From: Clostridiaceae bacterium | GTDB taxonomy: Bacteria > Bacillota > Clostridia > Oscillospirales > Acutalibacteraceae | Assembly (NCBI GenBank): GCA_016285645.1 | Contig: JAEERC010000060.1 | Span: forward strand, 1-53,733 | Length of the DNA stretch: 53,733 bases | Direction: 5' to 3' | Shown here: positions 1-53,733 of the stretch, piece by piece | Layout: every line of letters starts with the position of its first letter | How positions within the stretch are numbered: the stretch's first letter is position 1 | Notes under the pieces: generated by a model | What the model was told of the DNA's origin: nothing | Databases searched by the model: none | Seen by the model: the letters and a program-made list of their open reading frames with translations, nothing else | Program-made: the position numbers and the translations under genes

Positions 1-1920
<1,920 letters not shown>

Positions 1921-1944
1921 TAAACAGCATCTGCTGTAAAACAT

Positions 1945-1980
1945 CCCCCGACTGTTCAGGCAGTCGGGGGATTTGTTATT
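1945..1980 (+). terminator. Rho-independent terminator of ppdK
   Basis: A perfect 10-bp stem (CCCCCGACTG at 1945-1954 with CAGTCGGGGG at 1961-1970) closes a 6-nt loop and is followed by a T-rich run. It lies 25 bases past the ppdK stop. Confidence 0.9.
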
Positions 1981-2086
1981 AATAATAATACCAGTTAATT
2001 TGGGAAACCCACATTGCAATTATTAATAAAAAGTGATATAATAAATATATAGATATTTATTGGAGAAACAAAGTTAGAGAATCATT

Positions 2087-2659
2087 ATGGAGTATTATAA
2101 TAGGTATGATAAAAATGTGCTAGAGCCATTTGCATTAAAAACAACTGGATTATCTTTCAACAAAAAATATTTAGATTATTATCATCCCTGTGATACAGAT
2201 AATTATGATTATATATCACCGGATGGTAGTAGCGCTTTAGAAATAACAAGTGTAATTCCTAAAAATGCCATTGAAGCATATAAATACGAAAAAGCATATA
2301 TAAAAGGAAAGAATAATCTAAAAAAAGATAGAATAAAAGATAGTTATTTTAATATAAACGGAGAACTTGTTTCAAATCGAGGTGGATCAATCAAAGAGAT
2401 TAAATTGAATCTAAAAAAAGCGATTGATGAAAAGGCGGAAAAAACTAAAAGAAGATTGACGGAAGTTCCTCTTTCGGTTGACTTGTGTATCTGTGTGATG
2501 GACGGTGGCCTGCTCGATTTATACAGTTTTTCTTTAGCTTTTGATGATTTATCAAAATATCCATTTGATAATATATTTTTTATTACATCATTGCATTTTA
2601 TAAGTTACAATAAAACAAATGGCTTTGTGCAACACACTAGGATCATATGCAAAAACTGA
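2087..2659 (+). CDS. Hypothetical protein, AT-rich, unknown family
   Basis: A 190-residue predicted soluble protein with no signal peptide or membrane segment. I do not recognise the family. Its base composition and its Lys/Asn/Ile/Tyr-rich coding are strikingly AT-rich compared with ppdK, as for the next gene, which suggests acquisition by transfer. The stretch DGSSALEITSV followed by a Lys/Tyr-rich helix faintly resembles the D...E-x-K core strand of PD-(D/E)XK nucleases, but the expected Lys is Thr, so this is only a thought. The centre is rich in charged helix (about residues 60-120). The start ATG has only a weak AGAGA ribosome site; GGAG at 2062 is too far upstream. It is followed after 58 bases by the BspA-like gene on the same strand. 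Confidence 0.7.
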   Translation: MEYYNRYDKNVLEPFALKTTGLSFNKKYLDYYHPCDTDNYDYISPDGSSALEITSVIPKNAIEAYKYEKAYIKGKNNLKKDRIKDSYFNINGELVSNRGGSIKEIKLNLKKAIDEKAEKTKRRLTEVPLSVDLCICVMDGGLLDLYSFSLAFDDLSKYPFDNIFFITSLHFISYNKTNGFVQHTRIICKN

Positions 2660-2717
2660 TACAAATGCTTTATAATGTTTTTGTCGGAACTATTATTCTT
2701 TATGGAGGGAATACAAT

Positions 2718-5522
2718 ATGATAATTGGCAAGAAAGCAATGTCGATAGTATTAAGTTTGATTTTATTATTTAGCACTTTTGCAGTTGGTATTAACGGTTC
2801 AAATGCTTTTTTAAAAGTCATAAGTGTAAAAGCTTTTGCTGAAGATGCGCCAACAAGTGGAACATGCGGTACAAATCTTACTTGGAACTATGATTTGGAT
2901 ACAAATACATTAACAATTAGCGGAACAGGTAATATGCGCGACTATAATTCTGAAGATTATAATGGTTATAATGTTACCACTGCTCCGTGGAAACCATACT
3001 ACAGAGTAATGGAAACCGTTATAATAGAAGAGGGTGTAAAAAATATAGGCAAATATGCTTTCTGGGGATGTAACGCACTTATAAAAGCAATTGTTCCGGA
3101 CAGCGTAACAAGTATAGGAGCGCTTGCATTAAATTATTGCGATTATGTATTTCTTGGTGACAATATAAACAGTATAGGCACAGGTGCTATTAAAGGTTTG
3201 AATAACTATTGCAATGAAAACACTACAACCAGTAAGTATTTATTAAATAATGGCTTTGGACTGATTCTAAATAATGAACCCGATTTTATAGTCAGGGGGT
3301 ATTCTGATTATACAGGTCAACAGGTAGAGATAATAAGATATATAGGAACAGGATCATCTGCAAGCATAATGGCATCCGTTGATGGTCTCCCCGTCACGAG
3401 TATAGGTAATAATGCTTTTTTATTTAGTTATAGTAAAGATCTTACGCATATAGCTTTACCTAACAGTATTACTAAAATAGATTATGGTGCATTTTACGGT
3501 TGCACTAAATTAAATAGTATTGTTATCCCTGAAAGTGTTACAAGCATAGGTGAAAGTGCTTTCTCATCTTATACAAATGCTATTTTCAAAGCAGATTCTT
3601 TGGCTGCAGAGAACTACACGGGTCTTTTTGTTAGTCCGAGCAGTCCCGATTTCAAAATAAAGGTGATAAATGATGGCGAAAGAAGTATTGAAATAATAAA
3701 TTATATAGGATCTAATAGTTTTGTAAGTATTCCTTCTTATATTGATGGAGTTGCTGTTAAAGAAATAAGTGGCGATGCATTTAAAAGTAACAAGATACTC
3801 AAAAATTTAGTTATTCCAGACAGCATTATAAGTATAGAAGATTATGCATTTGCCTATTGTTCAGAATTAACAGATGTAACCATAGGTGATAATGTCGCAT
3901 CTATTGGGAATTATGCATTCTACGGTTGCAAAAAGCTTATTAGTTTAGTCATCCCAAATAGTATTATAAGTGTCGGTAACAAAGCTTTTTCAGCTGAAAC
4001 AAATGTAATTTTTTATGCAGATTCCGTTATTGCAGATAGCTATACCGACTCATTCGTTAGCCCAAGCAATTTAAATTTCAAAATTAAAACAATAGATGAT
4101 AACGGTGAAAAGAACATCGTAATTGTAAAATATATAGGCACAGACAGTTCTGTAAGTATACCCTCTTTTATTGATGGAATTCTTGTTAAAGAGATTAGTG
4201 TTGATGCATTTCAAGATGATACGATTCTTTTATTAAATGCGGATTCCGTGATTGCAGAAAACTATAATGGCGCTTTTGTCAGCCCAACCAATCCAGATTT
4301 CAAAATAAAGGTAATTAATAATGCTAATAAAAGCATTGAAATAGTTCGTTATATAGGAACGAAAAATTCTGTGATTGTTCCATCTTCCATTGATGGCATT
4401 CCAGTTGAAATTATAGGAGATTATGCATTCTATGGTTATATCGAACTCATTACAGATGTAACTTTACCGGAAAGTATAACGAAAATAGGTTCACAGTCTT
4501 TCAAGTATTGCTCAAATCTTAAAAATATAATTATTCCTGAAAGTGTTACAAGCATAGGCGAAGATGCTTTTTCGCCCAATACAAATGCTGTTTTCAGAGC
4601 AGATTCTTTAGCTGCAGAAAACTATTCAGGACTTTTTGTTAGCCCGAGCAATCCCAATTTTAAAATAAAGGTAATAAATGATGGCGAAAAAAGTGTTGAA
4701 TTATTCAAGTATTTAGGCTCGGATGACACTGTAATAATTCCTTCTTCAATTGACGGTATCTCAGTCAAAAAACTAGGTTATCAAACTTTTTATTATCATA
4801 GAAATCTTAATAATTTAATAATATTAGATGGTTTATCACAAATAGATAATAACGCTTTTTCAAATAACACCAGTTTACATGATGTTTATTTCTATGGTGA
4901 CAGGAGTGACAGAGAAAAAATATCAATCGGCAATAATAACACATATTTATTTAACAGTTCATGGCATTATAATGTTACAGATCCTAATGGGCATTATGGG
5001 ACAGAGTGGATTAGCGATGAAACAAGCCACTGGAACACCTGCAAGTGTGGAGAAAAAAGAAATATTGCCAATCACTCCTTTGATGAAGGTAAAATTACAA
5101 AAATAGCAACAATTGAAGAAACGGGAACATATACTTTTGTCTGCACTATATGTGGATATAAAAGAAATGTTGAAATTCCAAAGCGTGAAATATATGAATT
5201 TGATGAAGAAGATATTATTAAGGGAAATAGTGCGGGTAATAGAAAGACTTATGATTATGGATCTTCTGTAACTTTTTCTGCAAATATTCCCAATGGTGGC
5301 AGTGTACAGTGGTATGTCAATGGAGAAAAAGCTGGTAATGCTGAAACATTGACCGTTAAGAATACTACAAGCAGCTATTTGGTTCAGATTGTAGCAATGG
5401 ATAAAGATGGAAACCAAACTATGGATGAAGAATATGTTACTATCAAGAACGGATTCTTTGATAAACTTATTTGGTTCTTTAAACATTTATTTAATCCCGA
5501 AGCTTATAATATAAAGCAATAA
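2718..5522 (+). CDS. BspA-like leucine-rich-repeat surface protein
   Basis: A 934-residue secreted protein. The N-terminus is a signal peptide (basic MIIGKK, then a hydrophobic stretch; a cleavage site near FAED is plausible). The next part, GTCGTNLTWNYDLDTNTLTI, is the usual lead-in of BspA-family proteins. Most of the chain consists of LRR_5/BspA-type repeats (VTSIGESAF, IPDSIISIEDYAF). These are interleaved with about five copies of a ~65-residue unit containing FKIKVINDGE...YIGT...IPSSIDGI. Near the C-terminus come two CxC/CxxC pairs (CKCGEK, CTICGY), an Ig-like segment and a terminal GFFDKLIWFFKHLF tail that matches the protein at 8414-11752. BspA-like proteins are surface or adhesion proteins; the ligand here is unknown. 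The ribosome site is GGAGG just upstream of ATG 2718. The gene is strongly AT-rich. Confidence 0.85.
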   Translation: MIIGKKAMSIVLSLILLFSTFAVGINGSNAFLKVISVKAFAEDAPTSGTCGTNLTWNYDLDTNTLTISGTGNMRDYNSEDYNGYNVTTAPWKPYYRVMETVIIEEGVKNIGKYAFWGCNALIKAIVPDSVTSIGALALNYCDYVFLGDNINSIGTGAIKGLNNYCNENTTTSKYLLNNGFGLILNNEPDFIVRGYSDYTGQQVEIIRYIGTGSSASIMASVDGLPVTSIGNNAFLFSYSKDLTHIALPNSITKIDYGAFYGCTKLNSIVIPESVTSIGESAFSSYTNAIFKADSLAAENYTGLFVSPSSPDFKIKVINDGERSIEIINYIGSNSFVSIPSYIDGVAVKEISGDAFKSNKILKNLVIPDSIISIEDYAFAYCSELTDVTIGDNVASIGNYAFYGCKKLISLVIPNSIISVGNKAFSAETNVIFYADSVIADSYTDSFVSPSNLNFKIKTIDDNGEKNIVIVKYIGTDSSVSIPSFIDGILVKEISVDAFQDDTILLLNADSVIAENYNGAFVSPTNPDFKIKVINNANKSIEIVRYIGTKNSVIVPSSIDGIPVEIIGDYAFYGYIELITDVTLPESITKIGSQSFKYCSNLKNIIIPESVTSIGEDAFSPNTNAVFRADSLAAENYSGLFVSPSNPNFKIKVINDGEKSVELFKYLGSDDTVIIPSSIDGISVKKLGYQTFYYHRNLNNLIILDGLSQIDNNAFSNNTSLHDVYFYGDRSDREKISIGNNNTYLFNSSWHYNVTDPNGHYGTEWISDETSHWNTCKCGEKRNIANHSFDEGKITKIATIEETGTYTFVCTICGYKRNVEIPKREIYEFDEEDIIKGNSAGNRKTYDYGSSVTFSANIPNGGSVQWYVNGEKAGNAETLTVKNTTSSYLVQIVAMDKDGNQTMDEEYVTIKNGFFDKLIWFFKHLFNPEAYNIKQ

Positions 5523-5552
5523 AAAAGCAAGCAAAGATTGCATCTAAAAACA

Positions 5553-5590
5553 ACACCCCAATCCCGTATGAGATTGGGGTGTATGTTTCT
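5553..5590. terminator. Bidirectional terminator between convergent genes
   Basis: An 11-bp stem (ACACCCCAATC 5553-5563 with GATTGGGGTGT 5572-5582). On the minus strand it is followed by a TTGTTTTT run, so it best serves the fic gene; it can also end the BspA-like transcript. Confidence 0.75.
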
Positions 5591-5614
5591 GCAAAAAATG
5601 ATAATAAACAATAA

Positions 5615-6226
5615 TTATTTGTCGATTGTTTTCTTTGATACCTCGACAAGAATCGGAATAAGAGCCCGGTAATCATCTACCGAAAGAACAGAAGCTTCCA
5701 GAATATCATTATGGTTTGCCAGGCTCCAGTCAATCATATATCCGTTATGCAAAGCCAGAACACGGATGAATTCACGGATTGCCCTGCCGTTTCCTTCTCT
5801 GAAAGGATGAGTGAAATTCAGTTCAGCCATTACTCGGGCAAGCGCGTCAAAGAATTCTTTATCTTTGAAATCGGTTAACCGATGGCAGGATTTTATATAG
5901 TCAAAAGCTTTTTTAAGCTCCTTATCTATTACAGCGGGAGGATAAAAAGTTGTGTTGCCTTTTGATATCTGTTCAAGTCTGGTGTGCCCGGCAAAAGAAT
6001 AAATGTCACCGAACAAATATCGATGTATTGAATAAAGGTGGTTTTTTGTAAATCTGCCTTTAATCGGGTTTATCAGCAGAGAATACTGCTTGACGGAAAC
6101 TATCTCATTTTCAGCAGCTTTCAAGGTTGATTCGTCTTTTATTCCGAGTTTGTTTCTCAGAATTTTGGTGCCGCGATAACAGTAAACGGATTCAACCGTA
6201 GTATAGACATCATATTTTCCAAACAT
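5615..6226 (-). CDS. fic: Fic-family toxin (AMPylator)
   Basis: A 203-residue Fic-domain protein. The canonical catalytic motif HPFREGNGR begins at His140; His acts as base, and Glu plus the Gly-Asn-Gly-Arg loop hold Mg-ATP. Upstream, residues 76-100 (YSFAGHTR...GNTTFYPP) match the usual beta-hairpin flap region that positions the target. Family members transfer AMP (sometimes other phosphoryl groups) to proteins; bacterial stand-alone members often poison topoisomerases or gyrase. The chain has no built-in N- or C-terminal inhibitory helix motif. The inhibitory motif is instead carried by the 58-residue gene ending 3 bases upstream, making this a class I Fic module. Ribosome site AAAGGTG lies before ATG 6226. 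The actual target cannot be told from sequence. Confidence 0.9.
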   Translation of the reverse strand: MFGKYDVYTTVESVYCYRGTKILRNKLGIKDESTLKAAENEIVSVKQYSLLINPIKGRFTKNHLYSIHRYLFGDIYSFAGHTRLEQISKGNTTFYPPAVIDKELKKAFDYIKSCHRLTDFKDKEFFDALARVMAELNFTHPFREGNGRAIREFIRVLALHNGYMIDWSLANHNDILEASVLSVDDYRALIPILVEVSKKTIDK

Positions 6227-6229
6227 AGG

Positions 6230-6406
6230 TTACGCACCTTTCCGGCTGTATTTTGATACAATATCCCGGACTATTTGCTCAGTGCTTGCTTTTCCTTCCG
6301 CCAGCAAAGCTATGTTCTTTTTTGCGTCATCGGTCAGAGTGATTCCCTCAACCCTGAATGAGCCCTCAAGAATTCTCATATTCAATTCGTGTTCTTTAGG
6401 CGACAT
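6230..6406 (-). CDS. Fic antitoxin (VbhA-like, S-x-x-x-E-G motif)
   Basis: A 58-residue protein encoded immediately upstream of fic (3-base gap, same strand). It contains SFRVEG at residues 16-21, an exact fit to the [S/T]xxxE[G/N] inhibitory motif of Fic antitoxins, whose Glu blocks productive ATP binding in the toxin. The C-terminal half (TEQIVRDIVSKYSRKG) has the look of the usual antitoxin tail. I chose ATG 6406 because GGAGTGA lies 5 bases upstream; a GTG at 6415 would add three residues but sits inside that ribosome site. Together with fic it should form a type II toxin-antitoxin pair. Family assignment rests on the motif and the gene arrangement. Confidence 0.85.
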   Translation of the reverse strand: MSPKEHELNMRILEGSFRVEGITLTDDAKKNIALLAEGKASTEQIVRDIVSKYSRKGA

Positions 6407-6502
6407 AACAATCACTCCGTTTATTTTATAAACATATTATAATACAAACAGCAGTTAATATCAATAGCGATATGATGCTATCTGAAACCGCGTTTATTAA
6501 TA

Positions 6503-6537
6503 AAACTCCCCGATTGACTGATTCAACCGGGGAGTTT
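6503..6537 (-). terminator. Terminator of the symporter gene
   Basis: A 10-bp stem (AAACTCCCCG 6503-6512 with CGGGGAGTTT 6528-6537) directly after the stop of the minus-strand symporter gene. On that strand it is followed by an AT-rich stretch (TTTATTAATAAA). Confidence 0.8.
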
Positions 6538-6543
6538 CCGCTT

Positions 6544-8064
6544 TCAGTTTTCTTCCTCCGGATTCTGATATTCGGGGAATTCGGAGAGGAGGGGTTCGAT
6601 GTCTTTCTTCTTGAGAATTCTGTTTACATAGTTGTTCGTTATTTTAACAACCGTCGGGGCGAGAATAACAACGCCTATGAGGTTGGGAATCATCATAAGA
6701 CCGTTGAACGTGTCCGATATATCCCAGGCGAGCGAGGATGTAAGCACCGCGCCGAAGAAGATTGTGATAATGTGAAGCACCTTGAAAACGGTTGTGCTCT
6801 TTGTGCCGAAAAGGTATTCCCACGCCTTCGCTCCGTAATGCGACCAGCCGAGAACGGTTGTGAACGCGAACAGGAACATTGCGACGGCAACGAATTTTCC
6901 GCCGATATTGCCGAAAGAGAACACGCTGTTGAAGGCGTCGGCAACAAGGGTAGCGTCGGATCTGCCCTCCGCAATCGCGCCCGCGCCGAGGTCGTAAACG
7001 CCCGAGGTCAGCACCACGAGCGCCGTCATTGTGCAAACAATCATTGTGTCGGCAAAAACCTCGAAAATGCCCCACATGCCCTGAACAACGGGCTCGCGCA
7101 CGGTTGTGTTGGAGTGAACCATAACCGAGGAGCCGAGGCCCGCCTCGTTTGAGAAAACGCCGCGCTTGAAGCCCTGAGTTATAACCGTGCCTATGAGATA
7201 GCCGATTGTTCCGCCTGCCGCCGCCTTCGGCCTGAACGCGGTTACGAATATTTCGCGGAAGGCGGGTATTATGTTGCGGAAGTGGAGCGCTATAATGATA
7301 ATCGAGCCGATTATAAACGCCACAATCATAAACGGAACAACGCGCTCCGCGAAAGAGGCGATGCGCTTGAGACCGCCGAGGATTATGAGCGAGGCGAGAA
7401 TCATAATGATTACGCCGAGAAGAACGGGATAGAGCGACACGCCCTCAAAAACCTGAATGCTTTCAAGCTTCGCAACGGGGAAGGCGCTTTCAAGGTTCAA
7501 TACAATTTTGTTTACCTGACCCATACTGCCTATGCCGAAGGAGGCGAGAATGGCGAAAACCGAAAACAGCACCGCGAGCGCCTTGCCGAAGGGCTTGAGT
7601 CCTTTCTTCTTGCCTACGCCGTCAGCGAGGTAGTACATCGCGCCGCCCGACCATTCGCCTCTCATATTCCTGCGGCGGAAATAGATGCCGAGCACATTCT
7701 CGGAATAGTTGGTCATCATACCGAAAAACGCCGCTACCCACATCCAGAACACCGCGCCGGGTCCGCCTATGCAGATTGCCGCCGCAACGCCCGCGATGTT
7801 GCCCGTGCCGACTGTGGCTGCGAGGGCTGTGCACACCGCCTGAAACGGCGAAATGGCGCGCTTGCCGTCGGAATGAGTATCCTTCGCGAACAGCTTGCCT
7901 ATGGTCTGGTTCCACCAGTGGGCGAGGTGAGATACCTGGAAAAAGCGGGTAAGCACCGTCATAAGCACGCCCGTGCCTATAAGCAGCACAAGACCGAACG
8001 CGCCCCAGATAAAGCCGTTGACCACGTCATTACACTGCGTAATCTTTTCAAGTAATCCGTTCAA
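6544..8064 (-). CDS. Alanine/glycine:cation symporter family protein (AGCS)
   Basis: A 506-residue multi-spanning membrane protein that imports small neutral amino acids (alanine or glycine) with Na+ or H+. Family signatures visible: GTGNIAGVAAAICIGGPGAVFWMW, GGAMYYLADG, FSNEAGLGSS and roughly 10-11 hydrophobic segments. The start is taken as TTG 8064, because GGGAGG lies 8 bases upstream (8073-8078). An upstream in-frame ATG at 8130 would place the start inside the riboswitch terminator and is rejected. The 5' leader carries a tandem glycine riboswitch, so glycine is the likely effector and perhaps the substrate. Length is normal for the family (about 450-510). Confidence 0.93.
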   Translation of the reverse strand: MNGLLEKITQCNDVVNGFIWGAFGLVLLIGTGVLMTVLTRFFQVSHLAHWWNQTIGKLFAKDTHSDGKRAISPFQAVCTALAATVGTGNIAGVAAAICIGGPGAVFWMWVAAFFGMMTNYSENVLGIYFRRRNMRGEWSGGAMYYLADGVGKKKGLKPFGKALAVLFSVFAILASFGIGSMGQVNKIVLNLESAFPVAKLESIQVFEGVSLYPVLLGVIIMILASLIILGGLKRIASFAERVVPFMIVAFIIGSIIIIALHFRNIIPAFREIFVTAFRPKAAAGGTIGYLIGTVITQGFKRGVFSNEAGLGSSVMVHSNTTVREPVVQGMWGIFEVFADTMIVCTMTALVVLTSGVYDLGAGAIAEGRSDATLVADAFNSVFSFGNIGGKFVAVAMFLFAFTTVLGWSHYGAKAWEYLFGTKSTTVFKVLHIITIFFGAVLTSSLAWDISDTFNGLMMIPNLIGVVILAPTVVKITNNYVNRILKKKDIEPLLSEFPEYQNPEEEN

Positions 8065-8078
8065 TTTGAAAACCTCCC

Positions 8079-8115
8079 TGAAAAAAAGAGATGACGGGCT
8101 TTCTGACCCGTCATC
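8079..8115 (-). terminator. Riboswitch expression-platform terminator
   Basis: A 9-bp stem (8090-8098 with 8107-8115, GATGACGGG/CCCGTCATC) followed on the minus strand by CTCTTTTTTT. It sits between the glycine aptamers and the ribosome site of the symporter, exactly where a transcription-attenuation platform would be. Confidence 0.85.
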
Positions 8116-8139
8116 TTTTAAGCAAAACAAGACATACCT

Positions 8140-8332
8140 CTTCCGCCAGGGGAAGAGTGTGACTTTGTCCTTTTGCCTGAGAGATTAGCGTCAATCGCCT
8201 TGCCCCTTCGGCACTCAATCAAATGAGCTTCTCCAAAGTTTTATCGGCTTACAGTCTTCATCCCGCGGGGGACACCTGAGAGTTTTCTTCCTTCGGTCGC
8301 GCAGTGCGCATCTCCTGCAAGCGTCATCTAAA
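8140..8332 (-). promoter_or_regulatory. Tandem glycine riboswitch
   Basis: Reading the minus strand, aptamer 1 (about 8330-8262) holds GGAGA, GACCGAAGG and ACTCTCAGGT. Aptamer 2 (about 8245-8160) holds TTTGGAGAAGCTC, GCCGAAGGGGCAAGG, ATCTCTCAGGCAAAAGGAC. These are the conserved blocks of the gcvT-class glycine riboswitch in its two-aptamer form, joined by a short linker and followed by a terminator. Glycine riboswitches are known upstream of both glycine-cleavage genes and AGCS symporters. Whether glycine turns this copy on or off cannot be read directly. Confidence 0.93.
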
Positions 8333-8413
8333 AATCATCTTCAGTTTTAAAATACTGCAACATTATATCATATTTTATCGCAAAATCAATAATAATATGT
8401 ATTTTATTTTTAT

Positions 8414-11400
8414 TTATATTTTAATCTCAGGCAAAAGCCCGAACAGACCTTTGAAAAAGGCGATCAGTTTGTCAAAGAAGCCGTCTTTTACTTCGATTTT
8501 AACCGCCTTGGAAAGGTCTTTTCCGTTCCCGTCCTTCTGAACATTGCCGTTTTTGTCGATGACCTTGACATACAGAGTATTGCTCCCTGTCATTTCACCG
8601 ACATTGTAAGAAACGGATTTGTTGTTTCCTTTTGTGACCTTCTGGCCGTCATATACGGCGAGCACATAGCCGTCCGGCACATTCTGAGCTGTGGCGGTCA
8701 CCGTCACATTCGCCCTGTATTCGACGGTATCACCGGATTTAACCTTTATTGACGCGTCCTTTGTCGGGTTGATTCTCGTGCCCGGCTTTTTTCTTGTATT
8801 CGGCTCGCCGCAGCGGTCGCATTTCGCCGTTTCCGTGCCGTCACTTTCGGTGGTGGCGTCGTTGTTGTATTCATAGTGCGTGTAGATATGACCGAGAGCG
8901 GGCTTTTCGTTGTCAATATAGGAATGTGTGCATTTTGTGCAGGTGTGCTTTGTGTATCCGCCTTCGGTGCAGGTGGGGGCTGTGACAGCCGAGGTGTAAT
9001 TGTGACCCGATGCGGGCACTTCACTGTCGGTCATTGTGCCGTGGCAGCGCGAGCAGGTGTGCGTTGTGAAGCCGTCCTCGGTGCAGGTGGGGGCGGTTAC
9101 AACGCCCTCGTCATAGTCGTGACCGAGCGGAGCTGTCTGATCCGTTCTGTAATAGTAGGGGCATCTTATACATTTATGTTCCACATAGCCGCCCTTTTCG
9201 CAGGAGGCAGACACGGTTATTGTCGCGTAGCGGTGGCCGAGGGGCTCGGTCTCTGCTCCCGTGTAGAATTCACTGCATCTCGAGCAGTTGTATGTTGTGT
9301 AGCCGCCCTGTGTGCAGGTGGGCTCCGTTACCTCTCCCGCGCTGAAATCGTGACCCAGGGCGGGCGTTTCATCGTCCGTATATACGCTTGTGCATCTCGA
9401 GCAGAAATATGTTGTGTAGCCGGGTCTCATGCAGGTAGGATCGGTTACAACGCCGTGGTAATCGTGACCGAGAGCGGGAATTTCCTGCGTATATGTTCCC
9501 TGACCGCAGTAGCAGACATACATCGCCACACCGGGCTGAGTGCAGGTCGGGGCGACGGTTACGGTTTCATAATAGTCGTGGGTGTGGTAGCCGAGAAAAT
9601 GAATATTAGCCTTTTCAAGGTCGCCGTTGCCGCCGAATATGGTCATTTCGTCCCAGCGCGTGAATGTGCCCGCGTAATACACATCTGTCAGTTTGAAACC
9701 GGTGTTGCGAAGCCATCTGCCGAGCATATCAACAGGCATATCCTCAATTTCGTCAAGCCCTTCCGAGACCGCCTGATTGTAGAGGTTCTGCATACGGGTA
9801 ACCCTGCTGTCCGTAAGCGTTATATCAAAGGCGTCCCTGCCAATTTCAACAACGCTCTCGGGTATATGAACAATTCTCATATTGAAGCAGAGACTGAAGG
9901 CGTTCGCGTCTATCACTCTCACGCCGTGAGGAATATCCGGCTCGGTCAGGGAAGCGCACATACTGAATGTGCCCTCTTTTATTTCCCTGAGGGATGACGG
10001 AATGTTTATGCTTCTTATGCTGTAGCAGTAGCCGAAGGCGTAACTGCCCATATCCGTTACGGTGTCGGGCAGGGTGACGGATGAAAGATAGTGGCAGTGC
10101 TGGAAAGCCGATTCGCCTATCTGCGTAACGCTTTCCGAAAGATTAACGCTTGTGAGGGCGGAATCGTAGTAGAAAGCGAAATCTCCGACTTTCTCAAGGT
10201 CCTGAGTATCTTCAAGGGTGATTTCCGTGAGGAGTTCGTCATTAATATAGAGATTATGCGAGCAGCTTACGGGATTGTCCTGAGCGGAGCCGAACTGAAT
10301 GCCGCACCACCCGGCGACCGTGCCCGCGTAGTTTACTCTTGTAATCGAGCTGCAGCCGTAAAACGACATCTTTTTGACACAGTCGGGAATATCCACCGTT
10401 TCAATGCAAAGGCAGTTCATAAACTGGTAGTCGCCCGTGTCGGTAACTCCCGTGAGGTCGGAAGCGGTGACAGCGGTGAGCGGATTCCCTTTTATGCTGA
10501 GCGTTTTGGCGGTGTAAACGGGGTTTGAGGAGTTATTGGCGAATGTTATGCCGCACCAGCCTGCGACCGTGCCGAGGTAGTTTACCTCCGTAAGTCCCGT
10601 GCAGCCGGCGAAAGCCATATTGCCGAATGTTTTGACCGCCGCGGGAATCGTTACGCTTTCAAGGCATTTGCAGTTATAGAACTGATAGGCGCCGATTTTT
10701 GTGATTGTGTTTAAATCATCCGCTGTAACCTGAGTGAGCAGAGCGCCGTTTATATAGAGATTGTTCGCGTACGAAACGGGGTTCGCGTAGTTGCTGCCGA
10801 AGGTTATGCCGCACCACTCTTTTACGCTTCCCTTATAGTTTACGCGGCTGAGTCCCGTGCATTCTATAAATGCCATACCGCCTATTGTCTTTATGCTTTT
10901 GGGCAGTGTTATTTCACTCAGTGAAACGCAGTCATAAAAGGCGTTTGAGCCGATTGACTCAACTCCGTTTCCGAGGTTTACGCTGCCGAGCTGTGAGCAG
11001 TAATAAAATACGGAACTGCCGATTGTTTTAACGCTGTCCGGTATGGAGATTGAGGTGAGATTGTTGCAGGCGCGGAAGGCACCCTCGCCTATAGTCGTAA
11101 CGCCGTTGCTTATGTTTATGTGTGTGATTTTCGGGCGGTAGGACGAGCCCGAAACATAGCAGATATTGGCGGGTATTCTCGTAACCGTGCTGCCGAAATT
11201 GACGGTTATTCCGCCTGCCGACTTGCCCGCGTTATAGAAAACATCGGAGTTTGCAGTGAGATTGTTTGACTGAGCGGCGTTGAAATTTACCAATGTGAGA
11301 GCCGTGCAGTTCTGAAACGCCTTTTCGCCTATTGAAACGACATTTACGGGGATGGTGATACCGCTTAATGTGCTGCAGCCGGCAAAGGCGTAATTGCCGA

Positions 11401-11752
11401 TTTTCAGAAGTGAGGAGGGGAGAGAGGCGGAGGTGAGAGCGGTGAGATTGTAAAAGGCGAAATTGCCCAGGGTGGTTATGCCTTCACCGACGCTCACGCT
11501 TTTTATAAGTGAGCGGAACACAGCCCACGGGGCGGTTATATTCAGGGTGTAGTCCTCCGTTTCGCCCTCGCCGGAAATGGTGAGCCGTCCGCTGTCGGGG
11601 CTTAAATCCCAGGTCGCGTTTTCACCGCAGGCGCCCGAAAAATCCGCGCCGAACGCGGTAATAAAAAGCACGCTTCCGCCGCCCGCCGACAGCGCCGAAA
11701 ACGCCAGAAGCAGGCTGAGAAGAACCGAAATTATCCGTTTCGCTTTTTTCAT
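8414..11752 (-). CDS. BspA-like leucine-rich-repeat protein with Cys-pair repeats
   Basis: A 1112-residue secreted protein. A signal peptide (MKKAKRIISVLLSLLLAFSALSAGGG) is followed by the BspA lead-in GACGENATWDLSPDSGRLTI and about 600 residues of LRR_5 repeats (VTTIGEGAFRAC, VKTIGSSVFYYC). Next come about seven repeats of 35-40 residues of the form GHDY...VTAPTCTEGGYTTYxCSRC, each with a CxxC-type pair. The end is an Ig-like segment and the tail GFFDKLIAFFKGLFG. The role is probably surface adhesion or scaffolding; the partner is unknown. ATG 11752 is preferred over the upstream GTG codons because GGGGTGG lies 5-8 bases before it and the signal peptide then starts normally. Unlike its AT-rich relative at 2718-5522, it matches the composition of its neighbours. 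No clear hairpin ends it. Confidence 0.87.
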   Translation of the reverse strand: MKKAKRIISVLLSLLLAFSALSAGGGSVLFITAFGADFSGACGENATWDLSPDSGRLTISGEGETEDYTLNITAPWAVFRSLIKSVSVGEGITTLGNFAFYNLTALTSASLPSSLLKIGNYAFAGCSTLSGITIPVNVVSIGEKAFQNCTALTLVNFNAAQSNNLTANSDVFYNAGKSAGGITVNFGSTVTRIPANICYVSGSSYRPKITHINISNGVTTIGEGAFRACNNLTSISIPDSVKTIGSSVFYYCSQLGSVNLGNGVESIGSNAFYDCVSLSEITLPKSIKTIGGMAFIECTGLSRVNYKGSVKEWCGITFGSNYANPVSYANNLYINGALLTQVTADDLNTITKIGAYQFYNCKCLESVTIPAAVKTFGNMAFAGCTGLTEVNYLGTVAGWCGITFANNSSNPVYTAKTLSIKGNPLTAVTASDLTGVTDTGDYQFMNCLCIETVDIPDCVKKMSFYGCSSITRVNYAGTVAGWCGIQFGSAQDNPVSCSHNLYINDELLTEITLEDTQDLEKVGDFAFYYDSALTSVNLSESVTQIGESAFQHCHYLSSVTLPDTVTDMGSYAFGYCYSIRSINIPSSLREIKEGTFSMCASLTEPDIPHGVRVIDANAFSLCFNMRIVHIPESVVEIGRDAFDITLTDSRVTRMQNLYNQAVSEGLDEIEDMPVDMLGRWLRNTGFKLTDVYYAGTFTRWDEMTIFGGNGDLEKANIHFLGYHTHDYYETVTVAPTCTQPGVAMYVCYCGQGTYTQEIPALGHDYHGVVTDPTCMRPGYTTYFCSRCTSVYTDDETPALGHDFSAGEVTEPTCTQGGYTTYNCSRCSEFYTGAETEPLGHRYATITVSASCEKGGYVEHKCIRCPYYYRTDQTAPLGHDYDEGVVTAPTCTEDGFTTHTCSRCHGTMTDSEVPASGHNYTSAVTAPTCTEGGYTKHTCTKCTHSYIDNEKPALGHIYTHYEYNNDATTESDGTETAKCDRCGEPNTRKKPGTRINPTKDASIKVKSGDTVEYRANVTVTATAQNVPDGYVLAVYDGQKVTKGNNKSVSYNVGEMTGSNTLYVKVIDKNGNVQKDGNGKDLSKAVKIEVKDGFFDKLIAFFKGLFGLLPEIKI

Positions 11753-11836
11753 AAACACCACCCCGAATGGTTTTTATATATTTATTTTACCATATTTACG
11801 GTGCAATATTCAATATCTGTTTTGAATTTGTCTTTC

Positions 11837-11868
11837 AAAAGAAAAATCCCCGGTTCTGAAACCGGGGA
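11837..11868 (-). terminator. Terminator of the esterase gene
   Basis: A 9-bp stem (TCCCCGGTT 11847-11855 with AACCGGGGA 11860-11868), 4-nt loop, followed on the minus strand by TTTTTCTTTTG. Confidence 0.88.
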
Positions 11869-11874
11869 GAATAA

Positions 11875-12744
11875 TCAATAGCCGAAATAGGTCTCACAGT
11901 AATCATAGAGGTGCTGATAATAGATTACCTCGCTCCAGGGGTCAAGCAGAAGACCGTGGGCGGAGAGGGGATAGAAAACATAGGTGTAAACCGCTCCGGA
12001 TTCCCTCATCACCTTGAGCAGGGATTCTCTGTTGCCCGCTATAACGAGCGGATCAAGCCCCGCGTAGCAGAAGAGCGAAGGCACGGAATCCTTTGTTACA
12101 TAGGTCACGGGAGAAATATCCGCAGCGAGCCTTGCCGCCTCGCCGTTTTCAATCATCTCATCTGTAATTCTCACGCCCGTAAGTCTGGAGGCGAGACCGT
12201 AGCTGCCCCATACTTCTTTGCTGAGGTCGGAAGGGCCGACTCTGTTTGCGGTGAAGGCAAGCTCAAGCGGGCACTCATCGGCGTGAGCATAGGCGTAGAG
12301 CATTGAAATGTGTCCGCCCGCGGAATAGCCCGATGTTGCCACCTTTGTTATATTGAGCTCGTGCTCATCGGAGAAGTCCTTTATCGCCTGTATGCACATG
12401 CCGACCTCGTCAACCATTGTGTAGGCGGTAACCTCGCCGAAATTGTCATCGTTGCAAAGCGAATAGCTCATTGTGGCGGTTACATAGCCCTTCATCGCCA
12501 TCCTCTTGCAGTGGGAAGACATGTGCTCTTTTTCACCGCCCTGCCAGGAGCCGCCGTGGATGTAGAGAATACAGCCGTTATAATCCCTGTCGTAGGCGTT
12601 TTCGGGCACATAGATATTAACAAGATCCCGTTCCGCCTCGCCGTAGCGGATATCCTTGAACACCTCATACTTTTCGCCTAAAAGCCCGAAAAGCGAGGTA
12701 AGGGTTACCACGATGCTTAATATAAAATTTAGTGTTGCCTGCAT
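11875..12744 (-). CDS. Alpha/beta-hydrolase fold esterase, membrane-anchored or secreted
   Basis: A 289-residue serine hydrolase of the carbohydrate-esterase/lipase-like alpha/beta-hydrolase group. The oxyanion-hole motif YIHGGSW is at residues 61-67, the nucleophile elbow GYSAGG has Ser141, and the likely acid and base are Asp231 (AGLDPL) and His263 (SAHG). A hydrophobic N-terminal stretch (residues 5-23, LNFILSIVVTLTSLFGLLG) suggests a membrane anchor or signal peptide. Substrate unknown; relatives deacylate acetylated sugars or small esters. ATG 12744 has AAGGAG upstream, and that site overlaps the stop of the metallophosphoesterase gene (11-base gap), so the two are co-transcribed. Confidence 0.85.
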   Translation of the reverse strand: MQATLNFILSIVVTLTSLFGLLGEKYEVFKDIRYGEAERDLVNIYVPENAYDRDYNGCILYIHGGSWQGGEKEHMSSHCKRMAMKGYVTATMSYSLCNDDNFGEVTAYTMVDEVGMCIQAIKDFSDEHELNITKVATSGYSAGGHISMLYAYAHADECPLELAFTANRVGPSDLSKEVWGSYGLASRLTGVRITDEMIENGEAARLAADISPVTYVTKDSVPSLFCYAGLDPLVIAGNRESLLKVMRESGAVYTYVFYPLSAHGLLLDPWSEVIYYQHLYDYCETYFGY

Positions 12745-12755
12745 ACTTTTTCTCC

Positions 12756-13712
12756 TTATTTCTGTAGATCTATTCTGATTTCGGCGTTGTCAACGGTTTT
12801 GTCTATGTATTTACCGTCGCCGAAACGTCTTGCCTTAGCGATGATTTTATCCTCATACACATTTATCACATAACCCTGTGTGTCGTATGAGCATTCGCCG
12901 TGATTTCCCGCGCCCACAGTGGGCACCGAAAGGCATTTGTAACTGCCGTAATCCTCGTAATTATACTTGCTTGTTCCGAAATGCAGATGACCGGTGACAA
13001 AAATCACGTTGTTGTGCTTTTCGAAAATCGATTTCACGGCGTTGCTTTCCATACCGATTGAGCCGCGCCATTTGCCCTTGCCCATCCAGGTATAGGGCAG
13101 ACCGTTAGCGCCCTTGAGAGTCTGGTGGTTAAACACAAAGGCGGGCTTTTTCTCGCTTTCGGCAATACCTATCTCCCTGTCAAGCCAGTCAAGCTGGGCG
13201 GGGCTTATGTATGCCGCCTCGAATGTGGAGCGGTCCGTGCCCATCATAATAAAACGGCACAGCGGAAAATCGTGGGAGTGGTAATAACCGCCTTTTGCCG
13301 GGACATGACCGTTTACAACGCTTTCGGCAAATTTGCGGAATCTGTTCAACTGTTTGTGAAACGGGCGGAAGCGCACATCGTGATTGCCGGGTATGAGAAA
13401 GAAGTTGTTTACAACTCCCGAAATCTCGTTGAGCATTCTCGCCACGGTGCGGAACTCGCATTTCATACCGTTTTCGGTTATGTCGCCCACAAGCACGAGG
13501 GCGTCAATAACAGCGGAGCGGGCAAGATCCCTGCAGCCCTTGTAAAACGAGTTCTCCCTGGCGAACATATAATTCGAAACCTGAGGGTCGCCGAACACAA
13601 CAAAGGTGAAGGGGGCGTCGCCGCGCTCAACGGGCTCGCCGGTGAAACGGCTGTTGTCAACCGCGTCAAGCATTTTCAGCATTTTGTCGTAGAAAAAATC
13701 CGAAATACCCAT
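12756..13712 (-). CDS. Calcineurin-like metallophosphoesterase
   Basis: A 318-residue predicted cytosolic phosphoesterase with all binuclear-metal motifs in order: GDPQ (Asp42), GDITENG, GNHD, a lone His region (FNHQT) and GHLHFG near the C-terminus. Substrate unknown; the family includes nucleotide, phospholipid and phosphoprotein phosphatases. There is no obvious signal peptide. GAGGTAAGT precedes ATG 13712. It is first in a two-gene unit with the esterase and lies 73 bases downstream of the alkaline phosphatase gene on the same strand, so all three may be read together. Confidence 0.88.
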   Translation of the reverse strand: MGISDFFYDKMLKMLDAVDNSRFTGEPVERGDAPFTFVVFGDPQVSNYMFARENSFYKGCRDLARSAVIDALVLVGDITENGMKCEFRTVARMLNEISGVVNNFFLIPGNHDVRFRPFHKQLNRFRKFAESVVNGHVPAKGGYYHSHDFPLCRFIMMGTDRSTFEAAYISPAQLDWLDREIGIAESEKKPAFVFNHQTLKGANGLPYTWMGKGKWRGSIGMESNAVKSIFEKHNNVIFVTGHLHFGTSKYNYEDYGSYKCLSVPTVGAGNHGECSYDTQGYVINVYEDKIIAKARRFGDGKYIDKTVDNAEIRIDLQK

Positions 13713-13785
13713 ACTTACCTCATAAGGTTATGATAACATTATTTTTCCGAAAAAGCAATATAATCCGGCTTATTAATTGCTTTGC

Positions 13786-14922
13786 TTATTTTTTGAAAAG
13801 ACTGAAGAGCGCCTTGAAAATACTGCCGAGAATGTTGGGCGCGAAGCTGTAGCTCGGGAAGGGGCTTTCATTGCCTATAAGCTTTGAAACATTTCTCGCC
13901 ACTGTAACGTTCTTGACCGTTTCGCCGTTGCCCACGATAACATCGGTGCCGTAAACTCTGAGCGGCACATTCGCGCGGGAGTGGCTGCCCCTTGTGAATT
14001 TGTAGGAATCGCCGTCGGGTGTGATACCGCCCGTTTCGTGGTCGGCTGTTACAACAACTATTGTTTCGCCGTCCTCTTCGGCAAAGGCCAGGGCGTTTTC
14101 AACGGCCTTGTCAAACTCAACAAGACTCTTCATCATATCTTCTTTGATATTCGAGTGGCTGTATTTGTCGATGTGCGCGCCTTCAATCATAAGGAAGAAG
14201 CCGTTTTCGTCGTTGTCGAGCTGCTTTATTGCTTCGTTTGTCAGCTTGCTCAGGGGAGCGTCGTTTTCGCTGCCGGTTTCATACTGGATTTTGCCGCTGA
14301 ACTGAGCCAGCGATTTGCTGCCCGGCTCAAGAGCGTAAATCTCATCCATGCTGTCAACAAACTGCCAGCCCGCTTTTGTTGCGGATTCTTCGGTGATTAT
14401 ACCGTCGGCCGCCGTCCAGAGAAGGTCAAGCCCGCATTCAAGCTGCTGCGCGGAGATTTTTGCCGCCTCGCCGCGTGCCGCCGTGTGCGCGCTGAACGCG
14501 GCGGGAGTTGCTCCGGTGTTTGAGTCGGATGTTACAACGCCGGTCTTTTTGCCCATCTTCTGTGACACTTCGCAGAGATTTACATAGTTGGCAATTACAA
14601 CTCCTACGCTGCCGATTGAAATTGAGCAGGTGCCTACATTGCTGTTGAAGGCGAGCAGACCGCAGGAAAGGGCCGTGCCGCCCGCCGCCGAGTCGGTAAG
14701 GCCGGAGAGCGAGTCGGTAATGCGGTAGCCCTTATAAGGCATTGAGTCCATGGTGAGCGTTACGCCGAGTTCCTTTTTCGTCCACTCAAGGTGGTTTTCG
14801 CCCATGCCGTCGCCTATCATATATATAACATTCTTGACGGGCTTGTCGTCCGCGTAAGCGAAAAACGGAAGAGCGCTCATCAGCATAAGAGCCGCGAGAA
14901 CAAGACTTAATACTTTTTTCAT
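13786..14922 (-). CDS. Secreted alkaline phosphatase
   Basis: A 378-residue PhoA-type phosphomonoesterase. The signal peptide is residues 1-25 (cleavage after FAYA). Metal ligand Asp38 sits in IGDGMG, the nucleophile is Ser78 in TDSAAGGTA, and the second metal site appears in VVTADHETGG. The enzyme would release phosphate outside the membrane. The C-terminus ends in a hydrophobic, Phe-rich stretch (ILGSIFKALFSLFKK), which resembles the tails of other secreted proteins in this window. The start has AAGGAG 8 bases upstream and a good promoter at 14953-14980. It is shorter than E. coli PhoA, as is common in Clostridia. Confidence 0.92.
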   Translation of the reverse strand: MKKVLSLVLAALMLMSALPFFAYADDKPVKNVIYMIGDGMGENHLEWTKKELGVTLTMDSMPYKGYRITDSLSGLTDSAAGGTALSCGLLAFNSNVGTCSISIGSVGVVIANYVNLCEVSQKMGKKTGVVTSDSNTGATPAAFSAHTAARGEAAKISAQQLECGLDLLWTAADGIITEESATKAGWQFVDSMDEIYALEPGSKSLAQFSGKIQYETGSENDAPLSKLTNEAIKQLDNDENGFFLMIEGAHIDKYSHSNIKEDMMKSLVEFDKAVENALAFAEEDGETIVVVTADHETGGITPDGDSYKFTRGSHSRANVPLRVYGTDVIVGNGETVKNVTVARNVSKLIGNESPFPSYSFAPNILGSIFKALFSLFKK

Positions 14923-14952
14923 AAAAGCATCTCCTTCTTTTAATATACTTTA

Positions 14953-14980
14953 ACTATATCATTTATAAATGTATTGTCAA
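14953..14980 (-). promoter_or_regulatory. Promoter of the alkaline phosphatase gene
   Basis: On the minus strand TTGACA (14980-14975), a 16-base spacer and TATAGT (14958-14953), 30 bases before the ATG. No Pho-box-like repeats are obvious. Confidence 0.7.
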
Positions 14981-14992
14981 TAGATAAAGTAA

Positions 14993-15021
14993 TTGAATTG
15001 ACCGTAACGGCGTGATATAAT
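14993..15021 (+). promoter_or_regulatory. Promoter of the MFS-rhamnosidase operon
   Basis: TTGAAT (14993-14998), a 17-base spacer and a perfect TATAAT (15016-15021), 31 bases before the start of the permease gene. It is divergent from the phosphatase promoter. Confidence 0.75.
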
Positions 15022-15052
15022 CATAACATAAAACAGATTGACGGAGAACGGT

Positions 15053-16234
15053 ATGGCTTCACTTCTCATTGCTATAATCTATCTTTCATTCATAAGTCTG
15101 GGGCTTCCCGATTCCCTTCTGGGCTCGGCGTGGCCCGTTATGCATATTGATGTGGGCGCGCAGGTGTCCGCGGCGGGTATAATCTCAATGATTATCTCAT
15201 TCTGCACAATTATTTCCGCTCTGCTTTCGGCGCGTCTTCTCAAAAAATTCGGTATGGGTATCATTGTCGCTTCGAGCGTGTTTCTCACCGCGGCGGCAAT
15301 GATGGCTTTTTCATTTTCAACGTCATTCCGGCAGCTGTGCGTTTTCGCCCTGCCTTACGGCTTCGGAGCGGGCGCAATAGACGCCTGCCTCAACAACTAT
15401 GTCGCGCTCAATCTCTCCTCCCGCCATATGAGCTGGCTGCACTGCTCGTGGGGAATAGGTGCCACATTCAGCCCTTATATTATGGGCTTTGCCCTCACAA
15501 GACCTTCGGGCTGGCACGGCGGCTACCGCTTTGTCGCCGCCATTCAGCTGGCGCTGACCCTGGTGTTGTTCATAGCCGTTCCGCTGTGGAAAAAATACGA
15601 AAAATCGGGCGGCGAAAGCTATGAGAACACGAAAACCCTTTCGACAAAGCAGGTGCTTAAAATACCGGGCACTCTGCCTATGTTCATCGGCTTTATGAGT
15701 TACTGCGCCATAGAAACACTCCCGATTGTGTGGGCGAGCACCTATTTCAGAAGCGTTTACTCCCTCGCGCCCGAAAAGGCGGCAAGGTTCGCGTCGCTCT
15801 TTTATATCGGCATTACCGTATGCCGGGCGCTTATAGGAATAGTCGCGAACAGGTTCGGCGACAGGCAGCTTATCCGTTACGGCTGCGCGGCTGTAATCGC
15901 CTCCGCCCTGCTTATCATAATTCCATTTAAGAGCTATATTCCCGCGGTTATCGGCTTTGTGCTTGTCGGCTTCGGCTGCGGACCGGTATATCCGAGCATC
16001 GTCCACTCCGCGCCCTTCAATTTCGGCAAGGAAAACTCAAGTTCTGTAATAGGCGTGCAGATGGCTTTTGCCTATATGGGCTTTACATTCACCCCGATTA
16101 TATTCGGCAAAATCGCCGAGGCAACGACCATACGCCTTCTGCCGTTTATGATAGTTTTATTCGCCGCGGCAACCCTCATTCTCACGGAAACGGTCAACCG
16201 TGTTGTTGACAGAAGAAGAACAGTCAATCAATAA
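15053..16234 (+). CDS. MFS permease, probably carbohydrate uptake
   Basis: A 393-residue major facilitator with about 12 hydrophobic segments and a charged central loop (LWKKYEKSGGESYENTK) between the two six-helix halves. It begins in the membrane at once (MASLLIAIIYLSFISLGLPDSLLGSAWP), as sugar/proton symporters of the FucP-like group do. ATG 15053 follows CGGAGAA; an in-frame TTG 15 bases upstream has no ribosome site. Only 18 bases separate it from the GH78 rhamnosidase gene, so import of rhamnose or rhamnosides is a reasonable inference, not a demonstration. Confidence 0.85.
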   Translation: MASLLIAIIYLSFISLGLPDSLLGSAWPVMHIDVGAQVSAAGIISMIISFCTIISALLSARLLKKFGMGIIVASSVFLTAAAMMAFSFSTSFRQLCVFALPYGFGAGAIDACLNNYVALNLSSRHMSWLHCSWGIGATFSPYIMGFALTRPSGWHGGYRFVAAIQLALTLVLFIAVPLWKKYEKSGGESYENTKTLSTKQVLKIPGTLPMFIGFMSYCAIETLPIVWASTYFRSVYSLAPEKAARFASLFYIGITVCRALIGIVANRFGDRQLIRYGCAAVIASALLIIIPFKSYIPAVIGFVLVGFGCGPVYPSIVHSAPFNFGKENSSSVIGVQMAFAYMGFTFTPIIFGKIAEATTIRLLPFMIVLFAAATLILTETVNRVVDRRRTVNQ

Positions 16235-16252
16235 ATATAAAGGAGCGTCATT

Positions 16253-18604
16253 ATGGATTTTCCGCAGATTTTCTACAAGGCAACCGATGAGTTCAACACC
16301 TATGAAAAGCACGTAAACGCGCCGCTTATCCGCAAGGTTTACGAAACGGGGGATTTCGAAAAGGCGGAGATTCTCGTGAGCGGTCTCGGCTTTTACGATC
16401 TTTTCGTAAACGGCAAAAAAATCACCAAGGGGCTTCTCGCGCCCTATATTTCCAACCCCGATGACATAGTCTGTTTTGACAGTTATGATGTAACGGATTT
16501 GTTCATAAACGGAAAGAACACCGTCGGCCTCATTCTCGGCAACGGTATGCAGAACGCTCCGGGCGGCAGAATCTGGGATTTTGACTCCGCTTCTTTCAGA
16601 AACGCCCCGTGCTTCGCCTTTTCGCTCACCGTTACGGATAAAAACGGCGAAAAGACGGTTTATGAGGCGGACACCTCTTTTAAATGCAAGCCCTCGGCTA
16701 TTCTTTTTGACGATATAAGAAGCGGCTGCTTCTATGACGCGAACCTCGAAACAGACGGCTGGCTCGAAGCGGATTTTGACGACTCGGACTGGGCGCCCGT
16801 TAAAAAAGCGGAAAACCCGCGCGGCGAGCGCAGACTCTGCGAGGCGGATCCGATTGTGATAACGGAGGAGATAAAGCCCGTAAAAATATTCGACGCGGTT
16901 TACTGCGAGGATTTTCACTGCAACGGCAGAATGGTGTTTGACACGCCGTTTAAATTCGATTTCAGGGGCAAAACGGGAAAGGTCTTTGATTTCGGCATAA
17001 ACACGGCGGGCATTTTCCGCCTTAAAATAAACGGCAGAAAAGGTCAGAAAATCTATATAGCCACCTGCGAATACATAAACTCAAAGGGCGAGCCCGCCAA
17101 CAACAACATAGCAAATTTCTACCCCGCGGATTACTGCCAGGCGATGTATTATGTATGCAGGGGAGAGAAAGACGAAATATTTGAGCCCTCCTTCTCATAT
17201 TACGGCTGCCGCTACGCCGTGGTGTTCGGGCTCGATGAGGAGCAGATAACGGAAGAAACGCTCGTTATGCTCCGCGCCAATTCCGACCTCAGGGAGAGGG
17301 GAAACTTCGAGTGCAGCGACCCTGTTATGAACGCCCTGCGCGATATGAGCAGAGTCAGCGATTTAGCCAATTTCTATTACTTCCCGACCGACTGCCCGCA
17401 CAGGGAGAAAAACGGCTGGACGGGCGACGCCGCCGTCTCCTGTGAGAGAGTTGTTCTCACCCTTACCGCCGAAAAAAGCTACAGGGAGTGGCTTCGCAAT
17501 ATATGCAAAGCCCAGCGCATTGACGGCGCTCTGCCGGGCATTATTCCCACGGGCGGCTGGGGCTTCAGGTGGGGCAACGGTCCCGCGTGGGACAATGTGC
17601 TCACCGAACTTTGCTGGCAGATTTACCGCCTGAGGGGCGACCTTACTCCCGCGCGGGAGTGCAGTGAAAGCATACTGCGCTATCTCTCATATATCTCACA
17701 GAAGCGCCGCCCCGACGGGCTTATAGCCATAGGCCTCGGCGACTGGCTTCAGCCGATGAAGGGCGCGGGCGATCCCACAGCCCCGCTTGAGTTTACCGAC
17801 AGCGTTATTTCAATGTATATCTGCCGCAAAGCCGCCGCTCTGTTTAAAGCGCTCGGTCTTGAATCGCATTATGTGTTTGCCGCGGGTCTCTGCGATTCGT
17901 TCAGGACTGCAATCAGGGAGAATCTTGTTGATTTTGCCACAATGACCGTCAAATGCCGCTGCCAGACCGCCCAGGCGTGCGCGATTTATTACGGTGTGTT
18001 TGACGACTGCGAAAAGCCGCAGGCGGGCAGGGTGCTCCTTGACCTTGTTCACGAAAAGGGCGACCACTTCGACTGCGGTATGATTGGCATGCGCGTAATA
18101 TTCCACGTGCTCTCCGACCTCGGCGAGGGCGCGCTCGCGTATAAAATGATAACACGAAAGGATTACCCGTCCTACGGCTGCTTTATCGATTACGGCTACA
18201 CGGCTCTGCCCGAGGATTTCAGACCGGAAAACGAAATCGATTTCCCCGCGTCGCTCAACCACCACTTCTTCGGCGATATAGTCAGCTGGTTTATCCAGAG
18301 AGTCGCCGGCATAAGGGTAAACCCGAAAAACCGCGACTGCAACGAATTTGAAATAACTCCCGATTTTATCGAATCGCTCAGCTTTGCCAAAGCGTATTAC
18401 GACGCTCCCTGCGGAACGGTTAAGGTCGAGTGGAACAAAGAGGGCGATAAGGCGGTGCTTAAAATTGAGTGCCCGGAGGAGGCGAAGGGCGCAATACGCC
18501 TGCCTCTCGGCTGGACCTTCGTTATTGATGAAACACAGCGCGCTCTTCACGGCTCGGCTTATACCGTGCTGAAAGCGGGCGAATACAGAGCCGAAAGAAA
18601 GTAA
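16253..18604 (+). CDS. Alpha-L-rhamnosidase, GH78
   Basis: A 783-residue cytosolic enzyme (no signal peptide) that removes terminal alpha-L-rhamnose. The N-terminal beta domain carries the family features LVSGLGFYDLFVNGKKI and LGNGMQNAPGG. The (alpha/alpha)6 catalytic domain has DCPHREKNGWTGD at residues 380-392, which supplies the conserved acidic residues Asp380, Glu385 and Asp392. A C-terminal beta-sandwich ends the chain. It is somewhat shorter than many GH78 proteins (about 900-1000). AAAGGAG precedes ATG 16253. Co-transcribed with the MFS permease, which fits uptake of small rhamnosides and internal hydrolysis. Confidence 0.92.
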   Translation: MDFPQIFYKATDEFNTYEKHVNAPLIRKVYETGDFEKAEILVSGLGFYDLFVNGKKITKGLLAPYISNPDDIVCFDSYDVTDLFINGKNTVGLILGNGMQNAPGGRIWDFDSASFRNAPCFAFSLTVTDKNGEKTVYEADTSFKCKPSAILFDDIRSGCFYDANLETDGWLEADFDDSDWAPVKKAENPRGERRLCEADPIVITEEIKPVKIFDAVYCEDFHCNGRMVFDTPFKFDFRGKTGKVFDFGINTAGIFRLKINGRKGQKIYIATCEYINSKGEPANNNIANFYPADYCQAMYYVCRGEKDEIFEPSFSYYGCRYAVVFGLDEEQITEETLVMLRANSDLRERGNFECSDPVMNALRDMSRVSDLANFYYFPTDCPHREKNGWTGDAAVSCERVVLTLTAEKSYREWLRNICKAQRIDGALPGIIPTGGWGFRWGNGPAWDNVLTELCWQIYRLRGDLTPARECSESILRYLSYISQKRRPDGLIAIGLGDWLQPMKGAGDPTAPLEFTDSVISMYICRKAAALFKALGLESHYVFAAGLCDSFRTAIRENLVDFATMTVKCRCQTAQACAIYYGVFDDCEKPQAGRVLLDLVHEKGDHFDCGMIGMRVIFHVLSDLGEGALAYKMITRKDYPSYGCFIDYGYTALPEDFRPENEIDFPASLNHHFFGDIVSWFIQRVAGIRVNPKNRDCNEFEITPDFIESLSFAKAYYDAPCGTVKVEWNKEGDKAVLKIECPEEAKGAIRLPLGWTFVIDETQRALHGSAYTVLKAGEYRAERK

Positions 18605-18609
18605 AATGA

Positions 18610-18735
18610 TATTCGGAGATGTTCGCAAAGACGACGAAAGCAATTACACTGCCGCCTTATTCGTTCGTGACAATCGAAATCGAGCCGCAGGCGGATTTGA
18701 ATGATTTAATATTCCCTGAAATAAATTTTTCTTAG
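18610..18735 (+). pseudogene. Probable 3' remnant of a glycoside hydrolase gene
   Basis: Immediately after the rhamnosidase stop, an open frame of 41 codons reads through KAITLPPYSFVTIEIE (18637-18684) and a short tail to TAG. 'ITLPPYSxVTIEI' is the typical last strand of arabinofuranosidase-like and related GH C-terminal domains. There is no room for a catalytic domain upstream and no properly spaced ribosome site (GGAG abuts an internal ATG). I read it as the scrap left by deletion of a second glycosidase gene. It could also be a chance open frame. Confidence 0.4.
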
Positions 18736-18876
18736 ATAAACCCTGACAAAAAAGATTTTTGTGTTTTTCTTAAAATTCCGAAAATCCCACTTATTGTGGT
18801 TCAAAACTTTGACCGCGCATATATCTTGTGGTAATATGTAACAGTAGAAGTGGAATGAAAAAAGTATCAAAAAAAT

Positions 18877-18942
18877 CGAACATTTGTATTGACAAACAAT
18901 TGTTCGAGTGCTATAATAGCACTTGTAAGGAACAAATGTTCA
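18877..18942 (+). promoter_or_regulatory. Strong promoter with LexA-box-like palindromes
   Basis: Consensus TTGACA (18889-18894), 17 bases, TATAAT (18912-18917). Around it lie three GAAC/GTTC-type sites: CGAACATTTGTATT (18877-18890, half-site), CAAACAATTGTTCG (18893-18906, between -35 and -10) and GGAACAAATGTTCA (18929-18942, just past the start point). The last has a perfect GAAC-N4-GTTC core and fits the Gram-positive SOS box CGAACRNRYGTTYG at 12 of 14 positions. The -10 also sits inside a second palindrome, AGTGCTA-TAA-TAGCACT (18907-18923). SOS control is an inference. Confidence 0.6.
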
Positions 18943-18974
18943 CGCTTTTTGAACGAATGAAAAGGAGGCACAAA

Positions 18975-19247
18975 ATGACACTCGCATTGTTAATCAGGTC
19001 TGTGCTCGAGCTTGCGGCAATCATTCTCTTCATTGCCGGTCTTGTAAACGAAAAGAAACTCATCGCTTTTGAAAATAAACTCATGAGGGCGGTTGCGATT
19101 CACATCCGCAATCACCGCCGCCGCAAAGCGCTTGAGAAGAAGCTCGCAGCCACCGCCGCCCAGACAAGGGCGCCCGAAGCTTTACCCGAGGAGAAAATCG
19201 CGGTAACAGTACTTGCCGCGGAACCTGTGATGTATCACATCGCGTAA
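18975..19247 (+). CDS. Small single-pass membrane protein, possibly SOS-induced
   Basis: A 90-residue protein of unknown family. Residues 2-24 (TLALLIRSVLELAAIILFIAGLV) form one membrane helix. A basic amphipathic stretch follows (RAVAIHIRNHRRRKALEKKL), then an Ala/Pro/Glu-rich tail. ATG 18975 is set by the excellent AAAGGAGG at 18961-18968; longer in-frame versions would run through the promoter. The gene stands alone, between a consensus promoter with LexA-box-like sites and a strong terminator. The size, topology and putative SOS control recall division inhibitors such as YneA, but there is no LysM domain and no sequence similarity I can recognise, so function is unassigned. Confidence 0.75.
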   Translation: MTLALLIRSVLELAAIILFIAGLVNEKKLIAFENKLMRAVAIHIRNHRRRKALEKKLAATAAQTRAPEALPEEKIAVTVLAAEPVMYHIA

Positions 19248-19285
19248 CAGTTGACTATTTCCTTTTTCATACTTACCTTTCTTCC

Positions 19286-19320
19286 GAAAAGCCGTCGTCA
19301 AGACGGCTTTTTCTTTTTTG
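19286..19320 (+). terminator. Terminator of the small membrane protein gene
   Basis: A 10-bp stem (AAAAGCCGTC 19287-19296 with GACGGCTTTT 19302-19311), 5-nt loop, then TTCTTTTTTG. Confidence 0.9.
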
Positions 19321-19325
19321 TTTTT

Positions 19326-19437
19326 AAGTGTTGGACAGCCTGAACAACAGGGCTTTTATCCGTTTTTGCACTTTAAGTCAACACTTTTGCATTTTGTCAA
19401 AAAACCGTTTGACTTTTTTGTGCAATACTGCTATATT
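19326..19437 (+). promoter_or_regulatory. Promoter and inverted repeats before the LytTR locus
   Basis: TTGACT (19409-19414), 17 bases, TATATT (19432-19437). Two inverted repeats precede or overlap it: AAGTGTTG (19326-19333) with CAACACTT (19379-19386), and GTCAAA (19396-19401) with TTTGAC (19408-19413), the latter covering the -35. LytTR proteins bind paired short sites upstream of promoters, so these are candidate sites for the regulator encoded downstream. Confidence 0.55.
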
Positions 19438-19472
19438 CATAACACACTAATTCAAAAAGGCAGGTGAGCAAA

Positions 19473-19583
19473 GTGAGACAGTATTCTGATAAGCACAATC
19501 GACCCGCGCAGGAGCGCAATTACTATATGATTGTTTATCGGAGGAGTGATTTTGCCTGCCCGTATGGTGTCTTTTTATCTTAG
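19473..19583 (+). CDS. Candidate micro-ORF (36 aa) leading the LytTR locus
   Basis: A 36-codon frame from GTG 19473 to TAG 19583, with AGGTGAG placed 6 bases upstream. The predicted peptide is basic and aromatic (ERNYYMIVYRRSDFACPYG), with one Cys and no hydrophobic leader or double-Gly cleavage site. It lies between the promoter at 19409-19437 and a terminator at 19600-19632, so it would be the most abundant product of the transcript. It could be a regulated peptide, a leader peptide or simply untranslated RNA. No family recognised. Confidence 0.4.
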   Translation: MRQYSDKHNRPAQERNYYMIVYRRSDFACPYGVFLS

Positions 19584-19599
19584 GGCAGGGAATATTTTC

Positions 19600-19632
19600 G
19601 GCATCTCCGGTTTCGGAGATGCCTTTATTTTT
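19600..19632 (+). terminator. Terminator/attenuator between micro-ORF and lytTR gene
   Basis: A 10-bp stem (GGCATCTCCG 19600-19609 with CGGAGATGCC 19614-19623), 4-nt loop, then TTTATTTTTTTG. The lytTR start is only 27 bases past the stem, and no separate promoter is evident, so read-through probably supplies the regulator. Confidence 0.88.
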
Positions 19633-19649
19633 TTGAAGGAGGGATTATT

Positions 19650-20006
19650 ATGAGCGGCACAATAACACTCAGGTGGAGAAACAGACGAACAGCGGTGCGT
19701 ATAGACGACATCCTTTATATTGAAAGTTATAACAGACATCTGAGTGTTTTTACACTGAACGGAAAAACCGAAGTGGTCGGGAAATTGAGCGAAATGGCAG
19801 AACATCTGCCCGAAACCGATTTTTTGTGCATACATAAGAGTTTTGTTGTGAATATGAAATATATTACCGAGATTGACGGCAGGGGAGCGGTGCTGACGGA
19901 CGGTTCAGTTCTTCCGGTAAGTGTAAGAAGAAAAACAGCGGCTATAAAAAAATTCGACTCATACTGCGATATGAGAGGGGTAGGAAAATGTTTGTTTTGG
20001 GAATAA
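19650..20006 (+). CDS. Stand-alone LytTR DNA-binding regulator
   Basis: A 118-residue protein that is almost entirely one LytTR domain (residues about 5-105). Features seen: the strand-rich core, IDDILYIESYNRHLSVF, the C-terminal part FLCIHKSFVVNMKYI, and RRK near the C-terminus. There is no receiver domain, so it is not a two-component response regulator. GAAGGAGG precedes ATG 19650. The next gene overlaps its end by 19 bases and encodes a small membrane protein. This is the arrangement of LytTR regulatory systems such as HdrRM and BrsRM of streptococci, where the membrane partner holds the regulator inactive. Targets may include its own promoter region. Confidence 0.88.
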   Translation: MSGTITLRWRNRRTAVRIDDILYIESYNRHLSVFTLNGKTEVVGKLSEMAEHLPETDFLCIHKSFVVNMKYITEIDGRGAVLTDGSVLPVSVRRKTAAIKKFDSYCDMRGVGKCLFWE

Positions 20007-20242
20007 TCATTCTCTGCCTTGCTTTTCTTATGATTGCTGTGGGATTGTTTATTAAAAGATTCTGCGCGGACCCCGACATGAAAACGGCCGGAATGGGTTT
20101 TGTGTTTTCCGGAATGGTTTTTATTTCCCTGTCTGTTTTTGTATTTTCACTTTGCAGCGATTCCGTTTTTCCCGCCGTGCTTTTTGCCGTTTTTGCGATA
20201 ATTGTTTTCTTAGTGAAAATGATTTTCTCAATGAAACAATGA
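19988..20242 (+). CDS. Small membrane protein, probable LytTR-system inhibitor
   Basis: An 84-residue protein with three hydrophobic helices (about residues 2-22, 35-55, 60-80) joined by short loops; the first loop is charged (KRFCADPDMK). It has no recognisable family signature, but it overlaps the LytTR gene by 19 bases and is read from GAGGGGTAGG just upstream of ATG 19988, so the two are translationally coupled. By analogy with HdrM and BrsM it is the likely membrane-bound antagonist or sensor of the regulator. That role is inferred from position and topology only. Confidence 0.7.
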   Translation: MFVLGIIILCLAFLMIAVGLFIKRFCADPDMKTAGMGFVFSGMVFISLSVFVFSLCSDSVFPAVLFAVFAIIVFLVKMIFSMKQ

Positions 20243-20250
20243 AAGAAAAC

Positions 20251-20290
20251 CGCCGCGACCGAAAACCGGTCGCGGCGTATCTTTTATTAA
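20251..20290. terminator. Bidirectional terminator between LytTR locus and isomerase gene
   Basis: An 11-bp GC-rich stem (CGCCGCGACCG 20251-20261 with CGGTCGCGGCG 20267-20277), loop AAAAC. T-rich runs follow on both strands. Confidence 0.88.
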
Positions 20291-20296
20291 ATCAAA

Positions 20297-21766
20297 TCAA
20301 TCAAACGGGTTTTCCGTGCGGTATCTGTAACCGGCGGGGCGGTTGAAATCCACGCTTTCGGCTCCGAGATATTTGAACACCTCGAAAAGCAGTTTTCCGT
20401 AGTGGCCGAAAACAACGGCGCCGTGGTGCGGGAAGTTTTTCTCAATGAGCACATGGCGGTAGAATCTCGCCATTTCGGGGATGGCGAAAACGCCGATTGA
20501 GCCAAACGAGAGGCAGTCAACGGGAAGCACCTCGCCCTCTGCCACATATGCGCGCAGTTTGGTGTCCGCCGTGCTCTGAAGGCGGAAGAAGGTGATGTCG
20601 CCGGGAGCGATGTTGCCCTCGAGTGTGCCGTTTGTGAATTCCCTGGGAAGGGTTCTCGCCATAATCTTCTGGAACTTCATCGCGCCCGAGCAGAGTTTGC
20701 AGGAGGGGGTGTTGCCGCAGTGGAATCCCATGAATGTATCGGTGTGTTTATAATTGTATTTGCCCTTTATGCCCGCTTCAAACATATCCTCGGGAACGGA
20801 GTTGTTTATGTCGAGAAGCGTCACGGCATCCATACTCAGGCAGGCGCCGATGTATTCGCTGAGCGCCCCGTAGATGTCCACCTCGCAGGATACGGGAATG
20901 CCCCTTGAAGCGAGACGGCTGTTGACATAGCAGGGAACGAATTTGAACTGAGTTTGGAAAGCGGGCCAGCACTTGTTGGCAAAGCACACATATTCGCGTC
21001 CGCCCTTGTGAGCGTCCGCCCAGTCGAGAAGAGTCAGTTCATACTGCGCGAGCTTCGGCAGAATTTCCGCCTTGAGGTTGCCGACGCCGAGTTCCTTTTC
21101 CATGTCGGAGACAACGGCGGGTATTCTCTCATCGCCCTCGTGATTGTTGAACGCCTCGAACAGGTCGAGCTCCGAGTTTTCCTCAATTTCAACATCTATG
21201 CCGTAGAGCGCTTTTATGGGCGCGTTGCAGGCGAGGAAGTCCTGAGGCCTGGGGCCGAAGGATATGATTTTGAGATTTGAGAGCGCGATAATCGTTCTCG
21301 CAATCGGGATGAAATCCTTGATTTTTTCCGCGAGTTGTGAGGGCGTGCCCACGGGATATTCGGGGATATACGCCTTTATTTCGCGGAGTTTTAAATTGTA
21401 GCTGCAGTTGAGCATTCCGCAGTAGGCGTCGCCTCTGCCGTCGAGCAGATCGCTCTGCGAATCCTCAGCCGCCGCTATGAACATAACGGGTCCGTCGAAA
21501 TATTTCGCGAGCATTGTCTCGGAGGTTTCGGGGCCGAAATTGCCGAGATATACCACAAGGGCGTTGCAGCCCGCTTTCTTTACGCCTTCAAGCGCCTCGA
21601 GGGCGTCTTTCTCGTTTTCAACCGCCTTGGGGCATTCGTAAATATCCGTGCCCTGCGCTTTGCAGGCGGCAACAACCGCCGCTCTTCTGCTCTCGGAGAG
21701 CGTAATCGGGAAGCAGTCGCGGCTTACCGCGATAATGCCGGCTTTAACCTGAGGAATGTTTGTCAT
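20297..21766 (-). CDS. L-fucose/L-arabinose isomerase family protein
   Basis: A 489-residue protein resembling the FucI/AraA ketol-isomerase fold. The N-terminal Rossmann-like domain includes VVYLGNFGPE, the centre has ENSELDLFEAFN, and the C-terminal domain has MGFHCGNTPSC and APGDITFFRLQ. Such enzymes convert aldoses (fucose, arabinose, sometimes rhamnose-like sugars) to ketoses in the cytosol with Mn2+. Exact substrate is open; the nearby rhamnosidase makes a 6-deoxyhexose attractive. ATG 21766 (MTNIPQ) is chosen because AAAGGA lies about 9 bases upstream; another ATG two codons earlier is too close to it. Single-gene unit. Confidence 0.85.
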   Translation of the reverse strand: MTNIPQVKAGIIAVSRDCFPITLSESRRAAVVAACKAQGTDIYECPKAVENEKDALEALEGVKKAGCNALVVYLGNFGPETSETMLAKYFDGPVMFIAAAEDSQSDLLDGRGDAYCGMLNCSYNLKLREIKAYIPEYPVGTPSQLAEKIKDFIPIARTIIALSNLKIISFGPRPQDFLACNAPIKALYGIDVEIEENSELDLFEAFNNHEGDERIPAVVSDMEKELGVGNLKAEILPKLAQYELTLLDWADAHKGGREYVCFANKCWPAFQTQFKFVPCYVNSRLASRGIPVSCEVDIYGALSEYIGACLSMDAVTLLDINNSVPEDMFEAGIKGKYNYKHTDTFMGFHCGNTPSCKLCSGAMKFQKIMARTLPREFTNGTLEGNIAPGDITFFRLQSTADTKLRAYVAEGEVLPVDCLSFGSIGVFAIPEMARFYRHVLIEKNFPHHGAVVFGHYGKLLFEVFKYLGAESVDFNRPAGYRYRTENPFD

Positions 21767-21797
21767 AATCATAATTCCTTTCAAAAATGATAATATG

Positions 21798-21826
21798 ATT
21801 TTACAATATATATAATCATTTTTCAA
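21798..21826 (-). promoter_or_regulatory. Promoter of the isomerase gene
   Basis: On the minus strand TTGAAA (21826-21821), 17 bases, TAAAAT (21803-21798), 31 bases before the ATG. Confidence 0.65.
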
Positions 21827-21868
21827 TACAAAAGCCCGCGAATGAGCAAATTATTTACAATTAGTTTA

Positions 21869-21897
21869 TTGTATAGTTTTTTTATATGCTGTATAAT
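21869..21897 (+). promoter_or_regulatory. Promoter of the CPBP protease-tadA unit
   Basis: TTGTAT (21869-21874), 17 bases, TATAAT (21892-21897), 35 bases before the ATG. Confidence 0.65.
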
Positions 21898-21932
21898 ATA
21901 GCCGTCAAGAAACCGAAAGAGTGAAACTGATT

Positions 21933-23090
21933 ATGTATAACAACAATAACAATTTCAACAATTACAACAGCGGCGGCAATCCACAGGTAAACCCGGGGCA
22001 GAACCCGCCTCAGCAGGGTTACTCTCCGTATGATTACCGCGGCGAATACCCCGCGTACGATTATCGTCAGCAATACTATAACGAACAGCCTTATTATCCG
22101 CCCGCGCAATACGGCGCTCAGCCGGGAGGCCCGCTCGAACGCTATTACGCCGAGAGAAAGGAACTCAAAACACTGAGCAATGTCGCGGGTATCTGTGTGC
22201 TCGCCTTTGTGCTCATCCAGGCGTTTATCGGCTTTGTGATAGGGCTTTACCCTCCGTTTCGCAATGTGTATTTCGCCAATGTGGATTTTCAGAACGCTGT
22301 CGGAATAATCTTTTCCGTGTGCGGCGTGCTTCTGCCGTTCGTTTTCGGCGCCTTGTATCTCAAAGGCAAACAGGGCACCGATTTAACTCCCGTGCTCGAC
22401 CCTCCGGCGGATAAAAAACTTGCCCTTCTGCTTATACCGGTCGGCTTCGCGCTGTGCGTGGCGGCAAGTTATATTTCGGGCTTTCTTACGGATCTCATCG
22501 AAAGAACCGGTATTGAACTCATAGAACCCGAAACGAGCGTTCCCGGCAGCCGTATCGGCTGGGTTATCTATTTTATCGCCATAGCGGTTGTGCCCCCCGT
22601 AACGGAGGAATTTGCAGTGAGGGGAGTTGTTATGCAGCCGCTTCGCAAATACGGCGATGTATTCGCGATAGTCATTTCATCCTTCGTCTTCGGCATTATG
22701 CACGGCAATCTCATTCAGACTCCGTTCGCCTTTATGGCGGGCGCGGCAATCGGCTATGTGATGTGCAAAACAAATTCGCTCTGGCCGGGCATTGTGATTC
22801 ATCTGCTCAACAACGGGTTTTCGGTCGGAATTGAATTTCTGCTCAAATATGTCACAACGCCGCTCTATCAGAATATAATATATTACGGTGTGCTCGCGGC
22901 AATAATCATCTGCGCGGTCATCTCAGCCGTAATACTCGTAAAAACATACGGCAGCTCGCTTAAAATCAAAACGAACAAACTGAACACTCTCACCGCGGGC
23001 AGCAAGGTGCGGGCGTATATCATTACAATTCCGATGCTTCTTGCGATAGCCGCGATGTTCTATATTACAAGCAAATATGTTTCATTTTAG
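21933..23090 (+). CDS. CPBP-family intramembrane metalloprotease (CAAX/Abi)
   Basis: A 385-residue membrane protein. The first ~65 residues are hydrophilic and rich in Asn, Gln, Pro and Tyr. About eight hydrophobic helices follow. The CPBP active-site motifs are complete: EEFAVRG (EExxxR) in one helix, FGIMHGN (FxxxH) in the next, and HLLNN further on. Family members cleave membrane substrates or protect against self-made peptides; the role here is unknown. I start at ATG 21933; a GTG four codons earlier is possible but overlaps the weak AAAGAGTGA ribosome site. The tadA gene begins 11 bases after the stop. Confidence 0.88.
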   Translation: MYNNNNNFNNYNSGGNPQVNPGQNPPQQGYSPYDYRGEYPAYDYRQQYYNEQPYYPPAQYGAQPGGPLERYYAERKELKTLSNVAGICVLAFVLIQAFIGFVIGLYPPFRNVYFANVDFQNAVGIIFSVCGVLLPFVFGALYLKGKQGTDLTPVLDPPADKKLALLLIPVGFALCVAASYISGFLTDLIERTGIELIEPETSVPGSRIGWVIYFIAIAVVPPVTEEFAVRGVVMQPLRKYGDVFAIVISSFVFGIMHGNLIQTPFAFMAGAAIGYVMCKTNSLWPGIVIHLLNNGFSVGIEFLLKYVTTPLYQNIIYYGVLAAIIICAVISAVILVKTYGSSLKIKTNKLNTLTAGSKVRAYIITIPMLLAIAAMFYITSKYVSF

Positions 23091-23101
23091 GCGGTGGTTT
23101 T

Positions 23102-23572
23102 ATGAATAATGACCGTGTGTTTATGAGCGCCGCGATTGAACTCGCGAGGCAGAGCGCCCTTGAGGGCGAGGTACCCGTAGGAGCGGTGATTGTCAGAAAC
23201 GGCGAGATTGTCGCGACGGGCAGAAACAGGCGCGAAACAGGCAAAAACGCCCTTTCTCACGCCGAAATACAGGCGATTGACAGGGCGTGCAGGGCCCTCG
23301 GCGGCTGGCGGCTTTTCGAATGCGAAATGTTTGTGACTCTCGAGCCGTGCCCGATGTGCGCCGGCGCTGTAATAAACTCAAGAATCAAAAGAGTGGTGTT
23401 CGGCGCTTATGACAAAAAGGCGGGCTCCTGCGGGAGTGTCGTGAACCTTTTTGAACTGCCGTACAACCATTTTCCCGCGCTCGAGGGCGGCTTTATGGAA
23501 GATGAGTGCGCGGGGCTTCTCACGGAGTTTTTTAAAAATTTAAGAGAAAAGAAAAAGACGGATGACATTTAA
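23102..23572 (+). CDS. tadA: tRNA-specific adenosine deaminase
   Basis: A 156-residue zinc deaminase that converts A34 of tRNA-Arg(ACG) to inosine. Zinc and catalytic residues are all present: HAE (His53, Glu55) and PCPMC (Cys83, Cys86). The C-terminal FFKNLREKKK fits the tRNA-binding tail. Length and motif spacing are standard for TadA. It follows the CPBP protease gene closely and is probably co-transcribed. A terminator overlaps its last codons. Confidence 0.95.
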   Translation: MNNDRVFMSAAIELARQSALEGEVPVGAVIVRNGEIVATGRNRRETGKNALSHAEIQAIDRACRALGGWRLFECEMFVTLEPCPMCAGAVINSRIKRVVFGAYDKKAGSCGSVVNLFELPYNHFPALEGGFMEDECAGLLTEFFKNLREKKKTDDI

Positions 23573-23592
23573 GCCATCCGTCATATTTTTTA
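23557..23592. terminator. Bidirectional terminator after tadA
   Basis: An 8-bp stem (GACGGATG 23557-23564 with CATCCGTC 23575-23582) followed by ATATTTTTTAA. It overlaps the tadA stop and also lies just past the trkH stop on the other strand. Confidence 0.8.
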
Positions 23593-25068
23593 ATCGGTTA
23601 CGCTGATTTTTGTTTTTCTTATTCTGTAATTTTTAAGAAGGGCGGGGTTGAACAGCATTATAATCGGGAAAATCTCCAGCCTTCCGAGCAGCATATCGAG
23701 CGAGAAAACAAGTTTTGAGAGGTTCGAGAATCCGCTGTAGTTCGCCGTGGGACCGACCTTGCCGAGACCGGGCCCTATGTTGTTGAACGTTGCCAGAACG
23801 CCCGAGAATGTTGTGGTAAAATCAAAATTGTCAAACGATACGATGAAAACAGAAACGCCTATAATCAGCACATAGAGTATGAGATAAACGTGCGTTGTAT
23901 TGACGATTTTGTCGGAAATGCGCCTTTTTTCAAATCTCACAACATTTACGCTTCTCGGGTGAAGAAGGCACCTTATTTCCTTCTGCGCGGATTTTACCAG
24001 AATGCAAAGCCGCGAAATCTTTATGCCGCCGCCCGTGCTTCCCGCGCAGCTGCCTATGCACATTATAAGCAGCAGCACATAGCGGCTCAGCTCCGGCCAG
24101 GCGTCAAAATCAACGGTTGAAAAGCCCGTTGTTGTCATAATCGAGCTTGTCTGGAAAAAGCCCGCGAGAGCCGACTGTGAAAAAGACTCGTACATATTCC
24201 TTATATTAATGGTGATTATCAGCGCAGCGGCAAAATATACCGCGAGATAAACGCGAAGTTCCTCACTTTTGAGGGCGTCCTTAACTCTTCCGCAGAGAAT
24301 GAGATAGAAAATGCTGAAGTTTACGCCGAAGAGCAGCATAAACACGGTTATTACAATCTGGCAGAAAACGCCGTAGGAGGCAACGCTTGAATTGAGCACT
24401 CCGAAGCCGCCGGTGCCCGCCGTGCCGAAGGTTACGCAAACGGCGTCAAACACGGGCATTTTTCCGGCAATCAGAAGAACAAACTCAATAACGGTCAAAG
24501 CGCCGTAAATCATATAAAGTATTCTCGCCGACTGCGTGGTTTTGGGAACAAGCTTGCCCACATCGGGGCCTGTGCTCTCGGCTCTCACAAGCTGAAGGCT
24601 GCCGCTTCCGTTTGTAAGCGGAATAATCGCCAGCATAAATACAAGCACGCCCATGCCGCCTATCCAGTGCGTGAAACTGCGCCAGAAAAGCATAGACTTG
24701 CTCAGTGCCTCAACATTTGTGAGTATGGAAGCGCCCGTTGTGGTAAAGCCGGAAACCGTCTCAAAAAACGAATCCACAAGGTGCGGGATCTGATTGCTGA
24801 AGGTGAAGGGGAGAGCGCCGAAAAAACTGAGCACTATCCACGCCGCCGCCACCATAACATAACCGTCACGGGCGAAAATCGTTCTCGAATAGACCTTTAC
24901 GCTCACAAACAGAGCGCCCAACACGGCAAGCATCGCAATCGGAATGCCGAAAGCGAAATACACGTGCTTTTCGCGGTATATCGCCGCCACCAGCATCGGC
25001 AGAAGCATAAGCCCCGCTTCAATGAGCATTATCTTGCCGAGAATATTCAGTATAAACCGTCTGTTCAT
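23590..25068 (-). CDS. trkH: TrkH-family potassium uptake channel subunit
   Basis: A 492-residue membrane protein of the TrkH/KtrB superfamily, which moves K+ through four MPM pore repeats. The selectivity-filter-like loops are visible in turn: TVSGFTTTGAS, GTAGTGGFGVL, TTTGFSTVDF and NNIGPGLG; CAGSTGGGIK lies before the fourth. TrkH needs the cytosolic nucleotide-gated TrkA subunit, which is encoded just upstream with a 3-base gap. AAGGGATAA precedes ATG 25068. Normal length for TrkH. Confidence 0.95.
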   Translation of the reverse strand: MNRRFILNILGKIMLIEAGLMLLPMLVAAIYREKHVYFAFGIPIAMLAVLGALFVSVKVYSRTIFARDGYVMVAAAWIVLSFFGALPFTFSNQIPHLVDSFFETVSGFTTTGASILTNVEALSKSMLFWRSFTHWIGGMGVLVFMLAIIPLTNGSGSLQLVRAESTGPDVGKLVPKTTQSARILYMIYGALTVIEFVLLIAGKMPVFDAVCVTFGTAGTGGFGVLNSSVASYGVFCQIVITVFMLLFGVNFSIFYLILCGRVKDALKSEELRVYLAVYFAAALIITINIRNMYESFSQSALAGFFQTSSIMTTTGFSTVDFDAWPELSRYVLLLIMCIGSCAGSTGGGIKISRLCILVKSAQKEIRCLLHPRSVNVVRFEKRRISDKIVNTTHVYLILYVLIIGVSVFIVSFDNFDFTTTFSGVLATFNNIGPGLGKVGPTANYSGFSNLSKLVFSLDMLLGRLEIFPIIMLFNPALLKNYRIRKTKISVTD

Positions 25069-25071
25069 AAA

Positions 25072-26430
25072 TTATCCCTTGATATCGTCGAGGTCGTCAA
25101 GCCCCTGAATAGTTGTTACAACCACTACCGAATCGCCCGCGCGCAGGTCGTCTTTACCGTGGGGAATAAAGACCTTGCCGTCGCGGTTGATACAGCCGAT
25201 AATTACATTTTTGCGAATGCGCAGTTCCTCGAGGGTTTTATCCCTGAGCGAACTGTTCTCGCCCACGCGGAACGAGAGCGCCTCGACCTTGTTGTCAAAG
25301 GTCTTGTAGAGGGTTTCTATGTTGCTGCCTATCTTGTTCTGCCTTGCGCGAACGTGCTGGAGAATAAGGTTTGCCGTTGTGTGCTTGGGATATATAACGC
25401 TGCCCACATCGAGCGTTGTGAGAACGCTTAAGAAGTTCGTGCGGTTGACCTTCGTTATCGTTTTGATTTTCGGAGCCATACTTTTTGCGTAGAGGGAGAG
25501 CAGTATGTTTTCCTCGTCAAAGCCCGTCAGCGAGCAGAGCGCGTCGGATTCGCGAAGTCCCTCTTCGAGAAGCAGCGAACGGTTTGTGCCGTCGCCGCAG
25601 ATGATGTTCGCGTTCGGGAAGGCGTAACTTAAGTTTTCGGCCGTTTCCCTGTTGAGTTCAATAACCGTTACATTCATATTCAGCGCGCAGAGTCTGCCCA
25701 CAAGATATCTCGCGAGGCGTCCGCCGCCGATAATCATAACATTCTTTATTCCCGTAACGGGCATACCTATATTCTTGAAAAACGGATTGATGTCGCCGGG
25801 AGCCGCGAGAAAAGCGACGGTGTCGCCCTCCTTGATTACCGAATCGCCGTAGGGGATAAACGCCTTGTTGTCGCGCTCAACCGCGCAGGCGAGAGCCCTG
25901 TTGCCGAGCTTCGCGAGCGATTCCCTGAGGGGCTTGTTTATAAGCGCGCAGTTCCTGCCGGCGATAAAGCTTACAAGGTCAATCTTGCCGCGTGAAAAAA
26001 CATCTATGTTCTTGGCGGCGGGGAAGGTGAGAATGCGCAGAATCTCCGTTGCCGCCTCATATTCGGGGTTTACCGCCATGGTAAGACCGAGGCTCTCCTG
26101 AAGTATGCCTATTTCCTCGTGATACTCGGGATTGCGCACACGGGCTATTGTTTCGTTTACGCCGTGGTTGCGCGCGATAAGGCAGCACATAAGGTTTAAT
26201 TCGTCGCTGCCGGTCAGGGCAATCAGAAGGTCGCAGTCGTCAACGCCCGCGTCGAGAAGGGTTTTGGATGTGGCGCCGTTGCCCTTTACGCAGATAACGT
26301 CAAGTTCGCCCTCCGCGTCGGCGAGAGGGGCGTCGTTTATGTCAACAATCGTAACACTGTGCTCTTCTGTTGAAAGCTGCTCGGCAACCGCGTAACCGAC
26401 CTTGCCGATACCGACTATGATAATGTTCAA
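25072..26430 (-). CDS. trkA: Trk system potassium uptake regulator TrkA
   Basis: A 452-residue cytosolic gating subunit with the duplicated RCK architecture of TrkA. The first Rossmann NAD-binding half begins MNIIIVGIGKVG and a second half begins NVMIIGGGRLARYL, each followed by a TrkA_C domain (PYGDSVIKEGDTVAFLA and PHGKDDLRAGDSVVVV). It binds NAD(H)/ATP and opens TrkH. The start codon is TTG 26430 with AAGGCGG about 9 bases upstream. First gene of the trkA-trkH operon, divergent from pgk. No c-di-AMP riboswitch was recognised in the 240-base gap. Confidence 0.95.
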   Translation of the reverse strand: MNIIIVGIGKVGYAVAEQLSTEEHSVTIVDINDAPLADAEGELDVICVKGNGATSKTLLDAGVDDCDLLIALTGSDELNLMCCLIARNHGVNETIARVRNPEYHEEIGILQESLGLTMAVNPEYEAATEILRILTFPAAKNIDVFSRGKIDLVSFIAGRNCALINKPLRESLAKLGNRALACAVERDNKAFIPYGDSVIKEGDTVAFLAAPGDINPFFKNIGMPVTGIKNVMIIGGGRLARYLVGRLCALNMNVTVIELNRETAENLSYAFPNANIICGDGTNRSLLLEEGLRESDALCSLTGFDEENILLSLYAKSMAPKIKTITKVNRTNFLSVLTTLDVGSVIYPKHTTANLILQHVRARQNKIGSNIETLYKTFDNKVEALSFRVGENSSLRDKTLEELRIRKNVIIGCINRDGKVFIPHGKDDLRAGDSVVVVTTIQGLDDLDDIKG

Positions 26431-26588
26431 TAAATCGCCGCCTTTAAAGTGATGATTGGAATGTGTATTATATCACTTTAATTCTCATATTTCAAGAATA
26501 TAGTTTTTGAGCACCCCGAATTGTTAATTTAACCATAATTTTGCGATGCTTTTTCAATAGTTGGTTGTTTTCGCCGATAATTTCACTC

Positions 26589-26617
26589 TTGCAAAACGGC
26601 TGTATATATAATATAAT
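26589..26617 (+). promoter_or_regulatory. Promoter of the glycolytic operon
   Basis: TTGCAA (26589-26594), 17 bases, TATAAT (26612-26617), 53 bases before pgk. Confidence 0.65.
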
Positions 26618-26670
26618 CTATTGTTGGTTAGTAATGAAATTACATATAATTGAAAGGATGAAAACCCATT

Positions 26671-27882
26671 ATGAGCTTACTTCACAAAAAGACAGTTGAC
26701 GACATCAACGCAAAAGGCAAAAGAGTGCTTGTCCGCTGCGATTTCAACGTTCCTCTCAAGGACGGAGTCATCACGGATGAAAACAGAATAAACGCGGCAC
26801 TTCCCACTATCAAAAAGCTTATCGATGACGGCGCCAAGGTTATCCTCTGCTCCCATCTCGGCAAGCCGAAGAACGGCCCCGAAGAAAAGTTCTCACTTGC
26901 TCCTGTGGCTGCGCGCCTTACCGAAAAACTCGGCAAGGAAGTTGTTTTTGCGGCTGACGACAATGTTGTGGGCGAAAACGCGAAGGCCGCTGTTGCCGCT
27001 ATGAAGGACGGCGATGTTGTTCTTCTTCAGAACACAAGATTCCGCCCCGAGGAGACCAAGAACGGCGAAGAGTTCTCAAAGGATCTCGCGAGCATCTGCG
27101 ACATATTCGTAAACGACGCTTTCGGCGCGGCTCACAGAGCGCACTGCTCAACCGTAGGCGTTGCCTCCTTCGTTGAAGAGGCGGCTGTCGGCTACCTTAT
27201 GGGCAAGGAACTCAAATATCTCGGCAACGCGGTTGAAGACCCCGAAAGACCTTTCGTTACCATCCTCGGCGGCGCCAAGGTTGCCGATAAGTTAAATGTT
27301 ATCGAAAACCTCCTCAACAAAGCCGACACCCTCATCATCGGCGGCGGTATGGCTTTCACCTTCCTCAAGGCGCAGGGCTACACAACCGGTCTTTCAATCC
27401 TTGACGAAACAAAGATTGACTATTGCAAAGATATGCTCAAAAAGGCGGAGGAAAAGGGCGTTCAGATTCTTCTCCCCGTTGACACAATCGCGGCTGACCA
27501 CTTCCCGAACCCCATCGATGAAGATATTGAAACAATCCTTATCGATTCCGACGACATCCCCGACAATCTCGAAGGTCTTGACATCGGCCCCAAAACCGCT
27601 AAGATTTACGCCGACGCTGTCAAGAGCGCCAAGACCGTTGTATGGAACGGCCCCATGGGCGTTTTCGAAAATCCGAATCTCAACAAGGGAACAATTGAAG
27701 TTGCCAAGGCAATGGCTGAAACCGACGCTGTCACAATCATCGGCGGCGGCGATTCCGCGGCGGCAGTCAACACCCTCGGCTTCGGCAGCAAGATGACCCA
27801 CATCTCCACCGGCGGCGGCGCCTCCCTCGAATTCCTTGAGGGCAAAGCCCTTCCCGGCATCGAAGCAGTCAACGACAGATAA
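26671..27882 (+). CDS. pgk: Phosphoglycerate kinase
   Basis: A 403-residue glycolytic enzyme that transfers phosphate from 1,3-bisphosphoglycerate to ADP. Signatures: [14 protein letters not shown] at the N-terminus, [46 protein letters not shown] and the nucleotide-site GGGDSAAAV near the C-terminus. Length normal. It uses the C-rich codons typical of well-expressed genes here. GAAAGGATG lies upstream. It leads the pgk-tpiA-gpmI cluster; no gapA or enolase gene is in the window. Confidence 0.98.
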
Positions 27883-27903
27883 ATTATTTAAAGGAGTACA
27901 ATT

Positions 27904-28671
27904 ATGAATAAAGCTCTTCGTACCCCCGTTATCGCGGGCAACTGGAAAATGAACAACACTCCCGATGAGACAAAGGCACTCATAGCCGAAATGAAGCCCC
28001 TTGTTGCGGGCGCGGACTGCAAAGTGGTTCTCTGCGTGCCCTACATCGACCTCTACGCGGCTCTTGAAGCGGCGGCGGGCTCCGACATCGAAATCGGTGC
28101 CGAGAACTGCCACTGGGCAGAAAAAGGCGCTTTCACGGGCGAAGTTTCCGCCAAAATGCTCAAGGCGGCGGGCGTTCCCTATGTTATCATCGGCCACAGC
28201 GAGCGCAGGCAGTATTTCGGTGAAACGGACATCACCGTTCGCAACAGAGTCAGAGCCGCTCTCAACGAAGGTCTTAAAATAATCCTCTGCGTGGGCGAAA
28301 TGCTCGCCGAGAGAAAAGCGGACATGACCGCTGAAATCGTCAGCGCGCAGACAGAGGTCGCTCTTTCGGGTGTAACCGCCGAGGAAATGAAAAACATCAT
28401 CATCGCCTACGAACCCGTATGGGCAATCGGCACGGGCGAAACAGCCACTCCCGAGCAGGCTCAGGAGGTCTGCGGTATGATCCGCGCTCTTATTGCGAGA
28501 CTCTACAACAGCGAAGTTGCGGACGCTACTGTAATTCAGTACGGCGGCTCAATGAACGAAAAGAACGCTGCCGAGCTTCTCGCGAAGCCCGACATCGACG
28601 GCGGCCTTATCGGCGGCGCGTCCCTTGTTGCGGAAAAATTCGCCGTAATAGTCGAAGCGGCGGGCAAATAA
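27904..28671 (+). CDS. tpiA: Triosephosphate isomerase
   Basis: A 255-residue TIM barrel that interconverts glyceraldehyde-3-phosphate and DHAP. Catalytic landmarks: NWKMN near the N-terminus, His98 in IGHSERRQYF, Glu170 in AYEPVWAIGTG, and the phosphate loop YGGSMN. AAAGGAG precedes ATG 27904, 21 bases after the pgk stop. Length and motif order are standard. Confidence 0.98.
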   Translation: MNKALRTPVIAGNWKMNNTPDETKALIAEMKPLVAGADCKVVLCVPYIDLYAALEAAAGSDIEIGAENCHWAEKGAFTGEVSAKMLKAAGVPYVIIGHSERRQYFGETDITVRNRVRAALNEGLKIILCVGEMLAERKADMTAEIVSAQTEVALSGVTAEEMKNIIIAYEPVWAIGTGETATPEQAQEVCGMIRALIARLYNSEVADATVIQYGGSMNEKNAAELLAKPDIDGGLIGGASLVAEKFAVIVEAAGK

Positions 28672-28680
28672 TAAAAACAC

Positions 28681-28712
28681 AATGCGGGCAAAGTTTATTT
28701 GTCCGCATTTTT
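28681..28712 (+). terminator. Intra-operon terminator/attenuator between tpiA and gpmI
   Basis: A 12-bp stem with one G-U pair (AATGCGGGCAAA 28681-28692, TTTGTCCGCATT 28698-28709), loop GTTTA, followed by TTTTTG. The gpmI ribosome site AAAGG comes right after it. It may reduce rather than stop transcription into gpmI. Confidence 0.75.
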
Positions 28713-28726
28713 GAAAGGTAACGGAT

Positions 28727-30298
28727 ATGTCAGAAAAAGTTGTTTTAATTGTTATGGACGGCGTCGGCTTCTCAAAAACCGGGCTCGGTGACGCCGTAAC
28801 TCTCGCGAATACCCCCACGCTTGACAGACTTCTCAAAGAGTGCCCCAACACCCGCCTCAAAGCGCACGGCGACGCCGTGGGTCTTCCCTCGGATGACGAT
28901 ATGGGCAACAGCGAAGTAGGTCACAACGCGCTTGGCTGCGGTCAGATTTATTCGCAGGGCGCGAAACTTGTAAACGAATCCATAGAATCGGGCAAAATCT
29001 ATGAAAGCGACGCCTGGAAGGAACTCGCGGGCAACTGCGTTTCCAAGAATTCCGCGCTTCATTTCATAGGCCTTCTCTCGGACGGCAATGTCCATTCAAA
29101 CATAAGCCACCTCTTCGCGATGCTCGAAAAGGCAAAGCAGTGCGGCATTAAGAAAGCCCATGTTCACGCTCTTCTTGACGGCAGGGATGTTCCCGCCACC
29201 TCGGGTCTTGTCTATATCGATATGCTCGAGCAGAAGATAGCCGAACTCAACGACGGCGGTTTCACCGCGGATATCGCTTCGGGCGGCGGCAGAATGAAAA
29301 TCACAATGGACCGCTACCAGGCGGACTGGAATATGGTTAAGCTCGGCTGGGACACCCATGTAAAAGGTCTCGGCAGGCAGTTTGACTCGGCGAAGCAGGC
29401 GATTGAAACCTACCGCGCCGAAATCCCCGGAGTAATTGACCAGGATTTACCCCCCTTCGTAATCGCGAAGGACGGCAAGCCCCTCGGAACAATCAACGAC
29501 GGCGACAGCGTCATTCTCTACAACTTCAGAGGCGACAGAGCCCTTGAACTCAGTATGGCGTTTGACTACGACGATTTTGACAAGTTCGACAGAGGCGCTA
29601 AGCCCGATGTGGTCTATGCCGGTATGCTCCAGTACGACGGCGACCTGAAGCTTCCCGAAAAATATCTTGTAAATCCTCCCGAAATAAAGGATACCCTCTC
29701 GGAACTCCTCGTTTCAAAGGGAATGAAGCAGTACGCCGTTTCCGAAACGCAGAAATACGGCCATGTAACCTATTTCTGGAACGGCAACAAGAGCGGAAAA
29801 TTCAGCGAGGAACTTGAAACTTACCTTGAAATTCCCTCGGACAAGGTCTCGTTTGACGAGCGCCCGTGGATGAAGAGCGCAGAGGTAACCGACGCCGTAA
29901 TCGAGGCGATGAAGAGCGGCGAATACGACTTTATCCGCTGCAACTATCCCAACGGCGATATGGTCGGCCACACCGGCAGCCTGGACGCCACAATCACGGC
30001 GGTTGCCGCCGTTGACCTCGGCATTGCCAGAGTGCTCAAAGTCGCCGACGAGCTCGGAATAACCGTGCTTATCACCGCCGACCACGGCAACGCGGACGAA
30101 ATGCTCGAAAAGAACAAGAAGGGCGAACTTCAGGTAAGAACCGCCCACTCGTTAAATCCCGTTCCGTTTATCATCTGTTCGAAGAACACCTACGAAATCA
30201 AGGACGGCAGCTTCGGCCTCGCCAATGTCGCACCCACCGTGGCGCAGATATTCGGCATTGAGCCGTACGGCAGCTGGCTTGAGGGTATGATTAAATAA
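28727..30298 (+). CDS. gpmI: 2,3-bisphosphoglycerate-independent phosphoglycerate mutase
   Basis: A 523-residue Mn-dependent mutase that interconverts 3- and 2-phosphoglycerate. LIVMDGVGF gives the first metal ligands, Ser62 in MGNSEVGHNA is the phosphorylated nucleophile, HALLDGRDVPATSG lies in the middle domain, and ITADHGNADEM completes the metal sites. Slightly longer than the usual ~510. This is the cell's canonical iPGM. A second, ApgM-type protein is encoded at 40656-41873 and may therefore do another job. Confidence 0.97.
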   Translation: MSEKVVLIVMDGVGFSKTGLGDAVTLANTPTLDRLLKECPNTRLKAHGDAVGLPSDDDMGNSEVGHNALGCGQIYSQGAKLVNESIESGKIYESDAWKELAGNCVSKNSALHFIGLLSDGNVHSNISHLFAMLEKAKQCGIKKAHVHALLDGRDVPATSGLVYIDMLEQKIAELNDGGFTADIASGGGRMKITMDRYQADWNMVKLGWDTHVKGLGRQFDSAKQAIETYRAEIPGVIDQDLPPFVIAKDGKPLGTINDGDSVILYNFRGDRALELSMAFDYDDFDKFDRGAKPDVVYAGMLQYDGDLKLPEKYLVNPPEIKDTLSELLVSKGMKQYAVSETQKYGHVTYFWNGNKSGKFSEELETYLEIPSDKVSFDERPWMKSAEVTDAVIEAMKSGEYDFIRCNYPNGDMVGHTGSLDATITAVAAVDLGIARVLKVADELGITVLITADHGNADEMLEKNKKGELQVRTAHSLNPVPFIICSKNTYEIKDGSFGLANVAPTVAQIFGIEPYGSWLEGMIK

Positions 30299-30329
30299 TT
30301 ATCGAATAATAAACAAGGAGGCGCTTTAA

Positions 30330-31547
30330 ATGGAACCCATTATGCGAAGTGACAAACTGGCAAATGTCCATTCCGACATCAGAGGCCCCGTATTTGTCGA
30401 GGCAATGCGTATGCGCAAGGAGGGCATTGATGTTCTCCGTCTCAACACGGGCAACCCCGCGACCTTCGGCTTCGGTATGCCCGACAGCGTAAAGAACGCC
30501 CTTCTCAACAACGCCGACAAAGCGGTTGCCTACTGTGACCTCAAGGGTATGCCCGAGGCGCGCGAGGCAATCTGCAACTACCACAAAAGCAAGGGCATTG
30601 AGGGTATCACCCCCGACGATGTTTTCATCGGCAACGGTGTAAGCGAACTTGTTACAATGTCGCTCACCGCGCTTCTCAACTACGGCGACGAGATTCTCGT
30701 TCCCGCTCCCGACTACTCGCTCTGGACCAACTCGGTCTGGCTCGCGGGCGCAAAACCCGTGCACTATATCTGCGACGAGCAGTCCGACTGGTATCCCGAC
30801 CTCGACGACATCAAAAAGAAAATCACCCCCAAAACAAGGGCGATTGTCATCATAAACCCCAACAACCCGACCGGTGCTCTCTATTCAAAGGATTTCCTTG
30901 AGAAACTCGTGCAGATAGCGAGGGAAAACAAGCTTATAATCTTCTCGGATGAAATTTACGACCGTCTTGTTATGGACGACCTCGAGCATGTTTCAACCGC
31001 AACTCTCGCCCCCGACCTCCTTGTTGTTACAATGAACGGTCTTTCAAAATCCCACATAATCTGCGGTTTCCGCTGCGGCTGGATGGTATTCAGCGGCGCC
31101 AAGGAGGCGGCAAAGGATTTCATCGCGGGCGTAAACGGTCTGTGCGCAATGCGTCTTTGCGCCAACGCCCTCACTCAGCTTGTAATTCCCGCGGCTCTTG
31201 CCGACCCCGAAAGCACAAGGGCAATGATGGTGCCGGGCGGCAGAATTTACGAGCAGCGTGAGGCGACCTGCCGCGAGCTTGAAAAAATCGAAGGCCTCAC
31301 CTTCGTAAAGAACAAGGCGGCTTTCTACCTCTTCCCGAAACTTGACATTGAAAAGTTCAACATCCACGACGACCAGCAGTTCGCGATGGACTATCTCCAC
31401 AGCAAAAATGTTATGATTATCCCGGGCAGGGGCTTCAGCTGGGACAAACCCGACCACTTCCGCATCGTTATGCTCCCCGAGCCGGAGGTGCTCGCGAAGG
31501 CGATGCGCGACCTCGGCGATTTCCTGAAGGATTATCACCAGCAGTAA
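30330..31547 (+). CDS. Alanine-type class I/II aminotransferase
   Basis: A 405-residue PLP enzyme resembling AlaA-type transaminases (pyruvate + glutamate to alanine + 2-oxoglutarate). Features: NTGNPATFGF near the N-terminus, INPNNPTGALYSKD, SDEIYDRLVMD, and the PLP lysine at Lys240 in GLSKSHIICGFRCGW. AAGGAGG precedes ATG 30330. It follows gpmI by 31 bases without a terminator between them, so it is probably the last gene of the glycolytic operon, linking pyruvate to alanine. Exact amino-acid specificity is not certain. Confidence 0.9.
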   Translation: MEPIMRSDKLANVHSDIRGPVFVEAMRMRKEGIDVLRLNTGNPATFGFGMPDSVKNALLNNADKAVAYCDLKGMPEAREAICNYHKSKGIEGITPDDVFIGNGVSELVTMSLTALLNYGDEILVPAPDYSLWTNSVWLAGAKPVHYICDEQSDWYPDLDDIKKKITPKTRAIVIINPNNPTGALYSKDFLEKLVQIARENKLIIFSDEIYDRLVMDDLEHVSTATLAPDLLVVTMNGLSKSHIICGFRCGWMVFSGAKEAAKDFIAGVNGLCAMRLCANALTQLVIPAALADPESTRAMMVPGGRIYEQREATCRELEKIEGLTFVKNKAAFYLFPKLDIEKFNIHDDQQFAMDYLHSKNVMIIPGRGFSWDKPDHFRIVMLPEPEVLAKAMRDLGDFLKDYHQQ

Positions 31548-31587
31548 AACACGGTGTCACAGCCGAAATTTTAAAATTCAACAGTAT

Positions 31588-31616
31588 GGCGGGATGTTCT
31601 CATCCCGCCGTTTGTT
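31588..31616 (+). terminator. Terminator of the glycolytic operon
   Basis: A 9-bp stem (GGCGGGATG 31588-31596 with CATCCCGCC 31601-31609), TTCT loop, then GTTTGTT. It lies 41 bases past the aminotransferase stop. Confidence 0.85.
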
Positions 31617-31656
31617 AAAACAAGACTTCCGTTCGTCGCGGCTTCCTTAATTGTTC

Positions 31657-31701
31657 ATTGCTCATTAATATAAGCGGCACGGAATAATCCGTGCCCTGCA
31701 T
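31657..31701 (+). repeat. 45-bp interspersed repeat, copy 1
   Basis: Matches copy 2 (31823-31867) at 43 of 45 positions. It contains the hairpin GGCACGGA-ATAA-TCCGTGCC. No open frame. It is part of a 360-base gene-free stretch made largely of hairpins. Confidence 0.85.
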
Positions 31702-31727
31702 GCATATGAATTACAGTGTAACCGTAG

Positions 31728-31796
31728 GGGCGGATATCATCCGCCCGCAACAAGGATGTCCGTGAGGACTGATAAAAGGGTGAGGGCGAAGCCCTC
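31728..31796. repeat. Hairpin cluster between the two 45-bp repeats
   Basis: Two perfect inverted repeats, GGGCGGAT-ATC-ATCCGCCC (31728-31746) and GAGGGC-GAA-GCCCTC (31782-31796), lie between the 45-bp direct repeats. They look like REP/MITE-type non-coding units. No ORF spans them. Confidence 0.7.
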
Positions 31797-31822
31797 CTTT
31801 AATTGCTCATTTCTCCTTTCTC

Positions 31823-31867
31823 ATTGCTCATTAACATAAGCGGCACGGAAGAATCCGTGCCCTGCAT
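31823..31867 (+). repeat. 45-bp interspersed repeat, copy 2
   Basis: Second copy of the repeat at 31657-31701, differing at two positions only. It ends 42 bases before mntP, so it lies in that gene's leader or promoter region. Confidence 0.85.
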
Positions 31868-31909
31868 TTACAACACAATCCACTTTATCAAACCAAAGGC
31901 GGTATTGAA

Positions 31910-32500
31910 ATGAATCTGACGGTATCATTTTTCATAACAGGCGTAATGCTCGGTGTCGGTCTCGCGATGGACGCCTTTTCCGTCTCGCTCGCCAACGGTC
32001 TCAATGAGCCGGAAATGAAGGGTGCCAAAATGTGCGGTATCGCGGGCGTGTTCGCCGGGTTCCAGTTTGTTATGCCGCTTATCGGTTGGTTCTGCGTGTC
32101 GGCGGTAGCCCACATTTTCGTTGCTTTTCAGAAGTTTATACCGTGGATTGCCCTCATTCTGCTTTCCCTCATTGGCGGAAAGATGATTTATGAAAGCGTG
32201 AGTAAAAAAGCGGAGGATGAAAAACCCGCCGTCGGTCTCGGAGGGCTTATGCTTCAGGGCGTTGCAACCTCGATTGACGCCCTCTCGGTCGGCTTCACAA
32301 TATCGGACTACACCGTCGGCGAGGCGCTTGTCTCCTGCGCTGTTATAGGAACAGTCACTTTCATAATCTGCTTTGCAGGGCTCGCGATCGGCAAAAAGGC
32401 GGGCACGAAACTCGCAGGGAAAGCCGGCATTCTCGGCGGAATAATCCTAATAGGCATAGGTCTTGAAATATTCATCAAAAACGTGTTTTTCGGCGGATGA
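31910..32500 (+). CDS. mntP: Manganese efflux pump MntP
   Basis: A 196-residue membrane protein that exports Mn2+. It has six helices arranged as two homologous halves with the family motifs GLAMDAFSVSLANG in helix 1 and ATSIDALSVGFT in the second half; the Asp residues are part of the metal path. AAAGGCGG lies 8 bases before ATG 31910. Many mntP genes have a yybP-ykoY manganese riboswitch upstream; none is recognisable here, where repeats fill the leader region instead. Single-gene unit ended by a hairpin. Confidence 0.95.
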   Translation: MNLTVSFFITGVMLGVGLAMDAFSVSLANGLNEPEMKGAKMCGIAGVFAGFQFVMPLIGWFCVSAVAHIFVAFQKFIPWIALILLSLIGGKMIYESVSKKAEDEKPAVGLGGLMLQGVATSIDALSVGFTISDYTVGEALVSCAVIGTVTFIICFAGLAIGKKAGTKLAGKAGILGGIILIGIGLEIFIKNVFFGG

Positions 32501-32522
32501 TGATTTAACAGAATATAAAAAC

Positions 32523-32553
32523 AACGGCTTGCGGATTCTTTCCGTAAGCCGTT
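32523..32553. terminator. Bidirectional terminator between mntP and XRE gene
   Basis: A 13-bp stem with one G-U pair (AACGGCTTGCGGA 32523-32535, TCCGTAAGCCGTT 32541-32553). Its left arm is part of a 16-bp sequence repeated at 33512-33527. Confidence 0.82.
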
Positions 32554-32747
32554 TATTCGTCGGGTATAAATACAACAATATCTTCAATTCTGCAACCGAG
32601 ATAATTGCACAGGTCATTAAGGGTTACCGTGCTGAGCGGTTTATTAAGCTTGAGGCGGTCAATCAGACTGCGGCTTACGCCGAAATCCTTTATCAATTTA
32701 TATGTGGTTATGTTTTTCTTTTTTAAGTGTTTCATAAAACGGTTCAT
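32553..32747 (-). CDS. Small XRE/Cro-type helix-turn-helix regulator
   Basis: A 64-residue protein that is just a HTH domain of the Cro/CI (XRE) type. ITTYKLIKDFGVSRSLIDRLKLNK contains the HTH helices, and STVTLNDLCNYLGCRIEDIVVFIPD is the usual helix 4-5 tail of mini-XRE regulators. ATG 32747 has only a weak GATGAGAATG ribosome site. It is transcribed divergently from two small membrane-protein genes with a strong promoter between them, so it may repress that promoter and itself. The islet is AT-rich. Confidence 0.85.
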   Translation of the reverse strand: MNRFMKHLKKKNITTYKLIKDFGVSRSLIDRLKLNKPLSTVTLNDLCNYLGCRIEDIVVFIPDE

Positions 32748-32796
32748 AGCTTATCATTCTCATCACCTGATTAAACGATAAGCAATACTCAATAAC

Positions 32797-32825
32797 TTGA
32801 CAATTGTCGGTATATAGAGTATATT
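32797..32825 (+). promoter_or_regulatory. Promoter of the small membrane protein pair
   Basis: Perfect TTGACA (32797-32802), 17 bases, TATATT (32820-32825), about 30 bases before the first small gene. ACAATTGT (32801-32808), a perfect palindrome overlapping the -35, could be an operator for the adjacent XRE protein. Confidence 0.7.
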
Positions 32826-32854
32826 AATTCGTATAAAGAAAAAAGGGGGATAAT

Positions 32855-33097
32855 ATGAAACATACCACAAAAGGAAATATAAAAATGATTTTAATTATAA
32901 TTGGGGCTTTCCTTTTAATTGCAATGTTTCTCGGTTCTTTATATAATGATGATTCGTCTAATTCATATTCCGATCGCGGAAGATATGGCAGAGGATATGA
33001 ATATGATAGAAATGTCTATGATATTGCAGGTGCATATGGCGAAGATCCCGATGTTGTAAATGACAAGATTAATCGAGTAGCAGAAGCAATGAATTAA
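32855..33097 (+). CDS. Small membrane protein, unknown
   Basis: An 80-residue protein. A short basic N-terminus (MKHTTKGNIK) precedes one membrane helix (MILIIIGAFLLIAMFLGSLY). The hydrophilic tail is rich in Asp, Ser, Tyr, Arg and Gly (SYSDRGRYGRGYEYDR) and ends in an acidic helix (DPDVVNDKINRVAEAMN). Family unknown. AAAGGGGGA precedes ATG 32855. It is read together with the next gene (11-base gap) and sits opposite a mini-XRE regulator. Composition is AT-rich relative to the flanks. Confidence 0.75.
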   Translation: MKHTTKGNIKMILIIIGAFLLIAMFLGSLYNDDSSNSYSDRGRYGRGYEYDRNVYDIAGAYGEDPDVVNDKINRVAEAMN

Positions 33098-33108
33098 AAG
33101 GAAAAAAT

Positions 33109-33504
33109 ATGAATAAGTTTAAAGATAAACGTTTATTGATTTTAGGAATGGTTTCAATTGTTTGCATTGTTGTAATTATAATTATTTTTTTAGTGGCAAG
33201 CGGTTATAACAACCATAATAGAATAATTGAAAAAACAACTGTTAGAACTGTAAATACAACAACCTACAATTCATTCAACAATTACAATGAAAGTAGAGAA
33301 TACACAAAGAACTACTCATATTTCAGCAATAAATACGGAAACGCTTCAACACGATGTGCGCATCCCGGATGTTCAAATTATATTGCTTCATCCGGAGATA
33401 CAAATTGTTGTGTTGTCCATTCAAAAAGATGTCGTGAATGCGGATGCTATATAGATGAAGACGCAATGTATTGTATGGATTGCTTGGAAAATGAGTTCTA
33501 TTAA
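33109..33504 (+). CDS. Membrane-anchored protein with Cys-rich zinc-ribbon-like tail
   Basis: A 131-residue protein. An N-terminal membrane helix (residues 8-29) is followed by an Asn/Thr/Tyr-rich linker and a C-terminal Cys-rich domain: CAHPGCSNYI, CCVVHSKRCRECGCYI, YCMDCLENE. The four Cys pairs plus His residues suggest one or two zinc knuckles. Family and function unknown. It is the second gene of a two-gene unit with the preceding small membrane protein and has the same AT-rich composition. Ribosome site AAAGGAAAAA precedes ATG 33109. Confidence 0.75.
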   Translation: MNKFKDKRLLILGMVSIVCIVVIIIIFLVASGYNNHNRIIEKTTVRTVNTTTYNSFNNYNESREYTKNYSYFSNKYGNASTRCAHPGCSNYIASSGDTNCCVVHSKRCRECGCYIDEDAMYCMDCLENEFY

Positions 33505-33517
33505 TCAATAAAAAAAC

Positions 33518-33547
33518 AACGGCTTGCAGTCACATCTGCAAGCCGTT
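33518..33547. terminator. Bidirectional terminator between Cys-rich gene and capA-like gene
   Basis: A perfect 12-bp stem (AACGGCTTGCAG 33518-33529 with CTGCAAGCCGTT 33536-33547), loop TCACAT. On the minus strand GTTTTTTTATTG follows. The sequence is closely related to the hairpin at 32523-32553. Confidence 0.88.
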
Positions 33548-33553
33548 AATCTT

Positions 33554-34864
33554 TTACCCTGCCGTAACATTTCCCTCGCTGTCGATTTTTATTTTTGACG
33601 GGGAAATGTCGATTATTTTACTGAAAATTCTGTCGCGTTCGGAGTCAAGCCCGAGGTATTTGACTTCGGAGTTTTCCTGCCTGCCGGGCATGAATTTGAG
33701 CGATATATTGCCGTTTTCAATCCTCAGCACGGCAAGCCCCGAGTCGAGTGTCTTTGTGCCGAAAAGGAAGTTGCCCAGGCTGTAAACAACGGGCTTTCCG
33801 TTGTAGATTTCCATACCCTGCAGGATATGCGGGTGAGCGCCGATTACCGCGTCCGCGCCCGCGTCGATATATTTTTTCGCAAGCTCCTTCTGCGGGTCGG
33901 TAAGCTCCGTGGAATACTCCGCTCCCCAGTGCACATAAACAATTACATAATCGTTTTTGGCTTTCGCTTCGGCTACTCTGTTTATCAGTTCCTCGCTGCC
34001 CTCATAGCAGCCGAAAACGCCTTCGGAATCCTTCGTCGCAACCGGGGTGAAACGGATGCTCTCCGCTCTTGAGGCGGCAAGGTATGCTACTTTACACCCG
34101 TTGATTATATAACTGATTTCCTTTGACGCCTCATTCAGATTCTCACCCGCGCCGACTCTCGCAATCCCCGCGTTATCAAGGGTTTCAAGCGTGTCAACGA
34201 AGGCGTCGTGACCGTAGTCGTAGGTGTGGTTGTTAGCGAGCGAAACAATGTCAACACCCAGCAAGGTCAAATACTTTACACTGTCGGGATCCGCGCGGAA
34301 AGTATACTGTTTGTTCGCCATCGGCGTTCCGCGTTCTGAATATGTGAATTCGTTGTTGACCAGCATAATGTCAACCGATTTCATAACATTTTTGAACGCG
34401 CTGTCAATGCAGTCGAGCACCCCGTTGGCAAGCTCCCTGGCGTGAGGCATAATGTAGCCCTCTTCGGTGAAATTCATATCGCCGGTAAAGCCGAGCTCAA
34501 AATAATTCTTTCCGTTTGAGCCGAGGTCGATAACCGTTTTGCCGTCAATCTCGTTGCCGAAGCGCGAGAGCATAACATTTATCGATTCGCCGTTTGCGCC
34601 CTTTATGATTCCGCTTCCCGACTCAACCTGGGAGAGCATTCCGTCTATCTCCTCGGTCGGGAGCGATTCAAGAAACTGCGCGGGAATGATTCTGCCCGTC
34701 GCCTCACTCAGAACGGTGGAGGCGGTTGAATAATCATAGGGGGCGGATGAGGCGGCGCCGTTTTCGGCCGCGGCGTTCTGCTTTGCCGTCATCGCGTGAT
34801 ATGAAATTGTAAGCGGCAGAAAGAATATCAGAAGCAGCGCAAGCGCGAACAGTGCTTTTTTCAC
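33554..34864 (-). CDS. CapA/PgsA-family metallophosphatase-fold protein
   Basis: A 436-residue protein with an N-terminal signal/anchor (KKALFALALLLIFFLPLTISYHA), an Ala/Ser-rich linker and a CapA domain. Family motifs: GFTGDMNF, MLVNNEFTYS, SLANNHTYDYG, VYVHWGAEYS, IGAHPHILQGMEIY and YSLGNFLFG. CapA proteins are linked with poly-gamma-glutamate capsule synthesis in Bacillus, but most clostridial members are uncharacterised surface phosphoesterase-like proteins, and no capBC genes are nearby. The start is GTG 34864, fixed by GAGGAGGT 6 bases upstream. It lies 45 bases after thrS on the same strand and could be read from it. Confidence 0.87.
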   Translation of the reverse strand: MKKALFALALLLIFFLPLTISYHAMTAKQNAAAENGAASSAPYDYSTASTVLSEATGRIIPAQFLESLPTEEIDGMLSQVESGSGIIKGANGESINVMLSRFGNEIDGKTVIDLGSNGKNYFELGFTGDMNFTEEGYIMPHARELANGVLDCIDSAFKNVMKSVDIMLVNNEFTYSERGTPMANKQYTFRADPDSVKYLTLLGVDIVSLANNHTYDYGHDAFVDTLETLDNAGIARVGAGENLNEASKEISYIINGCKVAYLAASRAESIRFTPVATKDSEGVFGCYEGSEELINRVAEAKAKNDYVIVYVHWGAEYSTELTDPQKELAKKYIDAGADAVIGAHPHILQGMEIYNGKPVVYSLGNFLFGTKTLDSGLAVLRIENGNISLKFMPGRQENSEVKYLGLDSERDRIFSKIIDISPSKIKIDSEGNVTAG

Positions 34865-34909
34865 GGCTTTACCTCCTCACCTTTTATTTTACAGAAACGG
34901 AAATTCAAA

Positions 34910-36823
34910 TCAGAATATTTCTTTGCTTTCAACCTGTTCCTTCGCCAGGGCGATGAAATCCTCAAGCTTCATTGCGGTTGTGCCCTCTTCGCCTCTTCTG
35001 CGAACGGAGACCGTGCCGTTTTCAATGTCCTTGTCGCCGAGAACGATGATGTACGGAATCTTCTTGAGAAGCGCCTCGCGGATTTTGTAGCCCGTCTTTT
35101 CGCTTCTTGTGTCAACCGTACCTCTGAAGCCCTGTGCCTCAAGCTTTTTGAGAAGTTCGGCGGACGCCTCGTGATGGCGGTCGGCTATCGGAAGAATTCT
35201 TATCTGTTCGGGCGCGAGCCACAGCGGGAAAGCGCCCGCGAAATGCTCGGTGATAACGCCGATAAAGCGCTCAACGGAGCCGAAAACAACCCTGTGAATC
35301 ATAACGGGAGTATGCTTTTCGCCGTCCGCGCCCGTGTATTCGAGGTTGAATCTGCCGGGCAGCTGATAGTCGAGCTGAATCGTGCCGCACTGCCAGGTTC
35401 TGCCGAGGGAGTCCTCAATATGGAAGTCGAGTTTCGGGCCGTAGAAGGCGCCGTCACCCTCGTTGATTATATATGTTTTGCCTATGCTTGTTATGGCGTC
35501 GGCGAGGTTCTTTGTGGCGATTTCCCAGTCCTCAACGCTGCCGATGTGATCCTCGGGCATTGTGGAAAGTTCAATGGTGTAGGGGAGTTGGAATACCGAA
35601 TAGACCTCGTCGAAGAGCTTCGCAATGCGGATAACCTCGTCGCGTATCATTTCGGGAGCGAGAAGGATATGCGCGTCATCCTGAGTGAAGCAGCGCACGC
35701 GGAACATGCCGTGAAGGGCGCCGGAAAGCTCGTTTCTGTGAACTTTGCCGAGCTCGCCGTAGCGCAGCGGAAGCTCCTTGTATGAGTGCGGCTCAAGGTC
35801 GTAAACAAGAATGCTGCCGGGGCAGTTCATCGGTTTTATCGCGAAATCCTCGTCATCGATAACCGTGGTGTACATATCGTCGTGATAGTGCTCCCAGTGG
35901 CCCGAAGTCTCCCAGAGCGAGCGCTTCATAATCTGCGGAGTCGAGATTTCAAGATAATCCCATTTCTTGTGAACCTCGTGCCAATAATCTATGAGAGTGT
36001 TGCGCAGAACCATACCGTTGGGAAGGAAGAAGGGCATACCGGGCGCCTCATCGCGGAAGGCGAAGAGGTCGAGGTCTCTGCCGAGTTTTCTGTGGTCGCG
36101 CTTTTTTGCTTCCTCAATCGCCTCAAGATAGGCGTCGAGTTCCTCTTTCTTTGTGAACGCCGTGGCGTAAATGCGCTGAAGCATCTTGTTCTTCTCGCTG
36201 CCGCGCCAGTAAGCGCCTGTCGCGCTGAGAAGTTTGAACGCCTTTATTCTGCCCGTTGACGCAATGTGAGGGCCGGCGCAGAGTTCGGTGAATTCGCCCT
36301 GCTTGTAGAAGCTTATGTTCTCGCCCTTGTCGGCGTGCTCCTCAACAAGTTCAACTTTATAGATTTCGCCGAGTTCCTTATAGTGATTTATCGCGTCCTC
36401 GGGAGACATCTCAAAATGCTCAAGGGGAAGGTCCTCCTTGATGATTTTCTTCATCTCCTCCTCGATTTTTTCGAGGTCTTCGGGAGTGAAGGGGCTGTCA
36501 ACATCAAAGTCATAGTAAAAACCGTTTTCAATTGAGGGACCTATGGCGAGTTTCGCCTCGGGATAAAGGCGCTTGACCGCCTGAGCCATAACATGCGAAG
36601 CGGTGTGGCGGTATGTGCGCTTGCCGTCCTCGTCGTCAAAGGTGAGAATCTGCAGTTCGCAGTCCTCGTTGAGGGGAGTGCGAAGATCCTTTACCTCGCC
36701 GTTGATTTTAGCGACACACGCGGCTTTGTAAAGCCCCATGCCGAGCGACTTCGCAATGTCCATCGCGGTTGTGCCGTTTTCGTATTCCTTTACGATTCCG
36801 TCTTTGAGAGTAACATTAATCAT
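34910..36823 (-). CDS. thrS: Threonyl-tRNA synthetase
   Basis: A 637-residue class II synthetase. It begins with the TGS domain (MINVTLKDGIVKEYENG). The second additional (editing) domain follows, with HTASHVMAQA and the CAGPH motif. Next is the catalytic core with MNCPGS (zinc Cys) and RVRCFTQDDAH (motif 2 region), and last the anticodon-binding domain. ATG 36823 is chosen because AGGAGG lies 7 bases upstream and the TGS domain starts there; the frame stays open farther upstream only through the leader RNA. A T-box leader upstream couples expression to uncharged tRNA-Thr. Confidence 0.97.
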   Translation of the reverse strand: MINVTLKDGIVKEYENGTTAMDIAKSLGMGLYKAACVAKINGEVKDLRTPLNEDCELQILTFDDEDGKRTYRHTASHVMAQAVKRLYPEAKLAIGPSIENGFYYDFDVDSPFTPEDLEKIEEEMKKIIKEDLPLEHFEMSPEDAINHYKELGEIYKVELVEEHADKGENISFYKQGEFTELCAGPHIASTGRIKAFKLLSATGAYWRGSEKNKMLQRIYATAFTKKEELDAYLEAIEEAKKRDHRKLGRDLDLFAFRDEAPGMPFFLPNGMVLRNTLIDYWHEVHKKWDYLEISTPQIMKRSLWETSGHWEHYHDDMYTTVIDDEDFAIKPMNCPGSILVYDLEPHSYKELPLRYGELGKVHRNELSGALHGMFRVRCFTQDDAHILLAPEMIRDEVIRIAKLFDEVYSVFQLPYTIELSTMPEDHIGSVEDWEIATKNLADAITSIGKTYIINEGDGAFYGPKLDFHIEDSLGRTWQCGTIQLDYQLPGRFNLEYTGADGEKHTPVMIHRVVFGSVERFIGVITEHFAGAFPLWLAPEQIRILPIADRHHEASAELLKKLEAQGFRGTVDTRSEKTGYKIREALLKKIPYIIVLGDKDIENGTVSVRRRGEEGTTAMKLEDFIALAKEQVESKEIF

Positions 36824-36844
36824 ATTTTTACCTCCTGTGGTTAA

Positions 36845-37095
36845 TTTAAAAAATAAAAAAACTCCATCCCGAATAACAGGATGAAGCTTTGAACGCTCCA
36901 CGGTTCCACCCGTAATTGCGGAAAAAAATCCGCCTCTCATTCGGCTTTTAACGGTGCCCGCCGGCACGGCTTGCTTTCTCGCCGCGCACTCCGCAGAAGG
37001 TGGTTTTACCGCTCTTTTACCCGCGCTCACAGCCACGGCGCGGATTCTCTGGAAAAAGCGTGTGCAGTAAAACTGTCTGCATCATCGTTTTGAAA
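36845..37095 (-). promoter_or_regulatory. T-box leader of thrS
   Basis: On the minus strand the conserved T-box sequence GGGTGGAACCGTGG is at 36911-36898. It is followed by a terminator hairpin (36886-36879 with 36869-36862) and a long T run (36860-36845). Upstream, the stem I region runs from about 37085. A likely specifier codon ACC (Thr) sits at 37004-37002 in GTAAAACCACC and is followed by the usual purine. Uncharged tRNA-Thr would stabilise the antiterminator. Specifier assignment is by eye. Confidence 0.93.
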
Positions 37096-37106
37096 AGATT
37101 GCTATA

Positions 37107-37135
37107 ATATTAACACCGCGGCACATAATTGTCAA
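37107..37135 (-). promoter_or_regulatory. Promoter of the thrS T-box transcript
   Basis: On the minus strand TTGACA (37135-37130), 17 bases, TAATAT (37112-37107). Confidence 0.75.
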
Positions 37136-37321
37136 CATTTAATTTATATTAAAATAAACAAAAAACTTGACATATTTATCTAAATGCTATATATTTATCC
37201 TAATAGTGCTATTTTGTGCCGGGATGGTGGATTCCGGCCTGAAATATACAATAAGTGCTATTGAATTTGCAATAGGCCTTTTACTTTTGAAAAAATTTTA
37301 ATGAAGGAGGAATGCTTTCAG

Positions 37322-38884
37322 ATGCCTCAGGTTTCAATTCTTGTAGCTGCAATAATCGCTGTTGTTGCTGCCGTTGTATTTCTGATAATCGGCTACAGCG
37401 CAGGTCAGTCACATAGAAAGAAGGTTGCGGAGCAGGCGATCGGCTCGGCTGAAAAAGAAGCCGCGCGTATAGTAAACGACGCCGTCAAAACCGCTGAAGA
37501 AACAAAGAAGGAATCCATCCTTGAAGCGAAGGATGAGATTCACAGGCAGCGCACCGAAGCGGAAAAGGAACTCCGCGAAAGGCGCAAAGAGGTTCAGAGA
37601 ACCGAAAACAGGCTGATTCAGAAAGAGGAATCACTTGACAAAAAGAGCGAAAATCTTGAAAAGAAAGACGAAATTCTCAACGAAAAAATCAAACAGGCGG
37701 AGATAAAACTCGAGGAGGTCGAGGCGGTAAAACGCAGCGAGTTCCAGCAGCTTGAAAAAATCTCCGGCTACACAAAGGAGCAGGCGAAGGAATATCTTCT
37801 CACCGCTCTTGAGCAGAGCTTAGGCCACGAAAAAGCCCTTCGCATTCAGGAATTCGAGCAGAAGACCAAGGACGAATCCGAAGCGATTGCAAGGGATATC
37901 ATTTCAACAGCCATCCAGCGCTGCGCCGCGGACCACGCCGCGGAGGCGACCGTTTCGGTTGTGCCCCTTCCCAACGATGAAATGAAGGGCCGCATAATCG
38001 GCAGAGAGGGCAGAAACGTCCGCACTCTTGAGACTATCACGGGCGTTGACCTTATAATTGACGACACTCCCGAAGCCATCACCGTTTCGAGCTTTGACCC
38101 GGTGCGCCGCGAAGTGGCGAGACTCACCATTGAAAAACTCATAGCGGACGGCAGAATTCATCCCACCAGAATTGAGGAGATGTTCGAAAAATCCAAGAAG
38201 GAAGTCGAGCAGACAATCAGGCAGACCGGCGAGCGCGCCGTTGTCGACGCAGGCGTAAACGGAATCCACCCCGAACTCGTCAAACTGCTCGGTAAACTCA
38301 GATACCGCACAAGCTACGGTCAGAACGTGCTCAACCACTCGCTTGAGGTCTCCTATATCGCGGGTCTTCTCGCGTCGGAACTCGGCATTGACCCGAAACT
38401 TGCAAAACGCGCAGGCCTTCTTCACGACATAGGCAAGGCGCTCGACCACGAAATTGACGGCTCGCATGTTCAGCTCGGCGTTGAATACGCGAGAAAATAC
38501 AAAGAGAACGAACAGGTCATCCACGCCATTCAGGCGCACCACGGCGATGTTGAGGCAAAAACTATCACCGCGTGCCTCGTTCAGGCGGCGGATGCCATCT
38601 CGGCGGCAAGACCCGGCGCCAGACGCGAGAATGTACAGAACTACATCAAGCGTCTTGAAAAACTTGAGGAAATCGGTTCCGGCTTTGACGGCGTTGAACG
38701 CACCTTCGCCATTCAGGCGGGCCGTGAAATCCGTCTTATGGTCAAACCCGAAAAAATCAGCGACGACGATATGGTTCTTCTTGCCCGCAATGTGGCGCAG
38801 AAGATTGAGGAAGAGCTTGAATATCCCGGTCAGATAAAGGTCAATATTATCAGGGAAAGCAGAGCGGTTGATTTCGCAAAATAA
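37322..38884 (+). CDS. rny: Ribonuclease Y
   Basis: A 520-residue membrane-bound endoribonuclease that initiates mRNA decay in Firmicutes. There is one N-terminal helix ([21 protein letters not shown]). A long charged coiled coil covers about residues 30-180, a KH domain carries GREG at 227-230, and the HD domain has its catalytic HD pair at His368-Asp369 in [15 protein letters not shown] 37322 (MPQV) is chosen over an earlier in-frame ATG because AAGGAGG overlaps that earlier codon and sits properly before MPQV. It is followed by ymdB, a neighbour also seen in Bacillus. Confidence 0.97.
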
Positions 38885-38890
38885 TCCATC

Positions 38891-38919
38891 AGGGCTGCCC
38901 CCGGGCAGCCCTTTTTCTT
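38891..38919 (+). terminator. Terminator after rny
   Basis: A perfect 9-bp stem (AGGGCTGCC 38891-38899 with GGCAGCCCT 38904-38912), CCCG loop, then TTTTCTT. The next gene's ribosome site AAGGAG follows at 38921, so some read-through is likely. Confidence 0.88.
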
Positions 38920-38933
38920 GAAGGAGAATACCT

Positions 38934-39704
38934 TTGAATATTCTTGCCATCGGCGATGTTGTGGGGCAGGAGGGGTGCGAATTTTTAAGGCGCTCTCTGC
39001 CCGCTTTCAAAAAACTCAAAGGAATTGATTTTACTGTTGCAAACGGCGAAAACTCCGCCGCGGGCAACGGTATTACGCCCTTTTCCGCCGAGCATCTTTT
39101 TTCAAGCGGAGTCGATGTGATAACAACGGGCAATCACGTTTACAAGCGCAGGGAGATTTATGAGTTTCTCGACAGCCGCGGCGATATAGTCCGCCCCGCG
39201 AACTATCACGGCGGCAACCCCGGCAGGGGATACACCGTGTTTGACAAGGGCAGCGTGCAGATAGGCATTGTAAACCTTTCGGGCAACGCGTTTATGGATT
39301 TCGCGGACAACGCTTTTTCCTGTGTTGACGGGATTCTGCCCGAACTTTCCGCCTGTAAAATAATACTTGTGGATTTTCACGCCGAGGCGACAGCCGAAAA
39401 GCGCGCCATGGGATTTTATCTTGACGGAAAAGTCACCGCCCTGTTCGGCACGCACACCCACGTGCAGACCTCGGACGCCCAGGTTCTGCCGAAATCAACG
39501 GGCTACATCACCGACCTCGGAATGACGGGCCCTGCCGACTCCGTGCTCGGCATTGATTACGACATAGCCGCCGGCAGGCTTAAAACGGGTATGCCCGTGA
39601 GATTTATGCCCGCGAAGGGGCGCTGCTTTATGTGCGGGTGTATATTCGAGGTTGACGAAAAAACAGGCAGAACGCTCTCTGCCGAGGCGGTCTGCGTGGA
39701 GTAA
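38934..39704 (+). CDS. ymdB: YmdB-family metallophosphoesterase (TIGR00282)
   Basis: A 256-residue binuclear-metal phosphodiesterase. Motifs in order: ILAIGDVVGQEG, ANGENSAAGNG, TGNHVYKRREI, VDFHAEATAEK, GTHTHVQTSDA and YITDLGMTGP. In B. subtilis YmdB hydrolyses 2',3'-cyclic nucleotides and affects the switch between motility and biofilm. The start is TTG 38934 with AAGGAG 8 bases upstream. It lies directly downstream of rny, as in many Firmicutes, and is followed 2 bases later by the DUF896 gene. Confidence 0.93.
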   Translation: MNILAIGDVVGQEGCEFLRRSLPAFKKLKGIDFTVANGENSAAGNGITPFSAEHLFSSGVDVITTGNHVYKRREIYEFLDSRGDIVRPANYHGGNPGRGYTVFDKGSVQIGIVNLSGNAFMDFADNAFSCVDGILPELSACKIILVDFHAEATAEKRAMGFYLDGKVTALFGTHTHVQTSDAQVLPKSTGYITDLGMTGPADSVLGIDYDIAAGRLKTGMPVRFMPAKGRCFMCGCIFEVDEKTGRTLSAEAVCVE

Positions 39705-39706
39705 TT

Positions 39707-39919
39707 ATGAAAAAACGAATTGAGAGAATAAACGAGCTTTATCATCTTTCCCGGGAGCGCGAACTCACCGCCGAAGAGAAGGAGGAGCAGGCGCGCCTTC
39801 GCAGGGAATATGTTGAAGCGTTCAGGGCAAACCTCGTTTCACAGCTTGACAACACATACATAGTTGACGAAAACGGCAACAAAACCGCCGTTAAGGACAG
39901 AAGAAAGCAGCAGGGCTGA
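39707..39919 (+). CDS. DUF896 (YnzC-like) small helical protein
   Basis: A 70-residue charged protein with the DUF896 pattern: a helical hairpin (IERINELYHLSRERELTAEEKEEQ), RLRREYVEAFRANL, then the short tail DNTYIVDENGNK. YnzC-type proteins are small cytosolic proteins of unknown function; in B. subtilis ynzC lies in an SOS-induced operon with yneA. Here it is tightly packed between ymdB and a ttcA-like gene (2-base and 1-base gaps), so it is read with them. GTGGAG lies just before the ATG. Confidence 0.88.
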   Translation: MKKRIERINELYHLSRERELTAEEKEEQARLRREYVEAFRANLVSQLDNTYIVDENGNKTAVKDRRKQQG

Positions 39920-39920
39920 T

Positions 39921-40631
39921 ATGCAGAAGCTTTTAAGTTATATGCGCTCCGCCGTGCAGCAGTACAATATGATTGAAGAGGGCGACCGCATAGCCGTAGG
40001 GCTTTCGGGCGGCAAGGATTCCGTGGCGATGCTCGCGGCTCTTGCCAGACTGCGCTCGTTCTACCCGAAAAAAATCGACCTTGTCGCCATAACTCTCGAT
40101 ATGCGATTTGACGATAAGGATACGGATTATTCGGCTCTTGAGGAACTCTGCAAAGAACTTGATGTGCCCTATGTCATAAAGCGCACTCAGCTTGCGAAAA
40201 TCGTGTTTGAATCCGGCGAAAACGGCGGACCCTGCAGCCTCTGCGCGCGAATGAGAAGGGGAATCCTTCACAACACGGCAAAGGAAAACGGCTGCAACAA
40301 AATCGCTCTCGGCCATCATCTCGACGATGTCGCCGAAACCTTTATGATGAATTTACTGAACGGCGGTACGCTCGACTGCTTCAGCCCCGTAACTTACCTC
40401 TCGCGTAAAGAAATCTATATGATAAGACCTATGATTTTCGCTCGTGAGAGCGACTGCGCGAGGGTTGTCAGGCGCGGCAATCTGCCTGTTGTAAAAAATA
40501 AATGCCCCGCCGACGGCAACACCGAACGGCAGGAAATAAAAGAACTTCTCTCGTCGTATGAAAGAAAATACGGCGATGTCAGGAACAAAATTCTCGGCGC
40601 CATGCAGCGCAAAAACATAAACGGTTATTAA
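39921..40631 (+). CDS. TtcA-family tRNA 2-thiocytidine synthetase
   Basis: A 236-residue PP-loop ATPase. SGGKDS is at residues 29-34, CSLC at Cys105/Cys108, and GHHLDDVAETFMMNLLNGG and a later KCPADG match the TtcA group, which thiolates C32 of certain tRNAs using an Fe-S cluster and ATP. ATG 39921 immediately follows the DUF896 stop. An upstream in-frame start would overlap DUF896 by about 57 bases and add a non-conserved extension, so it is rejected. Last gene of the ymdB unit. Confidence 0.88.
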   Translation: MQKLLSYMRSAVQQYNMIEEGDRIAVGLSGGKDSVAMLAALARLRSFYPKKIDLVAITLDMRFDDKDTDYSALEELCKELDVPYVIKRTQLAKIVFESGENGGPCSLCARMRRGILHNTAKENGCNKIALGHHLDDVAETFMMNLLNGGTLDCFSPVTYLSRKEIYMIRPMIFARESDCARVVRRGNLPVVKNKCPADGNTERQEIKELLSSYERKYGDVRNKILGAMQRKNINGY

Positions 40632-40655
40632 TTCTCTGTATCAGAGGTGATATTT

Positions 40656-41873
40656 ATGAAATACCTTGTTCTGCTCTATGACGGAATGGCGGACTACCCC
40701 GTGCCCGCCCTGAACGGCAAAACTCCTATGGAGGTTGCGAAAAAGCCGATATTCGACCGCCTTGCCTCAAAAGGGGAGGTCGGGATGGTGCGCACAGTCG
40801 CCAAGGGTCTCAAGCCCGGAAGCGATGTTGCGAATCTCAGCGTCATGGGCTACGATCCCCAAAAATACTACACAGGGCGTTCGCCCCTTGAAGCGGTCAG
40901 CATCGGCGTTAAAATGGCGGATGACGATATAGCGATGAGGTGCAATCTCGTAACGCTCAGTGACGAGGAAAACTACGACGAAAAAACAATGGTTGACTAT
41001 TCCGCGGGCGATATCACAAGCGAGGACGCGGCTGAGCTTATCAAAGCCGTACAGGAGCATTTCGGCGGCGGAGAGTTCGACTTTTACAGCGGAGTGAGCT
41101 ACCGCCACTGCCTTATCCATCACGGCGGCACAACCGAACTCGGCAATATGACTCCGCCTCACGACATATCCGGAAAGGTTGTCGGCGAATATATTTCAAC
41201 ACATCCCAACGCCGCGAAACTTACGGCAATGATGCGCGAGAGCTATGAATTTTTAAAGGATCATCCCGTAAACAAACGCAGGGTTTCCGAGGGCAAGCGC
41301 CCGGGCAACTCAATCTGGCTCTGGGGCGAGGGCACAAGCCCGAAGCTTGACAATTTCTATGACCTGCACGGTCTCAGGGGCAGCGTCATCTCAGCCGTTG
41401 ACCTTCTCAAAGGCATCGGCATTTCGGCGGGTATGTCAACCCCCGAAGTGGAGGGCGCCACGGGTTATATCGACACAAACTTCGAAGGCAAAGCGCAGGC
41501 GTGCGTTGAGGAGTTTAAAAAAGGCAAGGATTTTGTCTATGTTCATTTTGAGGCGCCCGACGAGTGCGGGCACCGCAACGAGCCGGAAAACAAGGTGCGC
41601 TCAATTGAAATCATAGACGAGGTCGTTCTGCCCGTGGTTCTCGGTTATCTCGACAACTGCGGCGATGACTACAAGGTTATGATTCTGCCCGACCATCCCA
41701 CTCCGATTGTAACAATGACTCACGCGGGCGATCCCGTGCCCTATATGATTTATCACAAAAACGGCGAGACCGACAGCGGAATTGAATCGATAAACGAAAA
41801 CTCCGCTCAGACTACCGGCATATTCATTGAGCCGGGTCACAATCTTATAAGAAAATTTTTCGGCGAATGCTGA
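40656..41873 (+). CDS. ApgM-type phosphoglycerate mutase / putative homoserine kinase
   Basis: A 405-residue alkaline-phosphatase-superfamily protein of the archaeal-type iPGM group. The first metal ligand is in LLYDGMADYP, the nucleophile Ser is in NLSVMGYDP, GRSPLEAVSIGV follows, and HFEAPDECGHRNEP plus ILPDHPTPIVTMTHAGDPVP carry the later metal ligands. A bacterial branch of this family has been proposed to be a homoserine kinase (TIGR02535). The close downstream metY gene (homoserine-derived substrate, 12-base gap) and the presence of a true gpmI elsewhere in the window favour that reading. AGAGGTGA precedes ATG 40656; an in-frame ATG three codons upstream is less well placed. Confidence 0.85.
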   Translation: MKYLVLLYDGMADYPVPALNGKTPMEVAKKPIFDRLASKGEVGMVRTVAKGLKPGSDVANLSVMGYDPQKYYTGRSPLEAVSIGVKMADDDIAMRCNLVTLSDEENYDEKTMVDYSAGDITSEDAAELIKAVQEHFGGGEFDFYSGVSYRHCLIHHGGTTELGNMTPPHDISGKVVGEYISTHPNAAKLTAMMRESYEFLKDHPVNKRRVSEGKRPGNSIWLWGEGTSPKLDNFYDLHGLRGSVISAVDLLKGIGISAGMSTPEVEGATGYIDTNFEGKAQACVEEFKKGKDFVYVHFEAPDECGHRNEPENKVRSIEIIDEVVLPVVLGYLDNCGDDYKVMILPDHPTPIVTMTHAGDPVPYMIYHKNGETDSGIESINENSAQTTGIFIEPGHNLIRKFFGEC

Positions 41874-41885
41874 GGAGGTATTATA

Positions 41886-43160
41886 ATGAAAATAAATACA
41901 AAATGTCTTCACGCGGGCTACAGCCCGAAAAACGGCGAGCCGAGAGTGCTCCCCATCTATCAGAGCACAACATACAAATACGATTCGAGCGTTGAGATGG
42001 GTCAGCTTTTCGACCTTGAGAAGAGCGGCTATTTCTACACCCGTCTCGCGAACCCCACCAACGATGCCGTTGCCGCCAAAATAGCGGCTCTCGAGGGCGG
42101 TGTAGGGGCTATGCTCACTTCCTCGGGTCAGGCGGCTTCCTTCTATTCCGTTTTCAATATCGCGGGCGCGGGCGATCATGTAATCGCCTCCTCCGCTATT
42201 TACGGCGGAACCTTCAACCTTTTCAATGTCACAATGCGTAAACTCGGTATTGATTTCACATTCGTACGCCCCGGCTCAACCGAGGAGGAGTTAAACGCCG
42301 CGTTCAAAGAGAACACAAAGGCGGTTTTCGCCGAGACTCTCTCAAACCCCTCGCTCAATGTGCTTGACATTGAGCTTTACGCGAAATGCGCCCACGCGCA
42401 CGGCGTTCCGCTGATTGTTGACAACACCTTCCCCACTCCGATTAACTGCCGCCCCTTTGAGTTCGGCGCGGATATAGTCGTTCACTCAACCACAAAATAT
42501 ATGGACGGCCACGCCACAAGTGTAGGCGGAGTGCTTGTTGACAGCGGCAACTTCGACTGGACTCAGAACGACAAGTTCCCGGGTCTCACCACTCCCGACG
42601 AATCCTACCACGGCATCACATACACCGAAAAATTCGGAAAAGCCGCTTATATAACAAAGTCGCTCAGCCAGCTTATGAGAGACCTCGGTTCCATTCCCTC
42701 GCCCCAGAACGCCTTCCTTCTCAATCTGGGTCTTGAAACGCTCTTTCTGCGTGTTGACCGCCACTGCAAGAACGCGCAGAAGGTTGCCGAGTTCCTTCAG
42801 GGCAGCGAGTATGTCAAAGAGGTCACCTTCCCCGGTCTTCCCGGCAACAGGGATTACGAACTGGCGCAGAAGTATCTTCCCAACGGCTCAAGCGGCGTAA
42901 TCTCGTTCAGAATCAAGGGCGGAAGGGAAGCGGCTACAAAGTTCATGGATTCGCTCGAACTCGCCTCCATAGTAACTCACGTTGCCGACTGCCGAACCTG
43001 CTGCCTGCATCCCGCCAGCACAACCCACCGCCAGCTTACAAACGAGGAACTTGAGGCGTGCGGAGTTTATGAGGATCTCATCAGATTCTCCGTCGGTATT
43101 GAGGATATAGACGACATCCTCGCCGATGTGGCTCAGGCGCTCGAAAAGTCCGCGCAGTAA
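41886..43160 (+). CDS. metY: O-acetylhomoserine sulfhydrylase
   Basis: A 424-residue PLP enzyme of the Cys/Met-metabolism family that makes homocysteine from O-acetylhomoserine and sulfide. The N-terminus (TKCLHAGYSP, PIYQSTTYKY) and YTRLANPTNDAV are typical of MetY. The PLP lysine is Lys204 in HSTTKYMDGHATSVGG, and the C-terminus ends FSVGIEDIDDILADVAQAL. GAGGAGG precedes ATG 41886. It is co-transcribed with the ApgM-type gene and followed by a UUCG terminator. No SAM riboswitch is visible upstream. Confidence 0.95.
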   Translation: MKINTKCLHAGYSPKNGEPRVLPIYQSTTYKYDSSVEMGQLFDLEKSGYFYTRLANPTNDAVAAKIAALEGGVGAMLTSSGQAASFYSVFNIAGAGDHVIASSAIYGGTFNLFNVTMRKLGIDFTFVRPGSTEEELNAAFKENTKAVFAETLSNPSLNVLDIELYAKCAHAHGVPLIVDNTFPTPINCRPFEFGADIVVHSTTKYMDGHATSVGGVLVDSGNFDWTQNDKFPGLTTPDESYHGITYTEKFGKAAYITKSLSQLMRDLGSIPSPQNAFLLNLGLETLFLRVDRHCKNAQKVAEFLQGSEYVKEVTFPGLPGNRDYELAQKYLPNGSSGVISFRIKGGREAATKFMDSLELASIVTHVADCRTCCLHPASTTHRQLTNEELEACGVYEDLIRFSVGIEDIDDILADVAQALEKSAQ

Positions 43161-43191
43161 TATAATACGCGCAATAATTTATTACATATAT

Positions 43192-43222
43192 AACGGGTGC
43201 CTTCGGGCGCCCGTTTTCCTTT
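43192..43222 (+). terminator. Terminator of metY
   Basis: AACGGGTGCC (43192-43201) pairs with GGCGCCCGTT (43206-43215) around a UUCG tetraloop, followed by TTCCTTT. Confidence 0.88.
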
Positions 43223-43281
43223 CAAATAATTTTTATTGAACCGAAAAAGTAAAGCGAAATATGATGAATCACTGCCGTTTT

Positions 43282-43321
43282 CCGCCGTTTTATTTATAGA
43301 TTTTATAAATAAAACAGGGCG
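43282..43321. repeat. Long AT-rich palindrome in intergenic region
   Basis: A perfect 12-bp inverted repeat (GTTTTATTTATA 43287-43298 with TATAAATAAAAC 43304-43315) around a 5-base loop, extended by CCGCC/GGCGG with a 2-base bulge. It lies in the 436-base gap between metY and the giant secreted protein. Otherwise that gap holds the metY terminator, AT-rich sequence and the leader hairpins described next. Confidence 0.7.
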
Positions 43322-43535
43322 GTTTCCCCCGTTTTTTATGAGAGTGACACCGGTAAAACCGCACAACAGATTTTTCCCGAAAAATTTACAAACGATTCAA
43401 AATAAAATAAAACAGAACCGATTTATATAATTTTGCCAGCGTTCACAAAATGTTAACATTTAATTTACAAATCATTTACATTTCTGCATCCTTGTCACAA
43501 CAAGCGCTCTTTATAGTATAAGTGTATCAAAAGGG

Positions 43536-43575
43536 GATCGGTGTATCCACTCACCGGTCAACTGCCCGAAAGGGC
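43536..43575 (+). promoter_or_regulatory. Two-hairpin leader before the giant secreted protein
   Basis: An 8-bp stem (GATCGGTG 43536-43543, CACCGGTC 43552-43559) and then GCCC-GAAA-GGGC (43564-43575), both between the likely start point and the GGAGG ribosome site at 43584-43588. The best upstream promoter guess is TTGTCA at 43492 with a TATA-type -10 near 43512-43520. It matches no riboswitch class I know and may be a stability or translation element. Confidence 0.5.
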
Positions 43576-43596
43576 TATTTTATGGAGGTGCAAACT

Positions 43597-46500
43597 ATGA
43601 AAAGAAAGTCCATGCGTGTTTTGGCGCTTGTACTCGCTTTCGTAATGCTCGTTTCCGCTTCCTGCGTAACGGCATTCGCGAAGAAGGCTGACTACAAAAC
43701 GCCCAACATCGACGAAAATGGTAAATTCTATTTTACCTACGAGCAGTCCGCAACTTATGTTATGGACCTCATCGACGAGCTTCTTTCTACGGTCAACAAC
43801 GGTAAAAACCTCAAGATTGACCTTAAGCTCAAATCCTACACACTTACACTTCAGAATTATGACATTGCTCTGCAGTCGGTTTATGACTTCAGAAACTCCG
43901 GTCTTATCAGTCTGGCTATCACACTCGGTGTTGCCGGCGACCTTGACGATCTTAACGTCAACCGTCTCAGCGGTTACATCAGAAGAACAGACACCACGAA
44001 TTACGACTACAACTGCATTTACAACGTTGTAGGCTTCCTCTGGGACAACAACGAGAAAGTTCTCTGCAAAATAGTTGACGGTTCTTTCGGTTGGGGTCTT
44101 ATTGACAATTTCGTTGACTTCCCGCCCCTTATCACGAACCTTACCGGCTGGCTTTCAGACCTTCTCTATGTAAAACTTGAGGAACTGACGGGCAGAGAAT
44201 TCGCAGAGGGCGAAAGCTACACAGTAGACCTTGACGCCGCTCTCAACGATCTTCTCCTCTGGCTCTTCAACGACAAGCTTGCCGACCTCCTCGACTTCGA
44301 AGGCGGTCTCAACCTTACCCTTGCCGACATCGACATCAAGACCGTTTCACTTTATGATATGGTCAACAATGTTATTGAATCGGCTCTTCACAACATGGTT
44401 GTTCCGCTGCTCAAGAAAGTTCTTCTTAACGCGTTCAACATTGAAACCTCCGACGCCTACCCGAACGGCACGGAAGCTGAAATGAACAACTCCACAATGG
44501 TAATGGTTCTCGGCATTGTTGAAGATCTTCTTCAGAACGCCCAGACTCATCCCGATTACTCCGGCTGCCGTTACCCCGGTGAAAAGATTGAAACCCTTCT
44601 TACATGGTTCTTCCTTGAAGGCGGTATGAACGAGTTCATCACAATCGACCAGCAGGGTATCACAATCCAGCAGGGTCTTATCGACCTTCTTGACAGCATC
44701 ATCCGTCTTGCTATTCCGCTGGTTTACGGTTTAGGTATGGATTACCTTCCTCCCAGCCTTATCTACTCTTCGGACGATCTCGCAATCGAAGAGGGCCAGG
44801 AAGGCTACATCACCAACAAAGCGTGCTACGCTCAGCTTGTCAACATTCTTCTTTCCAACCTTGTTCAGGGCTACTACTGCAACCCCAGAGCGGATTCCAT
44901 CGCTGAAGTCGGCGCTTACTGCCTCGCTTCACTCTGCGCGCGTATCTGCCCCGACATCAACTACATTGACCAGCTTGACGCTAACTACGCCGCTGAAGAC
45001 GGCGAGACCTACTACGACTGGGAAGGCAACGCCGTAACTCCTCTTCCCTTCGTTTCGAACTACACCTTCACAGGTCAGTATCTCAACGGCTCAACATGGG
45101 TTGACTACACCGCAACTTACGCTATCCCCTACGCCGCTGTTGATATGGGCGTTACAGTCGGTAAGTACTTCCTTGACGGTCTTACCACCGCAAACTTCGA
45201 CGCGGTTCCCGACACCGGCGCCGCAACAGCCACAGTTCGTTTCGAGAAATTCTTCAAGGTTCTTGTTGACTGGGTTATCGACAAATATGTTCCTCTGTTC
45301 AACAACGCTTACGGCATCAAGGATTCCAACGGCAATCCTCTGAAGTATTCCAGTTACACAGATGTCTGGAAGTTACTCGATGAAGTTCTCTTCGGCCTTC
45401 TTCCCACCTCATGGCTTCCCGCGTCAATCACTGACTACACCATGGACGCTGAATATGACACCAAGGGCAGAAACGGCGCAGCAACATTCCAGATCAAGTC
45501 CTCAGGCGACCTTGTCTGCGGCTGGCTCCTCGGCTCCGTAATGGACTTCGACTTGAGAGAACTTGTTTCAATCTTCCGCAGGAACACATCCTCGGGCGCT
45601 GAGCTCAACAACCCGACCCTCACAGTTCTTCTCAGAGTTGTTGACCGTGTTCTTTACATAGCCCTCAGCAAATACGCAATTCTTCCCGCAAATGCGGGCT
45701 CCAGAAACCCCTACGGCACGGCAACATCCATCACCTCCTTAGGCAGCGGCTCCAACGGCCTTACCAACAAGACGAACTTCACAAATCTTGTTAAATACCT
45801 TATTTACGGTCTCGGCGGCGGAAGCAGCTCATCATTCAATATCAACACAAAGACTGTTCCCCTTCTTAAAACCGTACTTCCTCTGCTCCTTTCGAGCGAT
45901 TATGTAAAACCCTACCGTACAAACATCCTTTCGAGCGGTCAGATCACAGTAGCCGACCTTGAGGCTCTTATCAACAAAATCAACCAGCAGGGTTCAATAA
46001 TCATCCCCTACGCTCAGGCTGATGTTGATGAAACCACAACCGGCACCTACTACTATGTTGACAGCACCAACACTGTTCAGACCGTAGTTCTTGACGGCAA
46101 CAACTTCGACCCGACCAAGACCTACTACAAAGAGCAGTATGTACGCGCTCAGGATATTGACAGATACACAAACTCCGCAAAATACAACAACGGCTACGGT
46201 GTATATGTCGCGACCGAGAATTATGAATCGGTAGTTCTTGACGGCTCAAACTACGATCCCAACCAGACCTACTATTCAACAGACTTCATCGCCGCAACAG
46301 TTACACCTTCCACAAACGGTAAGTTCTTCACTTCGCAGAGTGCTTCGTCAGGCGTAACACTTCCTGATCAGTACAGCGCAAGCGCAACATATTACACCCA
46401 TCCGGAAGCTCTTCCCGGCGCATCGGGCACAGGTACCTACCTTATCAAGACAGTTTCCTACTCACCCGTAACTCTCAACGGCACCGGCACAAACTTCAAT

Positions 46501-48219
46501 GAGAATAAGGATTATTATAAGAAGGCTGTTTCCGATGTCTCCTTCGGTTACATGGACACCTACAATCCCGAAACTCATAAGCTTGCAATGGGTATCTACA
46601 GCGCTGCAGGCGCACAGAACGGTGTAGGCACATACTCAACCTCCATCAGCGGTCAGGACTTCTATGTTTACCGCGAGCAGGAGGACTTCCCCACCGCGAT
46701 GTTCGACTACAACAACTTCAACGATTTCATTGAGGATGCTCAGGACTTCATCGGCGAATACAAGAGCTTCATCGAGGATATGAAGGATGCGGCCGACGCC
46801 TGGAAGGCATACTTCGCAGGCGGCGAGAGCACACCGAGCGACTTCTATCCCTTCTATTCATCCAACTCCGATGTGTATGACCGCCGCGTAGGTGAACAGG
46901 GCGTTACAAACGCACAGTTCAACAGCCTTCAGGCAATTGTTGACTTCAAGGCTGAATACGGCGCAAGCGCGTTCATCACCTCCTCAACAACCAACACTCA
47001 CGGTGACGGCAACGCAACTCCTCTTGCAACTCTTCCCACAGCGGACAACGCAGGCACAACAGATACCCAGAAAGAAATCTACAAGGCATGGAATAAATAC
47101 TGCCAGGAAGTTGTTAAATACTCCAACAACCTCAACAACTACTACGACGGCATCAACTACTACCTGTCAACAGCTGAACAGGGCAGAAAGAGCTACACCG
47201 CAACAACCACGGACGCTCTTGAGTGGGTTATCCACACCCTTTGCGATGACGCTTACAACAACGGTCAGAACGGCACAACCGATCCCGTAACAGGCGTTAT
47301 CACTCCCGCTTACACAGAGAAGACCTACAGAGCGTTCAAGGCTGCTTATGAATGCGCCGTTGACCTTATCGCTCAGGCAAAACAGCCCATGGCAAGCGCA
47401 AAGACAACTCAGTCCATGATTACAAAGGCCCGTACCGGTCTTATCGAAGCGTTCTATAATCTTATCGAAGCAGGCGCTCTTGCCGACAAACTCGCTCTTT
47501 ACAACGCGATTGTCGCAGCAAGAAGAATCATGAACGATCCCGCACTTAACGATACATTCACAGCCGCTTCAATCCAGAACCTCGTAACAGTTCTTGCAAG
47601 CGCATCCAACCTCTTCGATGAAGTTGTTACTCTTGACGAACAGCAGAGAGTTGACCTTCAGACATCGAGACTTATCGGTGCCATGAACCTTGTATATCTC
47701 CTTGCTCCCGACCTTCAGATTCTCTCGAACTACAGCGGCTCAATCGCAATCGCTGACAGATGGGTACAGCAGGGCGCCAACAAGGGTTACATCTACGGTC
47801 TTCCCGTAGGCGTAGGTCTTACATTCGACGATGCGGTATTTGAAGTTGTAGGTATCAACCGCGCTAACGCGGATATCACAAACACTTCATACGGCAACGG
47901 CACAGGCACCAAGATCGCTGCTAACGACGGCGGTATCAACAAGTTCGAGTTCTACGCGGTTGTATTCGGCGATGTAAACGGCGACGCTCGTATCGACGGT
48001 ACCGACAAACTTTACATCGAAGCCAAGGCAATCAACGCAGCCAACACAGGTAACCTTTCAGCCGACTACTACGGCGGTTCCTATGTTGAGGCGGCTGACA
48101 TCGACGGCGACGGCGAAATAACCGCAACCGACGCACAGTATGTCAACATGGTTGTCAACTACGAGGCAACAATCAACCAGGCGTCCGGCGTTCAGGGCTC
48201 CAGAGTTGAACTTGTATAA
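43597..48219 (+). CDS. Giant secreted protein with dockerin-like C-terminus
   Basis: A 1540-residue secreted protein of unknown function. The signal peptide is MKRKSMRVLALVLAFVMLVSASCVTAFA. About 750 residues of Leu/Asp/Asn-rich sequence follow, with no catalytic motif I recognise. A Tyr/Thr-rich region then has imperfect repeats (VVLDGNNFDPTKTYYKEQYV and VVLDGSNYDPNQTYYSTDFI). A helical FIVAR-like segment comes next (YTEKTYRAFKAAYECAVDLI). Last come two calcium-loop repeats, FGDVNGDARIDGTD (from about residue 1459) and ADIDGDGEITATD, as in type I dockerins. Dockerins attach proteins to cohesins, so a cellulosome-like or surface assembly is possible; no cohesin is in the window. ATG 43597 follows GGAGGTG. 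The uniform C-ending codons suggest strong expression. Confidence 0.82.
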   Translation: MKRKSMRVLALVLAFVMLVSASCVTAFAKKADYKTPNIDENGKFYFTYEQSATYVMDLIDELLSTVNNGKNLKIDLKLKSYTLTLQNYDIALQSVYDFRNSGLISLAITLGVAGDLDDLNVNRLSGYIRRTDTTNYDYNCIYNVVGFLWDNNEKVLCKIVDGSFGWGLIDNFVDFPPLITNLTGWLSDLLYVKLEELTGREFAEGESYTVDLDAALNDLLLWLFNDKLADLLDFEGGLNLTLADIDIKTVSLYDMVNNVIESALHNMVVPLLKKVLLNAFNIETSDAYPNGTEAEMNNSTMVMVLGIVEDLLQNAQTHPDYSGCRYPGEKIETLLTWFFLEGGMNEFITIDQQGITIQQGLIDLLDSIIRLAIPLVYGLGMDYLPPSLIYSSDDLAIEEGQEGYITNKACYAQLVNILLSNLVQGYYCNPRADSIAEVGAYCLASLCARICPDINYIDQLDANYAAEDGETYYDWEGNAVTPLPFVSNYTFTGQYLNGSTWVDYTATYAIPYAAVDMGVTVGKYFLDGLTTANFDAVPDTGAATATVRFEKFFKVLVDWVIDKYVPLFNNAYGIKDSNGNPLKYSSYTDVWKLLDEVLFGLLPTSWLPASITDYTMDAEYDTKGRNGAATFQIKSSGDLVCGWLLGSVMDFDLRELVSIFRRNTSSGAELNNPTLTVLLRVVDRVLYIALSKYAILPANAGSRNPYGTATSITSLGSGSNGLTNKTNFTNLVKYLIYGLGGGSSSSFNINTKTVPLLKTVLPLLLSSDYVKPYRTNILSSGQITVADLEALINKINQQGSIIIPYAQADVDETTTGTYYYVDSTNTVQTVVLDGNNFDPTKTYYKEQYVRAQDIDRYTNSAKYNNGYGVYVATENYESVVLDGSNYDPNQTYYSTDFIAATVTPSTNGKFFTSQSASSGVTLPDQYSASATYYTHPEALPGASGTGTYLIKTVSYSPVTLNGTGTNFNENKDYYKKAVSDVSFGYMDTYNPETHKLAMGIYSAAGAQNGVGTYSTSISGQDFYVYREQEDFPTAMFDYNNFNDFIEDAQDFIGEYKSFIEDMKDAADAWKAYFAGGESTPSDFYPFYSSNSDVYDRRVGEQGVTNAQFNSLQAIVDFKAEYGASAFITSSTTNTHGDGNATPLATLPTADNAGTTDTQKEIYKAWNKYCQEVVKYSNNLNNYYDGINYYLSTAEQGRKSYTATTTDALEWVIHTLCDDAYNNGQNGTTDPVTGVITPAYTEKTYRAFKAAYECAVDLIAQAKQPMASAKTTQSMITKARTGLIEAFYNLIEAGALADKLALYNAIVAARRIMNDPALNDTFTAASIQNLVTVLASASNLFDEVVTLDEQQRVDLQTSRLIGAMNLVYLLAPDLQILSNYSGSIAIADRWVQQGANKGYIYGLPVGVGLTFDDAVFEVVGINRANADITNTSYGNGTGTKIAANDGGINKFEFYAVVFGDVNGDARIDGTDKLYIEAKAINAANTGNLSADYYGGSYVEAADIDGDGEITATDAQYVNMVVNYEATINQASGVQGSRVELV

Positions 48220-48252
48220 CCTCAGCGTAAACTGACCCCGCAAAATAATAAC

Positions 48253-48290
48253 GAGCCCTTCCTTAACGGGAAGGGCTCTTATGTTTTATT
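48253..48290 (+). terminator. Terminator of the giant secreted protein
   Basis: A perfect 10-bp stem (GAGCCCTTCC 48253-48262 with GGAAGGGCTC 48269-48278), then TTATGTTTTATT. Confidence 0.88.
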
Positions 48291-48368
48291 GTAAAACGCG
48301 CAGACCTTAAATCAAAGCATAGAACCAAGCCGCTCGCTATATTACGAGTTGCAGATGAAGAATCGTTC

Positions 48369-48410
48369 AATAACAAAAACAATGCCCCACGCCGGTTGGC
48401 ATGGGGCATT
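48369..48410 (-). terminator. Terminator of the LTD-nuclease gene
   Basis: A 13-bp stem with one mismatch (48381-48393 with 48398-48410) and a 4-base loop. On the minus strand it is followed by GTTTTTGTTATT, just past the stop at 48431. Confidence 0.8.
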
Positions 48411-48430
48411 TGCGCTTTAATTGATTTTGT

Positions 48431-50167
48431 TTAACCCTGTGTTGAAGATGTTATTTCGCGTACAAAGGTGATAATCGCTTTTATAATGTTTATTATAGTC
48501 TTTATCCAGCCGAGAATGGAACTGAAATCAAAATCGGGTATTTCAAATCCGCTGTTTGAACCGCCGCTTGAACTCGCGTTTACCGCGAGATTTACTATCA
48601 CAGCCGCGTGGTCCGAGGCGAGATAACCGTCGCTGCCCGTAACATTCACCGTGTTGTATGTTGAACAGTCAACGCCGTTGCTGCCGAGCACAAAGTCAAT
48701 AACCGTGCCGTTTGATTCGGTGTAGTTGCCCCAGTTGTTGAAGGTCGCCTTCGTGGCTGAATTTCGGGCAATGAATTTCTGGTCGCTTGTTTTTGTAACC
48801 TTGAGAAGTTCCCTGTAAAGGGGGCTCTGTTCGTTGATATTGAAATCGCCGCTTACTATGTAGGGAACCGATTTATATTTGCTTCCTAATCCCGAAAGCG
48901 TACTGCTTATCTGTGAACCGAGCCGTTCGGTTTCGTTGTATCTGGCTGTGAAGTTTGTGCTGCTGCCGCTGTCGTTAGCCGAAAGGTGGGTGTTGAACAG
49001 GCAGAACACGGTTGAATCCGAGTTGTTTTTCAGAAGCACCCAGTTGCATATTTTGTTGCCTACGGAGGGTGTGGATTCCAGCAGCCAGAAATGACCTTCG
49101 TCAATCTTTGTGTATTTCTCTCTGTTGTAGAAAACGGGATTGTATGAGTCTGTAGCCCTTTCGTGAGCCGCGCCGTCCGTCATACCGTAACAACTGTAGT
49201 TACCGCTCAACGCGAAGCCGCGGGATGTGAGCACCGAGTTAATGCTGCTCCACCACGGGGCGCTTATTTCGGAGAGGCAGATAATATCCGCGGAGGTTCT
49301 CGAAAGCCAGTCGGTAACACGCTTTTCGCGCTTCTCAACCGAGTAGTCCGACGCCGAGCCGTTTGCGGGTGTTACGCCGTTTATGTCGTAGCATACATTG
49401 AGCGAAACAAGGTTTACGGAAGTGCCCGACGCAGCCGGTCGGCTTGACGGCAGCTGGCTGTAATTGACCGTTCCCGGAGTAGGTCCGGATATGCCGAGAA
49501 TGTTGAGCGATGAACCGGTGTATTCATTCTGCAGCGCGTAGCCGTCCTGCGAATAGGTGTCCGGAGCGTAGGAGACCGTTGCGAGAGTGCCCGCCGCGCT
49601 TACAAACCTCAGGGCGCCGTTCGTGCCCGAATTCGGGAGACTTGTGGAGCCGGAAAGCCAGCTTTCCTGTTTGCTCGGTGAAGCGACCGCGAGAGCGCGC
49701 TTTGAAGCGTAGGTGGTAACGCCGTAGTATTTATTGAAAGCGTTCCAGTAGTTTTTCAGCTCGCTGTCGGTCGAATAGCCGAGCCCGAGCACGGGAGTGG
49801 CTATTGTATAAACGCCGATTACCCACACATCGCCGGGGTTCATCGTTTTTGTGTTTTCGCTGTCAAACACAACGCTGTCCTTATACCAGGTTGATGATGA
49901 CGCGCCCTCCTTGCTGTAGTTGAGGGTAAGGTCGCTCATATCAATCGCGGACGAACCGACATTTTTAATTTCAACAAACTCAAAATAGTCGTTGTTGCTC
50001 ACAACCTTGCTGCTCAGCGCCTCATAATTTGGGTTGAAGCAGACCTCGGAAATAAACAGACTGCCCACACTCTGAGCCGCCGACACGGCAAACGAAAAAG
50101 CCGAAGCCGCCGATGCCGCTATGCAGAGCGCCAGTACGCACGCGAGTGCCTTTTTCAGTTTTTTCAT
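48431..50167 (-). CDS. Secreted lamin-tail-domain plus EEP-family nuclease/phosphatase
   Basis: A 578-residue secreted protein. A signal peptide (MKKLKKALACVLALCIAASAASAF) is followed by a lamin-tail domain (LFISEVCFNP...FEFVEIKNVGSSAIDMSDLTL). An endonuclease/exonuclease/phosphatase domain comes next: LVSLNVCYD, ICLSEI (catalytic Glu), FNTHLSAND, VSGDFNIN and SDHAAVIVNL. The tail, ILGWIKTIINIIKAIITFVREI, is a long hydrophobic amphipathic segment. This combination occurs in extracellular nucleases of Gram-positive bacteria; DNase, RNase or sugar-phosphate activity cannot be separated by eye. ATG 50167 gives a normal signal peptide and has GAGGAAC upstream; an earlier ATG would add non-conserved residues. 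Confidence 0.87.
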   Translation of the reverse strand: MKKLKKALACVLALCIAASAASAFSFAVSAAQSVGSLFISEVCFNPNYEALSSKVVSNNDYFEFVEIKNVGSSAIDMSDLTLNYSKEGASSSTWYKDSVVFDSENTKTMNPGDVWVIGVYTIATPVLGLGYSTDSELKNYWNAFNKYYGVTTYASKRALAVASPSKQESWLSGSTSLPNSGTNGALRFVSAAGTLATVSYAPDTYSQDGYALQNEYTGSSLNILGISGPTPGTVNYSQLPSSRPAASGTSVNLVSLNVCYDINGVTPANGSASDYSVEKREKRVTDWLSRTSADIICLSEISAPWWSSINSVLTSRGFALSGNYSCYGMTDGAAHERATDSYNPVFYNREKYTKIDEGHFWLLESTPSVGNKICNWVLLKNNSDSTVFCLFNTHLSANDSGSSTNFTARYNETERLGSQISSTLSGLGSKYKSVPYIVSGDFNINEQSPLYRELLKVTKTSDQKFIARNSATKATFNNWGNYTESNGTVIDFVLGSNGVDCSTYNTVNVTGSDGYLASDHAAVIVNLAVNASSSGGSNSGFEIPDFDFSSILGWIKTIINIIKAIITFVREITSSTQG

Positions 50168-50411
50168 TTTTTTGTTCCTCGTTCCATATTTAATGGGATT
50201 GTAGTTTAACACATTATTTTTAAATAAACAACCTTTTTTATACTAATTTAAAAGAATTTTAACAGAAATTATGCAAAACCGAACAAAAATGCAGTAAAAA
50301 TTGCAATTCTTAATAGAAATATAAGAATCGGGAATGCCCCTGATTATTGATTAATGGGGAAAAATATAGTAAAATATCTTTTCGGTAAATGACTTTAAAA
50401 GGTATGGTTAT

Positions 50412-52268
50412 ATGTTTCCGAAAAAACTCGAGCCCGTTCTGCTCAAGGTGCAGAAGCCCGGAAGATACACGGGCGGCGAGCTCAACAGCGTAATAAAAGA
50501 TAAAAACAAAGTCGATGTACGCTACGCCTTCTGCTTTCCCGACACCTATGAAATAGGTATGTCCCACCTCGGAATGAAGATTCTTTACTCCCTCATAAAC
50601 GAGCGTGAGGATGCCTGGTGCGAGCGCGTTTTCGCTCCCGCTCAGGATATGGAGGAGCAGATGAAGGCGCTCGGCGTGCCTCTCTATGCCCTGGAAAGCG
50701 GAGACGCCGTCCGTGATTTCGATTTTATCGGCTTTACCATGATGTATGAGCTGTGCTACACGAACATTCTCAATATGCTCTCTCTCGCCGGTGTGCCTCT
50801 GCGCTCGGCGGACCGCGAAGGGCTCACTCCGCTTGTTGTCGGCGGCGGCGCCTGCGCCTGCAATATTGAGCCGATGGCGGATTTCTTTGATCTCGTCTCG
50901 CTCGGTGACGGCGAGGAGGTCACAAACGAGATTATAGACCTCTTTAAAATCCACAAGGCGAAGGGCTCGACAAGGAAAGAATTTCTCATTGAGGCGGCTA
51001 AAATACCCGGCGTTTATGTGCCGTCTCTCTACAATGTCGAATACAATGAGGACAGCACCGTAAAAAGCATTACTCCCACCTGCGGCGCTCCCGCAAAAGT
51101 AACCAAAAGAACCGTAAAAAACCTCGACACAATGTTTGCCCCCACAAGCTTCGTTGTTCCTTTTATAGAGGTTGTTCACGACAGAACAACGGTAGAAACC
51201 TTCAGGGGATGCATCCGCGGGTGCAGGTTCTGCCAGGCGTGCTTCCTCTACCGCCCTATAAGGGAAAAATCGCCCGAAACCGTTGAAAAGCAGTGCAGGG
51301 CAATCTATGAGAACACGGGCTATGATGAAATATCGCTGTGCTCCCTTTCAACAAGCGATTACAAAGGGCTTGAAAAACTGCTCAATTCAATGCTGGAGTG
51401 GACGATTCCCGAAAAGGTGAATGTCGCCCTGCCTTCACTCAGAGCCGACAATTTCCCCGAGGAACTTATGAAAAAGCTTTCCGCCGTGCGCAAAAGCGGA
51501 CTTACCTTCGCTCCCGAGGCGGGCACACAGCGGCTTCGCGATGTAATAAACAAAAACATAACCGAGGAAGAGGTGCTCTCCACCGCGGCGCTCGCCTTCA
51601 GAGGCGGCTGGACGGCGGTTAAACTTTATTTTATGATAGGTCTGCCCACCGAAACGGATGAGGATTTAGAGGGCATAGCCAACCTCGCCCAGGCGGTTGT
51701 GGACGAGTTTTACAACAATCCCGACAAGCCGAAGGGCAAGGGCGTAAATGTATCCGTCTCGCTTTCAACCCTCGTGCCCAAACCCTTTACTCCCTTCCAG
51801 TGGGAGCCGATGATAACTCCCGATATCACGCTCGAAAAGCAGCAGAAGCTTCTCGGATATATCCGCTCAAGAAAGATAACTCTCTCAAAACACAACCCAA
51901 AAACAAGTTTTCTCGAGGGCGTGTTTTCGCGCGGAGACAGACGCCTTTGCAAAGTTGTTGAAAGGGCTTGGGAAAAAGGCTGTAAATTTGACAGTTGGGA
52001 CGATATGCTGAAGTTCGACACCTGGATTGAAACCTTTGAGGAGTTCGGTATTGACCCGTATTTCTATACTGCCCGCACCCGTTCCTTCGATGAGGTTCTG
52101 CCGTGGGAGCATATGGATTTCGGCGTTACAAAAGCATTCCTTATGCGTGAAAACAAAAAGGCGCACGAGGGAGTAACAACCCCGTCGTGCCGTGAAAAAT
52201 GCGCCGGCTGCGGAGCGGCGGCAATAAACGGAGGTGAGTGCAGTGAAACCCGTAAGAATACTGCTTAA
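50412..52268 (+). CDS. Radical SAM protein, TIGR03960 family
   Basis: A 618-residue protein. The N-terminal part (FCFPDTYEIGMSHLGMKILY) resembles a B12-binding-like Rossmann domain. The radical SAM core carries the cluster motif CxxxCxxC at Cys267, Cys271, Cys274 (RGCIRGCRFCQ). A Cys-rich C-terminus (CREKCAGCGAA) may hold a second metal site. TIGR03960 proteins are widespread in Clostridia and usually lie beside the DUF2344 protein, as here, and often near RNase E/G; their reaction is not established, though tRNA or ribosomal targets are suspected. It overlaps the DUF2344 gene by 26 bases. Confidence 0.92.
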   Translation: MFPKKLEPVLLKVQKPGRYTGGELNSVIKDKNKVDVRYAFCFPDTYEIGMSHLGMKILYSLINEREDAWCERVFAPAQDMEEQMKALGVPLYALESGDAVRDFDFIGFTMMYELCYTNILNMLSLAGVPLRSADREGLTPLVVGGGACACNIEPMADFFDLVSLGDGEEVTNEIIDLFKIHKAKGSTRKEFLIEAAKIPGVYVPSLYNVEYNEDSTVKSITPTCGAPAKVTKRTVKNLDTMFAPTSFVVPFIEVVHDRTTVETFRGCIRGCRFCQACFLYRPIREKSPETVEKQCRAIYENTGYDEISLCSLSTSDYKGLEKLLNSMLEWTIPEKVNVALPSLRADNFPEELMKKLSAVRKSGLTFAPEAGTQRLRDVINKNITEEEVLSTAALAFRGGWTAVKLYFMIGLPTETDEDLEGIANLAQAVVDEFYNNPDKPKGKGVNVSVSLSTLVPKPFTPFQWEPMITPDITLEKQQKLLGYIRSRKITLSKHNPKTSFLEGVFSRGDRRLCKVVERAWEKGCKFDSWDDMLKFDTWIETFEEFGIDPYFYTARTRSFDEVLPWEHMDFGVTKAFLMRENKKAHEGVTTPSCREKCAGCGAAAINGGECSETRKNTA

Positions 52269-52905
52269 AAAAACAGGGCTCGCCATCTACATCTCTCACC
52301 TCGATATGAACCGCTGCCTCTCCCGCGCGGTTATAAGGGCTAAGATTCCGCTCTGGTACACGGAGGGCTTCAATCCCAAGCCCTATCTGAATTTCCTGTG
52401 TCCGCTGGCGCTGGGGCAGGAGGGGCTCGCCGAGCCGCTTGACCTGCGTATAGAGGGCGAAATATCAAACGATGAAATAAAGGAATCGCTTTCAAATGTA
52501 ATGCCGCAGGGCATTGAGGTCACCGAGGTTTACGACCCTGTAATGAAGAGCGCCGAAATCGCCTGTGCGCTTTACAATATCACTCTGGAATTTGAAAACG
52601 AAAAAGAAGCGGGAGTTTTCTGCGAACAGGCGAAAGCCGCAATCGAAAGCGGTGAGCTTACCGCCGAAAAGCGCAGCAAAAAGGGTATGAAAACCGTCAA
52701 TCTGTGCGAAATGATAAACTCGTTTGAGATTGAACAGCAGAGCGAAAAAGCGGGAATAAAAACCGTTCTGCCCACGGGCAGCACCCTCAATTTAAACCCG
52801 GATCTGCTCCTTGACGCTCTTTATGAAAAGACGGGATTATCGCCCGAAAGCCGCCTTGTTTCAAGGGCCTGCCTTTATAATGAAAGCGGCGAAATATTCA
52901 GGTGA
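52243..52905 (+). CDS. TIGR03936/DUF2344 family protein
   Basis: A 220-residue cytosolic protein. The N-terminal signature KTGLAIYISHLDMNRCLSRA and YTEGFNPKPYLNFLCPLALG identify the DUF2344/TIGR03936 family, partner of the upstream radical SAM gene in most genomes. Function unknown; by context it probably assists the radical SAM enzyme. The start is GTG 52243, because GGAGGTGA ends 6 bases upstream; the GTG at 52234 lies inside that site. Translational coupling to the radical SAM gene is likely from the 26-base overlap. Confidence 0.9.
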   Translation: MKPVRILLKKTGLAIYISHLDMNRCLSRAVIRAKIPLWYTEGFNPKPYLNFLCPLALGQEGLAEPLDLRIEGEISNDEIKESLSNVMPQGIEVTEVYDPVMKSAEIACALYNITLEFENEKEAGVFCEQAKAAIESGELTAEKRSKKGMKTVNLCEMINSFEIEQQSEKAGIKTVLPTGSTLNLNPDLLLDALYEKTGLSPESRLVSRACLYNESGEIFR

Positions 52906-52906
52906 T

Positions 52907-52934
52907 TTGACAAAATTTATTTTTGTTCTATAAT
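52907..52934 (+). promoter_or_regulatory. Promoter of the PepSY-like protein gene
   Basis: Perfect TTGACA (52907-52912), 16 bases, perfect TATAAT (52929-52934), 32 bases before the ATG. Confidence 0.78.
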
Positions 52935-52966
52935 GGAATCATAAAAAAGAAAGGAATTTCAAGAAA

Positions 52967-53569
52967 ATGAAAAAAACATTATCACTCATTCTCGCGCTTG
53001 TAACCGTCTTTTCGGTTATGATGTGCATGTCCGCTCCCGCTTCGGCTTACACCGACGCAGAGGTTAAGAAGATTGCCGCCGATTATATCGGCACCTCAGC
53101 CGACAGTCTGAGCAACTACAAATGCGAAGTTGTTAAGGTCACTGTCGTCAGCCTCGGCGGATTAACCCTTACCGCCGACCAGTATGAAATCACTTTCAGA
53201 TTTAACGGCATCTCCTACAAAATCAGCGTTGACAGCGCGGGACTTATCAGAAACTACAGCTATGAGTCAAAGAAACTCCTCATCCCCAAGGGCGAAAGCG
53301 GACTTATCAACGAATCCGAAGCCAGGGCAAAGGCGCTTAACGCCGCGGGCGTAAGCTCCTCTGACGCCATCTTCACAAGCACCAAATTCGTTGTTGAGGA
53401 TTATGTTGAATATTACACCTATGAATTCTTAGGCAAAACTCAGGAGGTCACCGCAAAGGTAAACGCCTCCACCAAAAACGCAAGCCCCGAAATCAGCGCC
53501 ACCGAGAAGAACGCTTTTATAATGTTCTTCACCCGTCTCTTCGCAAAGATTTCGCAGCTTTTCGGTTAA
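52967..53569 (+). CDS. Secreted PepSY-like protein
   Basis: A 200-residue secreted protein. The signal peptide ends at APASA-Y (about residue 27). Two PepSY-type modules are visible: DAEVKKIAADYIG...YEITFRFNGISYKISVDSAGLIRNY (residues about 29-95) and NESEARAKALNAAGV...VVEDYVEYYTYEFLGKTQEVTAKVNA (about 115-170). PepSY domains occur in protease inhibitory propeptides and other secreted proteins. The C-terminus ends in the hydrophobic, Phe-rich FIMFFTRLFAKISQLFG, like other secreted proteins of this window. AAAGGAA precedes ATG 52967. Confidence 0.82.
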   Translation: MKKTLSLILALVTVFSVMMCMSAPASAYTDAEVKKIAADYIGTSADSLSNYKCEVVKVTVVSLGGLTLTADQYEITFRFNGISYKISVDSAGLIRNYSYESKKLLIPKGESGLINESEARAKALNAAGVSSSDAIFTSTKFVVEDYVEYYTYEFLGKTQEVTAKVNASTKNASPEISATEKNAFIMFFTRLFAKISQLFG

Positions 53570-53618
53570 TCGTTAATTAAGGACCGTCCTTCGGGCGCGC
53601 AACTTAGGGATTTAACAG

Positions 53619-53726
53619 CCTCAAAAAACATCCTTCGGCGTAAAACTTCGTTAAAAATGCTCGGAATACACAAAGTATTCCTGCGCTTTTTGCCTTGTTT
53701 TAACACCGAAATCTGAATTTTTGAGG
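53619..53726. repeat. Hairpin-rich element with 9-bp inverted ends (MITE-like)
   Basis: CCTCAAAAA (53619-53627) and TTTTTGAGG (53718-53726) are perfect inverted ends of a 108-base non-coding unit with an internal hairpin, GGAATAC (53663-53669) with GTATTCC (53675-53681). There is no reading frame of note. It may be a miniature inverted-repeat element or a structured RNA. The window ends 7 bases later, so a wider repeat cannot be judged. Confidence 0.55.
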
Positions 53727-53733
53727 TGCGAAG

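Follow-up and report, generated by a model that had tools for sequence, protein, structure and literature searches.

The window, by which we mean the whole stretch of DNA analysed (53,733 nucleotides), carries a short reading frame for a 90-residue protein with a predicted membrane helix. It is preceded by a main promoter with LexA-type palindromes and, further upstream, by a second promoter with a pair of NrdR-type boxes. The features of the locus are as follows.

18784..18799, + strand: NrdR-type box A, ATCCCACTTATTGTGG; by matrix score, one half of the best 31/32-bp pair of the window
18809..18837, + strand: upstream promoter P1, TTGACC-17-TAATAT, promoter score 9/12; a TTGACA..TATAAT-like block is kept in relatives
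18816..18831, + strand: NrdR-type box B, CGCATATATCTTGTGG, inside the P1 spacer, 32 bp from box A
18877..18889, + strand: LexA box 1, CGAACATTTGTAT, 5' of the -35 element; kept in 20/20 same-genus loci and of the type of the genome's own lexA and recA boxes
18889..18917, + strand: main promoter P2, TTGACA-17-TATAAT, promoter score 12/12
18894..18905, + strand: LexA box 2, AAACAATTGTTC, in the P2 spacer; kept in 20/20 same-genus loci, frequently missing in other genera
18930..18941, + strand: LexA box 3, GAACAAATGTTC, beyond the start point; kept in 20/20 same-genus loci
18962..18968, + strand: ribosome-binding site AAGGAGG, read from the sequence; GGAGG lies 5' of the start codon in 20 loci compared
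18975..19247, + strand: reading frame of the 90-aa membrane protein; predicted helix 3-24, long basic helix 26-64 and disordered tail ending ...YHIA
19239..19244, + strand: C-terminal Ile-Ala, a degron-like end; terminal Ala in 80/82 members found by promoter vs 19/360 control reading frames
19288..19319, + strand: intrinsic terminator, 11-pair stem and T run

The original prediction for this DNA had described a promoter with three LexA-box-like palindromes driving a lone 90-residue protein with an N-terminal membrane helix, followed by its own terminator. This description is borne out by the 12/12 promoter and the location of boxes 1 to 3, and by the reading frame, its hydrophobicity (highest in the 17-mer that begins at residue 5) and the hairpin. 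The basic segment it placed behind the helix is real, and its coordinates were correct to within 1-2 bases. The terminator lies outside the range given then (18877-19247), and the second promoter with the NrdR-type pair (18784-18837) was absent from that description. Further downstream, at 19400-19640, we noticed by eye a promoter-like stretch, a short frame with a GTG start at 19473 and a terminator-like hairpin; these elements precede a LytTR-like gene at 19650, and the frame is perhaps a leader peptide.

The genome of the window (2.63 Mb in 73 contigs, 97.88% complete) has its own lexA (L001), identified by a match to TIGR00498, whose promoter holds AAACAAATGTTT and GAACAAATGTG. At its recA (L028/L042), GAACATTTGTTT begins 36 bp 5' of the start codon. 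The boxes at both genes are of the same type as those of P2. They are nearly identical to the C. difficile lexA and recA boxes AGGAACAAATGTTTGC and GAGAACAAATGTTTGT, for which the cited passage reports binding of LexA in SPR (PMC4234289). Among three findings that would speak against SOS control, the original prediction had named a different consensus at lexA and recA and loss of the palindromes in close relatives. We looked at these two, and neither holds: the lexA and recA boxes are of the same type, and every one of the 20 same-genus loci compared (the window counted; 20 fetched of 29 places with a protein match) retains boxes 1 to 3, while flanking sequence diverges.

LexA boxes also precede the gene in 25 of 26 further homologues, three of which belong to the same genus. 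Among 80 further and mostly weaker hits, a box lies within 200 bp upstream in 59, compared with 7/80 in a control stretch of 200 bp from the start codon onward. The remaining 21 lack a box by this upstream criterion. To call these 21 of 80 homologues LexA-free would be too strong, as overlong reading-frame calls explain at least four of them: L223, L225, L234 and L294 carry boxes inside the called frame. Taken by itself, GAACAWWTGTT is no commoner in the 2.6-Mb genome than its reversed control pattern (seven matches against nine), so a single box carries no meaning. The weight of the sequence comparison lies in the cluster of three boxes at one promoter, in the lexA and recA boxes and in the conservation within the genus. 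Together, the operators of the same type at lexA and recA and their retention in relatives strongly support SOS control as originally proposed, and we consider the family gene almost certainly a member of the SOS regulon.

The promoter can also be used alone as a query. We searched for its 18-mer CGAACATTTGTNTTGACA in a collection with one genome per species (84,980 species), which gave at least 116 stretches. A reading frame was called a family member if it was complete, shorter than 170 aa and scored above 8 bits with a profile of the first 62 residues; the lower-scoring L195 and L206 were excluded from the 82 members. Among the matches listed, 82 of 117 occurrences of the 18-mer lead to a complete member, and the promoter type can therefore be said, at the level of sequence, to mark this protein family. 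The other occurrences listed include members truncated at the end of a contig, hits in phyla unrelated to these hosts, the front of a lexA gene in L133 (TIGR00498) and the front of Pol IV-type genes in L184 and L207. The hosts of the listed matches are named as assemblies of uncultured Clostridia, Oscillospiraceae, Ruminococcaceae, Bacillota and Candidatus Fimenecus, and many bear sample names that refer to animal gut. On viral contigs the 18-mer occurs at three places, and no family member was seen behind them.

With the protein as query, 28 of the 45 genomes of the genus matched, its own included (10 of the 15 of good quality), at 29 places; many of the 17 genomes that gave none are incomplete. 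Across the taxonomic family, a profile detected relatives in 100 of 398 genomes, spread over 40 of 135 genera. An order-wide sample, whose share outside the family is unspecified, gave matches in 14 of 394 genomes, all of them its own or from the same family. The family is fast-diverging. The protein has no match in Pfam or NCBIfam and PHROGs gave nothing useful; 80 members run against Pfam produced scattered weak matches, with no single family in more than 4/80. No LysM protein was found in the genome of the window at its 97.88% completeness. The missing library matches and the lack of LysM support the earlier view that this is a new type of protein.

The aligned members are 68-108 aa long, with their hydrophobicity maximum right at the N-terminus. 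Lys and Arg average 0.06 before the helix and 8.6 in the 30 residues after it. Because the count after the helix exceeds that before it in 80 of 80 members, the positive-inside rule predicts an N-out/C-in protein with a cytoplasmic C-terminus. The original prediction had assumed the topology of YneA, SidA and DivS. In that form this is not supported, since the C-termini of YneA and SosA are extracellular (PMC13396833, PMC6851548). In a predicted structural model (mean pLDDT 76, pTM 0.38), residues 3-24 and 26-64 form helices and the tail is disordered; a PDB fold search with this model returned no match.

In the 80-member alignment, invariance is confined to Glu33 and the C-terminal Ala90. The invariance of the last column partly reflects the choice of rows, as the alignment omits L170, L181 and L201 of the 82 and L170 ends in Ser. 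Counted over all 82 members found by promoter, a terminal Ala is present in 80, and 76 of these end in Val-, Ala- or Ile-Ala, whereas 19 of 360 control reading frames from the same loci end in Ala. Among the weaker hits, operator-less paralogues included, 57 of 77 complete proteins do so. Proteins that end in a small hydrophobic residue and a free Ala are of the kind taken by ClpXP, and also by C-terminal processing proteases such as CtpA. The terminus thus probably acts as a degron, as judged from its conservation, and because the tail is predicted to be cytoplasmic, our guess is ClpXP rather than CtpA.

The second promoter, P1, carries two TTGTGG-type boxes that start at 18784 and 18816, 32 bp apart with a spacer of 16 bp. 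According to the passage cited, an NrdR site comprises a pair of 16-bp palindromes, with 15-16 bp between them in three of the four bacteria compared (PMC12051234). For scoring, a matrix was built from 27 boxes out of 30 nrdG loci of the genus, with none from the family gene; the three loci that gave no training box are L065, L070 and L071. What we take to be the NrdR consensus guided the choice of these training boxes and also served for consensus scans. By this nrdG-trained matrix, the pair at P1 is the best 31/32-bp pair in the whole 53.7 kb, with a score of 2.7 and a runner-up at -7.0. The score of 2.7 is reached by 0 of 2647 tiles of the window and by 0 of 2445 tiles of 19 other loci of the genus. 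The window's own pair is weak all the same, with 2.7 for both boxes together vs an average of 23 for each trained box.

The signal is clearer in relatives. Among 21 same-genus upstream regions, a 31/32-bp pair reaches p<0.01 against shuffles in 20, and the 31/32 spacing beats the other spacings (21 tried) in 18; L012 is without a pair. Within 150 bp upstream, a pair scoring at least -7, a threshold equal to the top of the window background, was found in 42 of 81 family promoters vs 0 of 81 shuffles, with one shuffle per promoter; one of the 82 had too short an upstream region. Ten of the 42 were judged to belong to the genus of the window, and many relatives' pairs are canonical, such as TTGACAAACACAATATATTGTGATAATCT in L125. 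The pair also occurs without LexA boxes, in L276 and L282 by the scan and in L101 by eye. A scan by consensus count was less clear than the matrix: the top pair lies elsewhere in L009 and L013 and is not significant in L012 and L017. A two-motif search of the genome with at most one mismatch gave 9 matches vs 6 for the control, the pair of the window being the only exact one. Chance as the origin of the paired TTGTGG motif was considered and is ruled out by the shuffles, tiles and spacing controls.

The genome has a nrdR gene (L041, TIGR00244 over the cut-off) and nrdG (L040, TIGR02495), behind which an ATP-cone reading frame was taken by eye as nrdD. Upstream of nrdR itself, the NrdR-like boxes AAACACAATAAATATGGTATAAT and GCATATATTGTGC were seen by eye, which suggests autoregulation. 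From the box comparisons, control by NrdR appears very likely for the family as a whole and likely, to a lesser degree, for the copy in the window. The text cited presents NrdR as a regulator that seems to be dedicated to ribonucleotide reductase (PMC12051234); a known exception is topA of P. aeruginosa (PMC4409342).

The genes next to the family gene were inspected in 21 chosen loci, and nine upstream neighbours from these were analysed for identity. They are ObgE (four), YebC (two), dUTP diphosphatase (one), a phosphoglycolate-phosphatase-like protein (one) and one with no name, and no nrd gene is among these nine. In L114, L138 and L213 the upstream neighbour and the family gene share direction, and therefore the NrdR-type pair there could act on the family gene alone. 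Where the neighbour is divergent, the pair might act on it as well.

Both sets of boxes could instead belong to other regulators. That the LexA-like palindromes are bound by some other repressor, with the gene outside the SOS response, draws on the fact that LexA binding in this organism is read from sequence and that the bare motif is not enriched in the genome; with the same boxes at the genome's own lexA and recA, and the same 18-mer promoter in front of lexA in L133, we regard it as highly improbable. A regulator other than NrdR at P1 is somewhat easier to imagine, as the left half-sites are weak in the genus of the window and box B overlaps the extended -10 element. Many relatives, however, hold canonical ACACAATATATTGTGT-type boxes at 31/32 bp, these resemble the boxes of the nrdG promoters of the genus (27 of 30 loci gave one), and the spacing agrees with the 15-16 bp between 16-bp boxes given for three of four bacteria (PMC12051234), so that we consider this alternative improbable and retain NrdR as the candidate regulator of P1.

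A third palindrome, AGTCC-N8-GGACT, occurs in 59 of 81 family promoters vs 8 of 81 shuffles. The distance from its start to LexA box 1 downstream is 33-35 bp in 53 of these 59 promoters; such a nearly fixed distance is seen, for example, in L106, L108, L114, L121 and L189. It was looked for in the window and not found there, and it is left out of the reading of the window gene. In the genomes of 25 hand-picked relatives, the exact palindrome is present in 9, at 17 places vs 13 for the reversed control; this genome count is not above background, and the count alone proves nothing. Sixteen places were fetched, of which six lie before the family gene and four before an SOS-type operon with LexA boxes. 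Single places lie before an SbcD-like nuclease (L330), before an AAA ATPase (L318) and, in L323, before a WYL-WCX regulator that has another AAA ATPase divergent to it; these three are suggestive only. The palindrome possibly marks an SOS-independent damage regulon. Its regulator, we guess, is a WYL-type damage regulator of the DriD kind.

What the sequences themselves establish is the gene family, the layout of its promoter, the retention of the boxes and the constraint on the C-terminus. On the basis of these operators and of the predicted protein, we propose with slight preference that the product of the family gene is a checkpoint effector with a short lifetime, which DNA damage and dNTP shortage would induce and which most likely inhibits division. 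In healthy cells, LexA on the three boxes would keep P2 off, and DNA damage would release P2 through LexA cleavage. P1, covered by the NrdR box pair, would fire when dNTPs fall and NrdR leaves, as the boxes suggest. The protein is predicted to enter the inner membrane with its tiny N-terminus outside and the basic helix inside. By analogy, its membrane and juxtamembrane helices would then act on a division protein and delay division until replication recovers. With the Val/Ala/Ile-Ala end as a presumed degron, the protein would vanish once the stress ends. The division step is put forward by analogy with YneA, SosA, SidA and DidA, and because no LysM protein, hence no YneA, was found in the genome; on this analogy, we lean modestly towards inhibition of division by the protein. 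In a wider version, a new checkpoint family from a single family of Clostridia works as one integrator of signals from LexA, from NrdR and, in a large number of relatives, from a further regulator that is possibly an SOS-independent damage sensor of the WYL type; one rapidly degraded protein would stop division at the cytoplasmic face of the membrane, whereas YneA and SosA work on the other face, and would be cleared by ClpXP through its C-terminal Ala. We consider this full version doubtful.

The same features would also fit an effector of DNA stress that leaves division alone, with the basic helix as a membrane tether for the nucleoid, for a repair complex or for ribonucleotide reductase, or with the protein slowing replication or segregation. 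The average of 8.6 Lys and Arg in the 30 residues after the helix, a basic helix 26-64 predicted with fair confidence, the NrdR-type boxes that tie the gene to dNTP supply and a predicted topology unlike that of YneA and SosA all argue for it. The SOS-controlled single-pass membrane proteins of comparable or lesser size, YneA, SosA and SidA, however, stop division according to the passages cited (PMC13396833, PMC6851548, PMC4211646), and the genome search found no LysM and so no YneA; we regard a role outside division as possible though not the probable one. A toxin of the TisB/DinQ kind, which would depolarise the membrane and render the cells dormant, is quite unlikely. The gene resembles DinQ in that a small SOS-controlled membrane protein has a single helix (PMC3567139), but the members are 68-108 aa with a long predicted cytoplasmic helix, and the constraint on the terminal Ala suggests fast turnover, not a stable toxin. 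An Rfam search of 18500-19700 found no antitoxin family, only two unrelated matches far below the cut-offs; an undescribed antisense RNA is possible. Our preferred reading thus remains the short-lived division inhibitor.

Prediction and operator sequence give the protein traits of the SOS membrane inhibitors, namely small size, a single membrane pass and LexA control, and this functional class is already known. The libraries and literature searched yielded neither the family itself nor a reversed topology of the kind predicted here, and neither a promoter with LexA and NrdR boxes together nor the conservation of the terminal Ala. The literature search recognised no paper on this family or on control of a membrane protein by LexA and NrdR together. 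YneA and ChiZ share the small size and the single N-terminal membrane helix, and YneA is also SOS-induced and rapidly degraded. The basic tail of the present protein is predicted to be cytoplasmic, and no family match connects them. The yneA gene adjoins lexA, whereas here lexA lies at 121849 of contig 5 and the family gene on contig 2. YneA further requires an extracellular LysM and acts on FtsW (PMC13396833), and the family protein is without LysM.

SosA of S. aureus is similar in several respects, with 77 aa, a single helix, no LysM, SOS induction and a turnover tied to the C-terminus; the SosA C-terminus lies outside the cell and is probably a substrate of CtpA (PMC6851548). The C-terminus of the family protein is predicted to be cytoplasmic and would suit ClpXP. 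SidA and DidA of Caulobacter are small membrane division inhibitors under LexA and SOS-independent DriD control, respectively (PMC4211646). They are two genes, whereas here one promoter region joins LexA boxes, the NrdR-type pair and the third palindrome in many relatives, and in one genome the third palindrome also precedes a WYL regulator gene. The likeness to the NrdR regulon lies in the paired 16-bp boxes with a 15-16 bp spacer over a promoter; the targets described in the source cited are ribonucleotide reductase genes and P. aeruginosa topA (PMC4409342), and the literature searched reports no membrane protein that NrdR and LexA control jointly.

The SOS-type division inhibitors in the portions of the literature found are LexA- or DriD-driven. 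If the gene is under both LexA and NrdR, the dNTP supply would be tied directly to a cell-cycle checkpoint, and the family may fill a gap, as the search of this genome revealed no protein with LysM and hence no YneA. The protein is likely a cell-cycle checkpoint protein of a new kind. With defined operators at its promoter, a short product and a degron candidate of just two terminal residues, the system is directly testable.

Some related genes were noticed beside the family. The paralogues L230, L277, L279, L288 and L291 are without LexA or NrdR boxes and, by eye, seem to lie close behind other genes, in one case behind an excisionase-like reading frame; these paralogues are possibly cargo of mobile elements. 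The terminal Ala is missing in four of these five. At L029 (own genome C36, ~21453), a LexA-type box lies in a TTGACA promoter before a gene for a sigma-70 region-4 protein, followed by a small 'ELGEEYLAQA' protein, as a second SOS-type operon. Similar small proteins with LexA-type boxes and AGTCC-N8-GGACT were seen by eye in L325-L328. At L030 (own genome C63, ~63250), a GAACAAATGTT box on the minus strand stands directly 5' of a 79-aa protein (MVRKVYVDVV...) that belongs to no Pfam family and is possibly the product of another SOS gene.
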